A stretch of 64,000 nt of DNA from NCBI GenBank assembly GCA_017446055.1, contig JAFSRQ010000146.1, positions 1 through 64,000 on the forward strand, written 5' to 3'. Within the stretch, counting starts at the first letter, position 1. Each line of letters begins with the position of its first letter. This DNA is from Synergistaceae bacterium (lineage in GTDB: Bacteria; Synergistota; Synergistia; Synergistales; Aminobacteriaceae). Under the pieces are notes generated by a model. That model did no database searches and was not told the origin of the DNA. It saw only the letters and a program-made list of their open reading frames with translations. Both the position numbers and the translations under genes were made by a program. Below are positions 1 to 64,000 of the stretch, piece by piece.

Positions 1-1978
1 CCGCCCAGTGAGTATAGTCCCAAGCACTGCCGTCAATCCATGACCACGCATCATTATCGTTCTTCTGACCGCCAAGCCAGTAAGAATTTTTGTCGCCCGA
101 AAGCACAAGAGACGCTACAACATTCTGCTCCTCCTGGCTGGCAATTGTTACGAGATGGCCGCCGAGAGACTCGCAGTATGCTTTTGCCTCGCTCCATGTC
201 ATTCCGTCAGGGTAGATGCGGTATCTGTGGCCGTTGTGGATTTTCTCGTTATCAGAATCGCCGTCCGCAATCTTGAGAGTGAAATCTCTTGAGTACTCCG
301 TCTGAGTGTCTGATACAGCAACTTTGACCGTGAACGAGCCTGCTGTCTTTGGTGTACCGCTGAGTTTTGCTGTAATGCCGTTGTTGGAGTAGCTCATTCC
401 TTCGGGAAGGCCGATTATTAGCCACACAACATTGTAGCCAGCTTTTGCCCCGCTCGTCTCAATCCCGGCTGAATATGCCTCACCTGCTTTTCCGTCAGGG
501 AGCGATTCGGTTGTTATCTTGATGTCAGTATCAATTACTACAGGCTTGGCTATATCGAAAACAGTCAGAGTGAAAGACTTGCTGTCAGCTCCGGCAGAAT
601 TCCTCGCTGCTGCTGTTACCGTGTATATCCCTGATACAGCGGGTGTGCCTGAGATCGTCCCGGAGTCAAACGTAAGTCCGCTGGGAAGACCGCTGACAGT
701 CCATGTGATATTGTCGCCTGTTGCTGTAATTGCGGCGGAATATGCCTTGCCTGCTGTTGCGCTGGGAAGGGATTCGGTTGTGATTACCGGGGCTGTGATG
801 ACTTGGACAACGGTCAGGGTGAACGTCTTTGTTGCCTCACCGCCGGAATTGCTCGCTTTCACCGTGAATGTGTACGTCCCTGCTGTTGTGGGAGTGCCTG
901 AGATTGCGCCCGTGTCCGAGAGCGTTAGCCCTGTGGGTAGGAAACCTGAGTACACCGTCCACGTTATGGGAGAGTCGCCTGTTGCCGCGAGCTGTGCCGA
1001 ATATGCCTTGCCTGCTGTTGCGCTGGGAAGGGATTCGGTTGCGATTACCGGGGCTGTTACTGCCGGGACAGGGGCGGGGGTGTCGGCGGTGTTGATCTCG
1101 GTGTTGTTGGCGATTGTCCCTGCGAAGTCTGACTTTTCCCCGTAAGTAAGGGTGTCAGTATGTCCTGCTACAGTCTTAAGGCGGGAGTAGTTGCCTGTTA
1201 TCGCAGAAGTCTTGTCGAAGTTGTCGCCAATTCCGCCTACTATCCCTCCGGCGTATGTGAAACCATTATTGTTGAAACCTTGCAGTGCTTTGATGACTGT
1301 TGAAGTGTCCCTGCTTCCTACTGAGTTGTTGGTCAGCCTGATAGTTTCATCGTTGCCGTAACAGTCGAAGACATTCCCGGCTATTCCGCCCGCAAAAAGA
1401 AAATTACCCTTCTGCGAGGAAGACATGTTAATTGTGCCGTCAAACTTGCAGTTGTTGATCGCTGATCCCCGGTACATTGCCGCTGTAACAGCCCCGGCGT
1501 AATAGTCGCCAGTTTTGTTCAGGGCAGCGACTCTGATATTCCCGGCAACAGAAAGATTCTCTACCGTTCCGCCCTCAATGTATCCGAACACCCCTGTAAG
1601 TGTCTTGTCTGTACGCACAAAGTTCACCGTTATTGTGTGTCCGTTCCCGTCAAAATGTCCCTTGAAGGAGCGTTCAGTAAAATCATCGTCTTCATCGTCT
1701 TCAAGGTAGCTGTCAGTAAATCCGATTGGCTCCCAGTCAGTGTAGCTTGTGAGGTCAATATCTGCCGTCAGCTTGTAGTACTTGCCGGTATCGACCGTGC
1801 CGTTGTTGATGTCGTCCCTCATCTTGATGAGAGTCTCGACCGAGTCAATCTCCCATGCTGAGTCCTCATCATAGCCCTCAAGCTCATACCCCGGCTCACC
1901 GTAAACCACCGCGAAAGCTCCTGAAGCTGACCCTGCCACGAACATACAGGCCAGCAGTAACACGAAAATTCTCCGCAT
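1..1978 (-). CDS. Secreted adhesin-like protein with Ig-like repeats and C-type lectin domain (partial)
   Basis: The frame is open from an ATG at 1978 to the window edge, so the C-terminus is missing. AAGGAGG at 1988-1994 sits 9 bases before the ATG. The N-terminus (MRRIFVLLLACMFVAGSASG) is a signal peptide. About residues 25-300 hold Gly/Asn-rich strands (FDGNGHTI, AGGIAGNV, AGGIVGGIG) that resemble the GLUG/beta-helix repeats of surface proteins. Three putative Ig (He_PIG-type) domains of about 87 residues follow, each with a motif such as ITTESLPSATAGKAYSA, WTVSGLPSGLT and SGTPAVSGIYTVT. The last visible part, from about 240 down to 1, is a C-type lectin-like fold: GHRYRIYPDGMTWSEAKAYC, then GGHLVTI, YWLGG and WSWIDGS. 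A role in binding a host, partner cell or glycan is inferred from this architecture. Whether it ends in a Synergist-CTERM anchor cannot be seen. Confidence 0.85.
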   Translation of the reverse strand, partial: MRRIFVLLLACMFVAGSASGAFAVVYGEPGYELEGYDEDSAWEIDSVETLIKMRDDINNGTVDTGKYYKLTADIDLTSYTDWEPIGFTDSYLEDDEDDDFTERSFKGHFDGNGHTITVNFVRTDKTLTGVFGYIEGGTVENLSVAGNIRVAALNKTGDYYAGAVTAAMYRGSAINNCKFDGTINMSSSQKGNFLFAGGIAGNVFDCYGNDETIRLTNNSVGSRDTSTVIKALQGFNNNGFTYAGGIVGGIGDNFDKTSAITGNYSRLKTVAGHTDTLTYGEKSDFAGTIANNTEINTADTPAPVPAVTAPVIATESLPSATAGKAYSAQLAATGDSPITWTVYSGFLPTGLTLSDTGAISGTPTTAGTYTFTVKASNSGGEATKTFTLTVVQVITAPVITTESLPSATAGKAYSAAITATGDNITWTVSGLPSGLTFDSGTISGTPAVSGIYTVTAAARNSAGADSKSFTLTVFDIAKPVVIDTDIKITTESLPDGKAGEAYSAGIETSGAKAGYNVVWLIIGLPEGMSYSNNGITAKLSGTPKTAGSFTVKVAVSDTQTEYSRDFTLKIADGDSDNEKIHNGHRYRIYPDGMTWSEAKAYCESLGGHLVTIASQEEQNVVASLVLSGDKNSYWLGGQKNDNDAWSWIDGSAWDYTHWA
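738..1058 (-). repeat. In-frame Ig-domain repeat at DNA level
   Basis: A block of about 60 bases at 738-797 recurs almost unchanged at 999-1058. The offset is 261 bases, or 87 codons, which is one Ig-like domain. Near-identity at the DNA level suggests recent unequal crossing-over or gene conversion between domains of the adhesin. Confidence 0.8.
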
Positions 1979-2128
1979 AACATGATGCCTCCTTGTGTGT
2001 ATTGTGTGGAATGTTGTGGATGCTCAGATTTTACCGCACCGAGTCCCTGCCCGCAACGACATTCCCCCCGCGCACAAAAATTGCCCCCTCCGCAAATCGC
2101 AGAAGAGGCACTCAGGCTTTCACGCTCT

Positions 2129-3394
2129 CTATTCCGGGAGTCCTTCCTCGTCTTTGGACAGGTTCAGCAGCGTTATACGGTGATCCTCAAGCCCGGCGAC
2201 TCTTATCGTCCAGCCCTCATAGTGGAATATCTCGCCCTCGTCAGGAAAGCTCCCCGACAGTATCAGCACGAGCCCCCCGACAGTCTCCGCGTCATCACTC
2301 TGGAAGTCCGTACCCAGCTCATCATTCAGCGCGTCAAGGCTCATTATCCCCTGCACCATGTATGACCCATCATCGAGCTTCTGTATTTCGGGCGACTCCT
2401 CGTCGTATTCGTCTTGAATCTCGCCGACTATCTGCTCAAGTATGTCCTCCATCGTAACAATCCCTGCAACCCCGCCGTATTCGTCAACGATTACAGCTAT
2501 GTGGATGTGCTCGCGCCTCATGTTCTCGAGAAGCTCCGCCGTCCTTATCGTCTCAGGCACAAAGATAGGCTTGCGCAGTAATTCCCGGACTCCTGACGAC
2601 AGATCCCCCGCGCTAAGATTCTTGAGCGTGTCCTTCACGTAAAGTATTCCGATTATGTTGTCGGGACTCTCCTCGTACACAGGAATGCGTGAATGACCCT
2701 CGTCAATAAACACCTTCACAGCATCACCCAGCGTGGAGTCAGCCTCAATCGCTATCATGTCAGTGCGCGGTATCATGATTTCGTGGACCCGTGTCTCGTC
2801 AAAGTCTATTATCCCGTCAATCATTCTGCGCTCGCTGGCCTCAAGTGCCCCGGACTCCTCGCCGATTTTCACGAACTGCTCTATCTCATCACGCGTAACA
2901 AAAACTTGCTGTGTCCCCAAATCTATATGCAGCAGCAAGCCGATTCCCGTCACGCACTTCTTCATCGCCCATGCCACAGGGGAAATCAGGAACGCAAGCA
3001 CACGCAGAATAGGAGCGGCCACAATCAGCACATGTTCGGCGTAAACCATCGCGGCACTCTTCGGCAGTATCTCGCCAAGTATCACTATTAGCACCGTCAT
3101 CACAGGCACGACAGCGACCAACGCACCCGCCCCGAAAAGCTCCAGAGCAACACTTGACGCAAGCGCGCTCGCTGAAATGTTCACGACGTTGTTGGCGATA
3201 AGGCAGACGGTAAGAGCCTCCTGCGTGTCATTAATCAGCCACTGGAACGTTGAGCTGAGGTAACGGTATTTCCCGGTCTCGATGAACGTGCGCAGTTTCC
3301 CGGTGCCTGTTGCTGTGATTGACGTTTCCGCCCCGCTGAAGAACGCTGACAGCAGAAACAGCACCACAAATCCCGCGGTTATCCCGGCCATCAC
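2129..3394 (-). CDS. CorC/HlyC-type membrane protein with CBS pair
   Basis: This 421-residue protein has the family layout. Residues 1-170 are a DUF21 membrane domain starting with a hydrophobic helix and FFSGAETS. About 190-310 is a CBS pair (RVHEIMIPRTDMIAI, IPVYEE, ILYVKD, HIAVIVDEYGGVAGIVTMED). The C-terminal part is the CorC_HlyC domain (GSYMVQGIMSLDALNDELG). Proteins of this family are linked to Mg2+/Co2+ efflux or tolerance; the older name hemolysin is misleading. The frame starts with GTG at 3394 overlapping the ybeY stop (GTGA) and has an ATG at 3391, so it is coupled to ybeY either way. It is the last gene of the run from mazG. Confidence 0.9.
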   Translation of the reverse strand: MMAGITAGFVVLFLLSAFFSGAETSITATGTGKLRTFIETGKYRYLSSTFQWLINDTQEALTVCLIANNVVNISASALASSVALELFGAGALVAVVPVMTVLIVILGEILPKSAAMVYAEHVLIVAAPILRVLAFLISPVAWAMKKCVTGIGLLLHIDLGTQQVFVTRDEIEQFVKIGEESGALEASERRMIDGIIDFDETRVHEIMIPRTDMIAIEADSTLGDAVKVFIDEGHSRIPVYEESPDNIIGILYVKDTLKNLSAGDLSSGVRELLRKPIFVPETIRTAELLENMRREHIHIAVIVDEYGGVAGIVTMEDILEQIVGEIQDEYDEESPEIQKLDDGSYMVQGIMSLDALNDELGTDFQSDDAETVGGLVLILSGSFPDEGEIFHYEGWTIRVAGLEDHRITLLNLSKDEEGLPE

Positions 3395-3894
3395 TCAAGC
3401 ACCCCCAGAATCTTGCGCGAAATCTCGTCCTGCTTTTGCCACATGGCCGACTCTGCCTCCTGCGTGTCATGATCCCAGCCCAGCAGGTGAAGGAACGAGT
3501 GCGCTATCATCAGGCATATTCCCCTGCGCTGTGTCAGTTCCGGGTGAAGCCGGGCTACTTCCTCCGGGCATATCACTATGTCGCCGAGCATCAGTACCGG
3601 GAATCCCTCGGGCGAGCCGTCCATCATCGGGAATGACAGCACATCGGTAGCCTCGTCAACATCACGGTATTCACGGTTGAGGGCGCGTATGCCGTCAGCG
3701 TTCATGAAGGTCAGTGAGACTTCTGCCGAGTCGTAGTTCTCGCTGGCCGGGTAAATCTCACGCAGATATTCTTCTAGGATGCCTGATACTTTTTCGGTGC
3801 TGTAAATTTCTGCTTCGGGGTAATCCGGGTTAGTGCTGTTACTGTTGCCGTCCGATGAATCTTCAGCGGCTTCTATTGTTACTGATAACTTCAA
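3391..3894 (-). CDS. ybeY: Endoribonuclease YbeY (16S rRNA maturation)
   Basis: The zinc site of YbeY is complete: HSFLHLLGWDH has the H-x3-H-x5-H spacing. The upstream family motif LNREYRDVDEATDVLSFPM is also present. At 167 residues the length is usual apart from a Ser/Asn-rich stretch near residue 15. YbeY takes part in 3' processing of 16S rRNA and ribosome quality control. The start is TTG at 3894. AAGGTG at 3904-3909 lies 9 bases upstream, and no ATG fits. The gene follows the pgpH HD half by 21 bases and overlaps corC. The phoH-pgpH-ybeY-corC order is a known conserved neighbourhood. Confidence 0.93.
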   Translation of the reverse strand: MKLSVTIEAAEDSSDGNSNSTNPDYPEAEIYSTEKVSGILEEYLREIYPASENYDSAEVSLTFMNADGIRALNREYRDVDEATDVLSFPMMDGSPEGFPVLMLGDIVICPEEVARLHPELTQRRGICLMIAHSFLHLLGWDHDTQEAESAMWQKQDEISRKILGVLE

Positions 3895-3915
3895 GTATTA
3901 TTACACCTTTCGTGA

Positions 3916-4638
3916 TTATTTCCTGCGCTCTATCTTCTTGACGTGGCGCGTGTGGTACATGGATTGCAGCACGGATACCAGCGTCTTCCTTATGACCGTG
4001 AAATCCTTCATGGTAAATGCTGCGTCCTCAAACTGATTCTCGTTGATCTTGCTCTGTATTACCTGGCTGACTATCTTCTCGATTTTGCTGACTGCCTGGC
4101 CGCCGGAGTCTTCAAGCTCGCGTATATTCGCCGCCCTCACTGCCGCCTCAACTGAGTCCGTAATCATGAGGAGTGCTGTCTCACGGGACTGCGGCTTCGG
4201 ACCGGGGTAACAGAACTGCGACCACTCTACTTTTTCGCCGAGTGATACAGCCTTGTTGTAGAAGTATCGCGTTGACGTGTCTCCGTGGTGTTCCGCGATG
4301 AAGTCCCTTATGCGCCGGGGGAGTTTTGCCTCGTATGCCAGTTCGAGTCCGTCCTTAACGTGTGAGATTATCTCCATTGAGCTTAACATGGGCGACATTG
4401 AGTCATGAATATTCTTGCCGCCGCCCTGGTTCTCTACGAAACGCTCAGGGTGTCTCATCTTCCCTATATCGTGGTAGTAAGCTCCTGCCCGGAGAAGGTT
4501 CGTATCCATTCCCAGCTCCATACCTACAGCTTCGATTAATGTCGCTATAGTCAGGCTGTGCTGGTATGTTCCCGGAGCCTGCCGCTGAAGGTCGCGCAGA
4601 AGAGGGCTTGAAGGGTTGCTTATGTCGCGGATTGTCAT
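3916..4638 (-). CDS. pgpH: C-terminal HD phosphohydrolase half of PgpH
   Basis: This 240-residue frame is the cytoplasmic HD domain of a 7TMR-HD protein. It has APGTYQHSL, the HD pair in AYYHDIGKMRHPERF, IIEHH-like metal ligands in FIAEHHGDTSTRYFY, and ETALLMITDSVEAA. In Firmicutes PgpH this domain hydrolyses cyclic di-AMP; the same activity is inferred here. It is continuous, in the same frame, with the membrane half at 4681-6006 and is separated from it only by one TGA and 14 sense codons. The ATG at 4638 lacks a clear Shine-Dalgarno sequence (GAATATATCGGCGCG precedes). It may be poorly translated, reached by readthrough, or part of a broken gene. Confidence 0.85.
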   Translation of the reverse strand: MTIRDISNPSSPLLRDLQRQAPGTYQHSLTIATLIEAVGMELGMDTNLLRAGAYYHDIGKMRHPERFVENQGGGKNIHDSMSPMLSSMEIISHVKDGLELAYEAKLPRRIRDFIAEHHGDTSTRYFYNKAVSLGEKVEWSQFCYPGPKPQSRETALLMITDSVEAAVRAANIRELEDSGGQAVSKIEKIVSQVIQSKINENQFEDAAFTMKDFTVIRKTLVSVLQSMYHTRHVKKIERRK

Positions 4639-4680
4639 TATGGATGTCGCGCCGATATATTCCTCGAAATACTGAAGTGC

Positions 4681-6006
4681 TCACATTATCACGTTTGATG
4701 ATACAGCCTCGTACATGAAGAATAATACTGCCCCCCGCGAGAAACTTCCCCAGCTGTACGGCGTTCCCTGAAAATATCTCAGCGACATACGAAGAGCCGT
4801 CAGCAAAAACGCTGTCAGCATCATCCTGAATGAAGCCTGCCGACTGGACTCAAGGCTGCGCATGAAGTAGAAACATGCCGTTGCTGTGAAGACTGAGAGA
4901 ACCGACAAGAGTATAGTGTTGGTTACCGCTTGGCCTGTTACGATGAATACGCCCGACGCTGAAGCGATTACAGCATAGCAGAACGCAAGGTAGTCCTGAA
5001 TGCAGAGGAATGAAGCGCACGCCGCCGCAAGTGTTCCCGCGCCGTAAATGCCGAGCTTCGCCGCTATAGTCTCACAAAGCCACGCCGTTACGATGATGAA
5101 GACTACGCACCATTCTGTAGGCTTATGCTCTCCCGCTCCCCTGCTGAGTATGTTAATCCACAGCGGCAGGGACAACACGCAAAGTATCACCGAGAAAATC
5201 TCGCCCTCCGGGAAAACGTCCTCAGTATATCCCTGAAGACGGAGAAGGATGGCTGTCTGCTCTGTTACTGTTTCGCCCTCGCTGATTATGACATCGCCGG
5301 GGTCAAACTTTCTGTCTATAGTCGGGACTGCGTTCATCACCGCCTGACGTGCAAGAACTGTAAGCCGTTCGTCATGCTTTATGTTGAGATTGCCGAAGAC
5401 CGCTAATATCTGGTACACAAAATTCGCGTCATTGTCGGGGATTTCCGCGCGGTGAATCTCGTCCCACAGTATAGAGTTCGTGTGATTGCTATCTGACGTG
5501 TATATGTTGTCGCGCTCCAGCCTGTCAAGGTACGAGCTTCCTACAGTGTAGGCGGAGTTGAGGATTCTGAACTTGTCATCGTTGCTGAGAGTGAGCAATG
5601 TTGATATAAACCTGTCTGCAAACGCTGAGAGATATTCAGACTTCTTCGCGGACTGCACATCCTGAATTTTTCCGAGAGCTTCAAGCCGCCGCCGGAGCTG
5701 TGATTTTGCCGTAACATCATTGACGTTGACACCCGCAATGCTTTCACCGACCATAGCCCGCAGCTTTGAGGCCGACTCCCTGTCATCGTAGCGCATCTGA
5801 GAGATCACGCGGTATGTCTCAGGAGCCGGGCTGCCGACCTTGAAGCTGTCTCCGCGCCTGTTGAGGACTGCCCATTGAGCGAGGACTATAGATATTCCCG
5901 CAAAAAGAAGGAACAGTAGCGGGCCTGCGTAATGTAACATTGAGGAGAAATCCACACGCTGAAATATGCTCTTTTCGGATGAGATTATCACTCTGCCGCG
6001 TTTCAT
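4681..6006 (-). CDS. pgpH: N-terminal extracytoplasmic and membrane half of PgpH (7TM-HDED)
   Basis: This 441-residue frame holds the first half of a PgpH-type protein. A membrane anchor lies at about residues 22-45, an extracytoplasmic 7TM-HDED domain at about 50-265 (with SPAPETYRV and FDPGDVIISEGETVTEQ), and a multi-pass membrane region follows. It stops at TGA 4681-4683 inside the last membrane helix (FFMYEAVSSNVIM, stop), just before the HD domain. Together the two halves make about 697 residues, the expected full length. The start ATG at 6006 overlaps the stop of the repeat ORF (ATGA) and is preceded by GAGGAGG. Confidence 0.87.
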   Translation of the reverse strand: MKRGRVIISSEKSIFQRVDFSSMLHYAGPLLFLLFAGISIVLAQWAVLNRRGDSFKVGSPAPETYRVISQMRYDDRESASKLRAMVGESIAGVNVNDVTAKSQLRRRLEALGKIQDVQSAKKSEYLSAFADRFISTLLTLSNDDKFRILNSAYTVGSSYLDRLERDNIYTSDSNHTNSILWDEIHRAEIPDNDANFVYQILAVFGNLNIKHDERLTVLARQAVMNAVPTIDRKFDPGDVIISEGETVTEQTAILLRLQGYTEDVFPEGEIFSVILCVLSLPLWINILSRGAGEHKPTEWCVVFIIVTAWLCETIAAKLGIYGAGTLAAACASFLCIQDYLAFCYAVIASASGVFIVTGQAVTNTILLSVLSVFTATACFYFMRSLESSRQASFRMMLTAFLLTALRMSLRYFQGTPYSWGSFSRGAVLFFMYEAVSSNVIM

Positions 6007-6230
6007 GGCCTGATGTCCTCCTCACAGCGTGATGTCTGAACGTGAGACTGGGACGTGTTCACCGGGTCAACTCTGCGTGTAATGGCCTGTGCTACTCGTG
6101 GCGTGAATGTCTGCATGTCAGGGTATGTGTTCACCGGGTGAAGTCCGTGCGTCATGGCCTGTACTACTCGCGGCGTGAATGCCTGCATGTTGGGGGATGT
6201 GTTCTTGAAGCCAGCATAGTATAGCCTCAC
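6003..6230 (-). CDS. Small repeat ORF bridging phoH and pgpH
   Basis: The frame encodes 75 residues and is locked to both neighbours: its GTG overlaps the phoH stop (GTGA) and its stop overlaps the pgpH start (ATGA). It consists of two 24-residue repeats (NMQAFTPRVVQAMTHGLHPV and DMQTFTPRVAQAITRRVDPV) and a partial third (HVQTSRCEEDIRP). The units resemble the PhoH C-terminus (IVQKIVQAYTRYEEENKL). The last unit repeats the DNA TGAGGAGGA that serves as ribosome-binding site. I know of no family. It may be a genuine small protein or a spacer kept open to preserve translational coupling. Confidence 0.5.
   Translation of the reverse strand: MRLYYAGFKNTSPNMQAFTPRVVQAMTHGLHPVNTYPDMQTFTPRVAQAITRRVDPVNTSQSHVQTSRCEEDIRP
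6055..6198 (-). repeat. 72-bp tandem repeat at the phoH-pgpH junction
   Basis: Units start at 6055 and 6127, and a partial one at 6199, at an exact 72-base spacing. Shared blocks include gtgttcaccgggt, atggcctgt and actcg. The period is 24 codons, so the reading frame is kept. The copy nearest pgpH resembles the 3' end of phoH, which suggests the array grew by duplication of that end. Confidence 0.85.
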
Positions 6231-7186
6231 AGCTTGTTCTCCTCCTCATAACGTGTATACGCCTGAACGATTTTCTGCACGATCTCGTGTCGCACAACAT
6301 CAGCGTGTGTGAGATCCATGAAGCCGATACCCTGAATGCCACCAAGAATCTCACGGACGCTCCGCAGGCCAGACGGCGAATTTCCCGGCAAGTCAACCTG
6401 CGTAATATCCCCCGTAACAACCGCCTTAGACCCGAAGCCCAGCCGTGTCAGAAACATCTTCATCTGCTTAGGTGTCGTATTCTGCGCCTCGTCCAAGATG
6501 ATGAAGCTCTCGTTAAGGGTACGGCCTCTCATGTATGCCAGCGGGACAATCTCAATCACACCTTTATCCGCGTAACGCATGAACTTTTCCGGCGACAATA
6601 AATCGTAGAACGCATCATATAGCGGCCTCACGTAAGGCTCTACTTTCTCGCGCAAATCTCCCGGAAGGTAGCCCAGACTCTCGCCAGCCTCAACAGCAGG
6701 ACGGACTAACACGACCCTGTTGACCTTCCCGGCTTTGAGCATTGAGACGGCCTCACAGACAGCGAGATATGTCTTGCCAGTCCCAGCCGGGCCAGTAGCA
6801 AACAGAATGAAGTTGTCGCGGATTGCCTTGATGTATTTCCGCTGGCCGGGTGTCTTTGCGCGTATGGGCTTGCCCCGTGCTGTAGTGCAGATGATTTCGG
6901 AGTAAAGCGCGGTGAGGTTAAGCTCGTGGCCTTCTGCGAGTGCGTCCATTGCGGCGCGGATGTCGTCTGTGTGAATGTCGTGGCCTTTTTCGGCGGCGGG
7001 GATAAGCTCGCGGATGAGGGTAGCGGCGAGTCTTACGGGTTCGGAATCAGGGCCGCTCACGTGAACGACCCCGTTCTTCACTGACAGTGTTACGGGATAA
7101 CGGCTCTCAATTGCCCGGAAATTCTCATCATTTGCTCCGAGTAACCTGGCCTGTGTGAGAGCGTCCCCCGTGAAAGGAATATCCAT
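6227..7186 (-). CDS. phoH: PhoH-family ATPase
   Basis: This 319-residue PhoH-like protein has an N-terminal KH-like region (RYPVTLSVKNGVVHVSGPDS) and the ATPase core. The core has a Walker A (FATGPAGTGKTYLAV), RPAVEAGESLGYLPGDL, a Walker B (SFIILDEAQNTTP) and VVTGDITQVDLP. PhoH proteins are putative RNA-associated ATPases, often next to ybeY, as here. The ATG at 7186 is one base after the oadA-type stop. A GGAGG lies about 15 bases upstream, farther than usual. The 3' end encodes the purine-rich RBS-like GAGGAGG used at the next junction, and its sequence appears duplicated downstream. Confidence 0.94.
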   Translation of the reverse strand: MDIPFTGDALTQARLLGANDENFRAIESRYPVTLSVKNGVVHVSGPDSEPVRLAATLIRELIPAAEKGHDIHTDDIRAAMDALAEGHELNLTALYSEIICTTARGKPIRAKTPGQRKYIKAIRDNFILFATGPAGTGKTYLAVCEAVSMLKAGKVNRVVLVRPAVEAGESLGYLPGDLREKVEPYVRPLYDAFYDLLSPEKFMRYADKGVIEIVPLAYMRGRTLNESFIILDEAQNTTPKQMKMFLTRLGFGSKAVVTGDITQVDLPGNSPSGLRSVREILGGIQGIGFMDLTHADVVRHEIVQKIVQAYTRYEEENKL

Positions 7187-7187
7187 A

Positions 7188-8585
7188 TTACGCCGGGTAA
7201 GCCTCCGGGGCTGCCTGTGCCTGAAGACCTGTGTCGCGCTTGTGGACTCTGGCGTACTTCTTCGGGAGGAAGTCCTTTGCGACCTGCGGGAACATTATCC
7301 ACGTGAGAGCGTCTTCCGGCTCTGTCATCCAAGGCTGTGCGTCCTTGCGTGCCTGCTCCATTTCGGGGGCTATCTTCTCGCCGGGCCTGCAAGTGATTGG
7401 CTCTTCGTTGCCGATTGCTAGCTTCTGGACTTCCGGATCCATCGGCGCGGGGGGCTGGCCGTAGTAGCCGAGGAAGTACTGGCGGATTTCTTTCGGGAAA
7501 CTCTTCCAGCGTCCTCTAAGAACGTTGACGGTAGCCTGAGTGCCAACCATCTGGCTTGACGGCGTAACGAGCGGAGGATAGCCCATAGCCTTGCGCACAA
7601 CTGGCACTTCGTTCAGCACTGCTTCGAGCTTGTCGAGGGCGTTCATCTCGCGGAGCTGGTTGACCATGTTGGAGTACATTCCGCCCGGTATCTGGTAGCG
7701 GAGAATGTTGATGTCGACTCCTGCGATTTCGGGCAATAAGTCCTTGTACTTCTCACGGAGCTTCTTGAAGTGCATCGTTATGGGCATGAGCTTGTCGATG
7801 TCTATACCCGTGTCATACTCTGAGCCTGCGAGAGCCGCGACGATTGACTCTGTTGGGGGCTGGCTTGTTCCGAGAGCGAACGGTGATATTGCTGTGTCTA
7901 CTATTTCCGCGCCTGCCTCGATTCCCGCAAGATAAGCCATGCTCGCGAGTCCTGTCGTGTAGTGGCTGTGAAGCTCTATAGGGATGTCTACTTTCTCCTT
8001 GATGGCGGTAACGAGCTTTGCGCAGTCCATCGGGCCAATCAGCCCGGCCATGTCCTTAATCGCGATTGAGTCAGCTCCCATTTCCTGCATACGTTTTGCC
8101 ATTCCTGAGAACGAGTCCAGAGTGTGGACGGGTGAAAGCGTGTAGCTCATGCAGAGCTGGAGGTGCGCTCCCTCTTTCTTGACCTGGTCGGCGGCGACTT
8201 CAACGTTCCGTAAGTCATTGAGAGCGTCAAAGCAGCGGATGATGTCTATACCGTTGCCGACAGCCTTCTTCACGAACTCGCGCACAACATCGTCCGCATA
8301 GTGCCTGTAGCCCACGAGGTTCTGACCGCGGAGGAGCATCTGGAGCTTGGCGTTCTTGACCCTTGCGCGTATAGTCCTGAGTCTCTCCCACGGGTCTTCA
8401 TCGAGGAATCTCATTGCCGAGTCGAACGTTGCCCCTCCCCACATTTCGAGTGCCCAGTAGCCAGCGGCATCCATGTACTCAAGAACCGGGAGCATGTCTT
8501 CTGTGCGCATTCTTGTCGCAATCAACGACTGGTGAGCATCGCGCAGGCCGGTTTCAGTGATACGTACTTTCTTCTCTCCTGCCAT
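7188..8585 (-). CDS. oadA: Oxaloacetate decarboxylase alpha / pyruvate carboxylase B-type carboxyltransferase
   Basis: This is a 465-residue TIM-barrel carboxyltransferase. Visible features are ITETGLRDAHQSLIATRM (metal Asp), YWALEMWGGATFD, FVKKAVGNGIDIIRCFDALN, IAIKDMAGL (the Lys usually carbamylated) and ELHSHYTTG (metal His pair). The C-terminus ends soon after the conserved PycA domain: there is no biotinyl domain and no AMKM motif. Such subunits work with a separate biotin carrier, and in Na+-pumping decarboxylases with beta and gamma subunits; none is in this window. AAGGAGA precedes the ATG. Oxaloacetate decarboxylase is the usual name, but another acyl substrate is possible. Confidence 0.88.
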   Translation of the reverse strand: MAGEKKVRITETGLRDAHQSLIATRMRTEDMLPVLEYMDAAGYWALEMWGGATFDSAMRFLDEDPWERLRTIRARVKNAKLQMLLRGQNLVGYRHYADDVVREFVKKAVGNGIDIIRCFDALNDLRNVEVAADQVKKEGAHLQLCMSYTLSPVHTLDSFSGMAKRMQEMGADSIAIKDMAGLIGPMDCAKLVTAIKEKVDIPIELHSHYTTGLASMAYLAGIEAGAEIVDTAISPFALGTSQPPTESIVAALAGSEYDTGIDIDKLMPITMHFKKLREKYKDLLPEIAGVDINILRYQIPGGMYSNMVNQLREMNALDKLEAVLNEVPVVRKAMGYPPLVTPSSQMVGTQATVNVLRGRWKSFPKEIRQYFLGYYGQPPAPMDPEVQKLAIGNEEPITCRPGEKIAPEMEQARKDAQPWMTEPEDALTWIMFPQVAKDFLPKKYARVHKRDTGLQAQAAPEAYPA

Positions 8586-8615
8586 AAAATTATCTCCTTT
8601 TGTTGTTGTGGAATT

Positions 8616-9953
8616 TTACCGTTTATTATACTTGAAGTTGAGCAAATTCATAACGCAATGGCACTTTTTCAGCGCAAGAGTGAATATCGGTATCAGGTAA
8701 AGATAGAATGCATAAGGCAGAACGCTTAACCCTTCGCCCATCATCGACAACGGAACAGAACAGGCTATACAGCACGGCACTAAGGGCGCGGTTATGACGG
8801 TCGAGTTCGAGAGATTGAGCGCGAAATCCCCAGATGTTACGGCGTTCTCAGCATACGGCTTCCTGAACAGGCTTGCTGTCATCAGCACTCCGACAGTCTG
8901 GTTGCAGAATATCGCGTTGAGCATCGTCCCGGCAATGAGGATGACAGGGTACGCACCGAAACGCTTTATGAGGCCGGATATTTTCTCCTGAAGACTGTTG
9001 AGCATCCCGGTATCCTCAAATATGCCTGAGAAAGTCCCCGATATAATCAGCACAAGGCACATCTGAACCATCGATAAGAGTCCGCCTCCGTCAAAGACAG
9101 ATTTCACCCCGCCGCCTGAATGAAGCCCCCAGACCGCGACAGACAACGCCCCGCTCACGCTGTAACCCTGAAGGAAGACACTGCACGCGAAAGCCGCCGC
9201 TATGCTGGAGATGAACGCAATGAATATGTTGACCCTGAGAAACGGCAGGAGAAGCATAATCACAGCAGGAGCCAGAGTGAGATGATTCAGGTTGAAGGCT
9301 TGCGATAATTCATTGAGGGTGTCGGAATTTATGGAGGACAGGGGATTTCTTGCCGACAAGAACCAGTACAGCCCCGCCGAGACAATGAGAGGGATTGCGG
9401 CTGACTTCATCATGGCCTTGACGTTCGCGTAAATTTCCGTGCCAGTGAGAGCGGTAACGAGGTGAAGGCATGATGACGATGGAGACCCCCTGTCGCCGAA
9501 ATGAATCCCGGACATGACAGCCCCCGCCGTGATTACAGGGTCAGCACCTCCGCTTCTGGCCAGTGCCATCAACGCAACGCCCAGAGTCCCGGCAGTCCCG
9601 AACGAAGTGCCGAGAGCGTATGACAGTATGCATGACAGGACGAACGCCGACAGTATGAACATCGAGGGAGTTATCGAGCGCAGTCCGAGGGAAAACAGCG
9701 CGGCAAATGTCCCGGCTGAACGCCATAGCCCCGTAAGCACTCCTATAGTCAGCAGGACACGTACAACGATCAATGAGCTTTTCGCGCCCCTGTATGACAT
9801 TCCCAGAAGACTCCTGAGACTGAAGCCCCGCTTAAGCCCGCTCAGAAGGAACAGAATGAACCCGGCTGACATGGCAAGGCTCATAGGGAGGCCGTAAAGG
9901 ACAGTCGCAACAACGCAGGCCGTGAATAGCGCGAACGAAAGCAGGAGGTCCAT
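8616..9953 (-). CDS. NhaC-family Na+/H+ antiporter-like membrane protein
   Basis: From the ATG at 9953 the protein has about 445 residues and 11-12 hydrophobic helices. Typical family segments are SYALGTSFGTAGTLGVALMA, VMSGIHFGDRGSPSSSCLHL and an NQTVGVLM region near the C-terminus. The frame is open 33 codons further upstream, but that stretch is charged and overlaps mazG. The ATG one base after the mazG stop is a better start and begins with a membrane helix. The family exchanges Na+ for H+, sometimes with organic anions; the exact substrate cannot be read. The next gene is oadA-type, and Na+-linked decarboxylation would make the pairing logical, but this is inference. Confidence 0.82.
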   Translation of the reverse strand: MDLLLSFALFTACVVATVLYGLPMSLAMSAGFILFLLSGLKRGFSLRSLLGMSYRGAKSSLIVVRVLLTIGVLTGLWRSAGTFAALFSLGLRSITPSMFILSAFVLSCILSYALGTSFGTAGTLGVALMALARSGGADPVITAGAVMSGIHFGDRGSPSSSCLHLVTALTGTEIYANVKAMMKSAAIPLIVSAGLYWFLSARNPLSSINSDTLNELSQAFNLNHLTLAPAVIMLLLPFLRVNIFIAFISSIAAAFACSVFLQGYSVSGALSVAVWGLHSGGGVKSVFDGGGLLSMVQMCLVLIISGTFSGIFEDTGMLNSLQEKISGLIKRFGAYPVILIAGTMLNAIFCNQTVGVLMTASLFRKPYAENAVTSGDFALNLSNSTVITAPLVPCCIACSVPLSMMGEGLSVLPYAFYLYLIPIFTLALKKCHCVMNLLNFKYNKR

Positions 9954-9954
9954 G

Positions 9955-10758
9955 CTACTTTTCCGGCCGCAGGATTTCCTTTGCCCTGTCCCAGAAAGAG
10001 TCAAGCTCCTCAAGCGTGTAGTCGGAGATTGATTTGCCCTCAGACTGCGCAAGCTCCTCCATGATTCCGAAACGCCGCCTGAATTTCTCGCACACCATGT
10101 TCAATGCCGCGTCCGGGTCAACGTTGAGCCTCCGTGCAATGTTCACCGTCATGAAGAGGACATCACCGAGTTCTTCTGCTGTGTGTTCCGGGTCATTCTC
10201 ACTTGCCGCGTCCCTAAGCTCGCTGATTTCCTCATCAAGTTTGGCGAAAAGTGGAGCTACTTCACCCGCTGGCCAGTCAAAGCCGACATGCTTGACCTTG
10301 CCCTGAATCCTGTTGGCTTTGAGGAGAGGCGGCAGTCCGTCCGGGATTCCGGCAAGTATCGAGGTGCTTTCGTGCTTCTCTTTGCGTTCCTCAGCCTTTA
10401 TGCGCTCCCAGTTGCGGAGGACTTCATCGCTGTCGTCAGCCTTGACGTTCCCGAAAACGTGGGGGTGTCGGCGTATGAGCTTGTCGCAGATTCCCCGTAC
10501 AACGTCCTTCATGTCGAACGCTCCCAGTTCATGCGCGATTGATGCCACGAACACGACCTGAAGCAGCAAGTCCCCGGCTTCCTCTCGGATTGCGGCCATG
10601 TCGCGCTTGGTGATAGCGTCGGCCAGCTCGTAGGCTTCCTCAGTGATGGGTGTGCGGAGGGTGTCGAGGGTCTGCTTGCGGTCCCAGGGACAGCCGTCCG
10701 GGGCTCTCAGCCTCTCGATGATGTTCACGATTTCGTCAAAATAGTGTGAGCTGTCTAT
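9955..10758 (-). CDS. mazG: Nucleoside triphosphate pyrophosphohydrolase MazG
   Basis: The sequence is typical MazG. The N-terminal domain has RLRAPDGCPWDRKQTLDTL, ITEEAYELADAI and EEAGDLLLQVVF, where the E-E and E-x-x-D residues bind Mg2+. A second MazG-like domain follows with LDEEISELRDAA and EELGDVLFMTVNIARR. It removes pyrophosphate from (d)NTPs. The only ordinary start is GTG at 10728, five residues before the conserved core and with no Shine-Dalgarno. AGGAAGG at 10768-10774 lies 9 bases from an in-frame ATA at 10758 and 6 from ATC at 10761. Starting there adds DSSHYFDEI, which fits the family N-terminus. I therefore favour a non-canonical start, with GTG as the alternative. Confidence 0.92.
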   Translation of the reverse strand: MDSSHYFDEIVNIIERLRAPDGCPWDRKQTLDTLRTPITEEAYELADAITKRDMAAIREEAGDLLLQVVFVASIAHELGAFDMKDVVRGICDKLIRRHPHVFGNVKADDSDEVLRNWERIKAEERKEKHESTSILAGIPDGLPPLLKANRIQGKVKHVGFDWPAGEVAPLFAKLDEEISELRDAASENDPEHTAEELGDVLFMTVNIARRLNVDPDAALNMVCEKFRRRFGIMEELAQSEGKSISDYTLEELDSFWDRAKEILRPEK

Positions 10759-10801
10759 GATGGATTACCTTCCTGCGTATGAGATTTTGTGTGATGATGA
10801 G

Positions 10802-10830
10802 ATTATAGCAGGGTCTACATCGGTGATTTG
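10802..10830 (-). promoter_or_regulatory. Extended -10 promoter for the mazG run
   Basis: On the minus strand TGCTATAAT (TATAAT at 10807-10802) is a perfect -10 with a TGn extension. The -35 is poor (CAAATC at 10830-10825). It lies 44 bases before the proposed mazG start, in the 3' end and tail of the CapA-like gene. Confidence 0.6.
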
Positions 10831-11966
10831 CGCCTGCTTTTCGGGAATATGTCGGGACTTTCTTCCGTCCACAAAACATTGAAGCCGTAACCGTCAAATG
10901 CCTTCTGGACTCCGAGAAACTCATTCACGGAATGGCCAATCCCCCGCAAAGTATTCACCTGAGACTTGCTGAGGCCGTCAAAATCCAGCGACTCAATCAG
11001 CGACTCGTTATTCCCCGCGTATGTTACCTCAGTGCGCTTCGAGCCGGGAGCAACTACATACAGCGGCGCAGATGACAGTCCCGCAAGCCTTGTTATTCCG
11101 TCATCACCCTTCATGAACTCTGCGGATAATATTATGCTTCTCTCACGCGGCTTGGTCCTCTGGAATGACACGAAATTACCCAATGACCAAGCAACTGCAC
11201 TCACTCTGTCATCACTCACTGTAACTTCTACAGGCTGTAGCACGTGAGGATGAGTCCCGACAACAAGACTCGCTCCCTCCCTGAAGGCAGTATCAGCGGC
11301 TCTCTTCTGGTGGATATTCGGCTGGAAGTGGTACTCGTTGCCCCAGTGGAACAAAGCGATAATCACATCAGGGCTGAGACTCTTTGCGCGGCTCATGCTC
11401 TGTACTATATCTGACTCTCCCGTAACATTCAGGTGAACATCAGAACTCTTCGGCCACTCATTACTTCCGTAAGAATGATTGATGAAGGCTGCCCGTATAC
11501 CGTTGTTGCTGAGGACTATTGCGTCATTTGAGGGAATGTCATCGAGGCCGAGTCCAATCCAGGGAATATCGGCTGAAGTGAGAATTTCCGCTGTACGCCT
11601 GGCACCTGCCGCGCCCCTGTCGAATATGTGATTGTTCGCGAGCGTAAGAAGGTCAACACGCAAATCACCCGTGAGATTCTCCGTGAATACGTCAGGAGTG
11701 TTGAAGAGGGGAAATCCGGCGTAACGCAGCTTCTTTCCTGTTCCTGCGAAAACTGTCTCAAGGTTGCCGACAAGAAACGAGTCCCGCAGCAATGGCTTAA
11801 CCCTCCTGAATGACCCGCTGAAATCATACGTGCCGTCCTTCCTCCGTGCGGCGTCTAATTGCTGGTCATGAACCATTATGTCTCCGATGAAAAGAAAACG
11901 CGCTCTGGTCTCAGCACAAGCACAGCCGCAAATCAGCAGGAACATTAACGCAACGAACTTCCTCAT
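10815..11966 (-). CDS. CapA-family (PGA_cap) metallophosphatase-like protein
   Basis: The 383-residue product has a hydrophobic N-terminus (MRKFVALMFLLICGCACAE). This is a signal peptide, and the Cys in LICGC could also be a lipoprotein site. The mature part has the PGA_cap pattern: FLFIGDIMVHDQQL, VGNLETVF, LLTLANNHIFDRG, AFINHSYGSNEW, ALFHWGNEY and VVGTHPHVLQP. This metallophosphatase-like fold includes CapA of poly-gamma-glutamate capsule synthesis. No capB, capC or capD genes lie nearby, so a role in capsule is not supported here; an envelope phosphoesterase role is equally possible. It has no operon partner. Confidence 0.88.
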   Translation of the reverse strand: MRKFVALMFLLICGCACAETRARFLFIGDIMVHDQQLDAARRKDGTYDFSGSFRRVKPLLRDSFLVGNLETVFAGTGKKLRYAGFPLFNTPDVFTENLTGDLRVDLLTLANNHIFDRGAAGARRTAEILTSADIPWIGLGLDDIPSNDAIVLSNNGIRAAFINHSYGSNEWPKSSDVHLNVTGESDIVQSMSRAKSLSPDVIIALFHWGNEYHFQPNIHQKRAADTAFREGASLVVGTHPHVLQPVEVTVSDDRVSAVAWSLGNFVSFQRTKPRERSIILSAEFMKGDDGITRLAGLSSAPLYVVAPGSKRTEVTYAGNNESLIESLDFDGLSKSQVNTLRGIGHSVNEFLGVQKAFDGYGFNVLWTEESPDIFPKSRRKSPM

Positions 11967-12024
11967 GAACTATCATTCCTCGCTATTGGGATAATGCTGT
12001 ATACTTTACTGCATTTCCTGCGAA

Positions 12025-12054
12025 CAAAAAAGCACTCCAACATTCCGGGAGTGC
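12025..12054 (-). terminator. Terminator of the iron-uptake operon
   Basis: On the minus strand GCACTCC and GGAGTGC pair (12054-12048 with 12038-12032) around a 9-base loop and are followed by TTTTTTG. It lies just after the ABC ATPase stop at 12079. Confidence 0.85.
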
Positions 12055-12078
12055 CTTCGGGCTGGCTCTCTGCCCAAG

Positions 12079-12795
12079 CTATGACGCCTGCCTTCTGCCT
12101 TTGAGCATCAATGCCTCGCCGAATGTCGCTGACTGGTCAATGTCATCAACAACACGGCCATGTTCAAGAATAATCTTCCTTTGCGCAACGTCTCCTACTT
12201 CCGGGTCGTGAGTAACAACGATAATCGTAACTCCCTCATCATGAAGCCTCCTGAAAATGTCAACAACAATCCCTTCGTTTTCCTCGTCAAGATTTCCGGT
12301 AGGCTCATCCCCAAGAAGAATTTGCGGCGAGTTAATCAGGGCGCGTGCAATACACACCCTCTGCTGCTCGCCCCCTGAAAGCTGCGCGGGAAGATGATGC
12401 GCTCTCTCCGACAGTCCGACCTTCGCGAGCGCCTCTAACGCTTCTTCCTCGTCGGGCATACTGTGGTAATACTGCGCGACCATGACATTCTCAACAGCGG
12501 TCAAGTAGCTTATCAGGTGGAACTGCTGGAAGATGAGGCCGATTTTGTCCCTCCGTATTCGTGTGAGATTGGCGGCGTTCTCCGTGCTTATGTCCGTTCC
12601 ATCGAGGATGACGCTTCCCGTTGAAGGTGTGTCCATGCATCCGATTATGTTGATCATTGTTGTTTTGCCTGAGCCTGACGGCCCCATGATTGACAGCCAG
12701 TCGCCAGCGTTAACGCTCAAGTTTATATCAGCAAGAGCCTTCAAGTTTCCGTAAATTTTCGACACGCCTTGAAGCTCCAAAATTTTCTTCGTCAT
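12079..12795 (-). CDS. ABC exporter ATPase, LolD/MacB type
   Basis: This 238-residue ATPase has a Walker A ([16 protein letters not shown]), a Q-loop (LIFQQFHLI), a signature ([15 protein letters not shown]), a Walker B ([13 protein letters not shown]) and an H-loop ([10 protein letters not shown]). It is of the type that drives FtsX-like permeases (MacB, LolCDE). It follows two such permeases by 3 bases and closes the operon. In the Campylobacter p19 (FetMP) locus a similar ABC module sits beside P19 and FTR1, so a role in iron acquisition is inferred from context and not from the sequence. Confidence 0.92.
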
Positions 12796-12798
12796 AAG

Positions 12799-14016
12799 TT
12801 ATTCTCCCTTCAGGACTATTGCGGGGTGTATGTCCATTACCCTGCGGACTGGAATTATTGACGCGGCTACGGTTATGATGATGAATGTCGCTATTGTCGC
12901 CGGAATTACAGCAGGCTGGAAGTTTATCCCCCGTCCGAAAACGTTCAGGCTCACACGCAGCGCGAACTCGAAGCCCAAGAATACCCCCAAAGCTCCGCCG
13001 ATGAACCCCAGCATTACCCCTTCGCCGAGAAGCTCGCCCATCACAAGTTTGTTCTCAGCACCGAGAGCCTTCTTCAGCGCGATTTCACGCCGCCTTTCCG
13101 CAATCATGGCCGTCATTGTCGTGTACACGGAAATCATTGTGATAATCAGCACGACAACCGTAACGAGCAGCACGAGAGCCTGCAATTTCCCCAGAACTAT
13201 ATCCTGAGACTGAGTGAGCCTTCTGACAGCTCGCGGCATGAGGCCGGGAATTTCGCGCTCAATTCTTGCCGACAGTTCAGACAGCTCGCCAGCGTCCGCG
13301 ACAATGCTGCACTCTATGACATCAGCCCTGAAAGTGTCGCCGATTAACTCATCCAGCATGTCAATATCCGCGAAGATGAATCCTTCCTCAGCCCCCCCGG
13401 TTGAGACTATGCCCTTGACCGTGAACGTTCTGTGAAAATTCTGGCGCGCCGAATCTCGTTTGAGGTTTTCTTCTGCTGACAGGTCCTGACGTGAGGCTTC
13501 CGCGTTTTCACCGTACTTCACGCCCTGGACCATGAACGAGTCCCCCGGCTTAAGTCCCAATGTGCTGGCTATTTCGTGTCCTGCCATAACCTTTGAGACA
13601 TCCGCCGAATCTCCCCAGCTCCCTTCAACGTACCAGAACGGGCTGTTTTTCTGAGCCTCCGACAAATCCGTGCCTGCGATGATGTAGGGCTGCTCGTTGA
13701 TTTTGACGGTCTGATAGCGGTATGGAGCCATGCCGACAATTTTTGACCCGCCGATTAATGCGCGTAACTCTTTGAGGATATCACGTGTAATTTTCGCCTC
13801 GCCGCGAGGAAGTACTATCAGGTTTGCGCCGTAAGACCGAAATTCACGCCCTAACTGTTCGGGAATGTCGTAATATATCGTAACGAGGCCGGATAATATT
13901 GTTGCTCCTATTGCGATTGCGAGGACTGCTATGATGAGCCGTGATGCCCTGCGAACCAGAGACCCCGCGACCATTCGGAGATACATTTTCCGCCTGCTTC
14001 CGTGTCTACTTGCCAT
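12799..14016 (-). CDS. FtsX/MacB-type ABC permease of the iron cluster (second)
   Basis: From the ATG at 14016 the protein has 405 residues. There is an N-terminal helix (LIIAVLAIAIGATILSGLV), a periplasmic MacB_PCD-type domain of about 220 residues, and a C-terminal FtsX domain with three helices ending in PVRRVMDIHPAIVLKGE. The frame is open 20 codons further upstream inside the preceding gene. GGAGG ends 6 bases before 14016, which decides the start. The gene overlaps the upstream permease by 11 bases. It probably forms a heterodimer with that permease, powered by the ATPase at 12079. Confidence 0.88.
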   Translation of the reverse strand: MASRHGSRRKMYLRMVAGSLVRRASRLIIAVLAIAIGATILSGLVTIYYDIPEQLGREFRSYGANLIVLPRGEAKITRDILKELRALIGGSKIVGMAPYRYQTVKINEQPYIIAGTDLSEAQKNSPFWYVEGSWGDSADVSKVMAGHEIASTLGLKPGDSFMVQGVKYGENAEASRQDLSAEENLKRDSARQNFHRTFTVKGIVSTGGAEEGFIFADIDMLDELIGDTFRADVIECSIVADAGELSELSARIEREIPGLMPRAVRRLTQSQDIVLGKLQALVLLVTVVVLIITMISVYTTMTAMIAERRREIALKKALGAENKLVMGELLGEGVMLGFIGGALGVFLGFEFALRVSLNVFGRGINFQPAVIPATIATFIIITVAASIIPVRRVMDIHPAIVLKGE

Positions 14017-15280
14017 GTAAAACCTCCGTGGGCTTAAGTGCCATGAGATAACGTATAGCCGGAATGCTCCCGACAACCGTAACGAGGAACAGAATCACCG
14101 CCACAATAAGAATCACCATCCGCGCAATCTCAATGTATGACCCGAAGACCGTCTGCCCTATAATCTGAGCGAAGCCGATTCCCATGAAGTAGCCGACAAC
14201 GCCCCCGGCAAGCCCCGTAATCATGACCTCCGCGAGAACCAGAAGGACAATCTGCCAGTTGTGCGCGCCGAGAGCCTTCAACAGTCCCAATTCCTGACTC
14301 CGTTCGATTACGCTGGCTGTTATGAGGTTGGAGATAGCCAGAGCCGAGCCTATAGAGCTGAGAATCGTAATCAGAATCATCAAGAGTGTAGTCTTGTTGA
14401 GGATAGTCCCTTCTGACTCCGCGACCTGACGAACGGGTTTAGCGACTCCGTCCCTTATGACCTCCTGAATCTGGTGGCAGATCGCGCTGACATACGCGGT
14501 GCAGTACCACGTCTCATATTCATCGGGCGAGAGGCTGTGAGGGTCTTGCGCCGCCTTTCGGGCTAAATCGTTGTCGGGTGTCGTGAGCGCTGACACTTCT
14601 ATTGCTGAGACTCTGCCGCTGAGATTGAGCAGTCTTTGAGCCGCCGGAAGGGTCATGAGAATTTTGCTGTCAGAATTTCCGCCATCGTTGAAGATTCCTT
14701 TGACGGTGAATTTTTGGGACTGCCCGCCAGCTTTGAGGGTTATTGTGTCGCCCGCGTGAATGTTTTTCTGACTCGCCAGAAGATGACCGAGCATCACAGA
14801 ATCGTCCTCGTCCTCGTTCATCCATTCGCCCGAAATTTCCCACCAAGTGCGCAAGTTCTTCAAGCCCGTGTGAAGTTCCTCGCCAGTCGGAAGGGTAGTG
14901 TGTTTCTCCGGCCATGTCCCCATGACTGCGACTTCCGAGCCGTCAAAATCCGCTTTGCCCTCAAGAATCGGAGCGAAGTCAAGAATGTTGAAGCCCCAGA
15001 ATATGCTCTTGAGCTTTAACACGTCCTCCTCATGAAGAAATTTGTCGTTCACGCCCTGGCCTTCCAGTCCGTATAAATCGCTCATCAATGCCGCGTCCTT
15101 GTGCCTGACCGTGATATTAGCCCCGTAAACTTTAAGCTCGCGGTTGACCTTGTCGCCGACACCCAACATCACATTCATCATGGCCGTAGACAGCGACACC
15201 CCAAGCACAACGGTGAACGCAATCATGAGCATTTTCCCGCGCTGACGTATGAGCGTCTTCGTTATCATTCTCCAGAACAT
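14006..15280 (-). CDS. FtsX/MacB-type ABC permease of the iron cluster (first)
   Basis: This 424-residue permease has the same layout as its downstream neighbour. It has one N-terminal helix (KMLMIAFTVVLGVSLSTAMM), a large periplasmic domain, and an FtsX domain with three helices (TLLMILITILSSIGSALAIS, VLLVLAEVMITGLAGGVVGYF, and MVILIVAVILFLVTVVGSIP) ending IRYLMALKPTEVLHGK. The ATG at 15280 overlaps the preceding stop by one base (TAATG), and GAGG sits 8 bases upstream. The pair differ enough in sequence to be an old duplication. Confidence 0.88.
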   Translation of the reverse strand: MFWRMITKTLIRQRGKMLMIAFTVVLGVSLSTAMMNVMLGVGDKVNRELKVYGANITVRHKDAALMSDLYGLEGQGVNDKFLHEEDVLKLKSIFWGFNILDFAPILEGKADFDGSEVAVMGTWPEKHTTLPTGEELHTGLKNLRTWWEISGEWMNEDEDDSVMLGHLLASQKNIHAGDTITLKAGGQSQKFTVKGIFNDGGNSDSKILMTLPAAQRLLNLSGRVSAIEVSALTTPDNDLARKAAQDPHSLSPDEYETWYCTAYVSAICHQIQEVIRDGVAKPVRQVAESEGTILNKTTLLMILITILSSIGSALAISNLITASVIERSQELGLLKALGAHNWQIVLLVLAEVMITGLAGGVVGYFMGIGFAQIIGQTVFGSYIEIARMVILIVAVILFLVTVVGSIPAIRYLMALKPTEVLHGK

Positions 15281-16539
15281 TATTTGAACCTCTTTTCGTG
15301 TTCCTCAAGTGCCTTAACGTTGATGTATATCTTCCCCGCTCTCACCTCATACTCAAACGGGACGGGGTTACAGCCACCCTTGAAGCCGATTGTGTTCTTG
15401 TTCATGACCACGTCGCACCTTCTGCAAACGACCTCATCATCTCCGCGCTCGTAATACCCTGCAATCCCGCAGATGTCGCAAGCATCAAGCCCCACGCCGT
15501 AAGCAGTCCCCGCAGGTTTCTTGACGATGAGGAAGCGGACATCATAACCTCCCGGCGTAACATATGAGAACTTGTGCAGATGACCGTCCGAGACTTTAGC
15601 CAGCTCAACCGAAATCACCCCGTCCGAAATGTCGTAAGGCTCAGGCGGAATTTCAGCGGGCGGCTTTGTGTCGTACCAGTGGAGAACCGTAACGATAAAC
15701 GCGGCCATGAATCCCCAGGCGCAGAGGCTGTATGACCATCGGCGGCAATCCCTGAGACGTGCTTTTTCCTTGCGCAATAATGCTCTGTTGGGGTAAACTC
15801 TTGAGGTCTTCAGGTGAGTATAGATGACGAAAATTAGCATGGCCAGAGCAAGCCCTAACTGTGCGAACAAAAACGCATTGGGATTTTCGCCCCGCCAAAT
15901 CATGACATCGAACACCGATATTCCCATGAACGAGTCCGAAATCTTCAGCAGCTTCAACCTCTGCAACGCCGCCATTGAGGACGCTAAATATTCCGCCGCA
16001 AAAATCATCACCGACAATATCATGAACGTGTAGCCCTGCCCTGCCGTGTTCAATGACTGGTGGACTTTGTACGCGCTCAACGTCAGAAGAAGGCACACGC
16101 ATATTCCCAGAGTGAAGCCCAGAGCCCGCAGCATTGAGTTTGTGCTTATGCCAGCCTCGCCGAAGTACACAAATTCCCTCGTGAACTGCAAGACAGGCGG
16201 AACAAGATACGTCATCGCAACCATAACCAGAGCCGACAGCACCGAAATCCCAGCGAGCCACGTGAATTTTCCCCTGAAGAATGACGCAAGTATCACCGCA
16301 AGCAATGACAGCAGGCTTAATCCCGCGACAGTAACGACAAGCCAGCGGTTAATCCATATCATCATGATGTTCATTCCGCGCGGGTCATACATCCTCACAG
16401 CGAACATGCACACTCCCGCCGCAACTCCCAAGAATGACGCAATGACCGTGAATTTCCTGCGTGAGAAGCTCAGTATCACTCCGAGAATCACAGCGAACGC
16501 CGCAAGATGATCCGTAACCGCGACAAGATACTTAAGAAT
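15280..16539 (-). CDS. DUF2318 membrane protein with Cys motifs, FetMP-associated
   Basis: Eight or more membrane helices are followed by a C-terminal extracytoplasmic DUF2318 domain. That domain has DACDICGIAGYYERG, VVCRRCDVVMN and FKGGCNPVPFEY: two CxxC pairs plus one Cys, likely to bind metal or Fe-S. Homologues sit next to P19 and FTR1 and are thought to move electrons or metal for iron uptake. The first ordinary start, GTG at 16491, cuts into the first helix. The in-frame codons upstream give ILKYLVAVTDHLAAFA, a good N-terminus, and begin with ATT at 16539, 8 bases after GGAGG. Alternatively ATG AAA AAT at 16545 is the true start and the A5 run has one base too many. Confidence 0.82.
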   Translation of the reverse strand: MLKYLVAVTDHLAAFAVILGVILSFSRRKFTVIASFLGVAAGVCMFAVRMYDPRGMNIMMIWINRWLVVTVAGLSLLSLLAVILASFFRGKFTWLAGISVLSALVMVAMTYLVPPVLQFTREFVYFGEAGISTNSMLRALGFTLGICVCLLLTLSAYKVHQSLNTAGQGYTFMILSVMIFAAEYLASSMAALQRLKLLKISDSFMGISVFDVMIWRGENPNAFLFAQLGLALAMLIFVIYTHLKTSRVYPNRALLRKEKARLRDCRRWSYSLCAWGFMAAFIVTVLHWYDTKPPAEIPPEPYDISDGVISVELAKVSDGHLHKFSYVTPGGYDVRFLIVKKPAGTAYGVGLDACDICGIAGYYERGDDEVVCRRCDVVMNKNTIGFKGGCNPVPFEYEVRAGKIYINVKALEEHEKRFK

Positions 16540-16562
16540 TTTTCATCCCTCCCATAACAAAA

Positions 16563-16606
16563 GCGGAAAGCCCCGAATTTCTCAGAGCCTCCGCAGAATT
16601 TTTCCG
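16563..16606 (-). terminator. Possible attenuator between P19 and DUF2318 genes
   Basis: On the minus strand CGGAAA (16606-16601) can pair with TTTCCG (16569-16564) around a partly self-complementary loop, followed by CTTTTG. The short U-run suggests partial termination that would make more P19 than downstream products. Confidence 0.4.
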
Positions 16607-16627
16607 TTTGCTGACTGTGTGAATGTC

Positions 16628-17230
16628 TTACTCGTTCTGTAACTGCTCGCCCGTATAGTTCCAGTCAAATTCAACGCTGTAAGTCTGGAAGAAGTCCTTT
16701 GCGTTCTCTTTTGCCGGGACTCCCGTCTCAGGGTCAGTGTGAAGCAGGTAGTCAGTGGGCGGCTCAATGATGAATTTCAGCTTGTACGGTCCAACGGGAA
16801 GGCCTTTTGCGATGTTCGCGCCGTAGTGGGGGCCGTCGTCAGCGTTCATCGGCATGAATGATCCTGACATTACAGTTTTGCCGTCAATCTTGTTGATCTC
16901 GTACTTCACTGTGAGATACGCGGGCCAGATGTCCTCGCCGTTTCCGAAACCGTACTTTATCGCGTCTTCGGGCTTAAGGTGGATGTCGGCCTCAAGGTGC
17001 ATGTCTGAGTCCTCGCGTGAGGGGTTCTTGCCTGACGGGTACATGTCGACCGCCTGGAAGTATACCGCCGCGACGTTGTACGGGCCTACCTGAGTCTCAC
17101 CGATGGGAATCTCCTCAAAGCCTGCCTCACCGGGCTTCATGGTTACGGGTGCCGCTACACGTGTTGATGCCGCGAATGACGCTGAGACTGCCATCGCGAG
17201 GATTATTGCCGTGAGAATTGCCTTCTTCAT
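16628..17230 (-). CDS. Periplasmic iron-binding protein P19/Tpd (FetP-like)
   Basis: The product has 200 residues with a signal peptide (MKKAILTAIILAMAVSASFA). The mature part matches the Tpd/P19 family: FEEIPIGETQVGPYNVAAVY, DSDMHLEADIHL and GPHYGANI. The Met, His and Glu residues in these segments are the known copper and iron ligands. P19 accepts iron (with Cu) in the periplasm and hands it to the FTR1 permease. The gene lies between the FTR1 and DUF2318 genes, the typical order. Its ATG follows the FTR1 stop by about 50 bases. Confidence 0.92.
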   Translation of the reverse strand: MKKAILTAIILAMAVSASFAASTRVAAPVTMKPGEAGFEEIPIGETQVGPYNVAAVYFQAVDMYPSGKNPSREDSDMHLEADIHLKPEDAIKYGFGNGEDIWPAYLTVKYEINKIDGKTVMSGSFMPMNADDGPHYGANIAKGLPVGPYKLKFIIEPPTDYLLHTDPETGVPAKENAKDFFQTYSVEFDWNYTGEQLQNE

Positions 17231-17282
17231 TGTTACTGATAACCTCCTGAATAGATTTTGTGTTACTCTATAAACTCCCTGA

Positions 17283-18719
17283 TTACTTCGCAGGGGATTT
17301 ATCCTTTTTCCTGAAAATGTGCGGAAGCATTATCCACACCGCCGCAATCACGAGCATGATCTGAGGGATAAGAGTCTCCGCCCTGTCGTATATGCTCAGA
17401 ATCTCAATGCTGAATCCATTCATGGCCGGAATTACCGTTCTCCCCGTAATCACATCCGCCTCCGTAAGCTCAACAACTCCCTTCCCCATGAACGATATGC
17501 ACATGAGGAACAGCAATATGCTCGTGAACATGAAGAACGCCCTCAAAGGCAATTTCACGCTGAAGTAACGGAAGCACACCCACACGATAACCAGAACCAG
17601 AACGCCCGCGCCGATTCCGTAAGCGATATACACAGGGTTGCTCATTCCGCCCGTGAAGGCCGCAGAGTAGAAGAGTATCAATTCCGCTCCCTCTCTCATT
17701 ACCGCGATGAATGCCGCGAAAATTAGCGTCCACTGAGATTTTGAGTCTATCGATTGCTGGACTTTGCCGCTGATGTAGTTTTCCCACGCAATATTGTCCG
17801 CCTTCGAGAGCATCCAGTTGCTGACGTAGAACAGAACCGCCACCGCAAGGAACATCGTCCATCCCTCTAACAGCTCCCGCGCGACTCCGCTCTGTTCCCC
17901 CATGAGAGCCTCTAACGCCCACGCAAGAATCACGCTCGCAATAATCGCCGCGAATGAGCCGAGATATACCCCTTTGAGCATGTTCTTGTTGCCGGTCTTG
18001 ATGAGATATGCCACAATCGCAACGATGACTAGAATCGCCTCCAGCCCCTCACGGACGAGAAGACCGAACGCCGTCAAGAACGTTAGCCAGTCGCGGTTGA
18101 CAGGAGTTTTCGCGGACTCGGTTTTTGCTGACGATGTCGAAGTTGAAGCCTCCGTTAAAGTCTGGGCTGTTGATGTTGGTGTTGATGCCTCAGATTTTGC
18201 GGGCAATGTTGACGCTAAGATTGCTGGTTTTGGTGTTGACGTGTCGGAATATATAGCCTCGCCGACACTGTCAGGGTCAGAAATTTCCGCCATCCCGTCG
18301 AGAACCATTGAGTCCTTGTAGACCTTGATCTTGAGATCCTCAATCTGCTGTATCAGTGCTGACTTCTCTTTTTCCTGATTGCCGAGCAAAACGTGTTTGA
18401 TGTCTCTGAACTGGCCTTCTATGTGGTTGACCCTTGCCGCCGAAATCGCGTACATCACTGTGCGTTCGACACCCTGAACCTCATAGTACTTGAAGTAGGC
18501 ATCGTTCACGTGGTTGTATGCGTCCTTGTACTTGTCGGCGATAACGTCATCAATAGCGGCGTTAAATTCCAGTGCCATATCCGCCGCAACCCCGCGCCAG
18601 TCGTCATAATGCTTCTTCTTCTTGGCGGCCTCAGAAATATTTGCGTTCACAAAAATTACAGCGAGTAACAGAAACACAAGCCCTGCATAGTACGCAAAGC
18701 CTCTCTTACACTTCAGCAA
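17283..18719 (-). CDS. FTR1-family iron permease (FetM-like)
   Basis: The 478-residue protein has a signal sequence, a periplasmic helical domain (about 40-155), a Ser/Thr/Ala linker (about 160-205) and a seven-helix FTR1 domain. The two iron motifs are LLVREGLEAIL near residue 221 and VMREGAELIL near 340, both of REGxE type. FTR1 proteins import ferric iron. With P19 downstream this is the FetMP arrangement known from Campylobacter and pathogenic E. coli. The start is TTG at 18719 with AAGGAG 10 bases before; no ATG fits. It is the first gene of a six-gene operon running to 12079. Confidence 0.92.
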   Translation of the reverse strand: MLKCKRGFAYYAGLVFLLLAVIFVNANISEAAKKKKHYDDWRGVAADMALEFNAAIDDVIADKYKDAYNHVNDAYFKYYEVQGVERTVMYAISAARVNHIEGQFRDIKHVLLGNQEKEKSALIQQIEDLKIKVYKDSMVLDGMAEISDPDSVGEAIYSDTSTPKPAILASTLPAKSEASTPTSTAQTLTEASTSTSSAKTESAKTPVNRDWLTFLTAFGLLVREGLEAILVIVAIVAYLIKTGNKNMLKGVYLGSFAAIIASVILAWALEALMGEQSGVARELLEGWTMFLAVAVLFYVSNWMLSKADNIAWENYISGKVQQSIDSKSQWTLIFAAFIAVMREGAELILFYSAAFTGGMSNPVYIAYGIGAGVLVLVIVWVCFRYFSVKLPLRAFFMFTSILLFLMCISFMGKGVVELTEADVITGRTVIPAMNGFSIEILSIYDRAETLIPQIMLVIAAVWIMLPHIFRKKDKSPAK

Positions 18720-18781
18720 GTGAGTCAGACTCCTTTTACCGTGTGGAAATTATATCGGTCAAACTTTTCTTGATGGCGTGA

Positions 18782-18810
18782 ATTTTACCAGCGGTTATTT
18801 TCCCGGTCAA
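18782..18810 (-). promoter_or_regulatory. Sigma70-type promoter of the iron operon
   Basis: On the minus strand TTGACC (18810-18805) and TAAAAT (18787-18782) are 17 bases apart, close to consensus. A second AAGTTTGACCGA downstream echoes AAACTTGACCGG at the -35. The pair could be an operator for a metal regulator; I could not recognise a Fur or DtxR box. Confidence 0.75.
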
Positions 18811-18836
18811 GTTTTATGTTACAGATGACAAACTTT

Positions 18837-19823
18837 CTACAGCATTACGGGTTCAGGGAGCGGGCTTCTTCCCTCAAGAGTGAGAGCGGCGTTTGTGCGC
18901 AGGTTCAGCATGTCTTCATGAAGAGTGAATGACGGCATATAGTCCCGGATAATGTCGAGACCGTGAGATTTCCCGCGTGCAATTCCTGAGAGGGCAAACA
19001 TTTTCGCGAGACGGTGATTTCTGATTGCCCGGCGGATTGTTCCGGGGTTGTCGGCAAAAACTTTCGGAGGGTTTGACGTGATGAATATATTTATGTGCGT
19101 GTCAGTGTTATAGTCAGCATGAAGAAGCGAGTTGATGAACAGTTCCCGGAAAGCCCCGGCGCATTTTGACGACAAGGGATGAATCAGTCTCGGCAGAATT
19201 TCAGTGAGAGAGTCCCAGATGTTGACGGCTGAAATCTCCGCATGTCCCCCGGCGTAATCCAGAACAGTGCGTACCCTCACAATATCCCCGAACATCAACG
19301 CCCCTGCCAGCGTCAGAAATTTTCCCGAATAAACTCCCGTCCTCCTCAGAAATTCATCGCGCGTGAACCTCCTCATGCCCTCATGAAGCCCCGTAACCTT
19401 TGCGTGAAACTGGCTGATTGATTTTTCGCTGATGGATATATTCTTGACGGGGTAATCATCTCTTGACGGTTCACGTGAATCCCCGGCCATGAGGGATTTC
19501 ACCCAAGCCCCGGAGATAACGTTCTGGCCTTCTATGCGCCTGTATACCCGGCCTTTGTGCGCAGCGGGCTTCTTGTTCCATGCCAGCGGAGGAATGTATA
19601 TTTTCCCGTCAGCAGTAACAGTATACGGAATCCCGGACGGTATCAGCCTCACAGGGTCAAAGCCCTCACACAGCATCATACCCCCGGAAGAATTTGCGAA
19701 AGCGCAGGCAGTCTCAGGGACTCGGAATAACTCATCCCTGCTGATAGTCTCAGTGTCATAATCCGGCAGAAATCCCCCGTTCAACGCCATGAATGATTGC
19801 TCCGTCCTCAGATTTTCCGACAT
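18837..19823 (-). CDS. AlbA_2/Schlafen-type putative transcriptional regulator (COG2865-like)
   Basis: This 328-residue protein has an N-terminal AlbA_2-like part (ETACAFANSSGGMMLCEGFD, IYIPPLAWNKKPAAHKGRVY) and a middle region (FLRRTGVYSGKFLTLAGALMFG). The C-terminal ATPase-like part has FRELFINSLLHADYNTD, VFADNPGTIR and RGKSHGLDI. This is the layout of COG2865 proteins, often annotated as RecG-like or transcriptional regulators. Their targets are mostly unknown. It is divergent from polA; the two share a short AT-rich space with TATAAT at 19826-19831, readable on both strands. Confidence 0.8.
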   Translation of the reverse strand: MSENLRTEQSFMALNGGFLPDYDTETISRDELFRVPETACAFANSSGGMMLCEGFDPVRLIPSGIPYTVTADGKIYIPPLAWNKKPAAHKGRVYRRIEGQNVISGAWVKSLMAGDSREPSRDDYPVKNISISEKSISQFHAKVTGLHEGMRRFTRDEFLRRTGVYSGKFLTLAGALMFGDIVRVRTVLDYAGGHAEISAVNIWDSLTEILPRLIHPLSSKCAGAFRELFINSLLHADYNTDTHINIFITSNPPKVFADNPGTIRRAIRNHRLAKMFALSGIARGKSHGLDIIRDYMPSFTLHEDMLNLRTNAALTLEGRSPLPEPVML

Positions 19824-19864
19824 ATTATAATTCTCGCATCACAATATACATTGGGGTGATTCAC

Positions 19865-22228
19865 ATTAAGACATTTCTTGTTGTTGACGGACACAGCCTC
19901 GCTCACAGGGGATTCCACGCAATGAGTACGAGACTCACCGCTCCTGACGGTACACCAACAGCAATGATTACAGCCTTCATGAACATGCTTTACCGTGTAC
20001 AGGATGAACTTATGCCTGACTGCACCATAGCTGTTTTTGACGCAAAGGGGAAAACTTTCAGGCATGAGGTTTACGGCGGGTACAAAGCCTCCCGTCCTCC
20101 CCTGTCTGATGACCTGCGAATCCAGATTCCTATATTGCAGGAACTCTTGAGCCTCTGCGGAATCAGAGTCGTAACACGTGAAGGCGTTGAAGCTGACGAC
20201 ACAGCAGCCTCAATCGTCAAGCTGATTCGGCGTGAGGGCAGTGAAGCTGTAGTGATTTCGTCGGACAAAGACCTGTTCCAGATTCTTGCGGACGGTGTCA
20301 GGATTATGCGCCCGGTGAAGAACGGTGTATCAGGCGCGGCAACCTACGATGTGCCAGCGTTCGTGAGGGAGTACGGATTCTCGCCGCTCTCTATGCCCGA
20401 CTACCTCGCTATTGTCGGCGATGCTTCCGACAACATCAAGGGCGTTCACGGAATAGGGGAAATCACAGCCGCCAAGATTCTCGCGAAGTTACCCACACTT
20501 GAAGCTATATATGCCTCACTGGACTCACTGCCCAAGTCATCACGACAGAAATTCGAGCAGGCCGGGCGGGACTCGGTGATATGGACTCGCGATAACCTCA
20601 CTATTTTGCGTGATAACCTCTTCGACGATGACCCCGGTTTCCTCGATGACTGTATCAACCACAGGACAAACTTTGAGGCCGCCGAGAAATTAGCGTTGAG
20701 GCTGGGACTTTCACGGGTGCTTGAGAGAATCGGCAGCGACAAGAAGCCATTGCCCCGCGAATTTTACCGCAAAGGAGATTTCCCCCCTCCCGAAGCCGAC
20801 ATAATCACTCAGGACTACAAGAACGAGCTGCGCGCTTCACCCGGAAAATTCCAGGATGCTCAAAGAGTCTGGGACTTGAGGACAGCGTACTACCTCCTTC
20901 ACCCTGACGAGGCCGCAAAGAAGCTGCCCGCGATAATTGAGACCGTGAACAGAAGCCCAGACCCCGCCGGGACTCTCGCAGAGTTAGCCGGAAGCCTTGA
21001 CGCTGAAATCAGGAAGTATGACGGACTTCACGATGTCATGGCCGGGCTTGACCTGCCGCTAATCCCCGTGCTGAATCAGGTGGAGGATCACGGAATCAGG
21101 ATTGACCCGGAGAAATTCGAGGCATTGCAGGCGGAACTGTCAGCAAGAGTCGCGGAGATTGAGACTCAGGTCATACGGTCAACAGGCTTCAGGGTAAACC
21201 TAAATTCCCCCGCTCAAGTCTCGTGGCTTCTTTTCGAGCAGCTGAAATTCCCCCCGTCAAAGAAGACAAAGAGCAAGACATCATACACCACAGATGCAGG
21301 AGTCCTTGAGAGACTCGCCTCAGAGCCGGGCGGAGAAATTCCCGGACTCATCCTCGAACACCGCGAAATCAGCAAAATGCTTGCGGGCTTCGTCATCCCA
21401 CTCCTGAAAGCGGCGGACAATGACAGCATAATTCACACAACCTTCGAGCCGGCCATGACAGGAACAGGAAGACTCAGCTCACGTGATCCCAATCTCCAGA
21501 ACATACCGGCCTTCGGGAAATGGGCGGACAAAATCAAGTCAGGATTAATCCCCGTCAACCCTGAGAATATTTTTGTTGCTGCTGACTACTCACAGATAGA
21601 GCTGCGGGTACTTGCTCACATGTCAGGCGAGGAGAGGCTGATTGAGGCTTTTGCTGACGGAAGAGACATACATACTGAGACGGCCTCGTGGGTATTCGGG
21701 GTAGACTCAGCGTTCGTTACGCCGGAGATGAGACGCGCCGCAAAGATGGTGAACTTCGGACTGATTTACGGCATGAGTTCATTCGGACTGTCTGAGAGGC
21801 TCGGTGTGAAACGCTCTGAGGCTGACGGGATTATGACACGATACTTTGACGCACTGCCGGGCATCAGGGGCTTCCTTGCCGGGCTGGTGAATGACGCGAA
21901 AAAGAGAGGGTACTCACGGACTCTCGCAGGAAGGATAAGGCCAGTCAATGAGATTCCCGCAAAAGGCCAGGCACTTGACCGCGCTCTGGTCAATTCACCG
22001 ATACAAGGCACTGCTGCTGACACTGCACGGCGGGCAATGATTCGCTTCTGGGAATCGGGCTGCGCTGAAATGCTGTTGCAGGTACACGACTCTATTGTGT
22101 GCGAATGCCCGGTGAGTCAGGCGGATGAAGTCTCAGAGAATCTCAGGCGGATAATGATTGAGTCGGGCGGCGAGATTTCACACCTTGAGGCGGAAACTAA
22201 GCAGGGAGGAACGCTTGCTGATGTGTAA
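19865..22228 (+). CDS. polA: DNA polymerase I
   Basis: The 5'-3' exonuclease domain comes first (KTFLVVDGHSLAHRGFHAM, EGVEADDTAAS, SSDKDLFQIL, GDASDNIKGVHGIGEITA). A short, degenerate 3'-5' exonuclease region without the acidic motifs follows. The polymerase domain has motif A (VAADYSQIELRVLAHMSGEE), motif B (RRAAKMVNFGLIYGMSSFG) and motif C (LLQVHDSIVCECP). Motif C has Ser where the family mostly has Glu. The length of about 788 residues is short for PolI. The family N-terminus begins at KTFLVVDG. The codon before it is ATT at 19865, six bases after GGGGTGA; the nearest ordinary start is GTG at 19856, which lies inside that Shine-Dalgarno. I give ATT as the best estimate. Confidence 0.93.
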   Translation: MKTFLVVDGHSLAHRGFHAMSTRLTAPDGTPTAMITAFMNMLYRVQDELMPDCTIAVFDAKGKTFRHEVYGGYKASRPPLSDDLRIQIPILQELLSLCGIRVVTREGVEADDTAASIVKLIRREGSEAVVISSDKDLFQILADGVRIMRPVKNGVSGAATYDVPAFVREYGFSPLSMPDYLAIVGDASDNIKGVHGIGEITAAKILAKLPTLEAIYASLDSLPKSSRQKFEQAGRDSVIWTRDNLTILRDNLFDDDPGFLDDCINHRTNFEAAEKLALRLGLSRVLERIGSDKKPLPREFYRKGDFPPPEADIITQDYKNELRASPGKFQDAQRVWDLRTAYYLLHPDEAAKKLPAIIETVNRSPDPAGTLAELAGSLDAEIRKYDGLHDVMAGLDLPLIPVLNQVEDHGIRIDPEKFEALQAELSARVAEIETQVIRSTGFRVNLNSPAQVSWLLFEQLKFPPSKKTKSKTSYTTDAGVLERLASEPGGEIPGLILEHREISKMLAGFVIPLLKAADNDSIIHTTFEPAMTGTGRLSSRDPNLQNIPAFGKWADKIKSGLIPVNPENIFVAADYSQIELRVLAHMSGEERLIEAFADGRDIHTETASWVFGVDSAFVTPEMRRAAKMVNFGLIYGMSSFGLSERLGVKRSEADGIMTRYFDALPGIRGFLAGLVNDAKKRGYSRTLAGRIRPVNEIPAKGQALDRALVNSPIQGTAADTARRAMIRFWESGCAEMLLQVHDSIVCECPVSQADEVSENLRRIMIESGGEISHLEAETKQGGTLADV

Positions 22229-22309
22229 AATTGCTTAGTATGTGCTAAAATCTGCAAATCGCGTAAATTACGTACCACAAAATTTATAGAAAGAGGGTTT
22301 TATCCCATC

Positions 22310-23890
22310 ATGATGAAATTCCTTCGCACACAAATGAAATGGATAATGGCAGTAATCGTTATTGCGTTCCTGCTGTCCACATTCCTGATGTATGAAGGCA
22401 GGGGGACAAGGCGCACACCTTCCCGCAACCCGGACGGCTCAATGGCGGATTACGAGGTCGCCCAGATCAACGGACGCTCACTCATGCGCTCGGAGCTTGA
22501 GCAGAGACTCCGCAACTACCTCAGCACTTACAGCACAAGAAGCGTTGCGTCTATAGACATGCCTGCGATATACAGGTCAGTGCTTGACGAGGCAATACTT
22601 GAGTCCCAGCTCGCAAAGGAAGTACAGGAGAAGGGAATCACGGTGTCAGACGCTGAAGCTGACCAGGCCATGAAGAGCTATGCTGATACATATTTCCCTA
22701 CACGCGAGGCTTTCTATCAGGTTCTCGCAAATTCGGGACTCAAGCCGGAGGACTACAAGAGGAGTCTTGCGCGTCAGATGGCTTCGGAGAGACTGATACG
22801 CGAGGCAGTCGGGGAAATCACAGTGAGCGAGGACAAAGTATCAGAGTTCTACGACACGATGAAGAATATACTCTACATTCAGCCGGAAGGGTACATGATA
22901 CACATGGCCGACTTCAGCACGAGCGGGGATGCTGAGAAATTCCGCGCGATGCTGGCCGCCGGAGCAAGCTGGGACGCTACGGTGTCAGGCGACTCTCTTG
23001 CCTCGATGGACGTAATCAACATCACACGCTCACCCGTAAGGCTTCCTGCAAGCACATTCAGGTCGGGGATATTGAGCGTTCTTGCGTCTGTTGACGTGGG
23101 GCAGGCCAGCCCGGTGTTTACGGTTTCGAGCAACGATTACGGGGTCGCGCTGAAGGTATCACATGTTGACGCTAGCAATACACCATTTGATGAGGTCAGC
23201 GGTGATATCAGGACAATGCTCTCACAGCAGGAGGAGCGCAACAGGTTGTCGTCATACGAGTCATCATTGAGGGCAAAAGCAAGCGTAGTGATTAATGACG
23301 AGGAATTATTCGCCAGCACCGCAGCATCACAGGACAAATCGCAGTCAGCAGATATTCTCCCTATAATGAGCATTGAGGAGGAAGAAGAAATTGACGAGCC
23401 AGAGTCAGAAGATGAAGCGATTGAGGACGAGCCGGAAGAGGAAGAGCCAGAAGAGTCCGCTGAACCTGTAGCAGCCAGCGAGGACAAGACAGCTGAGACT
23501 CCCGCGCCCGTCGTAACAGTCAGTGAGGACGAACCAGCAGAGACACCCGCCCCTGTAGCAGTCAGCGAGGACACGACAGCTGAGACTCCCGAACCCGTAA
23601 CAGTCAGTGAAGACACTACAGCTGAGACTCCCGAACCCGTAACAGTGAGTGAAGATACGCCAGCTGAGACTCCCGCGCCTGTTGAACCAGTAACAGAAGC
23701 CGAGACACCCGAACCTGTAGCAACAGCAAGCGAGGACACTACAGCTGTAGCAGAAGCACCGTCAGCAGAAGAAGCCCCCGCGCCCGTTGAGCAGTCAGCA
23801 GACACAGAGACACCCGCGCCTATTGAGGCACTCAGCGAGGATACACCAGCAGTAACAGTAACAGAAGCATCACCAGACATACAGCAGTAA
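22310..23890 (+). CDS. PpiD/SurA-like membrane-anchored chaperone with acidic repeat tail
   Basis: The N-terminus (FLRTQMKWIMAVIVIAFLLS) is a membrane anchor. About residues 50-180 form a SurA_N-type chaperone domain (YEVAQINGRSLMRSELEQRL, LDEAILESQLAKEVQEKGI). About 190-330 resembles a degenerate parvulin domain. Residues from about 345 on are very acidic, then Pro/Thr/Glu-rich with 14-residue repeats of the type SEDTTAETPEPVTV. The protein probably assists folding outside the inner membrane. The acidic repeat tail is not normal for this family. The first of two adjacent ATGs is used here; AAAGAGGG lies about 12 bases upstream. Confidence 0.8.
   Translation: MMKFLRTQMKWIMAVIVIAFLLSTFLMYEGRGTRRTPSRNPDGSMADYEVAQINGRSLMRSELEQRLRNYLSTYSTRSVASIDMPAIYRSVLDEAILESQLAKEVQEKGITVSDAEADQAMKSYADTYFPTREAFYQVLANSGLKPEDYKRSLARQMASERLIREAVGEITVSEDKVSEFYDTMKNILYIQPEGYMIHMADFSTSGDAEKFRAMLAAGASWDATVSGDSLASMDVINITRSPVRLPASTFRSGILSVLASVDVGQASPVFTVSSNDYGVALKVSHVDASNTPFDEVSGDIRTMLSQQEERNRLSSYESSLRAKASVVINDEELFASTAASQDKSQSADILPIMSIEEEEEIDEPESEDEAIEDEPEEEEPEESAEPVAASEDKTAETPAPVVTVSEDEPAETPAPVAVSEDTTAETPEPVTVSEDTTAETPEPVTVSEDTPAETPAPVEPVTEAETPEPVATASEDTTAVAEAPSAEEAPAPVEQSADTETPAPIEALSEDTPAVTVTEASPDIQQ
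23470..23740 (+). repeat. 42-bp coding repeats in the chaperone tail
   Basis: Copies of the motif SEDxxAETPxPVxV recur; two neighbouring copies (about 23567-23650) are almost identical at the DNA level with a 42-base period. This points to slippage or recombination in the tail. Confidence 0.75.
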
Positions 23891-23919
23891 CAGACAGTAA
23901 CACAGGAAGTGATTTGTAC

Positions 23920-26900
23920 ATGGCAGCACCACAGCGCACAGACATACACAAGATACTCATAATAGGTTCCGGCCCAATCGTTATAGGCCAGGCCTGCGAG
24001 TTTGACTACTCCGGGACTCAGGCGTGCAAGGCGTTGCGCTCGCTCGGCTATGAGGTAGTCCTCGTGAACTCCAACCCCGCCACAATCATGACCGATCCCG
24101 AAATGGCGGACATAACCTACATTGAGCCGCTCAACCCGGAACGCCTCGAAGCCATAATTGCCCGTGAGAAACCTGACGCATTACTCCCGAACTTGGGCGG
24201 TCAGTCAGGCTTGAACTTATGCGCGGAACTACACAAGGCCGGGATTCTCGCGAAGTACAACGTTCAGGTAATCGGAGTCCAGGCAGACGCAATCGAGCGC
24301 GGAGAGGACAGAGTCGAGTTCAAGCGCACAATGCAGGCTCTGGGCATCGACATGGCACGGTCTCAGGTAGCTTACTCTGTTGACGAGGCACTGAATATCG
24401 CTGAGACACTCGGCTACCCTGTAGTTCTCCGTCCTGCGTACACAATGGGCGGGGCAGGCGGCGGACTGGTCTACAACCGCGAGGAACTCCGCACAGTCTG
24501 CGAACGGGGATTGCAGGCCAGCATAGTGCATCAAGTTTTGGTTGAAGAAAGCGTGCTGGGCTGGGAGGAACTGGAGCTTGAGGTAGTCCGCGACAAGGAC
24601 AACAACATGATCACCGTCTGCTTCATCGAGAACGTTGACCCTATGGGAGTACACACAGGCGACTCGTTCTGCGTTGCCCCGATGCTCACGATTGCGCCGG
24701 AATTGCAGGCACGGTTGCAGGAGATGGCGTACCGTATCGTCGAGCATATCGGCGTGATAGGCGGGACAAACGTACAGTTTGCGCACAACCCCAAGACAGG
24801 CCGCGTGATAGTGATTGAGATTAACCCCCGCACTTCGAGGTCATCTGCTCTAGCGTCAAAGGCTACGGGCTTCCCGATTGCTCTCGTGTCGGCGAAACTT
24901 GCGGCGGGATTGTCCCTGAGCGATATATCTTGCGGCAAGTATGGCACTCTCGACAAGTACACGCCGGGAGGAGCTCCTGACGGCAAGGGCAACGGCTATG
25001 TTGTGGTGAAGTTTGCGCGGTGGGCGTTCGAGAAGTTCAAGGGAGTGCAGGACAAACTGGGGACTCAAATGCGCGCTGTCGGTGAGGTCATGAGCATTGG
25101 GAAGAATTTCCGCGAGGCTTTCCAGAAGGCCGTGCGTTCGCTGGAGAAAGACCGTTACGGACTCGGCCATGTCAAGAATTTTGCTGACCTGTCGAAGTCT
25201 GAGCTGCTCGGAATGCTGGAATACCCCACGAGTGAGCGTTACTTCATCATCTACGAGGCACTGAGGAAGGGCGCGACGGTTGACGAGATTCACGCGCTGA
25301 CACACGTCAAGGCATACTTCCTCGCTGAGATGAAGGCGCTTGTCGACGAGGAGGAACACATACTGACCTTCAAGGGCGCGACTCTCCCAGATGATGTGCT
25401 GACGCAGGCCAAACGCAACGGCTTCTCGGACAGGTATCTTGCGGGATTGCTCAACGTCAGCGAGCAGTCAGTCCGCGAACACAGGGAGGCTCTCGGCGTT
25501 GTCGAACACTGGGAGGGAGTCCACGTAAGCGGCACTCAGGACGGCGCATACTACTACAGCTCCTACAGCATGGCCGGGAACAATACAGTCTCAGACAAAC
25601 GCAAGGTGATGATACTCGGAGGCGGCCCCAACAGAATCGGGCAGGGCATAGAGTTCGATTACTGCTGTGTGCACGCCGCGCAGTCCCTCCGCAAGCTCGG
25701 CTTCGAGACAATCATCGTCAACTGCAACCCTGAGACCGTCAGCACCGATTACGACACTAGCGACAAGCTGTATTTCGAGCCTCTGACACTTGAGGACGTA
25801 CTCAGCATTTACCGCGAGGAGAAGCCCGTCGGAGTCATAGCCCAGTTCGGAGGACAGACCCCCCTCAATCTCGCGTCAGAGTTAGAGCGCAACGGAGTCA
25901 AAATTCTCGGAACGTCGCCCGAAATCATAGACCTTGCGGAGGACAGAGGCCGCTTCAAGTCAGTCATGGACTCTCTCGGAATCCCAATGCCTGAGTCAGG
26001 GATGGCGGCGACTCTTGATGAGGCTCGTGAAGTCGTCGCAAGAATAGGCTACCCCGTCATGGTGAGACCGTCATACGTTCTCGGCGGGCGCGGAATGGAG
26101 ATCGTCTACGATGAGGAAAGTTTAGCGTCATACGTCCGGGCGGCTGTGGGCGTAACACCTGACCGTCCCATACTGATTGACCGCTTCCTGAACCACGCGC
26201 TTGAATGCGAGGCTGATGCGATTTGCGACGGCACTCACGCTTACGTCCCGGCCGTAATGGAACACATAGAGCTTGCCGGGATTCATTCGGGCGACTCGGC
26301 GTGCTTCCTCCCGTCAAGGCACATTTCCCCCGAAGCATTGTCGACCATCAAGGACTACACGCGCAAAATAGCTGAGGCTATGCACGTTGTCGGTCTCATG
26401 AACATACAGTACGCGATTGAGGCGGGAAAAGTCTTCGTGCTTGAGGCAAACCCTCGCGCATCACGCACAGTCCCGTTAGTCTCGAAAGTCTGCGGGATAA
26501 GGATGGTGCCGCTTGCTGTCGAGGCAATAACACGCGAACTCACAGGCATGCCGTCTCCGCTAGAGTCTCTTGGCGAGAGGGTCATACCTTATTACGGCGT
26601 GAAGGAGTCAGTTTTCCCGTTCAACATGTTCCAGGAGGTCGACCCGGTATTAGGGCCTGAAATGAGGTCAACGGGCGAGGTTCTGGGACTCGCGTCAATG
26701 CCGGGCGAGGCTTTCTTCAAGGCTGAGGAGGCCGCCGGAGGGAAGCTGCCTTTGTCGGGGACTGTGCTAATCGCCGTGAGTGATTCCGACAAGAAGGCAA
26801 TCGTCCCAATCGCGCAGAAGTTCAGTTACGCGGGCTTCGGGATTCTTGCGACTGAGGGAACTTGCGAGGCTCTGAGGAATTCGGGTGTTGACTGCGAGTC

Positions 26901-27159
26901 TGTCGGTGTCGGACGGCCTGACGTTCTCGACCACATCATCAACGGCAACGTTCAGATGGTCATCAACACTCCGAGGGAGAAGGCTCTCACGAAATCCGGG
27001 AGCATTCTTCGCAGGGGCGCGGTAAAGATGGGGATACCTTACGTTACGACACTTGCGGCGGCTGACGCGGCTATCGAGGGGATTATGACAGTCAAAGCAA
27101 GAGGAACTGACACACAGTCGCTGAAGTCAATAAAGGAATGGCACAGCCTGATACATTAG
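23920..27159 (+). CDS. carB: Carbamoyl phosphate synthase large subunit
   Basis: At 1079 residues the length is that of CarB. The two homologous ATP-grasp halves are clear: [20 protein letters not shown] in the first and [20 protein letters not shown] in the second. [18 protein letters not shown] and [20 protein letters not shown] mark the grasp loops. The C-terminus is the MGS-like allosteric domain. It makes carbamoyl phosphate for arginine and pyrimidine synthesis together with CarA, which is not in the window. The ATG at 23920 follows AGGAAG by about 10 bases; a TTG two codons earlier is less likely. It is followed by a strong terminator. Confidence 0.97.
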   Translation: [1079 protein letters not shown]

Positions 27160-27182
27160 CACATACATCACACACAGCCTTT

Positions 27183-27216
27183 ACACCCTCTGTATAACGC
27201 AGGGGGTGTATTTTTT
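27183..27216 (+). terminator. Terminator after carB
   Basis: ACACCCTCTG (27183-27192) pairs with CAGGGGGTGT (27200-27209) around a 7-base loop, followed by ATTTTTT. Confidence 0.92.
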
Positions 27217-27253
27217 GCCCCATCTCATGAGTAAGACAGGGCTTATTCTCACC

Positions 27254-28513
27254 TTATATCAGTCCCACAAGAAGACCCACAATAAACGTTGTCGGCCCCA
27301 TCGTCAGAAACAATTGCGGAATGCTCACACCCAGCGAGATTAACACGCTCGCACCCACAGCGGCAAGTGCCATGAAGATTGAGTCGGTTATGTTGGAGCA
27401 GGCTATGACTCCTGACACCTTGTCGCCCGCATCCGTCTGCATGACAGCGTAGAGAGGCACAATGTACAGCCCTCCGCAGAAAGCAATCACGAAGAGGCAC
27501 GCGGTAATCATGAAATTTTCGGGACGTGTGAAGAACTCTAACGCTCCGATTTCGGGAGTCCCTTCAGGCACAGGTGGCCTGCTGCTGACGTACCACAGCA
27601 ACACGCTCGCAATAGCTATACCGTAAGCCGCCGCCGGGACGTATTTAGCCGTAACCTTGCCCTTGAGGAGGGAGTCGCAGAACATAGAGCCTACTCCTAT
27701 ACCGCACGAGAAAACCGCGAGGAATGCCGTTGCAACGCTCTCGTCAGCACCCAGAATAGTACGCGCGTATGTCGGGAACTGCGCCAGGAACACCGAACCC
27801 ACAAGCCAGAACCACGAGATAGCCAGCATTGAGCCGAAAACTTTACGCATCGGCACAACGTCCCGGAACATCTCAGCAGTCCTCTTCACGATTCGGAATG
27901 ACACGGGGCGGGTTGGGTCAATAGGCTTTGTCGGGGGAATGAACATCGAGAACAGCCAGCCTAACGCCGCGATTGTTACAGCCAGTCCGCCGACCCAGTA
28001 TATCCCGTTCTCACGCAGAATCATCAGGCCGCCCGCTATCGTCCCGGTGAGAATAGCGAGGTACGTTCCCATCTGGATTAGTCCGTTGCCCGCAATGAGC
28101 TCGTCCTCTTTCAGGTGCTGGGGAAGGATGCTGTATTTCGCCGGGCTGAAGAATGCTGACTGCGCACCCATGAGGAAAAGCACAACCATCAACAGCCATG
28201 CGTTACCCAGCCAGAAACCGAAAGCCGCACCCGACATCACTACGATTTCCGCGAACTTTACCCAGCGCATTAACGTTGAGCGGTCGTACCTGTCAGCCAA
28301 ATCTGACGCTGTCGGAGCAAACACGAAGAACGGAAGTATGAACACCCCAGCCGCGGCGTTGACGAGAATACGCGGGTCAACACCAGAAGCGTCGCCAATC
28401 CTGTACGTGATGAGCATCATTAGCGCGCTCTTGAAGAAGTTATCGTTGAACGCTCCAAGAAACTGTGTCAGGAAAAGCGGCATGAACCTTCGCACAAATA
28501 ACAGCTTCAGCAT
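27254..28513 (-). CDS. LplT-like MFS transporter
   Basis: From the ATG at 28513 the protein has 419 residues and about 12 membrane helices. The N-terminal pattern RRFMPLFLTQFLGAFNDNFF and the following FFSPAKYSILPQHL match the branch of MFS proteins that includes the lysophospholipid flippase LplT and acyl-ACP synthetase fusions. No acyltransferase or synthetase domain is attached. The frame runs seven codons into cysS, but GGGAG 8 bases before 28513 supports the shorter start, two bases after the cysS stop. Substrate is inferred from family only. Confidence 0.85.
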   Translation of the reverse strand: MLKLLFVRRFMPLFLTQFLGAFNDNFFKSALMMLITYRIGDASGVDPRILVNAAAGVFILPFFVFAPTASDLADRYDRSTLMRWVKFAEIVVMSGAAFGFWLGNAWLLMVVLFLMGAQSAFFSPAKYSILPQHLKEDELIAGNGLIQMGTYLAILTGTIAGGLMILRENGIYWVGGLAVTIAALGWLFSMFIPPTKPIDPTRPVSFRIVKRTAEMFRDVVPMRKVFGSMLAISWFWLVGSVFLAQFPTYARTILGADESVATAFLAVFSCGIGVGSMFCDSLLKGKVTAKYVPAAAYGIAIASVLLWYVSSRPPVPEGTPEIGALEFFTRPENFMITACLFVIAFCGGLYIVPLYAVMQTDAGDKVSGVIACSNITDSIFMALAAVGASVLISLGVSIPQLFLTMGPTTFIVGLLVGLI

Positions 28514-28515
28514 CT

Positions 28516-29943
28516 CTACAGCTCCCTCTTCCACTTTGTGCCCTGGGGAGTATCTTCGAGGACAATCCCGCGAGCCTTGAGTGAGTCGCGAATCTCGTCT
28601 GACCTGGCGAAATTCTTGGCCTTCCTCGCCTCTGTACGTTCCTGTATCAGACGCTCAATTTCTGCTGACTCCTCGTCATGTTCGGTCTCTGCGTCATCAC
28701 TGCCGATTACACCGAGTATTGAGTCGTATTCATCGAGGGCTGACTTGGACAGGGTGAAGAAATCCGCCGGGAGGGTCGCGTTCTCCTTCAGGCTTGTGTT
28801 GATGAGGTAGACGACATCGAACAGTACACCAAGTGCCGCCGCCGTGTTGAAGTCATCGTTCATGGCCTCGGCGAATTTCGCGTGAAGACCGTCAAGCTGA
28901 CTCCTGTAACCGTCCACGTCAAAATCCGAGTCCCCTGTGCGAGTCTTTGCGGCAAAATCGAGGTCGCTCCGGCAGTTTCTCAGTCTCTCTACTCCTGCTG
29001 CTGACTGTTCGAGTGAGTCACGGCTGAAGTTTATCGGACTCCTGTAGTGCGCACTCAGCATGAAGAAGCGTATTGCCAGCGGGGGATATTTCTTGAGCGC
29101 GTCCCTTGCCGTAACGAAATTCCCCAGAGACTTGGCCATCTTCTCACTGTCTATCAGGAGGAAGCCGTTGTGCAGCCAGTAGTTGACGAAGGGCTTTCCT
29201 GTGCCTGAAGCCGCCTCGCTCTGTGCCGCTTCATTCTCGTGGTGGGGGAACATCAAATCCACTCCGCCCGAATGTATGTCTATGTTGTCGCCGAGATACT
29301 TTGACGACATCGCCGAACACTCAATGTGCCAGCCCGGCCTGCCATTGCCCCAGGGACTCGGCCATGAAGGTTCGCCGGGTTTCTCCGCTTTCCACAGGGC
29401 AAAGTCGAGGGGGTCTTTCTTCTTCTCGCCCGGTTCGATCCTTGCTCCTGCTTCAAGGTCTTCGAGGTTCTGCTTGCACAGTGATCCGTATTTCGGCCAG
29501 CTCCTTATGTCGAAGTAAACATCACCGTCTGACTCGTATGCATGGCCGTTAGCGATTATCCGCTCGATTGTGGCTATGATTTCGGGGATATGCTCCGTTG
29601 CGCGGGGTGAAACGTCAGGCCGTCTTATTCCGAGTGCGTCCGCGTCCTTGTTGTATTCGGCGATGAAGCGTTCAGCAAGTTCCGGGACTGTGATGCCTTC
29701 CCTGTGTGCGCGGTGTATCATCTTGTCGTCAATGTCCGTGAAGTTCTGCACGAATGTTACCTTGTAGCCCTCATGCTCAAGCCAGCGTCTTAGAACGTCA
29801 AACACGATGAACGGTCTTGCGTTTCCTATGTGGAAGTAGTCGTATACTGTCGGCCCGCAGGAATAGAAGCTCACTTCACCGGGCTTTATCGGCGTGAATG
29901 TCTCCTTCTGCCGGGTGAGGTCGTTGAATAGTACCAGACTCAA
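28516..29943 (-). CDS. cysS: Cysteinyl-tRNA synthetase
   Basis: This 475-residue class I synthetase has FYSCGPTVYDYFHIGNARP (Zn Cys and the HIGH-type motif HIGN), GWHIECSAMSSKYLGD, GVDLMFPHHENEAAQ (Zn ligands) and KMAKSLGNF. The last is the KMSKS loop with Ala in place of the first Ser, a tolerated variant. It charges tRNA-Cys. The start is TTG at 29943, about 11 bases after AAAGGA; a TGA lies three codons upstream in frame, so no other start exists. Confidence 0.97.
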   Translation of the reverse strand: MSLVLFNDLTRQKETFTPIKPGEVSFYSCGPTVYDYFHIGNARPFIVFDVLRRWLEHEGYKVTFVQNFTDIDDKMIHRAHREGITVPELAERFIAEYNKDADALGIRRPDVSPRATEHIPEIIATIERIIANGHAYESDGDVYFDIRSWPKYGSLCKQNLEDLEAGARIEPGEKKKDPLDFALWKAEKPGEPSWPSPWGNGRPGWHIECSAMSSKYLGDNIDIHSGGVDLMFPHHENEAAQSEAASGTGKPFVNYWLHNGFLLIDSEKMAKSLGNFVTARDALKKYPPLAIRFFMLSAHYRSPINFSRDSLEQSAAGVERLRNCRSDLDFAAKTRTGDSDFDVDGYRSQLDGLHAKFAEAMNDDFNTAAALGVLFDVVYLINTSLKENATLPADFFTLSKSALDEYDSILGVIGSDDAETEHDEESAEIERLIQERTEARKAKNFARSDEIRDSLKARGIVLEDTPQGTKWKREL

Positions 29944-29996
29944 ATTGTGTCATGTCCTTTCGTGGAAAATTTGCAGAATATTGTACACTAGCAGGC

Positions 29997-30034
29997 AAAA
30001 AAATATCCTCCCGCCCAATTCCCGGACAGGAGGA
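29997..30034 (-). terminator. Terminator after the Synergist-CTERM gene
   Basis: On the minus strand TCCTCC (30034-30029) pairs with GGAGGA (30011-30006), followed by TATTTTTTT. Confidence 0.88.
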
Positions 30035-30049
30035 CAATCTTTCACCGCT

Positions 30050-31165
30050 CTATTTCCGCCTGAGCATTAACGGTATCATCGCAAGAAGAATCATACCCGC
30101 CTGCACCGAATCACATCCGCTCGATGATGAGTTCGGGCTGTAGCCTGAGACTGCCGCCGCCGCAACCCCGGCAGGAGTCCCGCCAAGAGATGACGCAGAA
30201 TATTCACGCGAGGATGTCCGCCCGCTGACGTAGGATATTATCCTTATCCCCTCGTCGTACATGGCCGCGAATGTCTCCTTGTGTGTGTTGTCCCGCAAAA
30301 GCCTGAAGTTAGGTGATGATGAGATTATTGTTACGGGCGTGAACTGAGTCCCCATCGCCGAATGCATGACTGTGTTCACGTAATTATCGCCGTCCCTGTA
30401 CTGTGTCGAGTAGAAGAAGCTGTTGCTGCTGTCCGGGCATATTGACCTGACCGGGTGATCTGTGCTTATCGTGTCGTAAAGTGTCATGTCGCTCCTCAGC
30501 ATGTCTATTCCCGATGAATGACCGATGACAGGCCAGCCGCTTGAGTCAGTCAGCATACAGGACGCTCCCGGCCTCAAGTCCGCGCTGGTGAACACGTCTA
30601 CACCCGCTCTTATCTGCCCGTCGAAGCGCATGTACTTCTGCCTTTCACCGTCTGAGGCAAGAGCATGGATGTATGACGAGTCAGCCGCAAGACTCAATAC
30701 TTCTGTGTCGTAACCGTCCCTGCTGATTACCCCGTAGCAGTCAAAGGAGTTGAGGATGTAGAATGATGATGACCTGACCTCGTATATGTTCCCCTCCGCG
30801 CCGAGGAACAAGCTGTAGCCGTTCTCGGAGAATGACGCGCATTCAGTGCCGTATATACCCTCAAGGTCTGTGCTGTACACACACTCAGCAATATTGTTTG
30901 TGGGGAATATATATGCCCTGTCGCCTGATGCTGTGGCGTTGCGGTCAATCATCATCACGTTGATGCTGCTTCCGTCCCAGTATGTCGTGAGGAAAGGCGA
31001 TGACAAGTTCCCGGTGTAGTGTAGCGAGGGGGACTCTATGTCGCTTGATGAGTTTATCCTGATTGAGCCAAGATGCCCGGATGATGTCATGTAGACTAAA
31101 TCGGCGTTCGAGATCCCGCACATAGTCAGCAGAATCATTAGTGAGAGTGCTATTTTCCTTGCCAT
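30050..31165 (-). CDS. Secreted protein with Synergist-CTERM anchor, possibly beta-propeller
   Basis: The 371-residue protein has a signal peptide (MARKIALSLMILLTMCGISNA), a body of repeated short beta strands (YIFPTNNIAECVYS, YSLFLGAEGNIYEVRSSSF, IHALASDGERQKYM) that suggests a beta-propeller, and a C-terminal tail. The tail reads SPNSSSSGCDSVQ, a hydrophobic helix (AGMILLAMIPLML), then RRK. That is the form of the Synergist-CTERM sorting signal, thought to direct processing and surface attachment, with the Cys as the key residue. Function is unknown. It follows a lytic transglycosylase and TolC in one operon. GGGGA precedes the ATG by 9 bases. Confidence 0.8.
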   Translation of the reverse strand: MARKIALSLMILLTMCGISNADLVYMTSSGHLGSIRINSSSDIESPSLHYTGNLSSPFLTTYWDGSSINVMMIDRNATASGDRAYIFPTNNIAECVYSTDLEGIYGTECASFSENGYSLFLGAEGNIYEVRSSSFYILNSFDCYGVISRDGYDTEVLSLAADSSYIHALASDGERQKYMRFDGQIRAGVDVFTSADLRPGASCMLTDSSGWPVIGHSSGIDMLRSDMTLYDTISTDHPVRSICPDSSNSFFYSTQYRDGDNYVNTVMHSAMGTQFTPVTIISSSPNFRLLRDNTHKETFAAMYDEGIRIISYVSGRTSSREYSASSLGGTPAGVAAAAVSGYSPNSSSSGCDSVQAGMILLAMIPLMLRRK

Positions 31166-31169
31166 GAAA

Positions 31170-31751
31170 TTATTTCCCCTTCTTGTTTTTCTGTTTCTGT
31201 GTTGGTGCTACTTTCGTTGCGTTGTCCTTTGCGCGGAGTTCCTTCACTGTAGCCATGACCTTATCACGCAGCTTAGTGCTTCCCGCGCTGTAACGCATTA
31301 ACCCTTTTGGTACGTCATTATTCACTTTCTTCATGCAGTCGGCGAAAATCTCCGTCCCGAACATGATATTAGTCCTCGCGTCAAACATATCACTTGCCTT
31401 CCTGACCTTCGGGAATCTCTGCTTGATGGCCTTCTCGTGAATCTTCCAGCGAACCTGCATCAGCCCGTAATCACCGCCCTTAGAGACAGCTTTGTTGTTG
31501 ACTGTCGACTCATGGACGATTATCGCGGCTATGACGTAGGAGTCCTGCTTGAATTTCCCGGCGGCCTCGATGACATATTCAGCGTATTTCTTCACGCTTG
31601 CCGGAGCGAGTCCGGGGTTTGCCTCCGTGAAGAGGGCGTAAATGTTCCGTGCTTTGTTGTCCGGGACTGGCGGCTTCTTCGCGGCAGGGTATGATGTCCC
31701 CGCAAGTATCAGCAGAAGTATCACCGTCAGCAGAAATCTATGTGTCTTCAT
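31170..31751 (-). CDS. Lytic transglycosylase (SLT domain)
   Basis: This 193-residue protein has a signal peptide (MKTHRFLLTVILLLILAGTSYPA). Its SLT domain contains the catalytic Glu in AAIIVHESTVNN, then SKGGDYGLMQVRW and a later TNIMFGTEIFADCM, and the C-terminus is Lys-rich. Such enzymes cleave the glycan strands of peptidoglycan. The ATG overlaps the tolC stop (ATGA). A transglycosylase next to an outer-membrane channel may help to make room for the channel in the wall; this is inference. Confidence 0.9.
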   Translation of the reverse strand: MKTHRFLLTVILLLILAGTSYPAAKKPPVPDNKARNIYALFTEANPGLAPASVKKYAEYVIEAAGKFKQDSYVIAAIIVHESTVNNKAVSKGGDYGLMQVRWKIHEKAIKQRFPKVRKASDMFDARTNIMFGTEIFADCMKKVNNDVPKGLMRYSAGSTKLRDKVMATVKELRAKDNATKVAPTQKQKNKKGK

Positions 31752-33130
31752 TTCTTCCTGCTCCTTAGAGACTTCAGCCCTAATTCGCCGACAATGTCAT
31801 TGCCCTTGCCGTAACGTGATAATGCCTCGCTCCAGTTTCCGTTTTCGTCCGGCGAGTAATCCCCGACAGCCTTCCGCATGGCCACGAGAGCAATGTACAT
31901 GTTCTTCACAGCGTCAAGATATTCCGTCCTCACTGCCTGATATGCCGTCTGGGCGTTAATCAGGTCAATCTGTGCACCCATTCCTTCAGAGTACATCAGC
32001 TCGGTTATCCTCAGCTCCTCTTCTGCGCGTTCAACCTGCCTCTGCTTGTCGTGCTCTGCGGCTGAAGCGTTGCGCCAGTTGTTCATTGCCACAGTAATAT
32101 CGCGCCTCGTCTGCTCCTTCAGGGCGTTCAAGTTGGACTCTGCCGCCTGAATGAGCCTGTCAGTGTTGAGGACTCTATACTTTGTGGCTTTGCCGTCAGT
32201 GATGGGGAAATTCAGCGATACAGATGCTCCGGCCTGGTACTGATTCGGGGTGGCATAAGTCTCAGGGTCTGACCACGGCGTGAACTGGAACGCGAAATCA
32301 AGCGTGGGGGACATGCCTTTTGCGGTGAGCTTCTTCACGAGCTGTGCGCGTTCGAGGGTGAGTCTTGCGGCTCTGACATCGGGACGGTACTCTAATGCGT
32401 CCTCAAAGTTCAGGACAACGTCAAACTCCGGGACCTTAAGCTGTTCGTCAACAGGCTCGACATCAAGCCCTCCTGCCATGAGCGACAATTCAGCGATGAG
32501 ATTCAGGTATGTGGTCTCAGCGTTCTTCTCCAGGGTCTCGGCGGCGACAACCTGCGCTTCACTTCGGACAATGTCAAGTTTCGGGACTAACTCCTGATTG
32601 TACTTCTCGACTGTTACCCGGTGATTCTCCGAACGCTGTAACAGTATCTCGTGCTGTAGCTTCATGTTCTCGCGGGCAAGGACTGCCGACCACCAAGTCT
32701 CTTCTGCGGCGGCAATGAGAGTGTTTATGCTGTTGTCGAAAGTCGCGCGTGAGGACTCGTAGCCCAGAATGTTCTGCTGTTCGTCGAGCTTGTAGCTTCT
32801 GCTGATGTCTATTCTCTGTGTCAGACGGAGGGCGATGTTCCCGGCAAAAACATTTTCTTGTGAGGCGTTTCCTGCTGTCTGCTTGGTTACGTATGAGCCT
32901 GTGAATGTCCCTGATGTTGTCGGACGCTGATAGGCCACTGACGCAAGCACCGAGTAATAGTTCGCCTCAATGTTCTTTATCCCCGCCCTTAACGTGTGAT
33001 TGTTGAGGAGAATCTCACGGATATACTGAGGGAGAGTCATGGAGACAGAAGCGAATGACGGCAGAGGAATCATAATCACGACTCCTACAATCAGCGTGCC
33101 GAAAAGTTTTCGATGTCGATGGATTTGCAC
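31748..33130 (-). CDS. TolC-family outer-membrane channel protein
   Basis: About 460 residues with a signal peptide (RKLFGTLIVGVVIMIPLPSFA) and two TolC-type halves. The halves have long helices with the usual YRPDVRAARLTLERAQ and AEEELRITELMYSEGMGAQIDLINAQTAYQ segments. The channel lets substrates of efflux pumps or type I secretion cross the outer membrane. The start is GTG at 33130, 10 bases after AAGGTG; the open frame extends 18 codons further without signal features. The RND pump at 60613 is a possible partner, but it is 27 kb away. Confidence 0.9.
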   Translation of the reverse strand: MQIHRHRKLFGTLIVGVVIMIPLPSFASVSMTLPQYIREILLNNHTLRAGIKNIEANYYSVLASVAYQRPTTSGTFTGSYVTKQTAGNASQENVFAGNIALRLTQRIDISRSYKLDEQQNILGYESSRATFDNSINTLIAAAEETWWSAVLARENMKLQHEILLQRSENHRVTVEKYNQELVPKLDIVRSEAQVVAAETLEKNAETTYLNLIAELSLMAGGLDVEPVDEQLKVPEFDVVLNFEDALEYRPDVRAARLTLERAQLVKKLTAKGMSPTLDFAFQFTPWSDPETYATPNQYQAGASVSLNFPITDGKATKYRVLNTDRLIQAAESNLNALKEQTRRDITVAMNNWRNASAAEHDKQRQVERAEEELRITELMYSEGMGAQIDLINAQTAYQAVRTEYLDAVKNMYIALVAMRKAVGDYSPDENGNWSEALSRYGKGNDIVGELGLKSLRSRKK

Positions 33131-33238
33131 GATAAGTTCACACCTTCTGAATGATGAAATATTTTGACGGTAATTATGACACACTGAGGATTGAGCGTAA
33201 ATGCGGGGGATTCTGGAATTGAGGCGGTAATCTCATGC

Positions 33239-33244
33239 TAGAAT
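33239..33244 (+). promoter_or_regulatory. Extended -10 element before the flavoprotein gene
   Basis: TGCTAGAAT (TAGAAT at 33239-33244) is an extended -10 without a good -35. It lies 47 bases before the flavoprotein ATG in the divergent space with tolC. Confidence 0.45.
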
Positions 33245-33290
33245 CTCGGAATATCACGGACAATTTCAGGAGGAAAAATTTTCGCCGGAC

Positions 33291-34544
33291 ATGGAGAATT
33301 TTGACACCCTCATAATCGGAGGCGGCCCCGCGGGATTAATGGCGGCAATACGGGCATCATCACTCGGCCAGAACGTTGCCATCATCGAGAAGAATCACTC
33401 ACTGGGCAGCAAGCTCCTGCTGTCGGGAAAAGGTCGCTGCAACTTCACCAACGCCGAGTCAGACATCGATGCGTTCATCTCTCGCTACAGGGGCAGCGGG
33501 AAGTTCCTGTACTCATCATTCAGCCGCTTCGGGCCTCTCAGGACTCGCGAATGGTTCAGCCACATCGGGGTGAAGTGGGACGAGGAGCGAGGCAGACGCA
33601 TTTTCCCCAGAGAAGGAGGAAGCCAGCGTGTGCTTGACGCTCTTCTCATGCAGTGCCGGAAGAACGGAGTGAAGATCATGCGGTCGACTCCCGTCAAAGC
33701 CCTCAAGATTCGCGGCGGCCATGTGGAATTTGCCCTCACCGAGAATGACGAGTACACAGCGGGGAAATACATCATCACCACTGGCGGCAAGTCTTACCCC
33801 GCAACAGGCTCGACAGGGGACGGCTACGAGTTCGCGCGGCAGGCAGGACACACAATCACAGCCCTCTATCCTGCCCTCGTCCCGGTCAGGACACGCGAGA
33901 CATGGCCGAAGATTGCTTCAGGGTGCGACCTGCGGAATGTGCGTGTTACTGTTCTTGCTGACGGTGAGAATGTCGCCGAAAGATTCGGGGAAATGGAGTT
34001 CACGAATTTCGGTGTCTCCGGGCCAATCGTTATGGACTTGAGCCGTTACCTGCCTGACTGGATGACTCATGATGACGGTACAGAGACGGAGCTTCAATTC
34101 TCGCTGGACATGAAGCCGACCCTCTCGCCCGAAATCCTCACCGAGCGAATCCGGCGCGACATCACGAAACATTCAGGGCACGGGAGATTCTCCGGGCTGA
34201 TACGCTCGCTTGTCCCGGCGAAAATGTTAGCGTTATTCCTCGAACTGTCAGACGTTCCCCACGACAAGCCGACCGACTACATGAGCGATGAAGAAATTGC
34301 TGACACAGTCTCACTCCTCAAGGATATACGCATGAACATCAACGGCCTGTGGGGCTGGAACAACGCCATGGTTACGCGGGGAGGAGTCAGCCTCAAGGAA
34401 ATAGATCCGTCAACAATGCGGTCAAAGCTGTGCGATAATCTCTATTTCGCGGGTGAAGTTCTCGACCTTGACGGGCCTTCGGGGGGCTTCAACCTTCAAG
34501 TGTGCTGGTCAACAGGATATGCAGCAGGGAGCGTGAACGAATAA
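33291..34544 (+). CDS. BaiN/HI0933-type flavoprotein
   Basis: This 417-residue FAD protein has the dinucleotide fold at the N-terminus (FDTLIIGGGPAGLMAAIRA), the family motif GSKLLLSGKGRCNFTN, TGGKSYPATGSTGDGYE, and the C-terminal flavin-binding stretch LYFAGEVLDLDGPSGGFNLQ. Members include BaiN of bile-acid reduction and YhiN; most are uncharacterised oxidoreductases. The strong AGGAGG lies about 18 bases before the ATG, further than ideal, and no start-like codon lies between. The 3' end of the gene is repeated downstream (see the junction repeats). Confidence 0.92.
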   Translation: MENFDTLIIGGGPAGLMAAIRASSLGQNVAIIEKNHSLGSKLLLSGKGRCNFTNAESDIDAFISRYRGSGKFLYSSFSRFGPLRTREWFSHIGVKWDEERGRRIFPREGGSQRVLDALLMQCRKNGVKIMRSTPVKALKIRGGHVEFALTENDEYTAGKYIITTGGKSYPATGSTGDGYEFARQAGHTITALYPALVPVRTRETWPKIASGCDLRNVRVTVLADGENVAERFGEMEFTNFGVSGPIVMDLSRYLPDWMTHDDGTETELQFSLDMKPTLSPEILTERIRRDITKHSGHGRFSGLIRSLVPAKMLALFLELSDVPHDKPTDYMSDEEIADTVSLLKDIRMNINGLWGWNNAMVTRGGVSLKEIDPSTMRSKLCDNLYFAGEVLDLDGPSGGFNLQVCWSTGYAAGSVNE

Positions 34545-34779
34545 TGCTGACGGATCACAGCGGGCTACACGTGAGCTTCAGCCGTCAAGCGCGGACAACT
34601 GGATACACAGCCGGGGGTGCTGACGAATTGCACCGGGCTTCACGGGAGCTTCTGCCTTCGGGCGGGACAACTGGACACACTGCAGGGAATGCAGGCGAAT
34701 GATGCCGTGCTACACGGGAACTTCAGCTTTCAGGTTTGCGGACAACAAGACACACAGCAGGGAGCGTGAACGAATAATG
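34480..34779 (+). repeat. Degenerate tandem copies of the flavoprotein 3' end
   Basis: Three units of about 84, 74 and 75 bases (ending near 34630, 34704 and 34779) follow the original end of the flavoprotein gene. The first and last junctions share 25 identical bases (34522-34546 and 34755-34779) covering the stop codon and next ATG. The middle units share cgggctacacg, gcggacaactgg and acacagc-type blocks. Confidence 0.85.
34544..34702 (+). CDS. Small repeat ORF between flavoprotein and coaX
   Basis: The 52-residue frame starts at an ATG overlapping the flavoprotein stop by one base (TAATG) and ends at a TGA overlapped by ATGATG of a frame that runs into coaX. It contains RTTGYTAGGADELHRASREL and GTTGHTAGNAGE, related to the flavoprotein C-terminus (STGYAAGSVNE). 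No family is known. It may be a by-product of junction duplication rather than a functional protein. Confidence 0.4.
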   Translation: MLTDHSGLHVSFSRQARTTGYTAGGADELHRASRELLPSGGTTGHTAGNAGE

Positions 34780-35544
34780 TTACTGGTAATCGACACTGGA
34801 AACACAACAACGGCGGCGGGAGTCTATGACGGTGAAGAGCTTATAGCGCACTGGCGGCTGTCATCAACACCCCGCACACATGATGAGCTGGGGATATATT
34901 TCTTGGGACTTCTGCGGACGATTGACGTTAAGCCCTCGGACATTCACGGTGCGGCGTTCGCTAGCGTTGTGCCGTCACTTGACTTCCCCATCATCGAGGC
35001 CATCAAGAAATATTTCGGCGTTGAACCCTTGCAGGTGAACGGCACTACAGATACGGGCATGAAGATATTGTGCGACAGCCCGCGTGAAGTTGGCGCGGAT
35101 AGAATCGTGAACGCTGTAGCAGGCCGGGAGAAGTACGGAATGCCGCTGATAGTTGCTGACTACGGGACGGCGATAACGTTTGACGTTGTATCACCGGAAG
35201 GCGCGTACATGGGCGGAGTGATAGCCCCCGGACTCATGTCGGGAATATCGGCTCTGTTCTCGAAGGCCGCAAAACTCCCGCAAGTTGCGCTGAACATCCC
35301 CGCCAGCGTCATAGGCAGAAACACGGAGCAGGCTATACAGTCGGGAATACTGTTCGGGAATGCCGGGCTGACTGACAGAATAGTCGACATGATCCGCGCA
35401 GACCCGGCCATGAAGGGCGCGAAGGTCATAGCCACCGGGGGACATGCCGGGCTGATGAAGAGAGTCTCAGAGAGGATTGACGCTGTGGACAAGTGGCTGA
35501 CGCTGGAAGGTCTGAAGATGATATTCGAGCGGGTGAACGGGTGA
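34777..35544 (+). CDS. coaX: Type III pantothenate kinase
   Basis: At 256 residues this is a normal CoaX. Its ASKHA-fold motifs are LLVIDTGNTTTAAGVYDG, PREVGADRIVNAVAG, VADYGTAITFDVV, YMGGVIAPGLMSG and VIATGGHAGLM. It phosphorylates pantothenate, the first step of CoA synthesis. The ATG at 34777 is where the family begins. The frame is open 26 codons further upstream through the repeat (MMPCYTGTSAFRFADN), so a longer form is possible. It is coupled to dus by GTGA. Confidence 0.94.
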   Translation: MLLVIDTGNTTTAAGVYDGEELIAHWRLSSTPRTHDELGIYFLGLLRTIDVKPSDIHGAAFASVVPSLDFPIIEAIKKYFGVEPLQVNGTTDTGMKILCDSPREVGADRIVNAVAGREKYGMPLIVADYGTAITFDVVSPEGAYMGGVIAPGLMSGISALFSKAAKLPQVALNIPASVIGRNTEQAIQSGILFGNAGLTDRIVDMIRADPAMKGAKVIATGGHAGLMKRVSERIDAVDKWLTLEGLKMIFERVNG

Positions 35545-36491
35545 TTGTCGGCGGTATTAATGTTGACGGGAGAATGTTCCTCGCGCCTCTTGCGGGGATA
35601 ACGACTCTTCCTGTGAGGGAGTTCTTCTCGTCTCACGGGGCATCTCTGACTCACACAGAGATGATTTCCTGCGCCGGGCTAATCCGTGACAACGCAAAGA
35701 CTTTCGACATGCTAGCGGTCTCTGAACGTGAAGCCCCCCTAGTCGTACAGCTTTTCGCGAATGACGCGGGAGTCCTGGTGTCAGGCGGTGAGGTCGTGCT
35801 GAAACGTAACGTAAGGCTCTCGGCTTTTGGTGTGAACATGGCCTGCCCCATGCCCAAAATCACCCGCAACGGAAGCGGCTCTGCTCTCCTGAAGAAACCT
35901 GAACTTGCCGGGGAAATGGTGAAGGGCTTGAAGTCTCTTGGCCTGCCTGTGTGGGTCAAGATACGGCGGCTCGATGATGACTCTGACACATTGAGGTTTG
36001 TTGACGGACTCGTGAATGCGGGCGCGGATAACGTCTGCATACATGGCCGTACTCAGTCGCAAAGGTACGAGGGTATTGCTGACAGGGGGATTGTTGCGGT
36101 TGCGGCGCGGGAATTTCCGGGTATGATTAGTGCTAGCGGTGATGTGCGTGAAGTGAGTGATGTTGACGAATATTTGTCGGTGGGATGCGCTGGTGTTATG
36201 GTTGCGCGCGGGGCGTTCAGCAATCCGTTCATGTTTGAGGAATGGCGCAGCAGGTTCAGGACGAGGGAAGAAAAAATTGACGAGCTGGTAAACTTTGCCC
36301 GCAATGCTGACGAAATTTCTGGTGAACACAAAGCAGTGGTGTTGATGAAACGTTTTGCCGGGAGTATCCTGCGGAATGAGAGAGGCTCGGCGGAACTCAG
36401 GCAGAAGGCTATGATGTCAGCAAGCCTTGAGGAAATCACAGAGATATTGCGACAAGGGGCGGGGGATTTCGCACAAAGCAGGCAGAGTTGA
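35541..36491 (+). CDS. dus: tRNA-dihydrouridine synthase
   Basis: From the GTG at 35541, overlapping the coaX stop (GTGA), the protein has 316 residues. Family features are FLAPLAGITTLPVREF, the catalytic Cys in GVNMACPMPKI, LPVWVKIRRLDDD and CIHGRTQSQRYEGIADRG. It reduces uridines in tRNA D-loops using FMN; which Dus subgroup it is cannot be told. A longer frame inside coaX lacks support. The C-terminus (SAELRQKAMMSASLEEITEI) is the segment copied downstream. Confidence 0.92.
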   Translation: MIVGGINVDGRMFLAPLAGITTLPVREFFSSHGASLTHTEMISCAGLIRDNAKTFDMLAVSEREAPLVVQLFANDAGVLVSGGEVVLKRNVRLSAFGVNMACPMPKITRNGSGSALLKKPELAGEMVKGLKSLGLPVWVKIRRLDDDSDTLRFVDGLVNAGADNVCIHGRTQSQRYEGIADRGIVAVAAREFPGMISASGDVREVSDVDEYLSVGCAGVMVARGAFSNPFMFEEWRSRFRTREEKIDELVNFARNADEISGEHKAVVLMKRFAGSILRNERGSAELRQKAMMSASLEEITEILRQGAGDFAQSRQS

Positions 36492-36660
36492 TGAGCGTTG
36501 TGAGACATGAGCGGGACTCGGCGGAATTGCTACAGACTACGAGGAATTTCACAGGGGATTTCGCACAAGCAGAGCCGATGAAGCACACTAAGACGCGAAG
36601 GCAGAAGGCTATAATGTCCGCAAGCCTCGCAGGAATCACACAAATATTGAGAGGGAGCGT
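36386..36660 (+). repeat. Duplicated dus 3' end
   Basis: gcagaaggctat at 36401 recurs at 36601 with a 200-base offset and about 50 further bases of close similarity. ctcggcgga at 36386 recurs at 36517. ggggatttcgcacaa at 36462-36476 recurs at 36554-36568. The differing offsets show more than one duplication or an internal deletion. Confidence 0.88.
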
Positions 36661-36670
36661 AAAACTATGA
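36491..36670 (+). CDS. Small repeat ORF between dus and the TSCPD gene
   Basis: The 59-residue frame begins at an ATG overlapping the dus stop (TGATG) and ends at a TGA overlapping the next start (ATGA). Its first part (RHERDSAELLQ, then FTGDFAQAEP) and its last part (RRQKAIMSASLAGITQIL) copy the Dus C-terminus (RNERGSAELRQKAMMSASLE, EITEILRQGAGDFAQ) in rearranged order. The last 30 codons are the clearest copy. It is probably a duplication by-product that preserves coupling; a function cannot be excluded. Confidence 0.45.
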   Translation: MSVVRHERDSAELLQTTRNFTGDFAQAEPMKHTKTRRQKAIMSASLAGITQILRGSVKL

Positions 36671-36945
36671 GAGAACATTACGAGTACAAGCCGGAAGGTG
36701 TATGCACGAAGATGATAACGTTTGACATAGAGGACGGGAAAATTTACGGCCTTCACTTCTTGGGAGGCTGTCCCGGAAATCTGGCGGCAATATCGCGGCT
36801 TCTTGAGGGTGCTTACGCTGAGACTACAGCGGGCATTCTCAGGGGCAACAGGTGCGGGCATCGTCATACTTCCTGCGCTGACCAGCTCGCTACGGCTATC
36901 GACCGTGCCATTATCGCGGGTGAAGAACGCCGCAAAGCCTCGTAG
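36667..36945 (+). CDS. TSCPD-domain protein
   Basis: This 92-residue protein matches the TSCPD family in full: CTKMITFDIEDGKIYGLHF, GGCPGNLAAISRLLEG, LRGNRCGHRHTSCADQLATA. The conserved Cys residues suggest metal or nucleotide binding as in the ribonucleotide reductase tail domain. Its role as a free-standing protein is unknown. The ATG is overlapped by the stop of the repeat ORF, so it may depend on translational coupling. Confidence 0.88.
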   Translation: MREHYEYKPEGVCTKMITFDIEDGKIYGLHFLGGCPGNLAAISRLLEGAYAETTAGILRGNRCGHRHTSCADQLATAIDRAIIAGEERRKAS

Positions 36946-36947
36946 CC

Positions 36948-37253
36948 ATGAAGGTAGATACACGTTACAGCAGCATGTGGGACGAGCTTCACGTGAGGTA
37001 TGAGCCGAGAGTCCCTGAAACCCAGGAGGAAGCAGAGAAACTTCACGAGGCCGCAGAAGCCAGTATGCATGACTCTCTGATGAAGACGGTTGACGCTCAC
37101 AACGAGTCCGTGAGGCAGGCGGCAGAACTCAGGAAGAAGACCCGTCAGAAGCAGGAGATAGAGAGCAGGGTCATTCAGCACAGGGAAGAACAGCGCAAAA
37201 TTCTTGAGGAAGAGGCAGTAAAGCGCAAGAGGAACGCAGAGATTTTCGCGTGA
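36948..37253 (+). CDS. Small coiled-coil protein of unknown function
   Basis: The 101-residue product is highly charged. After SSMWDELHVRYEPRVPETQE it is almost all helix with Glu, Lys, Arg and Gln (LRKKTRQKQEIESRVIQHRE), typical of a coiled coil. I recognise no family. It starts two bases after the TSCPD stop and is followed by a strong terminator, so it is the last gene of the flavoprotein-coaX-dus operon. Confidence 0.75.
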   Translation: MKVDTRYSSMWDELHVRYEPRVPETQEEAEKLHEAAEASMHDSLMKTVDAHNESVRQAAELRKKTRQKQEIESRVIQHREEQRKILEEEAVKRKRNAEIFA

Positions 37254-37265
37254 GACCGACACAGG

Positions 37266-37298
37266 CGGGGGGCATGATTGACGGCCTCCCGTTTTTTT
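37266..37298 (+). terminator. Terminator of the coaX-dus operon
   Basis: CGGGGGGC (37266-37273) pairs with GCCTCCCG (37284-37291), followed by seven T residues. Confidence 0.92.
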
Positions 37299-37302
37299 GT
37301 GG

Positions 37303-37331
37303 GCTGAAATTCTGTGATTGGGGCGTATAAT
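37303..37331 (+). promoter_or_regulatory. Promoter of the DAACS symporter gene
   Basis: TATAAT at 37326-37331 is a perfect -10; the -35 region (GCTGAA at 37303) is weak. It lies 36 bases before the symporter ATG, which has AGGAGG upstream. Confidence 0.55.
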
Positions 37332-37366
37332 TCTGGTCATCCAAAATTTTCACAGGAGGTATCACC

Positions 37367-38584
37367 ATGAGCAAGAAAGGACTCACAGCCTCTCTTCCGT
37401 TCAGGCTTATAGTCGCGCTGCTTGCCGGAATGTTCATAGGCTTCTGGCTGTCATCAATTTACGGCACAACGTTATGCACGGCACTGTTGAACATCGTAGT
37501 AACCGTACACTACATAGCCGGGCAGTTCCTGAACTTCTGCGTACCAATCATCATAATCGGCTTCGTAGCTCCCTCAATCACGCGAATGGGTGTCAACGCC
37601 TCACGTATGCTCCTGCTGGCTTTGACTCTCGCTTACGTCTCATCAATCGGGGCGGCGTTCTCTGCGACTGCGGCAGGCTACGCGATAATCCCAATGCTCA
37701 ATATTGCATCGGCTGTCGAGGGACTCAGGTCTCTTCCCGAAGTCGTCTTCAAGCTCTCAATCCCGCAGGTAATGCCCGTAATGTCCGCGCTGTTCGTGTC
37801 GGTTCTGGTTGGACTGGCGGCGGCGTGGAACAGGAGCAAGACCACGATAGCCCTTCTTGAGGAGTTCCAGCAGATAGTCCTGAGCATCGTAACAAGATTC
37901 CTGATTCCCGTTCTGCCCTTCTTGATTGGTACGACGTTCTGCCAGCTCGCGTTTGAGGGGTCAATCACCGAGCAGCTGCCCGTGTTCCTCGTGATAATCC
38001 TAATCGTCATGGCCGGGCATTATATCTGGATGGCGTTGCTGTACTTCATCGCGGGGGCATATTCCGGGCGCAACCCGTGGAACATCATCAAGAATTACGG
38101 CCCTGCATACATGACGGCTGTCGGGACAATGTCGAGCGCGGCTACCCTCTCTGTAGCGTTGACCTGCGCGAAAAAGTCAGAGCCTACATTGCGGGATGAC
38201 ATGGTGAACTTCGGCATTCCGCTTTTCGCGAACATTCACCTCTGCGGCTCGGTAATGACTGAGACGTTCTTCGTTATGGCGGTGTCAAAGATACTCTACG
38301 GGGTGTATCCTTCTGTCGGCAACATGATACTGTTCTGCCTTCTGCTGGGAGTGTTCGCGATTGGCGCGCCCGGTGTTCCTGGGGGTACTGTGATGGCATC
38401 GCTGGGACTGATTACGGGTGTGCTTGGGTTTGACGCGAGCGGTACGGCACTGATGCTCACGATTTTTGCGCTTCAGGACTCTTTTGGGACTGCCTGCAAC
38501 GTTACGGGGGACGGAGCTTTGACGCTGATACTCACGGGGTATGCGGAGAAGCACGGAATAGGCGCGGAGAATTTATCGGCCTGA
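37367..38584 (+). CDS. Dicarboxylate/amino acid:cation symporter (DAACS family)
   Basis: This 405-residue membrane protein has the two re-entrant loop regions of the glutamate transporter fold. AVGTMSSAATLSVAL is the Ser-rich HP1 loop, and GAPGVPGGTVMASLGL is HP2. The last helix contains QDSFGTACNVTGDGALTLIL, with the Asp and Asn residues that bind substrate and Na+. The family imports glutamate, aspartate, serine or dicarboxylates with Na+ or H+; the exact substrate is not decided by these residues. It is monocistronic between two terminators. Confidence 0.93.
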   Translation: MSKKGLTASLPFRLIVALLAGMFIGFWLSSIYGTTLCTALLNIVVTVHYIAGQFLNFCVPIIIIGFVAPSITRMGVNASRMLLLALTLAYVSSIGAAFSATAAGYAIIPMLNIASAVEGLRSLPEVVFKLSIPQVMPVMSALFVSVLVGLAAAWNRSKTTIALLEEFQQIVLSIVTRFLIPVLPFLIGTTFCQLAFEGSITEQLPVFLVIILIVMAGHYIWMALLYFIAGAYSGRNPWNIIKNYGPAYMTAVGTMSSAATLSVALTCAKKSEPTLRDDMVNFGIPLFANIHLCGSVMTETFFVMAVSKILYGVYPSVGNMILFCLLLGVFAIGAPGVPGGTVMASLGLITGVLGFDASGTALMLTIFALQDSFGTACNVTGDGALTLILTGYAEKHGIGAENLSA

Positions 38585-38610
38585 TTGCGATTACTGTCCA
38601 AGAAAACAGG

Positions 38611-38649
38611 ACAGGGGAGCGATGGTGAGTCGTTATCCCCTGTTTTTTT
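38611..38649 (+). terminator. Terminator of the symporter gene
   Basis: ACAGGGGA (38611-38618) pairs with TCCCCTGT (38636-38643), followed by TTTTTT. Confidence 0.9.
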
Positions 38650-38940
38650 GTGCCTTGAGTAAAATGGTGTGGAAAATTTGTGTGCAAGCATAACAAAAAG
38701 ACAAGGCTTGTGCTATAATATTTATTAGCTAAACTATATCTGCACATGACCGCTTATGTGGTCTCCTTGTCTATAGTAATTATATCATAGTCAAGGCGTG
38801 AGCGTTAAGTAGTTATGTGCAAAATTTCTCAATTCCTCGCAACTTGGCGTTAAGTGTGTGCAGTAACCAGTCTGCATGAGGGATTACCTGTTATAGGCGG
38901 CGGGTAAAATCGGCAAAAATACACAGGAGGAAGAAGCACA
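38650..38940 (+). promoter_or_regulatory. Promoter and long structured leader of the pilin gene
   Basis: This 290-base stretch has no gene. TGCTATAAT (TATAAT at 38714-38719) is an extended -10, so the leader would be about 215 bases. An 8-base inverted repeat, AGACAAGG (38699-38706) and CCTTGTCT (38765-38772), encloses the promoter. Inside it, CACAT and ATGTG flank GACCGCTT. GCGTTAAGT occurs twice (near 38803 and 38848), both times followed by a TGTGCA-like sequence. The pilin Shine-Dalgarno AGGAGG is at the end. No known riboswitch was recognised. Confidence 0.55.
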
Positions 38941-39486
38941 ATGAAGAGAACACGCAAAGGCTTCACACTGGTCGAACTGTTAATCGTCATCGGAATAGTA
39001 GGGATACTCGGAGCAATGGGACTGATTGCAGGACAGGAAGCAACGAGCGCGGCAAGGGCAACAGTAATAGCCGACAACCTAGAGAAACTCGCAGCGGCCG
39101 CAATGATGTTCTACGAGGAAAATTCAACTCAGATAGATAAGGATGGAACATTAGACGGTACTACAGCCATTGATGCGACGGCACTTGCGGCGGGGATAAA
39201 CGCTTACCTCAAAGACGCAAATGCGATTGGAAGTTCGGCAACGGCTAATACCTATTTTGCTGATGTTGATGGTTCTGGCGCGGCTATAACATGGTGGGTA
39301 GGATACCAGTTCGGAGATTCAGACGGCAATAACCAAGTCCGTAAGGCAATGGCAAATAAAGCGACTCGCATGGGACTGGTAACCACAAAAGGCGGTACTA
39401 CTGCATACACTGCTTCAACGACAACAGGTACAGGAGATGAAGCTACCACTACCGCGAACAAGACAGTCTACATGAAGGTACGCTAA
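38941..39486 (+). CDS. Type IV pilin-like protein
   Basis: The 181-residue product has the prepilin leader and helix KGFTLVELLIVIGIVGILGA. Cleavage would fall between Gly and Phe, and the Glu at position 5 of the mature protein is present. The rest is Ala/Thr-rich with a Trp pair (AAITWWVGYQFGD), as in major pilins or pseudopilins. No prepilin peptidase, PilB, PilC or secretin gene is in the window, so the assembly system must be elsewhere. It is monocistronic with a long leader and a terminator-like hairpin after it. Confidence 0.9.
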   Translation: MKRTRKGFTLVELLIVIGIVGILGAMGLIAGQEATSAARATVIADNLEKLAAAAMMFYEENSTQIDKDGTLDGTTAIDATALAAGINAYLKDANAIGSSATANTYFADVDGSGAAITWWVGYQFGDSDGNNQVRKAMANKATRMGLVTTKGGTTAYTASTTTGTGDEATTTANKTVYMKVR

Positions 39487-39526
39487 CTCACACACGATAA
39501 ATTCAGCCAACAAAACCTATGCGCAG

Positions 39527-39563
39527 GAGAGTCCCCCAACGCCTATTAACGGGGACTCTCTAT
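39527..39563. terminator. Hairpin between pilin and LysR genes
   Basis: GAGAGTCCCC (39527-39536) and GGGGACTCTC (39551-39560) form a perfect 10-base stem between convergent genes. The T-run is weak (TATTT), so it may act in both directions or as an mRNA-stabilising end. Confidence 0.7.
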
Positions 39564-39580
39564 TTATGCTCACAGCTCAC

Positions 39581-40468
39581 TCACGCCATGAAGCCCGGAT
39601 TTTCCCGGTATATCCCCTGCAACAGTCTCACGAAATCACTCACACTCTCGCGCTTGTCCCCCGAATGTGTACACAGCACACACCTGATTCTCTCCGGGCA
39701 GTCGAACAGCGTCCACGCAAATTCTCCGTTGTGGTCGTTCAGGAATCCCGGCGCAAGACATATCCCCCTGTGAGCCTTGATGTTGGTCAATGTAGTCTCG
39801 CGGTCGTTGCTGTTGAAGTAGCTGACGTGAATCGTGTCGATGATTCTCTGCTGTACCGCCCTAAGCTCAGGAGGTGAGCCGCCCCCGACCATGAGAGTCC
39901 TTCCGCGCAAATCCTCAGCTCTGACTATGTCCCGCCCGGCTAATTCATCGCCCTTCTCGGTGATGAGGTATATCCTGCTGTCGAAAAGAGGGTGAAGCCT
40001 TATGCCCGGTATGTGCTTGACGTCATTCATCCGTGCGAAAAGTATATCCTCCTCGCCCTTCAGGAATGTTGATGAGTCGTACAGTGTCAGGAAATGCGGG
40101 GTAACTGAGATTCCCTCGTGGGATTTCGTGAACACTTCGATCGCTTCAGGGAGGAAGTATATTGCGCTCCTCATTGGGAGTCCGATTGTGAGATTTGCGC
40201 GGTAAAGTGTGCCGTAATTCTGCCCCTGCTCAACCGCAAGTTTCAGCTCCCTCCGAATATTTCTCAGAGTCACGCAGAACTGTTCGCCCGCAGGAGTCAG
40301 CACTGCCCCTCTTGGTGAGCGGTCAAAGAGCCTGAAGCCTATTTCCCCCTCGATGAGCTTTATCTGGTAGGTGAGAGTCGGCTGTGAGATGAAGAGATTT
40401 TCGGCGGCGCGGCTGAAGTTCTTTGTCTTAGCGAGTTCAAGTATGTAGTCTATCTGCTTCGTGTCCAT
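39581..40468 (-). CDS. LysR-family transcriptional regulator
   Basis: The N-terminal HTH is typical: MDTKQIDYILELAKTKNFSR, AAENLFISQPTLTYQIKLIE, IGFRLFDRSPRGAVLTPAGE. A LysR substrate-binding domain follows to residue 295, with FARMNDVKHIPGIRLHPLFD and RTLMVGGGSPPELRAVQQ. It is divergent from the aldo/keto reductase operon, the usual place for its target. The inducer is unknown. Confidence 0.94.
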   Translation of the reverse strand: MDTKQIDYILELAKTKNFSRAAENLFISQPTLTYQIKLIEGEIGFRLFDRSPRGAVLTPAGEQFCVTLRNIRRELKLAVEQGQNYGTLYRANLTIGLPMRSAIYFLPEAIEVFTKSHEGISVTPHFLTLYDSSTFLKGEEDILFARMNDVKHIPGIRLHPLFDSRIYLITEKGDELAGRDIVRAEDLRGRTLMVGGGSPPELRAVQQRIIDTIHVSYFNSNDRETTLTNIKAHRGICLAPGFLNDHNGEFAWTLFDCPERIRCVLCTHSGDKRESVSDFVRLLQGIYRENPGFMA

Positions 40469-40575
40469 GATAAAAATTTTCTGACTGCTATTGATATTCG
40501 CGATTGGATTATTATATCGTCAGGCAATAAAATTGTCCCGTTCCAGAGAAATTATAACAGTGAAGGATGATAATC
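40469..40575. promoter_or_regulatory. Divergent LysR / aldo-keto reductase control region
   Basis: This AT-rich space of 107 bases separates the two start codons. Toward the reductase, TTGATA and TTGGAT with TATTAT, TATATC and TAAAAT offer possible promoter boxes. AAGGA lies 8 bases before the reductase ATG. I could not fix a single promoter or LysR box. Confidence 0.4.
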
Positions 40576-41571
40576 ATGAAGTATGTGAAACTCGGCAACT
40601 CAGGCGTGGATGTCTCGCGGATATGTCTCGGAATGATGAGCTTCGGCAAGCCCGGCCCGGAAAACGGCGTGTTCCCCTGGGCAATGGAGTTCGACGACGC
40701 AAAGCCCCTCTTCCGCAGGGCAGTCGAGCTCGGAATAAACTTTTTCGACACCGCAAACGTCTACCAGCTCGGAAGCAGTGAGACAATCACAGGCAGGCTC
40801 ATCCGCGAGTTCAATCTTAACCGCGACGAAATCGTTGTCGCGACAAAGGTCAACTTCGAGATGAGAGCAGGCAAACCCAACGGAGCAGGCTCATCACGCA
40901 AAAACATCATGGCCGAAATCGATCACAGCTTGCAGAGACTCGGACTCGATTACGTCGACCTCTACCAGATTCACAGGCTCGACGCTCTCACGCCGATGGA
41001 GGAAATCATGGAGGCACTTCATGATGTCGTGAAGTCAGGAAAAGCCCGCTACATCGGAGCCTGCACAATGGACGCGTGGCAGTTCGAGAGATTGCAGAAC
41101 ATAGCCGAGCGTCATAACTGGACGAAATTCATCACCATGCAGAACCAGTACAACCTGATTTACCGCGAGGAAGAACACGAGATGATGCCCCTCTGCCTTG
41201 ACCGCAAAGTAGGCGTGAACCCTTGGAGTCCTCTGGCAGGAGGAAGATGCGCTCATCCTTGGGGGACTCAGACCAAGCGCACCAAAATTGACGCGGTCAG
41301 CCCTATGGTGTGGACGGAGAAGACAGCCGCACAGGACAAGGCCGTTGTCGACAACCTCGAACGCATAGCCCGCGAGAATGGCCGCACAATGGCTCAGGAG
41401 TCGCTCGCATGGATGCTCAGTAAGCCGTTCATCTGCTCGCCAGTCGTAGGCACTACCAGCGTCAAGCACGTCGAGGAAGCCGCCTCAGCAGTAGACATCA
41501 CTCTTGCTCCTGACGAAATCGCCGCCCTTGAAGCACCCTACGTCGCCCACACGAAGCAGCACGCATTCTAG
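40576..41571 (+). CDS. Aldo/keto reductase
   Basis: The 331-residue protein has the AKR tetrad: Asp in INFFDTANVYQLGSSE, Tyr in the same segment, Lys in IVVATKVNFE and His in DLYQIHRLD. The NADPH site is marked by PVVGTTSVKHVEEA. The ATG at 40576 is used because AAGGA is at the right distance; the frame opens with another ATG three codons earlier. It heads an operon with an acetyltransferase and an SDR, probably acting on a sugar or another hydroxy/keto compound under LysR control. Confidence 0.9.
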   Translation: MKYVKLGNSGVDVSRICLGMMSFGKPGPENGVFPWAMEFDDAKPLFRRAVELGINFFDTANVYQLGSSETITGRLIREFNLNRDEIVVATKVNFEMRAGKPNGAGSSRKNIMAEIDHSLQRLGLDYVDLYQIHRLDALTPMEEIMEALHDVVKSGKARYIGACTMDAWQFERLQNIAERHNWTKFITMQNQYNLIYREEEHEMMPLCLDRKVGVNPWSPLAGGRCAHPWGTQTKRTKIDAVSPMVWTEKTAAQDKAVVDNLERIARENGRTMAQESLAWMLSKPFICSPVVGTTSVKHVEEAASAVDITLAPDEIAALEAPYVAHTKQHAF

Positions 41572-41573
41572 CC

Positions 41574-42125
41574 ATGAGCGTATTTGACGACCTCAGGAAC
41601 GGAATCCATTACGACATACGAGACCCGGAATATCTGCGCGAGTCACATGGGGAAATGAAACGCTGCCGTCATCTTTGCTGGAAGATTAACGCCACTGACC
41701 CCGACAACAGGGACGAAATCCTCACACTTGAGCGCGAACTGTTCTGCGGACTCCCTGAAGGCACGTTCCTTACTCCGCCGTTCCAAGTTGATATTGCCTG
41801 CCGTATGATGCTCGGTCAAAACGTTTTCGCCAACCACGGGCTAACAGCAATGTCCATCGGTACGATTATCGTTGAGGACGGCGTGATGTTCGGGCCGGAA
41901 GTAGGACTCTTCACCGTCAACCATGAGCCTCACAACATCCGCGTGATAATGACGAAATCGATTCACATCAAGCGCAACGCATGGATAGGGGCGCGTGTAA
42001 ACATTCTTCCGGGCGTTACTATTGGCGAGAATGCTATCATAGGAACGGGCTCGGTGGTTACGCATGATGTCCCTGATAACTGCGTGGCCGTCGGTGTACC
42101 GGCAAAAATCGTGAAGGAAGTGTAA
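41574..42125 (+). CDS. Maltose/galactoside O-acetyltransferase-like protein
   Basis: This 183-residue protein has the left-handed beta-helix of the LacA/Maa family. An N-terminal region (LERELFCGLPEGTFLTPPFQ) is followed by hexapeptide turns with the catalytic His in LFTVNHEPHNIR. The end is typical: RNAWIGARVNILPGVTIGEN, AIIGTGSVVTHDVPDN, GVPAKIVKEV. It transfers acetyl from acetyl-CoA to a sugar hydroxyl. It starts two bases after the reductase stop. Confidence 0.92.
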   Translation: MSVFDDLRNGIHYDIRDPEYLRESHGEMKRCRHLCWKINATDPDNRDEILTLERELFCGLPEGTFLTPPFQVDIACRMMLGQNVFANHGLTAMSIGTIIVEDGVMFGPEVGLFTVNHEPHNIRVIMTKSIHIKRNAWIGARVNILPGVTIGENAIIGTGSVVTHDVPDNCVAVGVPAKIVKEV

Positions 42126-42128
42126 TCG

Positions 42129-42965
42129 ATGGCAAAAGAAGTAGCTGTGTTGTTGGGCACTGGCTCAATAGGGCAGGCGATAATCCGCAGGGTAGGCGCG
42201 GGAAAACATGTTGTTCTTGCTGACTTGAGGCAGGAAAGCGCGGACAAGGCCGCAAAGATTCTTGAGGACGCTGGCTTCGAGACAAGCACAATCGCGGTCA
42301 ACCTGGGCTCGAAGGATGACATACTGAGACTCGCAGAACACGCGCAGAAATTCGGCCCGGTGAAATATCTCGTCAACGCCGCGGGTGTCTCACCGTCCCA
42401 AGCGTCAGTGCAGGACATTCTCCGTGTTGACCTTTACGGTACGGCGGTGTTGCTTGAGGAGTTCGGGAAGATTGTTGCTGACGGGGGATCGGGCATCGTG
42501 ATTTCATCTCAGTCAGGACACAGGCTGGGAGCTTTGACGGAGGAACAGAACTCACAGCTTGCCACATCGCCAGTTGAGGAGCTTATGAGTCTTCCGTTCA
42601 TCACGGCGATAACTGACACGCTGAAGGCCTACCAGTACTCGAAACGCTGCAACGTCCTCCGCGTAATGTACGAGGCCACGCGCTGGGGCAAACGGGGCGC
42701 AACGGTCAACTCAATCAGTCCCGGAATCATCATCACACCGCTGGCCAATGATGAGCTTCACGGCCCTAGGGGCGAAGGTTACCGCAAGATGCTGAGGCTC
42801 TGCCCGGCTGGAAGGGCTGGCACTCCTGATGAAGTGGGAGATTTGGCGGCATTCCTCATGAGTGAGAAGGGACGCTGGATTTCCGGCGCGGATTTCCTGA
42901 TTGACGGCGGCACTACTGCTTCTTACTGGTACGGGGATCTGCAGTACCTCAAGGCCACTCACTAA
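42129..42965 (+). CDS. Short-chain dehydrogenase/reductase
   Basis: This 278-residue SDR has a slightly unusual nucleotide motif (AVLLGTGSIGQAI), then VKYLVNAAGVS, the catalytic Ser near GIVISSQSG and the Tyr/Lys pair in YQYSKRCN. The C-terminal part ends GADFLIDGGTTASYWYGDL. It probably oxidises or reduces a hydroxyl compound with NAD(P). It is the last gene of the reductase operon and overlaps the convergent gene at 42962 by four bases. Confidence 0.88.
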   Translation: MAKEVAVLLGTGSIGQAIIRRVGAGKHVVLADLRQESADKAAKILEDAGFETSTIAVNLGSKDDILRLAEHAQKFGPVKYLVNAAGVSPSQASVQDILRVDLYGTAVLLEEFGKIVADGGSGIVISSQSGHRLGALTEEQNSQLATSPVEELMSLPFITAITDTLKAYQYSKRCNVLRVMYEATRWGKRGATVNSISPGIIITPLANDELHGPRGEGYRKMLRLCPAGRAGTPDEVGDLAAFLMSEKGRWISGADFLIDGGTTASYWYGDLQYLKATH

Positions 42966-44509
42966 ATATCGTACATGGGGGCAGAATTATTCCTGCGTCT
43001 GCTCCCTTCAGCTTCTTTCACGTGAATATCGCTCGAAGTTCCGTCAGCAAATTCTGTGTACAGGCTCACAAAGTCAACAGGCTCATACACAAAGTCAACA
43101 ACGTAACTATCATCGCCGTGATAACCCTCGTCAAAGTCAGGCACATATACCATGTCAGGACTCGCAGTGTTCACACCATAATGCACCGCCCTCACAGTGT
43201 CATTCATGAACGAGTTGATGACCGTCATATTCCCCTGCGGCATGAGCCAGAGAATATCGGGGTGATTGATGACAGCGTTCTTCCCGGACTTGAAGCGTTC
43301 CTCCGCTACGTCAAACGTGAAACTGTACGGCCCGTGTTCCTTGTCGCCACTGTCAACATACTTCACCTCAAGCGTAATTTTCCCGCCCGTAATTCTTGGA
43401 CGCAAACGGAAATCCACATTGCCCGTCCCAGCCCTGCCTGTTGACCGCCAGTCCCCAGAGTCAGCCCTGTAGAATAGCTGCGTGATTTCTGCTTCGTTGT
43501 CAGCGTCCACGAAAAACACAAGCGGTTTGTCCCTGAAGCCCATGTATTCACCGCGTGAGGCTCTTATGCTGAGTCCCGGCTCAGGAGTCGTGAGGTTCAT
43601 CACCGTACCGCCAGGAGTGTATATCCCGTTGTCCATAGTGAGATTGACCCCCCAGAATGCCGCAAGAAGTGCCATCACCGCCCCGGCCTCCGCGAGAATT
43701 TCCGTGTGTGCTGACCTATGACGGAGCTTCATCACGCACACAAGAAGTATTATTGCCGACATGGCCGCGAAAACTGGAATCATCACCGTGAATCTTTTGG
43801 CGACGATGAACGTAACCGCAAATGTAAGCGCAAATATCATGTCCGCTTTGACGCTGAAGAGTTTTGTCCCGATAATACGAAGCACATCATGCCAGCTCAC
43901 CGGGGGAATATCAGGGAGTTTTTGCACGGCTGACTCTGCATCATCATGGCCGCCTTCAACAGCGTTAAAGTTGCTGACCGATTGCCCGTCCTCGTAGTCA
44001 GCAGACATCTTCAGGTACTCCCACAACCGCAAGACTTCGCCGAAATCCACAGCTCCCGCCCGCCTTATACGCTCCAAGTACATATGCTCCCGGTAATCCA
44101 TAATCAGCCCAAAAATTTCACGGTCGTAGAAGTATATCGTGTTGTTGTTGGCTGACTTTGTCTCGTGCCTCAGTGAGACCAGACGCGAATACCAGCACTC
44201 GGAGCGTTCAAGGTTTGCGAGGAGTCTTGAGGTTGATGAAGCGTCCCGGCCTGTAAGAATCGCGATGTCCCGGACGTAGAAGCGCACGTGATTTCCGCTG
44301 AGTATGGCAAGGCAGCTCTCCTGCGGTGCTTTCTGTCGGTATTTGCGCTCGAGGTATTCGTCCCGTTCCTGGGGAGTCCCGGTGAAGCTGGTGAAGTCGG
44401 AAATGTATTCGTCAACGTTGCGTGAGATCAGGGAGCGGATTTTGCGGTAACGTGTGAACATGCGGGTTATACGGCGGATATGTTCATCCGGGAGTCTGAA
44501 TGACGGCAT
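42962..44509 (-). CDS. Membrane protein with HTH-like cytoplasmic and large extracytoplasmic domain
   Basis: I do not recognise this 515-residue protein. About residues 1-200 are cytoplasmic and charged; DIAILTGRDASSTSRLLANL looks like a helix-turn-helix, and NTIYFYDREIFGLI could be the wing. Around 210-290 lie three hydrophobic helices (ADMIFALTFAVTFIVAKRF, VMIPVFAAMSAIILLVCVM, AEAGAVMALLAAFWGVNL). About 300-515 are outside, with beta-rich segments such as RADSGDWRSTGRAG and ITLEVKYVDSGDKEHGPYSF. The layout suggests a ToxR/CadC-like one-component membrane regulator, but this is inference. AGGAGG is 11 bases before the ATG. Confidence 0.65.
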   Translation of the reverse strand: MPSFRLPDEHIRRITRMFTRYRKIRSLISRNVDEYISDFTSFTGTPQERDEYLERKYRQKAPQESCLAILSGNHVRFYVRDIAILTGRDASSTSRLLANLERSECWYSRLVSLRHETKSANNNTIYFYDREIFGLIMDYREHMYLERIRRAGAVDFGEVLRLWEYLKMSADYEDGQSVSNFNAVEGGHDDAESAVQKLPDIPPVSWHDVLRIIGTKLFSVKADMIFALTFAVTFIVAKRFTVMIPVFAAMSAIILLVCVMKLRHRSAHTEILAEAGAVMALLAAFWGVNLTMDNGIYTPGGTVMNLTTPEPGLSIRASRGEYMGFRDKPLVFFVDADNEAEITQLFYRADSGDWRSTGRAGTGNVDFRLRPRITGGKITLEVKYVDSGDKEHGPYSFTFDVAEERFKSGKNAVINHPDILWLMPQGNMTVINSFMNDTVRAVHYGVNTASPDMVYVPDFDEGYHGDDSYVVDFVYEPVDFVSLYTEFADGTSSDIHVKEAEGSRRRNNSAPMYDI

Positions 44510-44607
44510 TATTCGTGAGACCTCCTGAGAGTCAGTTGCATTCGATTAATCGCTTCATGTTGTGTAGGATACTCGGCGATTCTATCACACGGAGGGAATG
44601 AAGCAGC

Positions 44608-44973
44608 ATGAATATCGTTGTAACGGTTATTGCGGTTGTCGTTGGTGCTTTCGGCGGAATATGTGCCGGAAGAATGGCGGCTGAAGGAGTCTCGTTAGTG
44701 TCTGCTGTATTGGGGATTGCCGGAGCTGCTGCTATGATTGCGGGGGCTGTTATGGCTCGGAAGAATCATGCTCAGGCCGTAAAAGTCTTGTGGGCAAGCG
44801 TTGCAGTATTCGTTGCGGCTGTGGTGCTTGATACGTCAGGAAGCGCGGTTGAAATGTTCGATGAGGTGATCAAGGGCGAGGAAATTTTCGGAGGGCTGGC
44901 AATGTGGGCGGCAATATCAGCAGGCGCAGCTATGTATTCACGGAAGAAGGCCGCTAAGGTCAAAGAGGGCTGA
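44608..44973 (+). CDS. Small four-helix membrane protein of unknown function
   Basis: The 121-residue protein is almost all membrane helix: IVVTVIAVVVGAFGGICAG, SLVSAVLGIAGAAAMIAGAV, VLWASVAVFVAAVVL and GLAMWAAISAGAAMY, with a Lys-rich end. GGAGGG is upstream of the ATG. It heads a cluster of three tiny genes with 1-6 base gaps. No family was recognised. Confidence 0.75.
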   Translation: MNIVVTVIAVVVGAFGGICAGRMAAEGVSLVSAVLGIAGAAAMIAGAVMARKNHAQAVKVLWASVAVFVAAVVLDTSGSAVEMFDEVIKGEEIFGGLAMWAAISAGAAMYSRKKAAKVKEG

Positions 44974-44974
44974 C

Positions 44975-45151
44975 ATGGCTATAGTGTATGTGATACTGGG
45001 CTATCTGGCAGTGCCTCACACTATCTGGGCAGGGAAAATCATAATCGGCCAATGGAACGCAAGAATCATTCACCGCTTTATTCTGGGATTACTGCTAGGA
45101 TGGCTGTTAATCCCGTGGTGGCTTCTGAAGGTGATTGCAGGAAGGAGGTGA
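44975..45151 (+). CDS. 58-residue membrane protein
   Basis: ATG at 44975 follows the previous stop by one base. The product, MAIVYVILGYLAVPHTIWAG then RFILGLLLGWLLIPWWLL, has two hydrophobic helices with a short basic loop and ends VIAGRR. Its last codons contain the AGGAGG that serves the next gene, an economical coupling. It resembles small inner-membrane helper proteins but matches no family I know. Confidence 0.7.
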   Translation: MAIVYVILGYLAVPHTIWAGKIIIGQWNARIIHRFILGLLLGWLLIPWWLLKVIAGRR

Positions 45152-45157
45152 AACGGA

Positions 45158-45286
45158 ATGAGTCAGAAGTGTTCGTGCGGAAAAGAGCTGCGCAAGTGCT
45201 CGAAGTGCGGAAAGGTCTACTGCCCCAAGTGCGACGGGTCTTCATGCCCTGATTGCGGGTGCAGGACTTACAGCTACCCTAGGTAA
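45158..45286 (+). CDS. 42-residue Cys-rich zinc-ribbon-like protein
   Basis: ATG at 45158 has a near-perfect AGGAGGT 8 bases upstream. The 42 residues hold nine Cys: KCSCGKELRKCSKCGKVYC, then PKC, CPDCGC. Paired CxC and CxxC motifs point to one or two zinc sites, as in a rubredoxin-like knuckle. It closes the three-gene cluster and is followed by a terminator. Confidence 0.75.
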   Translation: MSQKCSCGKELRKCSKCGKVYCPKCDGSSCPDCGCRTYSYPR

Positions 45287-45305
45287 TATTCAGGCCAGAA
45301 AATTT

Positions 45306-45343
45306 ATCCCCCTTCACGCATTCACACATGAGGGGGGATTTTT
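45306..45343 (+). terminator. Terminator of the small-protein cluster
   Basis: ATCCCCC (45306-45312) pairs with GGGGGAT (45333-45339), followed by TTTTT. Confidence 0.82.
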
Positions 45344-45349
45344 CGTGTC

Positions 45350-45643
45350 TCAATATTCCGGCTCATTGTCGGGACTCTTCAGCAGGATTACTCGCTCGCC
45401 CTTGCCTATAAGGTTATACTGCTCACGGGCTAAATGCTCTATTCCTTCCTGCGTCTTGTAGAACTCTACCTTCTCCTTGTAGTCCCGCACTGACTCGCGC
45501 TTCTCCTTCAGGACTGCCTCACTCTTGGCTATCTGCTCACGAATCTCCGCTATCCTGTCAAGCTCGAAACGGTAATAGCTCCACGTTATAGCCAGTCCCA
45601 AAACACCCAGCGCAAAGAATATTATCTGCCTGAAAGATGGCAT
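45350..45643 (-). CDS. Septum formation initiator DivIC/FtsB-like protein
   Basis: From the ATG at 45643 the protein has 97 residues: a short cytoplasmic N-terminus, one membrane helix (QIIFFALGVLGLAITWSYY) and a coiled coil (RIAEIREQIAKSEAVLKEKR) ending in EGIEHLAREQYNLIGKGERV, the conserved C-terminal motif. It belongs to the FtsB/DivIC group of the divisome. The start is one base after the argS stop; an earlier in-frame ATG lies inside argS. Confidence 0.9.
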   Translation of the reverse strand: MPSFRQIIFFALGVLGLAITWSYYRFELDRIAEIREQIAKSEAVLKEKRESVRDYKEKVEFYKTQEGIEHLAREQYNLIGKGERVILLKSPDNEPEY

Positions 45644-45644
45644 C

Positions 45645-47315
45645 TCACATTCTCTCAGGGGCATTTACCCCAAGAAGTCCCAAGCATGACGCAATCACGA
45701 TTTTTGCCGCCCTCACGAGATTTACCCTTCCTTCCCTCACTCTTGAGTCAGGCTCGCTGATTATCCTTCCCGTGTTGTAGAATGAGTGAAATATTCCCGC
45801 CAAATTCAGAACGTAGCTTGTGATTACCTGCGGCGCAAGTTCCACAGAAGCCTCACGCACTGCCTCAGGGTAACGCGACAACGAGTCTGCAAGCTCCCTC
45901 GCGTCCTTGTCTGTGAAAATTTCGGGGGGAATGCTGTCGGGACTCAGGCTGTCGAGATTGCCGCACTTGCTGACGTACTCGCGGAGTATCCCGGATATTC
46001 TTGCGTGCGCGTACTGGACATAGTACACAGGGTTATCATTGCCCTGCTTCTTCGCAAGGTCAAGGTCAAAGTCAAGCTGTGAGTCGCTCCTGCGTGTCAG
46101 GAAGAAGAAACGTGCCGCGTCAACTCCTGCCTCGTCAAGAACTTCACGCAATGTGATGAACTCTCCGGCTCTTGTCGACATCGTTACTACCTTACCGTCC
46201 CGCAACAAGTTCACCAGCTGTATCAATAACACCGTGAAATCGTCCGGGTTGCGCCCCATTGCCTTTACCGCCGCCTTCATCCGGGCAATATATCCGTGAT
46301 GGTCAGCTCCCCACACATCAATCACCCGCTCAAAGCCACGTGTAATGAACTTGTCCCGGTGATAGGCTATGTCTGAGGCGTAGTATGTCGGTATACCGTT
46401 CGCGCGGATTAGCACACGGTCCTTGTCATCGCCGATTGTCTCACCTGTCCTGAACCATAATGCTCCGTCCTGCTCGTAGGCATAGCCTGACTCTTTCAGC
46501 TCGTTCATTGCTGACTGGACTAGGTTGTTGCGGTGCAAATATCCTTCCGGGAAAAAGTTGTCGAACTTCACGCGGAATGTTTCGAGGTCTTCACGGATTG
46601 TTGACATTATTCGGTCAGCGGCGTATTTCCTGAAGTACTCTAGGCTGTCTTCAAGCGGCATGTTCAGGAATTTATCTCCCTCTGACGCTATAATCTCACG
46701 TGCTATGTCGTAGAGGTACGCGCCCTTGTAGCCGTTTTCGGGAAGGGGCATGTCTTTTCCGAGAAGCTCAAAGTAACGCGCCTGTGTCGACTTGCCGAGA
46801 TTGTCTATCTGTAGGCCGGAATCATTCACGTAATACTCACGCTGAACGTCCCACCCGGTGAACGCAAGTATCCTCGCTACACTATCACCGACTGCCGCAC
46901 CCCGGCCATGACCGATGTGAAGAGGCCCGGTAGGATTCGCGCTGACGAACTCAACCTGTATCCGCCTGCTCTGTCCCAGATTAACGCCGCCGTAATTCTC
47001 TCCCTGCCTCAAGACATCACTCACTGCCTCAGCGTAGAATTTCCCGGACAGAAAGACGTTCAGGAAACCGGGCCCGGCTATCTCTGTCTTCTCGATTACG
47101 TCTGACCTCAAGCTGTCTGCAATCTTCTGCGCAATCTCACGCGGATTTGACTTCAGACTCTTGGCCAGCCTCATCGCTACATTCGCCGCACGGTCGCCCT
47201 GTCCTTCATGCTTGGGACGCTCAAATTCCCCGTCAACATCTTCAACTCCCAGTGCCTTTACCGCGTCATTCAGCGCATCATTCAGACGTGTTACCGCTAT
47301 ATTTTCACCTGTCAT
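45645..47315 (-). CDS. argS: Arginyl-tRNA synthetase
   Basis: This 556-residue class I synthetase has VEFVSANPTGPLHIGHGRGA with the HIGH motif, YVNDSGLQIDNLG, and the DALR-type C-terminal domain (NPVYYVQYAHARISGIL, SFYNTGRIIS). As in most ArgRS the KMSKS loop is replaced; the position reads VVTMSTRAGEFITL. It charges tRNA-Arg. It lies 10 bases after the secreted protein gene and is followed by divIC. Confidence 0.97.
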   Translation of the reverse strand: MTGENIAVTRLNDALNDAVKALGVEDVDGEFERPKHEGQGDRAANVAMRLAKSLKSNPREIAQKIADSLRSDVIEKTEIAGPGFLNVFLSGKFYAEAVSDVLRQGENYGGVNLGQSRRIQVEFVSANPTGPLHIGHGRGAAVGDSVARILAFTGWDVQREYYVNDSGLQIDNLGKSTQARYFELLGKDMPLPENGYKGAYLYDIAREIIASEGDKFLNMPLEDSLEYFRKYAADRIMSTIREDLETFRVKFDNFFPEGYLHRNNLVQSAMNELKESGYAYEQDGALWFRTGETIGDDKDRVLIRANGIPTYYASDIAYHRDKFITRGFERVIDVWGADHHGYIARMKAAVKAMGRNPDDFTVLLIQLVNLLRDGKVVTMSTRAGEFITLREVLDEAGVDAARFFFLTRRSDSQLDFDLDLAKKQGNDNPVYYVQYAHARISGILREYVSKCGNLDSLSPDSIPPEIFTDKDARELADSLSRYPEAVREASVELAPQVITSYVLNLAGIFHSFYNTGRIISEPDSRVREGRVNLVRAAKIVIASCLGLLGVNAPERM

Positions 47316-47325
47316 AATTTCTCCC

Positions 47326-49182
47326 CTATCTTATCGGTATATGCTTTGATGAGAATATCCGCCAGTTATCCAGACATCTACGCAACAATGACATATTCCC
47401 GGATGATATGCTGGTAATGTTTGCCTCTATCCGCGCGTCTGCTATGAGACGGTGCCGCCGGTTCTGGTAATTGTCGCTGTAGTTTATCCTGTCAGGGTTC
47501 TTCGCCGTCTTGCCTGATACTAACGCTTCACTTGCGGTCTTGGGGAATGACAGCGTTATGTTCTGGTCGACTATGAACGGGAACTTTATCTCTACTGGCG
47601 GCTCTATCGTTCCCAGTTTGCGGACAAATACAGGCTCGAAAAACGGCAGTATCGCCAATATCCCCCTACCAGTCCCACCTATACCCGGCTTGCTGTCAAT
47701 AGTAAGCTCTATCTCCGGCACTCCCTTAACGGCTCTGCACTTCACATCCCTGTAGTTCGTCAGACCCGGAAAAAGTGCCAGCACTGCCCCTCTTGCTGTA
47801 CCCTCAGAAGGATTATTGCCGAGAAGGTAAGCCCCCCATGCCCCGCGAAGTATCAGCCTTATGCTGCCGCTCATTATACCGTGTTCGGTCAGACGCAAAT
47901 CCATCACTGCGCTTAGACGGTTATCCGATGACTTTGACGAGGGGATACGCCGTGAGAATAGTATCCCTTTGTCGCTCAGGGCGAAGATTTTTGCCCCTCC
48001 GAGAAGTTCCGGGCTGTTCATGTCGTGGAAGGTTACTCCGCGTATATCCTGAACATCAAGAACAGGACTCGTGAACATGGCCGGGCATATGGGAGTCCTT
48101 TCGTCCGTGTCAAATGGCAGTCTCCACGCTAGCGAGGCGTTCACTTTCTGGGACGTGAGCCACGATTTAGCCAGCAGCAATTTCTCGCGCTTTGTCCATG
48201 CTCCCGTTGACGGTATGCTTCTGGGAGTACCTTCGGCTAATGTGATTTCCGGCTGGGACATGAGCCACTCAAGAAGCCTGGCAGTCCCGGCATCATTTGA
48301 CCGCTTGAAGCCTGACGCGGCATCAGTAGGCATCGTGATATTGCCCGGGTTCTCGATGTCCCGCAGCATTCCCTGAAGGCCGGAATTGCCCTGCTTGGTG
48401 CTGAATGCGACACCCGCCCGCTGTAGACGCGCAAGCTCTGAACCGTCATTGTACGGGTCAAGGTTTATGCGCCTCCATGTGTAGATGACTTCATTGCCGA
48501 GGTCGTCAACTTCCGGCTGAAATGGAGCGGGAAATGTCCTGTATGTCAATTTCTGCGGCGAATGAATTTCCGTAACAGCCTCCCAGACTGTCAGATCCTC
48601 CTGAAACCATGAGACCCCCTCAAAGTTGAGCATGTCAGGAAGAGTCTCACGCCAGGAAACAGCAAGAATGAATGTCTCAGGAAGTCCCATGAATTTCACT
48701 GACTTAACGCCTGCTTTGATGTCCTCTTCTGGAGAAACGCTGCCAATCCTCGCAAGGCTGTTGAAGTCGTAAACGCTGGCCTCTAGTATCTTTGTGCTGC
48801 CTCTTGCGGGAGTCTGAATGTTCCAGTTCAGCCATGATGATGGGAGACCTCGCCGACCTAATATCACGTACAGGCGTGTGATATCCATTCCGCCGGACGG
48901 TGAAGGAGTGAATGCCGTGTGCTTCCGCCAGATTATTCCGGCTGACTCAGGGTACGTAGAAAAATCCGGGTTCATCTGCTTCATACGCGCAAGGTTGTAG
49001 CCTGCTGTTTCGGCCTCTGTGAACGTTCCTGTTCCGGCGTAATTCGGCAGAACCTTTCCGCCCATGTCCATATCCTGAATATCAGGCATACGTATTTTCG
49101 AGCGGTCAATGAGGTCATCGGCGCATGAGGCTGAAGCGGCAGTAACAAGAAGCGCAAGTATCAGCAAAAACTTTCTCGCCAA
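47326..49182 (-). CDS. Secreted protein of unknown function (DUF3857/transglutaminase-like layout)
   Basis: The 618-residue protein has a signal peptide (ARKFLLILALLVTAASASCA; the Cys is not in a clear lipobox). Its body resembles large periplasmic proteins that combine a DUF3857-type beta domain with a transglutaminase-like domain: LTVWEAVTEIHSPQKLTYRT, VIYTWRRINLDPYNDGSELA, and a beta-rich C-terminal half (EIELTIDSKPGIGGTGRGIL). I cannot point to a Cys-His-Asp triad; the region where it would be contains CPAMFTSP and TFHDM only. The start is TTG at 49182 just after the secA stop, with GGGGG upstream. Confidence 0.55.
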   Translation of the reverse strand: MARKFLLILALLVTAASASCADDLIDRSKIRMPDIQDMDMGGKVLPNYAGTGTFTEAETAGYNLARMKQMNPDFSTYPESAGIIWRKHTAFTPSPSGGMDITRLYVILGRRGLPSSWLNWNIQTPARGSTKILEASVYDFNSLARIGSVSPEEDIKAGVKSVKFMGLPETFILAVSWRETLPDMLNFEGVSWFQEDLTVWEAVTEIHSPQKLTYRTFPAPFQPEVDDLGNEVIYTWRRINLDPYNDGSELARLQRAGVAFSTKQGNSGLQGMLRDIENPGNITMPTDAASGFKRSNDAGTARLLEWLMSQPEITLAEGTPRSIPSTGAWTKREKLLLAKSWLTSQKVNASLAWRLPFDTDERTPICPAMFTSPVLDVQDIRGVTFHDMNSPELLGGAKIFALSDKGILFSRRIPSSKSSDNRLSAVMDLRLTEHGIMSGSIRLILRGAWGAYLLGNNPSEGTARGAVLALFPGLTNYRDVKCRAVKGVPEIELTIDSKPGIGGTGRGILAILPFFEPVFVRKLGTIEPPVEIKFPFIVDQNITLSFPKTASEALVSGKTAKNPDRINYSDNYQNRRHRLIADARIEANITSISSGNMSLLRRCLDNWRIFSSKHIPIR

Positions 49183-49185
49183 GAA

Positions 49186-51837
49186 TCACAGCCCCCTTCC
49201 ATGACAATACTTGTACTTTTTCCCGGAACCGCATGGGCATGGGTCATTGCGTCCTACTTTGGCGGCCTTCTTCACGGGCTCGCGTGGTGAGTCGCCTCCT
49301 GACATCTGAAACTCTTTCTTCTCCATGCTCATTTTGCGCTCTCTTCTTGCTGACTCGCTCATCAAGCGTATCCTGAATATCTGGCTCGTGAAAGTGTCCT
49401 TTACCCTGTCCATCATGTCGGTGAAAAGATTGTAGCTCTCGAACTGGTACTCAATGAGTGGGTCTTTCTGGCCAATAGCACGCAGACCGATACCCCTTCG
49501 CAGCTCATCCATTCCCGTTAAGTGTTCGCGCCATGCAGAGTCTAGGGTGTCAAGGAGAATGTAGCGAATGATACCCCCTGCGATATTCACGCCCTCCTGC
49601 TTCGCGTTAAGCTCGGAGATTTTAGCGTCATAACGTGATTTCACGCCGTCAAGGATCTCGTCCCTCATGCCCTCCATGTCAAGACGAGTGTCAACAGCAG
49701 CAATATTCCCTTCAGCACCAGCACCGAAAAGTGAACGCAACCTAGCCGCCGCTCTTGCCGGGTCAGGCTCTGAGTCGTGGCCATCGGGAAAATACTTGTC
49801 GAGAATGTCATTGACGACTCCCCGTATGACCTCCCAGCCGTATTCGGGCATGTCAGCGTCAGGTGTGGACAGGATTTCGCCGCGCTCTGTGTAGACTGCT
49901 TCACGCTGCTGGTTCATGACGTTGTCGTAGGCGAGAAGCTGCTTGCGTATGTCGAAGTGTAACTCCTCAACCTTTTTCTGCGAGTTCTCGATAATCCTGC
50001 TTAACATTGACGACTCTATTGCCTCACCGTCTTTCAGTCCCAGCTTGCCCATGAGCGGCTGTATCTTCTCCGACCCGAACAGGCGCAGAAGGTTATCCTC
50101 AAGCGACAAGTAGAAACGTGAAGTTCCCGGGTCTCCCTGACGGCCAGAGCGTCCACGAAGCTGGTTATCGATACGGCGGGACTCGTGGCGTTCAGTTCCG
50201 ATTATGGCGAGTCCTCCAGCCTTGACGACCCGTTCATGTTCAGCACCGCATGAGGCTGTGTACTCAGTCAGAAGACGGGCATATTCAGCCGGGTCATCGT
50301 GAGCTTTGTCCTTCGCGAGGAACTCAGGGTTTCCGCCAAGCATGATATCTGTACCGCGTCCGGCCATGTTTGTTGCGACTGTTACAGCACCCTCACGTCC
50401 TGCCTGTGCGACAATGTAGGCTTCCTTCTCGTGGAATTTTGCGTTGAGGACTTGATGAGGAATCCTGCGGGCTTTGAGGAGCTTGCTGACACGTTCGGAG
50501 TTCTCGATTGATGTTGTGCCGACTAACACGGGCTGGCCTGCTTTGTGGCGTTCTGACACTTCATCGGCGACCGCGCTGAACTTCTCGTGTTCTGTGGCGT
50601 AGATGACATCGGGATTGTCGGTGCGAATCATGGGCTTGTGTGTGGGAATGCTGACAACTTGAAGGCCGTAAATCTCGCGGAACTCTTCAGCCTCAGTAGC
50701 AGCCGTACCTGTCATGCCCGCCAGCTTGTGATACATGCGGAAGTAGTTCTGCAACGTTATTGTGGCTAATGTCTGAGACTCCCTGCCGACTTTGACACGC
50801 TCTTTAGCCTCGATAGCCTGATGCAGTCCGTCAGAGTAACGCCGTCCAATCATGAGCCTCCCGGTAAACTCATCGACGATAATCACTTCTCCGTCTTTGA
50901 CGACATAATCAGTATCGCGCTTGTAGAGCCTGTGAGCCTTCAACGCCTGGACTACCCTGTGAGCAAGGTCTGAGTGAGCCGCGTCCGAAAACAGCCCGGG
51001 CATCTTGAGGAAGTCTTCACACTTCTGTATGCCTGCTTCCGTCATGGAGATACTGCGCTCTTTCTCGTCCTTCTCGTAGTCTGTGCCCTCTGTGAGATGT
51101 CTTGCGGCGGAGTCAGCTTTGACGTACAGCCCTGCGTCATCATCAGACGGCCCGGAGATGATTAACGGTGTTCTTGCCTCATCGATGAGTATGCTATCGA
51201 CCTCGTCAACAATGCAGAAGTTGTGACCGCGTTGCACCATTTCCCCCGTAGTCATGGCCATGTTGTCCCGCAGGTAGTCAAAACCGAACTCTGCGTTTGT
51301 CCCGTAAGTAATATCGGCCCTGTATGCGGCTATGCGTTCGTCAGGGGGCATATAGGGATAAATCACTCCCGCCGTAAGCCCCAAGAAGCCATACACGGGG
51401 GACATCCATTCAGCGTCGCGCTTTGCGAGGTAGTCGTTGACCGTAACCAGATGTACACCCTTGCCCGTCATAGCGTTAAGGACTATTGCGAGGGGTGCGA
51501 CAAGAGTCTTGCCTTCACCCGTCTTCATCTCAGCGATACGGCCATCATGAAGAGCCATACCTCCGATGAGCTGAACGTCATAATGCCGCAAGCCTATGGT
51601 ACGTTCACTGACCTCACGGACAACCGCAAAGACTTCCGGGAGTATGTCATCAAGATTCGCGCCGTCATCGTGAACCTGTGAGCGCAATTCGTTGAAGCGG
51701 GACTGAATATCGGCGTCAGATTTGGCGTGAATGTCCTGCGAATATGAGTTGATGATGTCGACAAGGCCGGAATATTCGCGTAATGCCCGGTCGTTAGGGT
51801 CAAGCCCCAGCAATTTCTTCACTCTGTCTAGAAACAT
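49186..51837 (-). CDS. secA: Protein translocase ATPase SecA
   Basis: At 883 residues this is a full SecA. It has AEMKTGEGKTLVAPLAIVL (Walker A), VHLVTVNDYLAKRDAEWM, the preprotein cross-linking region, GTTSIENSERVSKLL, NMAGRGTDIMLGG, RIDNQLRGRSGRQGDPG and the C-terminal zinc finger VGRNDPCPCGSGKKYKYCHG. It drives export through SecYEG. The ATG at 51837 has AAAGGAG upstream; an earlier in-frame ATG gives an unrelated N-terminus. The secreted protein gene and argS follow closely. Confidence 0.98.
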   Translation of the reverse strand: MFLDRVKKLLGLDPNDRALREYSGLVDIINSYSQDIHAKSDADIQSRFNELRSQVHDDGANLDDILPEVFAVVREVSERTIGLRHYDVQLIGGMALHDGRIAEMKTGEGKTLVAPLAIVLNAMTGKGVHLVTVNDYLAKRDAEWMSPVYGFLGLTAGVIYPYMPPDERIAAYRADITYGTNAEFGFDYLRDNMAMTTGEMVQRGHNFCIVDEVDSILIDEARTPLIISGPSDDDAGLYVKADSAARHLTEGTDYEKDEKERSISMTEAGIQKCEDFLKMPGLFSDAAHSDLAHRVVQALKAHRLYKRDTDYVVKDGEVIIVDEFTGRLMIGRRYSDGLHQAIEAKERVKVGRESQTLATITLQNYFRMYHKLAGMTGTAATEAEEFREIYGLQVVSIPTHKPMIRTDNPDVIYATEHEKFSAVADEVSERHKAGQPVLVGTTSIENSERVSKLLKARRIPHQVLNAKFHEKEAYIVAQAGREGAVTVATNMAGRGTDIMLGGNPEFLAKDKAHDDPAEYARLLTEYTASCGAEHERVVKAGGLAIIGTERHESRRIDNQLRGRSGRQGDPGTSRFYLSLEDNLLRLFGSEKIQPLMGKLGLKDGEAIESSMLSRIIENSQKKVEELHFDIRKQLLAYDNVMNQQREAVYTERGEILSTPDADMPEYGWEVIRGVVNDILDKYFPDGHDSEPDPARAAARLRSLFGAGAEGNIAAVDTRLDMEGMRDEILDGVKSRYDAKISELNAKQEGVNIAGGIIRYILLDTLDSAWREHLTGMDELRRGIGLRAIGQKDPLIEYQFESYNLFTDMMDRVKDTFTSQIFRIRLMSESARRERKMSMEKKEFQMSGGDSPREPVKKAAKVGRNDPCPCGSGKKYKYCHGRGL

Positions 51838-51917
51838 GCTTACTCCTTTGTGTGTGAAATGTGCAAAGATTATCACGAATCAAACCATGCCACAACTTTA
51901 TGCGGAAAAATTTGTGC

Positions 51918-51946
51918 TTGACGTGAAACTTTGAGGCGTGTAAAAT
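51918..51946 (+). promoter_or_regulatory. Promoter of tRNA-Met
   Basis: TTGACG (51918-51923) and TAAAAT (51941-51946) are 17 bases apart, and the tRNA begins 18 bases after the -10. Confidence 0.85.
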
Positions 51947-51964
51947 CTTGCGTTGTTGCGAGCC

Positions 51965-52038
51965 GGGCCCATAGCTCAAGTGGTCAGAGCCACCGGCTCA
52001 TAACCGGAAGGTTCCTGGTTCGAGTCCAGGTGGGCCCA
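51965..52038 (+). tRNA. tRNA-Met (anticodon CAT)
   Basis: GGGCCCA (51965-51971) pairs with TGGGCCC (52031-52037) as the acceptor stem, with discriminator A at 52038. The anticodon loop CTCATAA lies between CCGG stems, and the T arm has GGTTCGAGTCC. The 3' CCA is not encoded. CAT could also mark the lysidine-modified tRNA-Ile2; the sequence alone does not settle this. The initiator is unlikely because the first base pair is G-C. Confidence 0.93.
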
Positions 52039-52045
52039 TGAAGAA

Positions 52046-52076
52046 AGCTCCTCGGTGTAGTGCCGGGGAGTTTTTT
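52046..52076 (+). terminator. Terminator of tRNA-Met
   Basis: AGCTCCTCGG (52046-52055) pairs with CCGGGGAGTT (52063-52072) around a 7-base loop, followed by TTTT. Confidence 0.88.
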
Positions 52077-52094
52077 GTTGACTGTGTGAGGGCA

Positions 52095-52132
52095 GAAAAA
52101 TTCCCCCGGAGAACTCATGCCGCCGGAGGATT
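52095..52132 (-). terminator. Terminator after malQ
   Basis: On the minus strand AATCCTCCGG pairs with CCGGGGGAATT with one bulged base, followed by TTTC. It lies 18 bases after the malQ stop. Confidence 0.75.
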
Positions 52133-52149
52133 CTCACGCTGTCAGCCCG

Positions 52150-53649
52150 CTATATTCTCCCGTAAAGTTTGCAGGCCGCCTTTATCCTGTCAGCAAGACC
52201 ATCAGGGATAGCGTCAGCCGTCATCCTCCATGCCCAGTTTCCCGAAGGTGTTGACGGAACATTGACCCTCGCCTCAGCTCCAAGCCTCAAGTAATCCTGC
52301 ATGGGTATAATAGCCGTGTCAGCAACCGAACTCACAGCCAGACGCGTAACTTCTGACGTGAAGATATAGCCGTCCATGACATCACGCCCGATATATGACG
52401 CGAAATTGCGTATCTCATCTTCCGAAGCGTCATTCTCGAACCATCCCCGTGAAGTGTTATTGTCGTGAGTGCCAGTGTAGACGACCGAGTCGCGAGTATG
52501 ATTGTGGGGTGCATAAGGATTGTCCCAAGGATTGCCCCACGCGAAATGTAGCACCAGCATTCCCGGAAGGTTATAGTCCTTCCTGACCTGCTCGACATCC
52601 GGCGTGATTATTCCGAGGTTCTCCGCCCAGAACGGCATTGTCGGGAAATTCTCCTTGAGCGCGGCAAAGAATTTCTCATACGGAACGTCAACCCACTCGC
52701 CATTTTTCGCGGTCTCCTCGCCGTAAGGAACAGCCCAGTACGCGACAAGCCCCCTGAAATGGTCTATCCTTATCCTGTCGAACATAGCCAGAAGGTTACG
52801 CAGCCTCTTGACCCACCAAGTGAAGCCGTCCTTCTGCATGACATCCCACTTGTAGCAGGGATTGCCCCACAATTGGCCTGTTGCGCTGAAATAGTCGGGC
52901 GGAACTCCTGCTACTGTTACCGGGCTGAGGTCATCGTCAAGGTCAAACTGTCCCGGGTTCTGCCACACGTCAGCACAGTCAAGAGTAACATACAGCGGCA
53001 TATCCCCGACAATCTCAACGCCGAGTGCGCTCAAGTGTTCGTGAAGTGCTTTGACTTGGCGGAAGAATATGTACTGGTAGAACTCCTGCCGTGATATTTC
53101 CTGTGAGTATTCGGCCTTGAACCTGCGTATAGCTGACGGGTCTTTGTGCTTGAGGTCGTCCGGCCATTCGTACCAGGGAATACCGCCGTTGACCTGCTTA
53201 ATGACGCTGAACAGAGCGAAGGGTTCAAGCCATTCCGCCGAGGCCGCAAAAGTCCTGAAGTCTGACGCACTGCCCTTCATGACTCTCTTGTGTGCGGCGT
53301 TGAGTATCTCTGTCTTGAAGGCTCTTGCTGACTCGTAGTCTACACGCTCAGGATTTTTCGTGAAGTCATATTTTGCGGACAGCTTTGCGAGCTCATCTGG
53401 CGTAATCATACCCTCGTCAAGCAGAATTTCCGGGCTGACGAGAAGGTGATTGCCTGCGAATGCGCTTGTGGGGCTGTAGGGAGAATTGCCGCAACCGGGG
53501 TCTATCGTAGTCATAGGGAGAACCTGCCATATCTTTTGGCCAGCGTCATGAAGGAAGTTGCCGAACTTCAACGCCTCCGGGCCGAAATCACCGATGCCGA
53601 ATTTTGACGGAAGAGATGTAACCGGCAGTAATATTCCCGCGCTCCTCAT
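52150..53649 (-). CDS. malQ: 4-alpha-glucanotransferase (amylomaltase)
   Basis: This 499-residue GH77 enzyme has SAGILLPVTSLPSKFGIGDF, QVLPMTTIDPGCGNSPYSPT, the nucleophile Asp in DRIRIDHFRGL, the acid Glu in FWAENLGIITPDV and the third Asp in YTGTHDNNTSRG. It transfers glucan segments in maltodextrin or glycogen turnover. The ATG at 53649 has AGGAGG upstream, which rules out the longer frame. It follows the amidohydrolase-like gene by about 20 bases; no other glycogen gene is nearby. Confidence 0.96.
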   Translation of the reverse strand: MRSAGILLPVTSLPSKFGIGDFGPEALKFGNFLHDAGQKIWQVLPMTTIDPGCGNSPYSPTSAFAGNHLLVSPEILLDEGMITPDELAKLSAKYDFTKNPERVDYESARAFKTEILNAAHKRVMKGSASDFRTFAASAEWLEPFALFSVIKQVNGGIPWYEWPDDLKHKDPSAIRRFKAEYSQEISRQEFYQYIFFRQVKALHEHLSALGVEIVGDMPLYVTLDCADVWQNPGQFDLDDDLSPVTVAGVPPDYFSATGQLWGNPCYKWDVMQKDGFTWWVKRLRNLLAMFDRIRIDHFRGLVAYWAVPYGEETAKNGEWVDVPYEKFFAALKENFPTMPFWAENLGIITPDVEQVRKDYNLPGMLVLHFAWGNPWDNPYAPHNHTRDSVVYTGTHDNNTSRGWFENDASEDEIRNFASYIGRDVMDGYIFTSEVTRLAVSSVADTAIIPMQDYLRLGAEARVNVPSTPSGNWAWRMTADAIPDGLADRIKAACKLYGRI

Positions 53650-53668
53650 AATATTATTACCTCCTAAG

Positions 53669-54985
53669 CTATATTGCTCCTGAATCATAAACCGCACAGC
53701 CCGCGCAGAAAGTCATAGCCACGTCAACGGCTGAAATTTCTTCCGGCCTCACCAGGAACGGATCCTGCTCAAGCACGACAATATCAGCGTCATTGCCCAC
53801 AGCAAGCTCGCCCCTTCGTGATTCCGCGCCGCCGTTCCATGATGCCGACCATGTATACACGCTCAGAGCCTCAGCAACGCTCAGCCCCTGGGACACAAAG
53901 CCGCTGACAGCCTTAAGGGGTGGAGAGAGAGAGTCTCCGCTTCCCGCCGAAATAACCAGTCCGTTCTGGAACGCCTCATGAAGAAAATCATTCTCCCCTC
54001 CAGCGAGAGCAATTCCCCCAAGCCCAAGAAGGTGCATCCTCTCAATGAGATTTCCTGCTATGTTCCTGATTACGTGGCGTGAGTTTTTGCGCGACCTCTT
54101 GATGACCCGTTCAAGTGCGTTGAGGCATGATTTGTTGTTGTCGCTGATGACCTGACAGCCGGAAAGATGAGCGGAATATATCATGTTCTTCTGCTCCTGC
54201 TGGTCTAAATTTCCGTCTACGATAATTCCCCCAAGTCTGCAAAAAGGAAGGCCGTCTCCCGTCCTCAGACCGTCAGCAAGAAATTCATTCAGAGGATTCA
54301 CCCCGTCAAAGCCGAAATTGCATCTCATCCTGAAAGTGAGCATGTTATAGGCATCGCTGAAGAATATATCCCACAGTCTTTTTGCGTCCCCTCTGAAGTC
54401 TGACCACACTTCAGTTATGCCGAGAGCGTTTGCTTTAGGCGCGTAAGTCTTCACGAGGTGTATTATGTCTTCTTCGCTCAATGGCGGAAGGTGCTGCGTG
54501 AACTCGTCAAGCTCTACGTTGTCCTGTGGCATGTTGAACTCGTTCATGGCCGGTGTGTTGAGGACTGCATGACTCATTTTCGCGTCAATAACGGCGCAGG
54601 GCATTGCGGGGATAACCGGGTCAAGGTCATCGCGTGAAATCACAATTTCGTCCGGCAGATTCACGGCAATGTACCATTCTCGCAGGGGCTTGGGGTTGGC
54701 GCGGGAATATGTGGTGAGAAGCTCGGACATTTCGCGGGCTGAATGTACGCTTGCGAGGCTGAGTCTTTCCTGTGCTTCTGACCATGCGAGGAAGTCCAGC
54801 CCCGTATCACAGAAGCCGGGAAGGACTGTTCTCCCGTGAAGGTCTATCACCCTCCCGTCAAGGCCCAAACTTTCATCGTCAACAGAAACTATGCGGCCAT
54901 GCTCAAATGTTATGTTAGCCGCTGTTCCTGACTGAGTATGAATCCTGCCGTTAGTGAGAGAAATCTTTTCGTCTTGGGTCTGCAA
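53669..54985 (-). CDS. Amidohydrolase-like protein without the metal-binding motif
   Basis: The 438-residue fold is that of amidohydrolase family 3 (YtcJ type). It has an N-terminal beta domain (ISLTNGRIHTQSGTAANITF, VIDLHGRTVLPGFCDTGLDF) and a C-terminal one (GELAVGNDADIVVLEQDPFL). Where active members have the metal motif HxH after PGF, this one reads PGFCDTGLDF. The later metal residues are also not evident: VISAGSGDSLSPP stands where an SDxP motif is usual. It is therefore likely to be catalytically dead or to work differently. The start is TTG at 54985, 7 bases after GGGGGAG. Confidence 0.75.
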   Translation of the reverse strand: MQTQDEKISLTNGRIHTQSGTAANITFEHGRIVSVDDESLGLDGRVIDLHGRTVLPGFCDTGLDFLAWSEAQERLSLASVHSAREMSELLTTYSRANPKPLREWYIAVNLPDEIVISRDDLDPVIPAMPCAVIDAKMSHAVLNTPAMNEFNMPQDNVELDEFTQHLPPLSEEDIIHLVKTYAPKANALGITEVWSDFRGDAKRLWDIFFSDAYNMLTFRMRCNFGFDGVNPLNEFLADGLRTGDGLPFCRLGGIIVDGNLDQQEQKNMIYSAHLSGCQVISDNNKSCLNALERVIKRSRKNSRHVIRNIAGNLIERMHLLGLGGIALAGGENDFLHEAFQNGLVISAGSGDSLSPPLKAVSGFVSQGLSVAEALSVYTWSASWNGGAESRRGELAVGNDADIVVLEQDPFLVRPEEISAVDVAMTFCAGCAVYDSGAI

Positions 54986-55011
54986 ATCAGCTCCCCCTTT
55001 GTGAGTAAAGA

Positions 55012-55040
55012 TAAAGCCCGCCCGATAGTGTCAGGCAGGC
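55012..55040 (-). terminator. Terminator after the YjfB-like gene
   Basis: On the minus strand GCCTGCC (55040-55034) pairs with GGCGGGC (55022-55016), followed by TTTATC. Confidence 0.7.
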
Positions 55041-55052
55041 CTTGTGTCATTG

Positions 55053-55316
55053 CTAGTAGAGACCGCTGTGCTTCTGTCCGATGCCGAAAATCTGAAGCGA
55101 GGTCTCCATAAGCTCATTCTGCTGTTTGACGAGCCACGAGCCGACTGCCATCTGAACTTTTGCCTGGCTCATGTCCATTGATGCCTGTGCAATGCTCATG
55201 GGGTCTGCTCCGCTTTCGAGTACCTGCGCGCTTGCGGCGTTTGCTGTGTTGAGACCCTGCTGCATCATAGCGAGTCCGTTCTGCCCGAGCGTGTCAAAAC
55301 TCTTAAGGCTGATCAT
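55053..55316 (-). CDS. YjfB-family putative motility protein
   Basis: The 87-residue protein has the YjfB pattern: a short helix, then SIAQASMDMSQAKVQMAVGS and a following helix (WLVKQQNELMETSLQIFGIG). YjfB proteins are small, often encoded with motility genes, and of unknown function. No flagellar gene is in the window. AGGAGG precedes the ATG, and the gene has its own promoter and terminator. Confidence 0.75.
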   Translation of the reverse strand: MISLKSFDTLGQNGLAMMQQGLNTANAASAQVLESGADPMSIAQASMDMSQAKVQMAVGSWLVKQQNELMETSLQIFGIGQKHSGLY

Positions 55317-55349
55317 GATAATGCGCCTCCTTTCTTGTGGATGGGGTAT

Positions 55350-55377
55350 ATTGTAGCAGAGTATACAACTTTGTCGG
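55350..55377 (-). promoter_or_regulatory. Promoter of the YjfB-like gene
   Basis: On the minus strand CCGACA (55377-55372) and TACAAT (55355-55350) are 16 bases apart, 33 bases before the ATG. Confidence 0.6.
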
Positions 55378-55478
55378 AATGCGGCGGATGAAATGCGCGG
55401 CTTCGTTAATGTTGATGAAATTTGTCGGATATGATATTCTTTGCGCCGTCAATTTTGGTCAGAGAGGAGAGAATTTCG

Positions 55479-55955
55479 CTGAGGCTTTCGACAACAGCCC
55501 GCTACAGTCTCCGGGCATTATCGGATTTATGCTCGCGCCCGGACAATCAGCCCGTATCAGTCAGCGACATAGCATCACGCCAGAACATTCCGGTTACGTA
55601 CCTTGAGCAGTTATTCGTCAAGCTCAGGCGCGGGGGAATCCTCGACAGCATCCGGGGGGCGCAGGGAGGCTACATGCTTTCACGCCCGGCGGGGGAAATC
55701 ACGATTGCCGAGATACTTCAGGCTTTGGGCGAACCCGTGATATTCGGCTCGTGCCAGACGGAAAAAGGCTGTGAGAACGCCGTAACATGCCCCACGTTCA
55801 ATTTGTGGCGCAAGGTCAAAGGCTCGGTTGACGAGATACTCAGGAAGACAACGCTGGCTGATATTGCTGACGAAAAGCTCTCACTCATGACATCAAGCCC
55901 TGACCCCGAACGCGAAGAGGCCAGGCGCAAAGCAGTGAAAACAGAGGGGGAATAA
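55479..55955 (+). CDS. iscR: Rrf2-family Fe-S regulator, IscR-like
   Basis: The protein starts as Rrf2 proteins do (RLSTTARYSLRALSDL), continues with the winged helix (SDIASRQNIPVTYLEQLFVK, IRGAQGGYMLSRPAGEITIA) and has three Cys in GSCQTEKGCENAVTCPTF with C-x5-C-x5-C spacing. These ligate the [2Fe-2S] cluster of IscR. It probably represses the nifS-nifU genes that follow. The family Met corresponds to CTG at 55479, 9 bases after GAGGAG; no ATG, GTG or TTG is near. ATT at 55473 is too close to that Shine-Dalgarno. An ATG at 55431 lies before it and probably before the transcription start. Confidence 0.88.
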   Translation: MRLSTTARYSLRALSDLCSRPDNQPVSVSDIASRQNIPVTYLEQLFVKLRRGGILDSIRGAQGGYMLSRPAGEITIAEILQALGEPVIFGSCQTEKGCENAVTCPTFNLWRKVKGSVDEILRKTTLADIADEKLSLMTSSPDPEREEARRKAVKTEGE

Positions 55956-55961
55956 ACCTAA

Positions 55962-57152
55962 ATGTTCGTATACATGGATCACACAGCCACAACTCCGACA
56001 AGCCCGGAAGTCTTGCAGGCAATGATGCCCTACTTCGGCGAGAATTTCGGCAACCCGTCAAGCGTCTACTCATTCTCGCGCAAGAGCAGAGCCGCAATCG
56101 AGAAGGCACGTACCCAAGTCGCAAACGCACTCAACGCTGACCCGTCAGAGATATTCTTCACGAGTTCGGGAACTGAGGCCGACAACTGGTCGCTCAAAGG
56201 CACGTTCGAGAAGGGCAAATCGTCAGGCAAGACTCACATCATCACGTCAGCAATCGAGCATCACGCAATCCTCCACACCTGCGAATACCTCCACAAGGTA
56301 GAAGGGGCTGAAGTAACGTACCTTCCTGTTGACGCTGAGGGCTTCGTGAGCGTTGACGACGTGAGGAACGCTATCACCGACAAGACCGCGCTTGTGTCAG
56401 TGATGTTCGCGAACAACGAGGTCGGGACAATTGAGCCTGTCGCAGAAATCGGGGCTTTGTGCCGGGAGAAGGGAGTACCATTCCACACAGACGCAGTGCA
56501 GGCCGCCGCCCACCTGAAGATTGACGTGAAGGCCATGAACATAGACATGCTGTCGATGTCGGCGCACAAGATGTACGGCCCGAAAGGAGTCGGAGCGTTG
56601 TACCTTCGGAAAGGACTCAGGCCGGAAAACTTCATGCACGGAGGAGCGCAGGAGAAAGGCCGCCGGGCAAGCACCGAGAATATCGCGGGCATTGTGGGAT
56701 TCGGTGAGGCTATGGAGATTCTGCAGGGGAGACTCGCTGACGATTTAGCGGTGAACTCAGCACGCAGGGACAGGCTCATTGCCGGGATACTTGAGCGCAT
56801 TCCTCACGCGAAACTCAACGGGGCGACAGGTACTCACCGTCTACCGAACAACGTCAACTTCAGCTTCATCGGAGTTGAGGGCGAGACACTGCTTCTTGAC
56901 CTCGACATGAAGGGAATATCCGCATCGACAGGGAGCGCGTGTTCGTCAGAGAGCCTTGACCCCTCTCACGTGTTGATGGCATTGGGGCTGAAGCACGAGA
57001 TGGCTCACGGATCATTGAGATTCACGCTTGGACGGTTGACGACTGATGAGCAGGTTGACTATGTGCTTGACGTTCTGCCGGAGATTGTCGCGAAGAGAAG
57101 GGCAATGTCGCCTTTGTGGGAAGACTACTTGAAATCACAGGAGGGAAAATAG
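55962..57152 (+). CDS. nifS: Cysteine desulfurase, NifS-like
   Basis: This 396-residue PLP enzyme has MDHTATTPTSPEVLQAM, FTSSGTEADNWSLKG, FHTDAVQAAAHLKID, the PLP Lys in SMSAHKMYGPKGVGALY and the catalytic Cys in STGSACSSESLDPSHVL. It supplies sulfur for Fe-S clusters. GAGGGGG is upstream, six bases after iscR, and nifU follows within four bases. The three genes form an iscR-iscS-iscU-type unit without chaperones or ferredoxin. Confidence 0.95.
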   Translation: MFVYMDHTATTPTSPEVLQAMMPYFGENFGNPSSVYSFSRKSRAAIEKARTQVANALNADPSEIFFTSSGTEADNWSLKGTFEKGKSSGKTHIITSAIEHHAILHTCEYLHKVEGAEVTYLPVDAEGFVSVDDVRNAITDKTALVSVMFANNEVGTIEPVAEIGALCREKGVPFHTDAVQAAAHLKIDVKAMNIDMLSMSAHKMYGPKGVGALYLRKGLRPENFMHGGAQEKGRRASTENIAGIVGFGEAMEILQGRLADDLAVNSARRDRLIAGILERIPHAKLNGATGTHRLPNNVNFSFIGVEGETLLLDLDMKGISASTGSACSSESLDPSHVLMALGLKHEMAHGSLRFTLGRLTTDEQVDYVLDVLPEIVAKRRAMSPLWEDYLKSQEGK

Positions 57153-57155
57153 ATT

Positions 57156-57572
57156 ATGGCACTGGACTACAGCCAGAAGGTAATGGATCACTTCATGAAC
57201 CCGCGCAACGTGGGCGAAATCGAGAATGCTGACGGAGTCGGCGAGGCGGGAAACCCTAAGTGCGGGGACATCATGAAGATATATCTCAAGGTCAACCCTG
57301 AGACAAATATCATCGAGGACGTGAAGTTCAAGACGTTTGGGTGCGCGAGTGCTATAGCGTCGTCGAGTATGGCTACGGAACTCATCAAGGGACGCACAAT
57401 CGAGGATGCCTGGAACTTGACGAACAACGCGGTCGCGGAAGCACTTGACGGACTGCCGCCCATAAAGATGCACTGCTCGGTTCTGGCGGAAGAGTCGATA
57501 CATGCCGCCCTGAATGATTACCGGGAAAAGCACGGAATGCCAGTTATCCCGATGGAGCATCACGAGGACTAG
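57156..57572 (+). CDS. nifU: Fe-S scaffold protein NifU/IscU-like
   Basis: The 138-residue scaffold has the three Cys of the family: GNPKCGDIMKIYLKV, FKTFGCASAIASSSMATELI and IKMHCSVLAEESIHAALND. It is the N-terminal NifU domain alone; the ferredoxin-like middle and the C-terminal Nfu domain are absent. It receives sulfur from the upstream desulfurase. It ends the operon before a strong terminator. Confidence 0.95.
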   Translation: MALDYSQKVMDHFMNPRNVGEIENADGVGEAGNPKCGDIMKIYLKVNPETNIIEDVKFKTFGCASAIASSSMATELIKGRTIEDAWNLTNNAVAEALDGLPPIKMHCSVLAEESIHAALNDYREKHGMPVIPMEHHED

Positions 57573-57588
57573 CGCAGGAAAATATGAG

Positions 57589-57624
57589 TCCCTCTCCTGA
57601 ATTGCCGGGAGGGGGAATTTTTTT
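57589..57624 (+). terminator. Terminator of the Fe-S operon
   Basis: TCCCTCTCC (57589-57597) pairs with GGAGGGGGA (57608-57616), followed by seven T residues. Confidence 0.9.
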
Positions 57625-57659
57625 ATCGCGATAATGCAATACTTGAGCCAGCATATTCT

Positions 57660-57688
57660 TTGACATTCTGGAACATTGTCTTTAGAAC
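57660..57688 (+). promoter_or_regulatory. Promoter of the DUF3089 lipoprotein gene
   Basis: TTGACA (57660-57665) is a perfect -35, with TAGAAC at 57683-57688 after 17 bases as a moderate -10. GAACAT occurs twice (57671 and 57685), which could be an operator. Confidence 0.6.
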
Positions 57689-57753
57689 ATATATTTGTTT
57701 TGATATTCTTAGCCCGCTGTATGCAGTAAAACTTATGAAAGCGGAGGAAACAA

Positions 57754-58812
57754 ATGAAGAAGAAATTTCTAGCATTGGTGTTGATTGGTGTTACGGCCTT
57801 CAGTTGGTCGGCATGTTGCACAACACAGGCAGCAGCTGACAGTGCGGAAACGAATGCAGACGCAGGGAAAGCTCCCGATTATTCCCAGTCAGCAAACTGG
57901 CAGCATATCCCGGAAATCACAAAAGATGTCGACACGTTCTATATTCTCGCGACAGAGTACATGGGCTTCAACGAAGGCGACCCCAATTATGCGGAGATGG
58001 ACAACCCGGAGCTGGTTTCGGGCGCGGCGGGTCAATATGTGTTGCATGCGAGCGCGTATGAGGACTCAACCAACGTGTTCGTGTCGTATTACCGTCAGGC
58101 CAGCCTTCGTTACGCGGGGGAAGTCTGGAAAAAGACAGGGGACATTTCCGAAGCGATTTCAGGGATGCCCTATGACGACATCACTGCCGCTCTGGATTAC
58201 TACTTCGAGAAGTATAACAATGGCCGTCCGTTCATAATTGCAGGACACAGCCAAGGTTCAGCAATAGCCAAGATCGTGCTGGAAAAGTACTTCAGGGAAC
58301 ATCCCGACTACTACAAGCGGATGGTCGCGGCCTATGTCATCGGTTACGCCGTAACGAAGAACGACCTGGCGGCAAATCCTCACTGGAAGTTTGCGACTGG
58401 CGAGGCTGACACAGGAGTCATCATCAGCTGGAACACAGAAGGCAGGAAGAATGTTGAGACGAACGCAAAGACTGCTGTGCTGTTCCCGGGCGCAATTAGC
58501 ATTAACCCGCTCAACTGGAAGCTCGATGACACTTACGCCCCCGCAAGCGAGAACCTAGGTTCGCTCGTGGTGAACGGGGAGACTGGGACGGTCGCAATCG
58601 GTGATGTTGGCGCGGACGCTCAGGTTGTCCCCAGCCGCGGCACAGTCATAACAAACGCCAAAGTTGAGCCAATGCCAGCGGAACTTGCCAGGGTCGCCAG
58701 TGAGTTCTTCGGGCCTGACGGACGGCACGAGAGCGATTACACCTTCTACTACAGCAACATCAAGGACAACGTAGCGAAGCGCATTGCCACCTATAAGGCG
58801 AGCCAGAAGTAG
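57754..58812 (+). CDS. DUF3089-family alpha/beta-hydrolase lipoprotein
   Basis: The 352-residue protein has a lipoprotein signal (FLALVLIGVTAFSWSAC; WSAC is a lipobox). The body has the DUF3089 pattern: VDTFYILATEYMGFNEGDPN, YYRQASLRYAGEV, a nucleophile elbow RPFIIAGHSQGSAIAKIVL and ISWNTEG. Family members are predicted serine hydrolases of unknown substrate. AGCGGAGG precedes the ATG. The gene has its own promoter and terminator. Confidence 0.85.
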   Translation: MKKKFLALVLIGVTAFSWSACCTTQAAADSAETNADAGKAPDYSQSANWQHIPEITKDVDTFYILATEYMGFNEGDPNYAEMDNPELVSGAAGQYVLHASAYEDSTNVFVSYYRQASLRYAGEVWKKTGDISEAISGMPYDDITAALDYYFEKYNNGRPFIIAGHSQGSAIAKIVLEKYFREHPDYYKRMVAAYVIGYAVTKNDLAANPHWKFATGEADTGVIISWNTEGRKNVETNAKTAVLFPGAISINPLNWKLDDTYAPASENLGSLVVNGETGTVAIGDVGADAQVVPSRGTVITNAKVEPMPAELARVASEFFGPDGRHESDYTFYYSNIKDNVAKRIATYKASQK

Positions 58813-58835
58813 CACTGAACGATTACCAAAAAATT

Positions 58836-58870
58836 ATCCCTCTCCTGATTTTGACGGGGGAGGGATTTTT
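58836..58870. terminator. Bidirectional terminator between lipoprotein and zincin genes
   Basis: ATCCCTCTCC (58836-58845) pairs with GGGGGAGGGAT (58856-58866). TTTTT follows on the plus strand and ATAATTTTTT on the minus strand, so it suits both convergent genes. Confidence 0.88.
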
Positions 58871-58875
58871 GTGCG

Positions 58876-59736
58876 CTATTCTTCACGCAGCTCTTTGCGC
58901 GGTGCTTTCAGTGCACTGTTTCTGAGACGCTCAATTTTTGCCGCTGCCTTAAAGACAGTATCAATGCTTATGAGTGGTATCTCGTTATTGCGGTCTACAT
59001 AATTGCTCAGGTATTCGGCAGAAGGATTCTTTATCCCCTCACGTTCACAGAGAAGCCAGCATACCGACTCGGCCTCGAACTCTTTAACCTGATGACTCAA
59101 GCCGTAACGCTTCGGAAGGTAATCAAGTTCCTGATTCCCAAGATGCCCGCAATAAACATGTCCCAGCTCATGATATATTGTCGCAAGCTGTGTAACTTTG
59201 TCATGGTTGCTGTTGACTGTTATAGCAAAAGGTATCCTGAATGAGTACCGCGTATTATTCTTGTCTGTGTATGGCTCACGATAATTTACAGTCTGGACTG
59301 CCCCGGCGTATTCTGTTCCGTAATTCTCGTAAGATATTCTGAAGCCGTCAAAGTACAAATTCTCCACAAAGCTGGCAAACTCTGCTTCGGAAATTTCACC
59401 TTTCGGCTTGAATGGATTTTGCAGCTCCTGGGGAAATTCTTTTCCTTCTGTGTCTTCAAGCTCATACACGAATGACACCGGGCCGAACGTCCGAAGGATA
59501 ATCAGCGGCCTTGCTCCCGGCTTAGGGACGCGTTTAAATTCCTTCCACCATTCTTGTACGCTCGCAACGTATTTGCTGCCGGGCTTCTGCATGTGAATCA
59601 GCATTGCGTTATAGGGGGCAATTTTCTTGAAACGCTTGATGAAGTCGAACAGCTCCATATAGTTTTTGCTTGAACGGTATGAGCTGACCTCCTGAAAAAG
59701 TTTGTCAAGCTCCGGGATATTACTATGTCCTGCCAT
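58876..59736 (-). CDS. Zincin metallopeptidase-like protein (ImmA/IrrE or ArdC type)
   Basis: The 286-residue protein has the zinc motif HExxH in ATIYHELGHVYCGHLG and a downstream Glu in EFEAESVCWLLCEREGI, as in ImmA/IrrE (DUF955) peptidases. Its N-terminal 110 residues (FIKRFKKIAPYNAMLIHMQK, VASVQEWWKEFKRVPKPGAR) resemble the ArdC-type domain found with such peptidases on mobile elements. No partner regulator or element is adjacent. Its ATG overlaps the citG stop (TAATG), so it is transcribed with the pump operon, an odd place for this type. Confidence 0.8.
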   Translation of the reverse strand: MAGHSNIPELDKLFQEVSSYRSSKNYMELFDFIKRFKKIAPYNAMLIHMQKPGSKYVASVQEWWKEFKRVPKPGARPLIILRTFGPVSFVYELEDTEGKEFPQELQNPFKPKGEISEAEFASFVENLYFDGFRISYENYGTEYAGAVQTVNYREPYTDKNNTRYSFRIPFAITVNSNHDKVTQLATIYHELGHVYCGHLGNQELDYLPKRYGLSHQVKEFEAESVCWLLCEREGIKNPSAEYLSNYVDRNNEIPLISIDTVFKAAAKIERLRNSALKAPRKELREE

Positions 59737-60626
59737 TATTCAGCCTCCCCGCAATCTAGTGTTGTGTTTTGCGACGACATTTTATCGCAAGCGTGAAGAA
59801 AGCACGTTACCGCAAGCAAGTCCCCCGCCCCACCCGGCGAAATCCACCGCGATATATATTCCCCGTCAAGCCTCAAGACATCCTCAAGCCCGAAGCCTGA
59901 GCTCACCATTTCCCCCGCAGTCCTCATGACTTCCTGAGCCGTATTGATGTCATGCCGGGATATTATGTTCGTGTCGCGGGCATGTGCCATGATGTGAATC
60001 AGCGTCATAGCAAGCGCGTCATTCATGCACATACCCCCTGCAAGATACCCCCTCAGTGCCGGAAGTGATACGTCCCTCACGACAGGATACCCCGCTTCAG
60101 CCTCGCCGCGGATCCCCGTTATGCCGTGTTCGAGGTAGACCCGCTCGCCCTTCGTCAGCATGGCCGGACTCTTCTCCCTTACGCCCGCAAAATCACGCTC
60201 AACAATCCCCGCGCACATTTCAGCCGCAAGAGTCATCGTCCCGTCAGCAGTAACCTCACGCCCGGCACCCGCAAGATACCCCGCGCATGAAGCAAGAAGT
60301 CCCAGCGAGAATATTTCGCCCTTGTGAGTGTTGATGCCCCCCGTTGCCGCAAACATCCGCCGTTCAGCCTCAACCCCAATCTCACGAACAGCCCCGAAAA
60401 TATCAGCAGGAGGAATCCCCCGCATACCGCCTGAGAATCCCTCCTGCGCAAATTCCGTGAAACTTTCTGCCAGACTCGCCGCGCTTTTCATGAACGTGAA
60501 GAAGTCCATATCCTTGTGAGCCCCTGAGTTGCTGCGGTCGACAAGCCCCGGCTTGGGAGTTGCTGACACCTCAAGAAGCATCGCCTCAAGTGCCAGCCTC
60601 CCAATCTCACGGCTATTCATCTTCAT
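59736..60626 (-). CDS. citG: Triphosphoribosyl-dephospho-CoA synthase, CitG/MdcB-like
   Basis: The 296-residue product has the CitG motifs in order: EVSATPKPGLVDRSNSGAHK, TGGINTHKGEIFSLGLL and WISPGGAGDLLAVTCFL. The enzyme makes the prosthetic-group precursor of citrate lyase or malonate decarboxylase acyl carrier proteins. Neither enzyme is in the window. Its ATG (60626, or 60620 two codons later) overlaps the pump gene's end. The pairing with an RND pump is unusual. Confidence 0.93.
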   Translation of the reverse strand: MKMNSREIGRLALEAMLLEVSATPKPGLVDRSNSGAHKDMDFFTFMKSAASLAESFTEFAQEGFSGGMRGIPPADIFGAVREIGVEAERRMFAATGGINTHKGEIFSLGLLASCAGYLAGAGREVTADGTMTLAAEMCAGIVERDFAGVREKSPAMLTKGERVYLEHGITGIRGEAEAGYPVVRDVSLPALRGYLAGGMCMNDALAMTLIHIMAHARDTNIISRHDINTAQEVMRTAGEMVSSGFGLEDVLRLDGEYISRWISPGGAGDLLAVTCFLHACDKMSSQNTTLDCGEAE

Positions 60627-63600
60627 CTTCGTATTCTTCTTCGTCCTCGTCTTTCTCGCCGTATTCCCTGCCTCTTATCCGCGCCCAGAAGAATCTTATG
60701 CGCCACACGACTTTATACGCCGCGGGGATTGAGAGCATCGCCAGCATTCCGCCCGCGATAAGCCCCCCAATCGCAACGACAGCAATCGGCCTCTTCATCT
60801 CCGAGCCTCGTCCTGTTGAAAGGAGCGGGATAAGTGAGACTATCGACGTAACAACCGCCATCAGCAATGACTTGAAGCGCACATGACACGCCTCCTCGAC
60901 AGCCTCGTAAGGATGAGTGCCCTTGAGCCGCAGGACTTCAGCGTAGTCGACGACGACGATCGCGTTGTTCACGACCATTCCCACGAGCATTATCATTCCG
61001 ATTAGTGCGAAGATTGATATGCTCACGTCAGAAATCAGCATTGCGGGAACGACTCCTATTGCCGCCATCGGGATTGTAGCCAGAATTACCGCGCTGTACG
61101 TCCACGACTCCAGTATTGCCGCGACAACAAGATACGTAACAACGATTGCGATTACGAGCGTGCGTATAAGCTCCGTGAAGTTCTCGGCCATGTCTTCCTG
61201 CTCACCGCCGAAATTCACCGTTACTCCTTCGGGAATCGTCATCGAGTCTATCAGCTCGCGCATTCTTGCGTTGCCCTCGCCTGAAGTTATGTAGCGCACA
61301 CTACCCGTAACAACAACTGCCCTCTGACGCTCTACCCTCTGTATCTGGGTCGGCGCATCGCTCCACGAAATATCAGCCATCTCATCAAGCGGAACAAGAC
61401 CGTAACCCGTCATTATAGGCAGCTCATGAGCCGTGAAGATGTCGCTGGCCTTCTCGCGGGCAATCCGTGCCTTTATGTCGTACTCGTAGCCTCCCTGACG
61501 GAATTTCCCCGCGTCCCCGCCGATAAGGTAGCCCCTCACTATTCCAGCAAGGTTCGCGATGTTTATACCAAGCGGCGCGAGCCTCCAGCGTATAGGGCTG
61601 ATTCGCAGCTCTGGCTTGCCCATCTCCATTTCCGTCTTGAGGTCAATCACTCCAGGAATGTGCCTGCCACGCGAGCGTATCTCCTCAGCGAAATTGTAGA
61701 GAAGGTCCAAGTCCTCGCCCTTCACCTGAATCTCGATAGCGTTGCTGAAACCTGAGCGTGTAGCGGCTACTGCTGTCTGCACTCCGGGTAGCCTGTTCAG
61801 GTACGGCCTGAGATTGTCGGCAACCTGCAATGTTGACGGCCTGCCGGGGTCATCGGTCATGTAGAGCGCAATCTGAGCCTCGCTGATTGACTGACTCCGC
61901 ATTGAGCTGGCCACTGTTGAGACTACGTTCTTGATGTACTTCCGCTCTGGTATAGTGTTGATGTATTCCTCGACCTGATACACGAGGTCAAGCGTCTTGT
62001 GGATTGAGGAATTGTTGTCGAGGGTAAGCGTGATTCTGACTGTTCCGTCATCCATTGAGGGCGTGAACTGAGTACCTATGAAGCCGCCCAGCCTGAATGA
62101 GCCGTAAGTGGCAAGCACCGTGAAAAGCACCGTCAGCATCGGGAATCTCATTGCTACATGAAGAATGATGAAGAACATATCCCGGAAGCCGTCAAATATC
62201 CAGTTCCACCAGCCCGTGAGAATCTTCCCGATTAGCGGAAGCTCGCCGTTGCCTTTGTCCTTCTTCATCCTTGCGGCAAGGCACGGAGTAACCGCCATCG
62301 TAACCCACAGTGAGAACGCTGTAGCATACACGATAGTCACGGCGTAAGGCTTCAGGAACTGACCCGCTATCGTTGACATCAGCGCGACCGGCATGAACAC
62401 TCCCAAGTTCGTGAAGACTCCCGCAAGAACCGACATTGAGATTTCAACCGTTCCTTCTTCAGCGGCCTCGAAAGGATCATAACCCATGTCCCTGAAGCGG
62501 TAGATGTTCTGTATGATGAGTATTGCGTTCATGACCAGCGTACCCATAGACAGCGCAAGCCCCAGCGTACTCATGAGGTTGAGCGTGTAGCCGTGCATCT
62601 GTAACGGGACGAACGTAGCCGCAAAAGCAACGGGCATCGAGAAAGCAACAATGAATGTCGCGCCGAATCTCCCTAGGAACAGGTAAATCACAAGGGCAGT
62701 CAGCGCAATTCCGATGAGGGTATCACGGATGATGTTCTTGACCGCCGACTCAACGAAGCCCGTATCATCATATGTGTACTCATACGTGAAATCGGGGTAA
62801 TCCCTCATTGTCCGGGTCATGAGACGCTTGATGAGCCTTCCTGCCTCGACAACGTCAGCGTTTGAGCGGGGGCTTATACGGAGCTGTACAACCGGGTGGC
62901 CGTCAGCACGAGCCGCGCTTCTCTGGTCTTCCTCGCCGTCAACAACTTCACCCAGCATCGACAATCTCACGGGCTGGCCGTTGGGGGTCGGTATCAGTAT
63001 GTCTTCGAGCTGCTCTACCTCGTTGAACTCGCCCATGAGTCGCAATGACACTTCATCTTTTGCCTGCGTGACATAGCCGGAAGGAGTCGTCTGGTTGTTC
63101 GCGGCAACGACACTGCACACCTGTGTGTAGCTTATGCCGTAATCGCTCAGTGCCGCCGGGTCAAGGTTGATGTGAATCTCTCTGTCTCTTCCGCCGGTAA
63201 CGTCAACGCGCCCCACTCCCTGAACACGCGCAACAACTGGCTGTATCCTGTCCTCAATCATCTTCTTGGCGGTCTTCTCCGGCATTGATGATGTGAACGA
63301 CACTATGAGGAAGGGCTGCGCTGAGATGTCGAACTTGCTGGAAACTGGCTCGTCAGCGTCGTCTGGCAGGTCCGGGATTTTGGCCTTAACCTTGTTGTTC
63401 ACGTCGAGGAGGGCCAGATCCGGGTTAGTCCCCGCTTCCATCTCAACCGCCACCATCGAGACACCTTCAAGGGAGTATGTTGTTATGGATTTCAGGTTCT
63501 CTAGGTCAGCAAGAGCGTCCTCAAGGGGTTTGCTGACTAACTGCTCAATTTCGTTGGGACCTGCTCCCTGATATGTTGTCCTGACAAGAACGAAGGGAAA

Positions 63601-63726
63601 TTCGACATCGGGGTAAAGTGTAACGCCTAGTGTTGTGTAGCTTGAGATTCCGAGAAGTATCCACACGATGACGGAGCACCATGTGAATACAGGGTGGTTA
63701 ATGCAGAATTTTACGAAGCCCCTCAT
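60613..63726 (-). CDS. RND efflux transporter (HAE-1 type) with unusual proton-relay residues
   Basis: This 1037-residue pump has the full RND layout: two sets of six helices and two large periplasmic loops. Typical segments are VTLYPDVEFPFVLVRTTYQG, PDLPDDADEPVSSKFDISAQ and the C-terminal STGRGSEMKRPIAVVAIGGL. In TM4 the pair of Asp residues of AcrB (407/408) is replaced: SMGTLVMNAILIIQNI has Met399-Asn400. In TM10 the Lys (940) is Asn920 in VGMVVNNAIVVVDY. Coupling may thus use other residues. The C-terminal tail is acidic (KDEDEEEYEDEDE). It follows its membrane fusion partner by three bases. Confidence 0.93.
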   Translation of the reverse strand: MRGFVKFCINHPVFTWCSVIVWILLGISSYTTLGVTLYPDVEFPFVLVRTTYQGAGPNEIEQLVSKPLEDALADLENLKSITTYSLEGVSMVAVEMEAGTNPDLALLDVNNKVKAKIPDLPDDADEPVSSKFDISAQPFLIVSFTSSMPEKTAKKMIEDRIQPVVARVQGVGRVDVTGGRDREIHINLDPAALSDYGISYTQVCSVVAANNQTTPSGYVTQAKDEVSLRLMGEFNEVEQLEDILIPTPNGQPVRLSMLGEVVDGEEDQRSAARADGHPVVQLRISPRSNADVVEAGRLIKRLMTRTMRDYPDFTYEYTYDDTGFVESAVKNIIRDTLIGIALTALVIYLFLGRFGATFIVAFSMPVAFAATFVPLQMHGYTLNLMSTLGLALSMGTLVMNAILIIQNIYRFRDMGYDPFEAAEEGTVEISMSVLAGVFTNLGVFMPVALMSTIAGQFLKPYAVTIVYATAFSLWVTMAVTPCLAARMKKDKGNGELPLIGKILTGWWNWIFDGFRDMFFIILHVAMRFPMLTVLFTVLATYGSFRLGGFIGTQFTPSMDDGTVRITLTLDNNSSIHKTLDLVYQVEEYINTIPERKYIKNVVSTVASSMRSQSISEAQIALYMTDDPGRPSTLQVADNLRPYLNRLPGVQTAVAATRSGFSNAIEIQVKGEDLDLLYNFAEEIRSRGRHIPGVIDLKTEMEMGKPELRISPIRWRLAPLGINIANLAGIVRGYLIGGDAGKFRQGGYEYDIKARIAREKASDIFTAHELPIMTGYGLVPLDEMADISWSDAPTQIQRVERQRAVVVTGSVRYITSGEGNARMRELIDSMTIPEGVTVNFGGEQEDMAENFTELIRTLVIAIVVTYLVVAAILESWTYSAVILATIPMAAIGVVPAMLISDVSISIFALIGMIMLVGMVVNNAIVVVDYAEVLRLKGTHPYEAVEEACHVRFKSLLMAVVTSIVSLIPLLSTGRGSEMKRPIAVVAIGGLIAGGMLAMLSIPAAYKVVWRIRFFWARIRGREYGEKDEDEEEYEDEDE

Positions 63727-63729
63727 TCA

Positions 63730-64000
63730 TCAGCCCTCGTTTGAATCGTCAGGGTTGCTTTTCCCCGCAATGCCTACATTCTGTACTATGCCTGCTCCGT
63801 CATATAGCACTCTGTTTCCGCTGGTTATGAGCTTGTCGCCCGGTTTGAGTCCTGATGTTACGATGACTCTTCCCTCGCGGCCTTCTCCTGTCGTAATCGT
63901 TGTGAGCTTTGCCCTGTTTCCGTCAGCAACGTAGACAGACTGAGAATTTCCCCTGTAGACGACAACGTTTGACGGGATTACTACGACGCTCTGCTGTGTG
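63730..64000 (-). CDS. RND membrane fusion protein, C-terminal part
   Basis: The open frame from the window edge to the TGA at 63730 encodes about 89 residues: VVVIPSNVVVYRGNSQSVYV, TTGEGREGRVIVTSGLKPGD, KLITSGNRVLYDGAGIVQNV, ending GKSNPDDSNEG. This is the C-terminal beta-barrel and membrane-proximal domain of an HlyD/AcrA-type adaptor. The N-terminus is outside the window. The stop is three bases before the pump ATG, and GAGGG in the last codons is the pump's Shine-Dalgarno. Confidence 0.88.
   Translation of the reverse strand, partial: TQQSVVVIPSNVVVYRGNSQSVYVADGNRAKLTTITTGEGREGRVIVTSGLKPGDKLITSGNRVLYDGAGIVQNVGIAGKSNPDDSNEG

Follow-up and report, generated by a model that had tools for sequence, protein, structure and literature searches.

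The polA gene of this Synergistaceae bacterium, which encodes DNA polymerase I, probably starts at an AUU codon, where a strong Shine-Dalgarno sequence would hold a weak initiation event in place, and probably belongs to a small, conserved set of genes with weak starts. We put the probability of this reading at about 0.8. Comparison with related species indicates that the polA start codon is the AUU at 19865 of the window, that is, of the whole 64,000-nucleotide stretch of DNA that was analysed.

The polA start in the window and in related species

In the window, five bases separate GGGGTGA from ATT (19865-19867), from which codons for KTFLVVDGHS run on in the same frame. A preliminary description of this DNA had placed the polA start at this ATT, and the related species strongly support that placement. 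Its account of the site was also borne out, with GGGGTGA before ATT, KTFLVVDGHS directly after it and the GTG at 19856 lying within the Shine-Dalgarno sequence, as was its remark that this is the third start at AUU, AUA or AUC (hereafter AUH) within 10 kb, the others being those of mazG and of a gene for an FtrD-like protein. It was wrong only in taking GTG 19856 for the sole ordinary codon available, because the polA frame is open upstream as far as an ATG at 19793, which is also in frame. The features of the window that bear on these starts are collected in the table.

Features of the window discussed in the text
Feature	Position	Strand	Remarks
polA, DNA polymerase I, 787 aa	19865..22228	+	read from ATT 19865-19867; identified by TIGR00593; AUH in relatives
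Shine-Dalgarno sequence of polA, GGGGTGA	19853..19859	+	contains in-frame GTG 19856-19858; GAGGTGA in many relatives
TATAAT, likely -10 element of polA	19826..19831	+	kept near the start in relatives
ATG in frame upstream of polA	19793..19795	+	rejected as start; no Shine-Dalgarno sequence
Divergent ORF	18837..19823	-	no Pfam match; 5' end overlaps ATG 19793
mazG	9955..10761	-	start ATC 10761 or ATA 10758; AUH in relatives
Shine-Dalgarno sequence of mazG, GGAAGG	10768-10773	-	read by eye; in-frame TAA 10765-10767
FtrD-like (DUF2318) membrane protein	15280..16539	-	start ATT 16539-16537; Pfam PF10080
Shine-Dalgarno sequence of FtrD-like gene, GGGAGGG	16547-16553	-	in-frame TGA 16543-16545, one codon ahead of ATT
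tRNA gene with CAT anticodon	51965..52038	+	one of three; acceptor stem fully paired

The product read from ATT scores 637.2 bits against TIGR00593 (cut-off 600), which identifies it as DNA polymerase I, and 677.4 against NF004397, below the cut-off of 720 for that model. When it is aligned with the 5'-nuclease parts of Taq Pol I and chain 6vde, the matched stretch opens three and one residues past ATT, respectively. These solved chains have 13 (Taq) and 19 (6vde) residues ahead of the aligned stretch, so the N-terminus of the Pol I family is by itself insufficient to fix the start. No complete sigma-70 promoter emerged from a consensus scan of the upstream region around TATAAT. ATCAC (19838-19842), close to where the polA leader is expected to begin, could pair with the GTGAT at 19856-19860 of the Shine-Dalgarno region.

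The window comes from a draft genome of 2.39 Mb that is 85% complete, and its genus is represented by 43 genomes in the collection, 42 of which contain the polA start region; all 42 were read. A leader of the GAGGTGA type precedes polA in 29 of these species, where the aligned start codon is ATT in 13, ATA in 12, ATC in one, GTG in two and ATG in one. In this group of gut bacteria, an AUH start is thus found in 26 of the 29 species that share the leader and in 26 of the 42 in the genus. The other 13 species have a different leader and show an ordinary codon at the start or close to it. They are scattered over a FastTree tree built from joined protein alignments rather than forming a single clade, so the gain and loss of AUH at polA cannot be ordered. 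Elsewhere in the order, polA was matched in 23 of the 24 genomes of other families that were searched, and in all eight that were read an ordinary codon stands either at the start or upstream of it. An ATT is also present at polA in JAFRSL010000068.1, a Synergistaceae metagenome bin from goat omasum that may be one of the 43 genomes. The TATAAT motif is kept as well: 27 of the 29 species that share the leader, the window's among them, carry it no more than 70 nt ahead of the start.

In seven of the 26 AUH species, the stretch from the upstream stop codon to AUH contains neither ATG nor GTG nor TTG in frame. In six of these seven, one extra base lies between GTG and AUH and puts GTG out of frame. 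The distance from the Shine-Dalgarno register to AUH is 8 in 19 of the AUH species, 9 in six and 7 in one, and the six leaders with an out-of-frame GTG have a spacing of 9 rather than the usual 8. Of the 29 species, 21 have an in-frame GTG three codons before the start. AUH is present in 19 of these, and for them the placement of the start depends on the comparison with other species. Downstream, the first canonical codon comes 4 to 38 codons into polA (at least 19 in 24 of the 29 species), and a start there would cut into or lose the conserved VDGH motif or what comes after it.

The Shine-Dalgarno sequences that accompany AUH at polA are strong, with a median of -14.4 against -7.8 in 507 ORFs with a shared ATG, and stronger than 90.7% of the latter, which are conserved, alignment-chosen ORFs and may include a few that are not true starts. 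The anti-Shine-Dalgarno sequence GGATCACCTCCTTT was found in one of the 43 genus genomes (G020), the remaining assemblies containing no match to the pattern for the 16S end. On the 29-species tree, the polA start codon underwent at least 12 changes, three of them between AUH and a canonical codon, and its third base shifts among T, A and C from species to species. One conserved internal isoleucine column of polA was tested in the same manner and gave 13 changes against the 12 at the start. Active avoidance of ATG at polA was not seen, the third base being G in 3 of 29 species, near the 15.5% at fourfold sites.

Three further gene families with AUH starts

For mazG, 42 genus genomes were matched and 30 loci fetched. 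In 26 of the 30, the eight codons ahead of the conserved HYFDE core include an AUH codon and no ATG, GTG or TTG; the remaining four loci have ATG (one) or TTG (three). Reading by eye, we found canonical codons farther upstream, ahead of the Shine-Dalgarno sequence, in five of the 26.

The FtrD-like gene, for which 42 genomes were again matched and 30 loci fetched, starts with ATT in 26, ATA in two and ATG in one, with an unreadable N in the last; AUH therefore accounts for 28 of the 29 readable loci. A stop codon lies no more than two codons upstream in 22 of these 28, which makes an upstream start impossible there. No canonical codon occurs back to the stop in 25 of the 28, and the other three have one 7 to 39 codons upstream. 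The Shine-Dalgarno sequence of this gene is slightly stronger than average, with a median of -10.9 that exceeds 62.1% of ATG ORFs.

A fourth case lies on the same contig (C96 of G000), 17 kb past the window (at about 80.7 kb; L172:16699-17691). This gene of the KpsF/GutQ family scores 296.6 bits against TIGR00393 (cut-off 203.7) and falls under the KdsD and GutQ equivalog cut-offs. It starts with ATC, and a canonical codon upstream is absent. The starts in three of four species are ATC, ATA and ATA, and the fourth species has another arrangement. One contig of 137 kb thus carries four AUH genes: polA, mazG, the FtrD-like gene and the KpsF/GutQ-family gene.

Start codons, IF3 and tRNAs across the genus

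The preliminary description had raised the possibility of relaxed initiation throughout the genome, or of altered discrimination by IF3, and had singled out infC for inspection. Neither proposal was supported. We sampled 1.82 Mb from eight species of the genus, the window included, in stretches picked partly around polA, so that the sample favours finding polA. Among 696 testable conserved ORFs, a canonical codon is accompanied by a Shine-Dalgarno sequence in 616 and by a weak one in 53, and 27 have none. Of the other 80 ORFs, 21 have AUH with a strong Shine-Dalgarno sequence; seven control groups, each made up of three codons, gave counts of 11 to 20. By eye, the convincing cases among those 21 are polA (four), the FtrD-like gene (three) and the KpsF/GutQ-family gene (one). 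The test undercounts, having missed polA in G000 and G004, the FtrD-like gene in G005 and G031 and the KpsF/GutQ-family gene in G000 and G010, and the mazG of G000 is absent from the 696. Reading by eye gave 14 AUH cases among the 696 (2%), from three families. The rate of AUH starts in this genus may be somewhat above the few per genome known elsewhere, yet it is far from general.

Other approaches to the same question were less sharp. After filtering, the controls taken from two other families were down to 32 and 11 ORFs. Scanning for forced sites turned up few real AUH cases. None of 172 ORFs in control G044 gave an AUH site; the scan was uninformative in the high-G+C control G049, where five of its 433 sites were AUH. 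A tally of all 64 codons anchored on the Shine-Dalgarno sequence, and two versions anchored on orthologues, were noisy because one Shine-Dalgarno sequence can serve two or three codons and because conserved leaders align between close species; one of the orthologue-anchored tallies, noisy as it was, put AUH at or near expectation. Comparing orthologues column by column, we found an all-canonical column in 190 of 266 groups, and the flagged rest were, by eye, mostly misaligned or truncated. A screen for ORFs in which no canonical codon precedes the conserved core picked up mostly conserved leaders. A selector based on coding change, which placed about one fifth of its sites on ATG, gave an excess of AUH in G011 (30 against 11.2). 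We rejected this excess, as only two of the sites are without a nearby canonical codon and both are well inside an ORF.

Several individual genes came up in the course of the survey. At pnp in G005 and uppS in G031, ATT and then TTG follow a strong Shine-Dalgarno sequence, and one relative has TTG or ATG; both starts are ambiguous. The start of serC is ambiguous too, with AUH or another codon followed by TTG. In one species, a DUF1015 gene (PF06245; contig C7 of G010, L188:8019-9206) has an apparent ATA start.

The IF3 of the genome aligns normally with solved IF3s, over nearly its whole length. Its gene, infC, starts with TTG in all 30 fetched genus loci (39 genomes matched), mostly behind GGAGGAGG, so AUH-based autoregulation of IF3 is absent in those loci. 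The initiator tRNA also looks ordinary, with three G-C pairs in the anticodon stem and an unpaired 1-72 position; it is encoded on contig C33, the CAT-anticodon tRNA of the window not being the initiator because of its fully paired acceptor stem. G000 gave 41 tRNA matches, and 41 distinct tRNA sequences were typed. A second initiator-like tRNA was looked for among these and rejected, since in this 85% complete genome the GGG...CCC anticodon stem is present only in the CAT initiator. tRNA-Ile(GAT) is missing from the list for the same 85% complete assembly. ARAGORN also reported in G000 an unusually long tRNA-Gly(gcc) of 95 bases (L285 39-133) and a tRNA-Leu with anticodon aag (L287 47-136).

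Readings of the polA start and their significance

Two of the other readings that we considered would move the polA start upstream. If translation began at GTG 19856, inside the Shine-Dalgarno sequence, ATT would be an internal isoleucine codon; 21 of the 29 species do have the GTG in the polA frame, three codons ahead of the aligned start, and the swapping of ATT, ATA and ATC with little ATG resembles the behaviour of a sense isoleucine codon (13 against 12 changes). However, seven AUH species that have no other canonical codon either lack this GTG or carry it in another frame, we saw by eye no Shine-Dalgarno sequence ahead of GTG 19856, and GTGAT is accounted for by its pairing with the 16S end GGATCACCTCC. 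AUH starts also occur at the FtrD-like gene where an upstream start is impossible, and we consider initiation at this GTG improbable. Translation from ATG 19793 has in its favour a canonical codon in the right frame, but that ATG is within the divergent ORF, lacks a Shine-Dalgarno sequence and is upstream of TATAAT, and many relatives have an in-frame stop nearer to the start than this ATG is, which together make it highly improbable.

The other two readings concern the AUH codons as a class. Start-codon discrimination might be relaxed genome-wide, through an altered IF3 or initiator tRNA, with polA being one of many AUH genes. The presence of four such genes on a single 137 kb contig would fit, as would the 14 of 696 sampled ORFs and the drift of the third base among T, A and C. 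However, those 14 ORFs stem from only three families, 616 of the 696 use a canonical codon with a Shine-Dalgarno sequence, the AUH count of 21 among 80 has controls of 11 to 20 beside it, and the forced-site scan found few real cases. With an ordinary-looking IF3 and initiator tRNA, and infC starting with TTG in 30 of 30 loci, we regard general relaxation as quite improbable. Nor do we give any real credence to the idea that the AUH codons are ATG codons garbled by sequencing or assembly. The genomes are drafts in many contigs and JAFRSL010000068.1 is a metagenome bin, but AUH recurs in 26 species at polA, 28 loci at the FtrD-like gene and 26 at mazG, with differing third bases, and the ATT of polA recurs in JAFRSL010000068.1, a public record that may itself belong to the same set of genomes.

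The best reading is therefore a small conserved set of weak-start genes and not a loose reading of start codons. polA itself combines the lack of a usable canonical codon (in 7 of 26 AUH species) with a strong Shine-Dalgarno sequence and conservation, and the mazG, FtrD-like and KpsF/GutQ-family genes, which start as polA does, make up the rest of the set.

How such a start might work can be outlined. The Shine-Dalgarno sequence ending five bases before AUU 19865 would hold the 30S subunit in place, and the ordinary initiator fMet-tRNA, presumably the one used, would pair imperfectly with AUU because of a mismatch at the third position. This mismatched pairing would make initiation at polA inefficient. 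The retention across many species of AUU, AUA or AUC together with an unusually strong Shine-Dalgarno sequence would then keep Pol I low, and perhaps sensitive to IF3; mazG, the FtrD-like gene and the KpsF/GutQ-family gene would initiate in the same manner. We infer that selection for low output may have favoured a weak start that keeps Pol I scarce and responsive to IF3.

Starts of this kind have precedents. In the excerpts of PMC13009471 available, Staphylococcus aureus ccpN (AUA), cvfC1 (AUU) and citZ (AUA) are given non-canonical starts, and AUU or AUA with an extended Shine-Dalgarno sequence yields about 10% of the output of AUG, or up to 30% for ccpN. As described there, ccpN and cvfC1 resemble Synergistaceae polA in having an AUU or AUA start, a strong extended Shine-Dalgarno sequence and conservation in relatives. 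However, initiation in S. aureus was mapped by Ribo-Ret and output was measured, whereas the Synergistaceae genes are known from sequence, and the gene sets differ (ccpN, cvfC1 and citZ against polA, mazG, the FtrD-like gene and the KpsF/GutQ-family gene). In Escherichia coli, Binns and Masters are said to have found in 2002 that the AUU start of pcnB limits its translation. Like polA, pcnB encodes a nucleic-acid enzyme whose AUU start would keep it scarce; pcnB is a single gene studied in the laboratory, whereas polA is a polymerase gene followed across many species of one genus through their genomes.

The excerpts of PMC5472188 describe infC, the gene for IF3, as starting at AUU or AUC with autoregulation, and Streptomyces sigR as starting at GTC, with repression by IF3 shown experimentally. 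The AUH of polA is, like that of infC, of the kind that IF3 discriminates against, although in the present genus infC itself has TTG. sigR is like polA in having a conserved non-canonical start outside infC that automatic annotation easily misses; its codon is GTC and its IF3 repression experimental, whereas polA has AUH and would be IF3-sensitive only by extension. Gene callers generally accept only ATG, GTG and TTG, according to the same excerpts, so the N-termini of polA, mazG and the FtrD-like protein would come out wrong or missing in these species. Among the matches listed from open-licence literature on AUU or other non-AUG starts of polA or on start codons in Synergistetes, none dealt with an AUH start at polA.

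We conclude that polA clearly adds a new example to a known, though rare, kind of start-codon trick. It is conceivable, though doubtful, that polA, mazG, the KpsF/GutQ-family isomerase gene and the FtrD-like gene form a set tuned by IF3 that follows the ratio of IF3 to ribosomes, with infC, through its UUG, outside that control; if so, DNA repair synthesis, nucleotide clean-up and envelope synthesis would respond to that ratio. If weak starts do limit output, these species would be using the start codon, in a conserved manner, to keep Pol I scarce. The AUH starts on polA and its companions also stand apart from the textbook case, the autoregulation of IF3.

Follow-up and report, generated by a model that had tools for sequence, protein, structure and literature searches.

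The 3′ end of the dus gene of a ruminant-gut Synergistaceae bacterium has been duplicated head to tail in front of the neighboring TSCPD-domain gene, and the duplicated DNA carries a 59-aa open reading frame (ORF) that overlaps the stop codon of dus and the start codon of the TSCPD gene. The window, that is, the whole stretch of 64,000 nucleotides that we analysed, belongs to a genome (G000) that is a member of a ruminant-gut Synergistaceae genus. The event at the dus-TSCPD junction is one of many alike in this genome. We consider it reasonably probable that the junction arose by a nested tandem duplication of the dus 3′ end, specific to this species and by now partly decayed, in which the copies that keep the two genes translationally coupled survive as a relay.

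Anatomy of the dus-TSCPD junction

All features of this junction lie on the plus strand. The dus gene (tRNA-dihydrouridine synthase, 35541-36491) matches PF01207 over residues 14-298 (E 1.5e-48) and stops at TGA 36489-36491 (TTGATGAG), and the TSCPD-domain gene (36667-36945, 92 aa; PF12637, E 1.1e-20) starts at ATG 36667 (CTATGAGA). The linker ORF (36491-36670) runs from ATG 36491 to TGA 36668-36670 and encodes 59 aa. It overlaps dus at TGATG (36489-36493) and the TSCPD gene by −4 at ATGA (36667-36670); overlapping stop and start codons, a feature of termination-reinitiation coupling, are thus present at both of its ends. These overlaps agree with the first-pass annotation, which had been made from the sequence and had proposed that the dus end was duplicated before the TSCPD gene.

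That annotation had listed three blocks of the dus end that recur downstream at offsets of 131, 92 and 200, and our repeat search found them at the same places. The block at offset 200 (36399-36452 and 36599-36652) is 54 nt long with 83% identity, that at offset 131 (36376-36395 and 36507-36526) is 20 nt long with 85% identity, and that at offset 92 (36462-36476 and 36554-36568) is 15 nt long with 100% identity; dinucleotide shuffles matched the block scores in 0/500, 4/500 and 0/500 cases, respectively. The protein similarity between the dus end and its copy (RQKAMMSASLEEITEIL and RQKAIMSASLAGITQIL), also noted earlier, is readable straight from the sequence.

Self-alignment showed that the copied material extends beyond the three blocks. 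The filler at 36466-36526 goes back to dus 36315-36395, of which it is a degraded copy (gapped alignment score 44, equalled in 0/1000 shuffles), and the repeat alignments place the template part of the dus 3′ end, the source of the later copies, at 36315-36452. The 15-nt block and its continuation (36462-36494, GGGGATTTCGCACAA...GCAGAG..GATGA) recur at 36554-36581 with offsets of 92 and 87 (0/500 shuffles), a recurrence that is a nested second event. The last copy, of dus 36399-36452, lies at 36599-36652 and is followed by the ancestral dus 3′ end and TSCPD start region (36653-36669), which contains GGGAG (36653-36657) and ATG (36667-36669) and has the same end in relatives. The inserted DNA therefore consists almost wholly of dus copies with deletions between them. 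The copies are arranged head to tail and come from local sequence, as in a tandem duplication, and the junction segment occurs only once in the 2.39-Mb genome. The start codon of the linker, ATG 36491, is a copy of the Met codon of LMKRF, which belongs to the dus reading frame.

A survey of the junction in relatives covered 26 congener loci with both dus and TSCPD genes. The junction was compact in 24 of them, many with ATGA or a −1 overlap, the exceptions being a 27-nt spacer (L008) and an unrelated 656-nt insert (L023). Close relatives lack the duplication at this locus and have one dus end abutting the TSCPD gene, so that the extra DNA, which aligns to dus, is the derived state. The congener Dus proteins have C-termini such as EITEILQKGNVTI, NILREGSIRKL or DILRKGSV, and dus ends of the ..GSIRKL and ..GNVTI types occur with ATGA. 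Because the last copy in the source genome ends in ITQILRGSVKL with ATGA, like the relatives, it is the downstream copy that holds the ancestral C-terminus and junction, and the present dus has a new tail. The similarity of dus to its relatives stops near EIL, and after EITEIL the protein now ends in RQGAGDFAQSRQS; despite this tail, the PF01207 match still spans the residues given above.

In another species, represented by a further goat MAG, RGIG1612, the dus 3′ end was duplicated independently at this junction, with a different unit (L062:6706-7039, offsets 203 and 126). A 27-aa ORF with a GTG start stops there 6 nt before the TSCPD start.

The 59-aa ORF had no match in the 42 other genomes of the genus (its own genome only among 43) and matched no Pfam family. 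An independent, conserved small-protein family, the finding that would have overturned the first-pass proposal, was thereby ruled out. The dN/dS comparison proposed at the same time was less informative: the copied segment gave 5.0/11.7 synonymous and 4.0/42.3 nonsynonymous changes, a ratio of 0.16, which at only 18 codons is too short to mean much.

Reading phase at coupled junctions

Two other junctions of the window have the same design. Before coaX, the 3′ end of an HI0933-like flavoprotein gene is present four times on the plus strand. The first copy is the gene end itself (34482-34546); a 52-aa linker ORF (34544-34702) runs through the second and third copies in the frame of the flavoprotein; and the last copy (34716-34779; offset 233/234, 0/1000 shuffles) is the coaX start region with ATG 34777. 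Identity between the first and last copies is 88%, with 25 identical nt (CAGCAGGGAGCGTGAACGAATAATG) of the coaX start region, and the middle copies have decayed. On the minus strand, a 75-aa linker ORF (6003-6230) connects phoH (stop at 6227) to a 7TM-HD gene (start 6006); it contains a 72-bp tandem array (6050-6204), and its final part has the appearance of a copied phoH end. In most relatives the flavoprotein-coaX junction is single and compact, and the phoH/7TM-HD junction is a compact overlap.

A TGATG restart before coaX (window 34699-34779) is in frame with coaX, and CoaX could carry an N-terminal extension of 25-26 residues if started there and not at ATG 34777. Elsewhere in the window, in-frame repeats of ~42 nt (EPVTVSEDTTAETP) occupy 23438-23850, where a membrane-anchored ORF ends shortly before a 1081-aa carB-like gene, and domain-size in-frame repeats (~250-260 nt) occur at 466-1082 on the minus strand in a large predicted secreted protein.

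Fresh cases were found in a congener, G005, where we take the gene names ybeY, CNNM and Mnh from reading the sequences. The linkers in this genome are a gene-B start joined to a gene-A end. At ybeY-CNNM, a 275-bp unit gives a 92-aa linker composed of ~70 residues of the gene B start and 22 of the gene A end; at an Mnh-type pair, a 290-bp unit gives a 97-aa linker; and at phoH-HD, a 299-bp unit in three copies gives two 100-aa linkers. ATGA stands at both linker ends in these three cases. At mnhF-mnhG, a 93-bp unit is present in four copies. The same genome also has a convergent array (L132:2876-3473) with a unit made up of the 3′ ends of the two neighboring genes; its extra copies are stop-free and differ mostly at synonymous sites.

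At a −4 or −1 overlap, the frame of gene B is that of gene A minus one, and therefore an offset of 2 mod 3 is required for a restarting ribosome to read the copied gene A end natively. At such an offset, the restarted ribosome stays in the native frame of the copied end until it stops at the next start. The offsets at dus (131, 92 and 200), coaX (86), phoH (224) and in G005 (275, 290 and 299) are all 2 mod 3, and the later copies at the coaX junction are spaced by 72 and 75. The phase rule fits 6 of 7 coupled junctions (p 0.007), where the choice of which junctions count as coupled was our own judgement. The exception is the mnhF-mnhG unit of 93 (0 mod 3), yet even here the stop lies 3 nt before the next ATG; likewise, the offset of 126 in L062 is 0 mod 3, and the stop is still within 6 nt of the next start. 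With random substitution at 15-25% divergence, the chance that the frames of all three window linkers stay open is 0.02-0.09, which is only moderate support.

These phases bear on a rival explanation, namely that the linker is neutral debris of a drifted duplication, open because it was inherited as coding sequence, and that the TSCPD gene uses its own ribosome-binding site. The last copy, like the relatives, preserves a GGGAG 9 nt ahead of ATG 36667, so coupling may be dispensable; comparable codons number only 18, and uncoupled arrays are also numerous. Against this, every offset at the window's three junctions is 2 mod 3 or lies a multiple of 3 away from such a value. The fresh G005 duplications that fall on overlapping junctions retain ATGA on both sides. 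We regard neutral debris as possible but rather unlikely.

A translated product with a function of its own would be a different matter. Between the two PhoH-tail linkers of G005 there are 13 synonymous changes and 1 nonsynonymous change, and the segment RQKAxMSASLxxITxIL is retained, as would be expected if the linkers encoded functional small proteins derived from the C-terminus of Dus or, in G005, of PhoH. However, the peptide is absent from 42 congeners and matches no family, and AMM and EEITEIL of the relatives match the dus copy, which places the replacements in the linker copy. Moreover, the presumably untranslated copies of the convergent array are equally biased toward synonymous changes, and for this reason we do not take low dN/dS as evidence for functional peptides; purifying selection on the linker peptides was rejected on the same ground. 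The synonymous bias is probably better explained by copy exchange with the functional end or by recombination with population alleles. A functional small protein is thus very unlikely, and the 59-aa peptide itself is probably a by-product.

A putative translational relay

In the relay reading that we prefer, a ~145-nt unit starting inside dus would have been duplicated first. The dus gene would then have read into its own copy in another frame, ending at TGATG, and the copied internal Met would restart translation in the native dus frame; the second, nested duplication (~92 nt) and the deletions would have come later. A ribosome finishing dus would restart at TGATG, read the linker, end at ATGA and restart on the TSCPD gene, so that the chain of restarts would keep the downstream gene from being uncoupled by the duplication. 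Selection would retain the first copy for the Dus C-terminus, the last copy for the TSCPD start region, and an open, in-phase frame between them. The same process may have acted at the other junctions of G000 and of G005. The role of the 59-aa ORF as a translational relay, its translation, its influence on the TSCPD gene and the order of events are all deduced from the arrangement of the sequence.

Termination-reinitiation coupling occurs at ATGA and TGATG overlaps (PMC6728339, PMC10666635), and the linker has exactly these overlaps at its two ends. It differs in that the putative relay ORF was born of a duplication and is not an ordinary gene. Another parallel is offered by mycobacterial interspersed repetitive units, MIRUs (Supply et al. 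1997, as described in PMC12548453), short repetitive sequences that are apparently mobile and appear to insert at start codons; a small ORF between operon genes is coupled downstream by a −4 overlap, which allows extra DNA there with little effect on expression. The dus-TSCPD linker is also an ORF with a −4 overlap onto the next gene, but each of its units is a copy of the neighboring gene's own end and is found nowhere else. Since it lacks the dispersed family of related units that characterizes MIRUs, the linker is not a MIRU.

Like minisatellites and VNTRs, the arrays described here are head to tail, with units of ~50-340 bp in 2-5 copies, mostly non-genic and unrelated between loci. Unlike them, the units frequently span the end of one gene and the start of the following one, from which linker ORFs arise, and the arrays show a phase bias at coupled junctions and a density far above that of sister species. 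We found no paper combining Synergistaceae with intergenic tandem repeats. The material is ordinary tandem duplication; what is new is the arrangement and the abundance. Each duplication at an overlapping junction is a natural experiment on which reading phase survives, and hence on the constraint that coupling places on operon evolution, and chains of small coupled ORFs that would be annotated as genes can arise mechanically by duplication of gene ends.

Tandem arrays across the genus

Non-genic arrays inside contigs were counted with one TRF setting. There were 18 in the 787 kb surveyed for G000, 12 in the 125 kb surveyed for G005 and 3 in 855 kb of 24 other congeners, that is, ~6.5-fold (p 4e-4) and 27-fold (p 6e-9) the density of the sampled congeners for G000 and G005, respectively; further arrays were located at contig ends. 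Gene-end duplication of the same kind is rare in the rest of the genus. The abundance points to species with an unusual tendency to duplicate, whose cause could be sought.

An automated search for overlap-chained linker ORFs returned only 2 in G000, 1 in G005 and 3 elsewhere; because its simple gene caller overlooks the TSCPD gene and takes some linkers for genes, we left these low counts out of the evidence. Among uncoupled intergenic arrays, the period was a multiple of 3 in 11 of 16 in G000 (p 0.004) and in 0 of 8 in G005, and some of the G000 arrays could be parts of reading frames that went unrecognised.

The assemblies of the two array-rich genomes are both fragmented, and copies that differ chiefly at synonymous sites resemble strain alleles, as they would if strain variants of one junction had been joined head to tail in assembling the MAG. 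Other fragmented congeners are without arrays, however, and the dus copies are at least 17% diverged, contain several indels and meet in a new frame, which indicates that the duplication is old. An assembly artefact is therefore extremely improbable.

When units were compared, 33 of 38 arrays had no match elsewhere in the sample; the remaining 5 were accounted for by one array split over two contig ends, ankyrin-type coding repeats and a neighboring paralogous stretch. A mobile or dispersed repeat was ruled out because array units are locus-specific. Arrays of about two copies showed neither long flanking homology nor any clear excess over complete copies. Like 14 relatives, G000 and G005 encode the Pol I 5′ nuclease domain, MutS and DHH/RecJ-type proteins, and Ku was missing from every one of the 41 genomes tested; none of these repair genes accounts for the array richness of the two genomes.

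More speculatively, gene ends may be duplicated in tandem again and again by an active process in some Synergistaceae species, only the phase-correct duplications persisting at overlapping junctions as chains of relay ORFs. Spare copies would turn over with the functional end and evolve as if under purifying selection, most of them being non-genes. On another contig of G000 (C2, L037:9686-10166), a 248-bp tandem duplication of an rsmH-like gene start and its upstream region has copies that are 97% identical and is a recent event.
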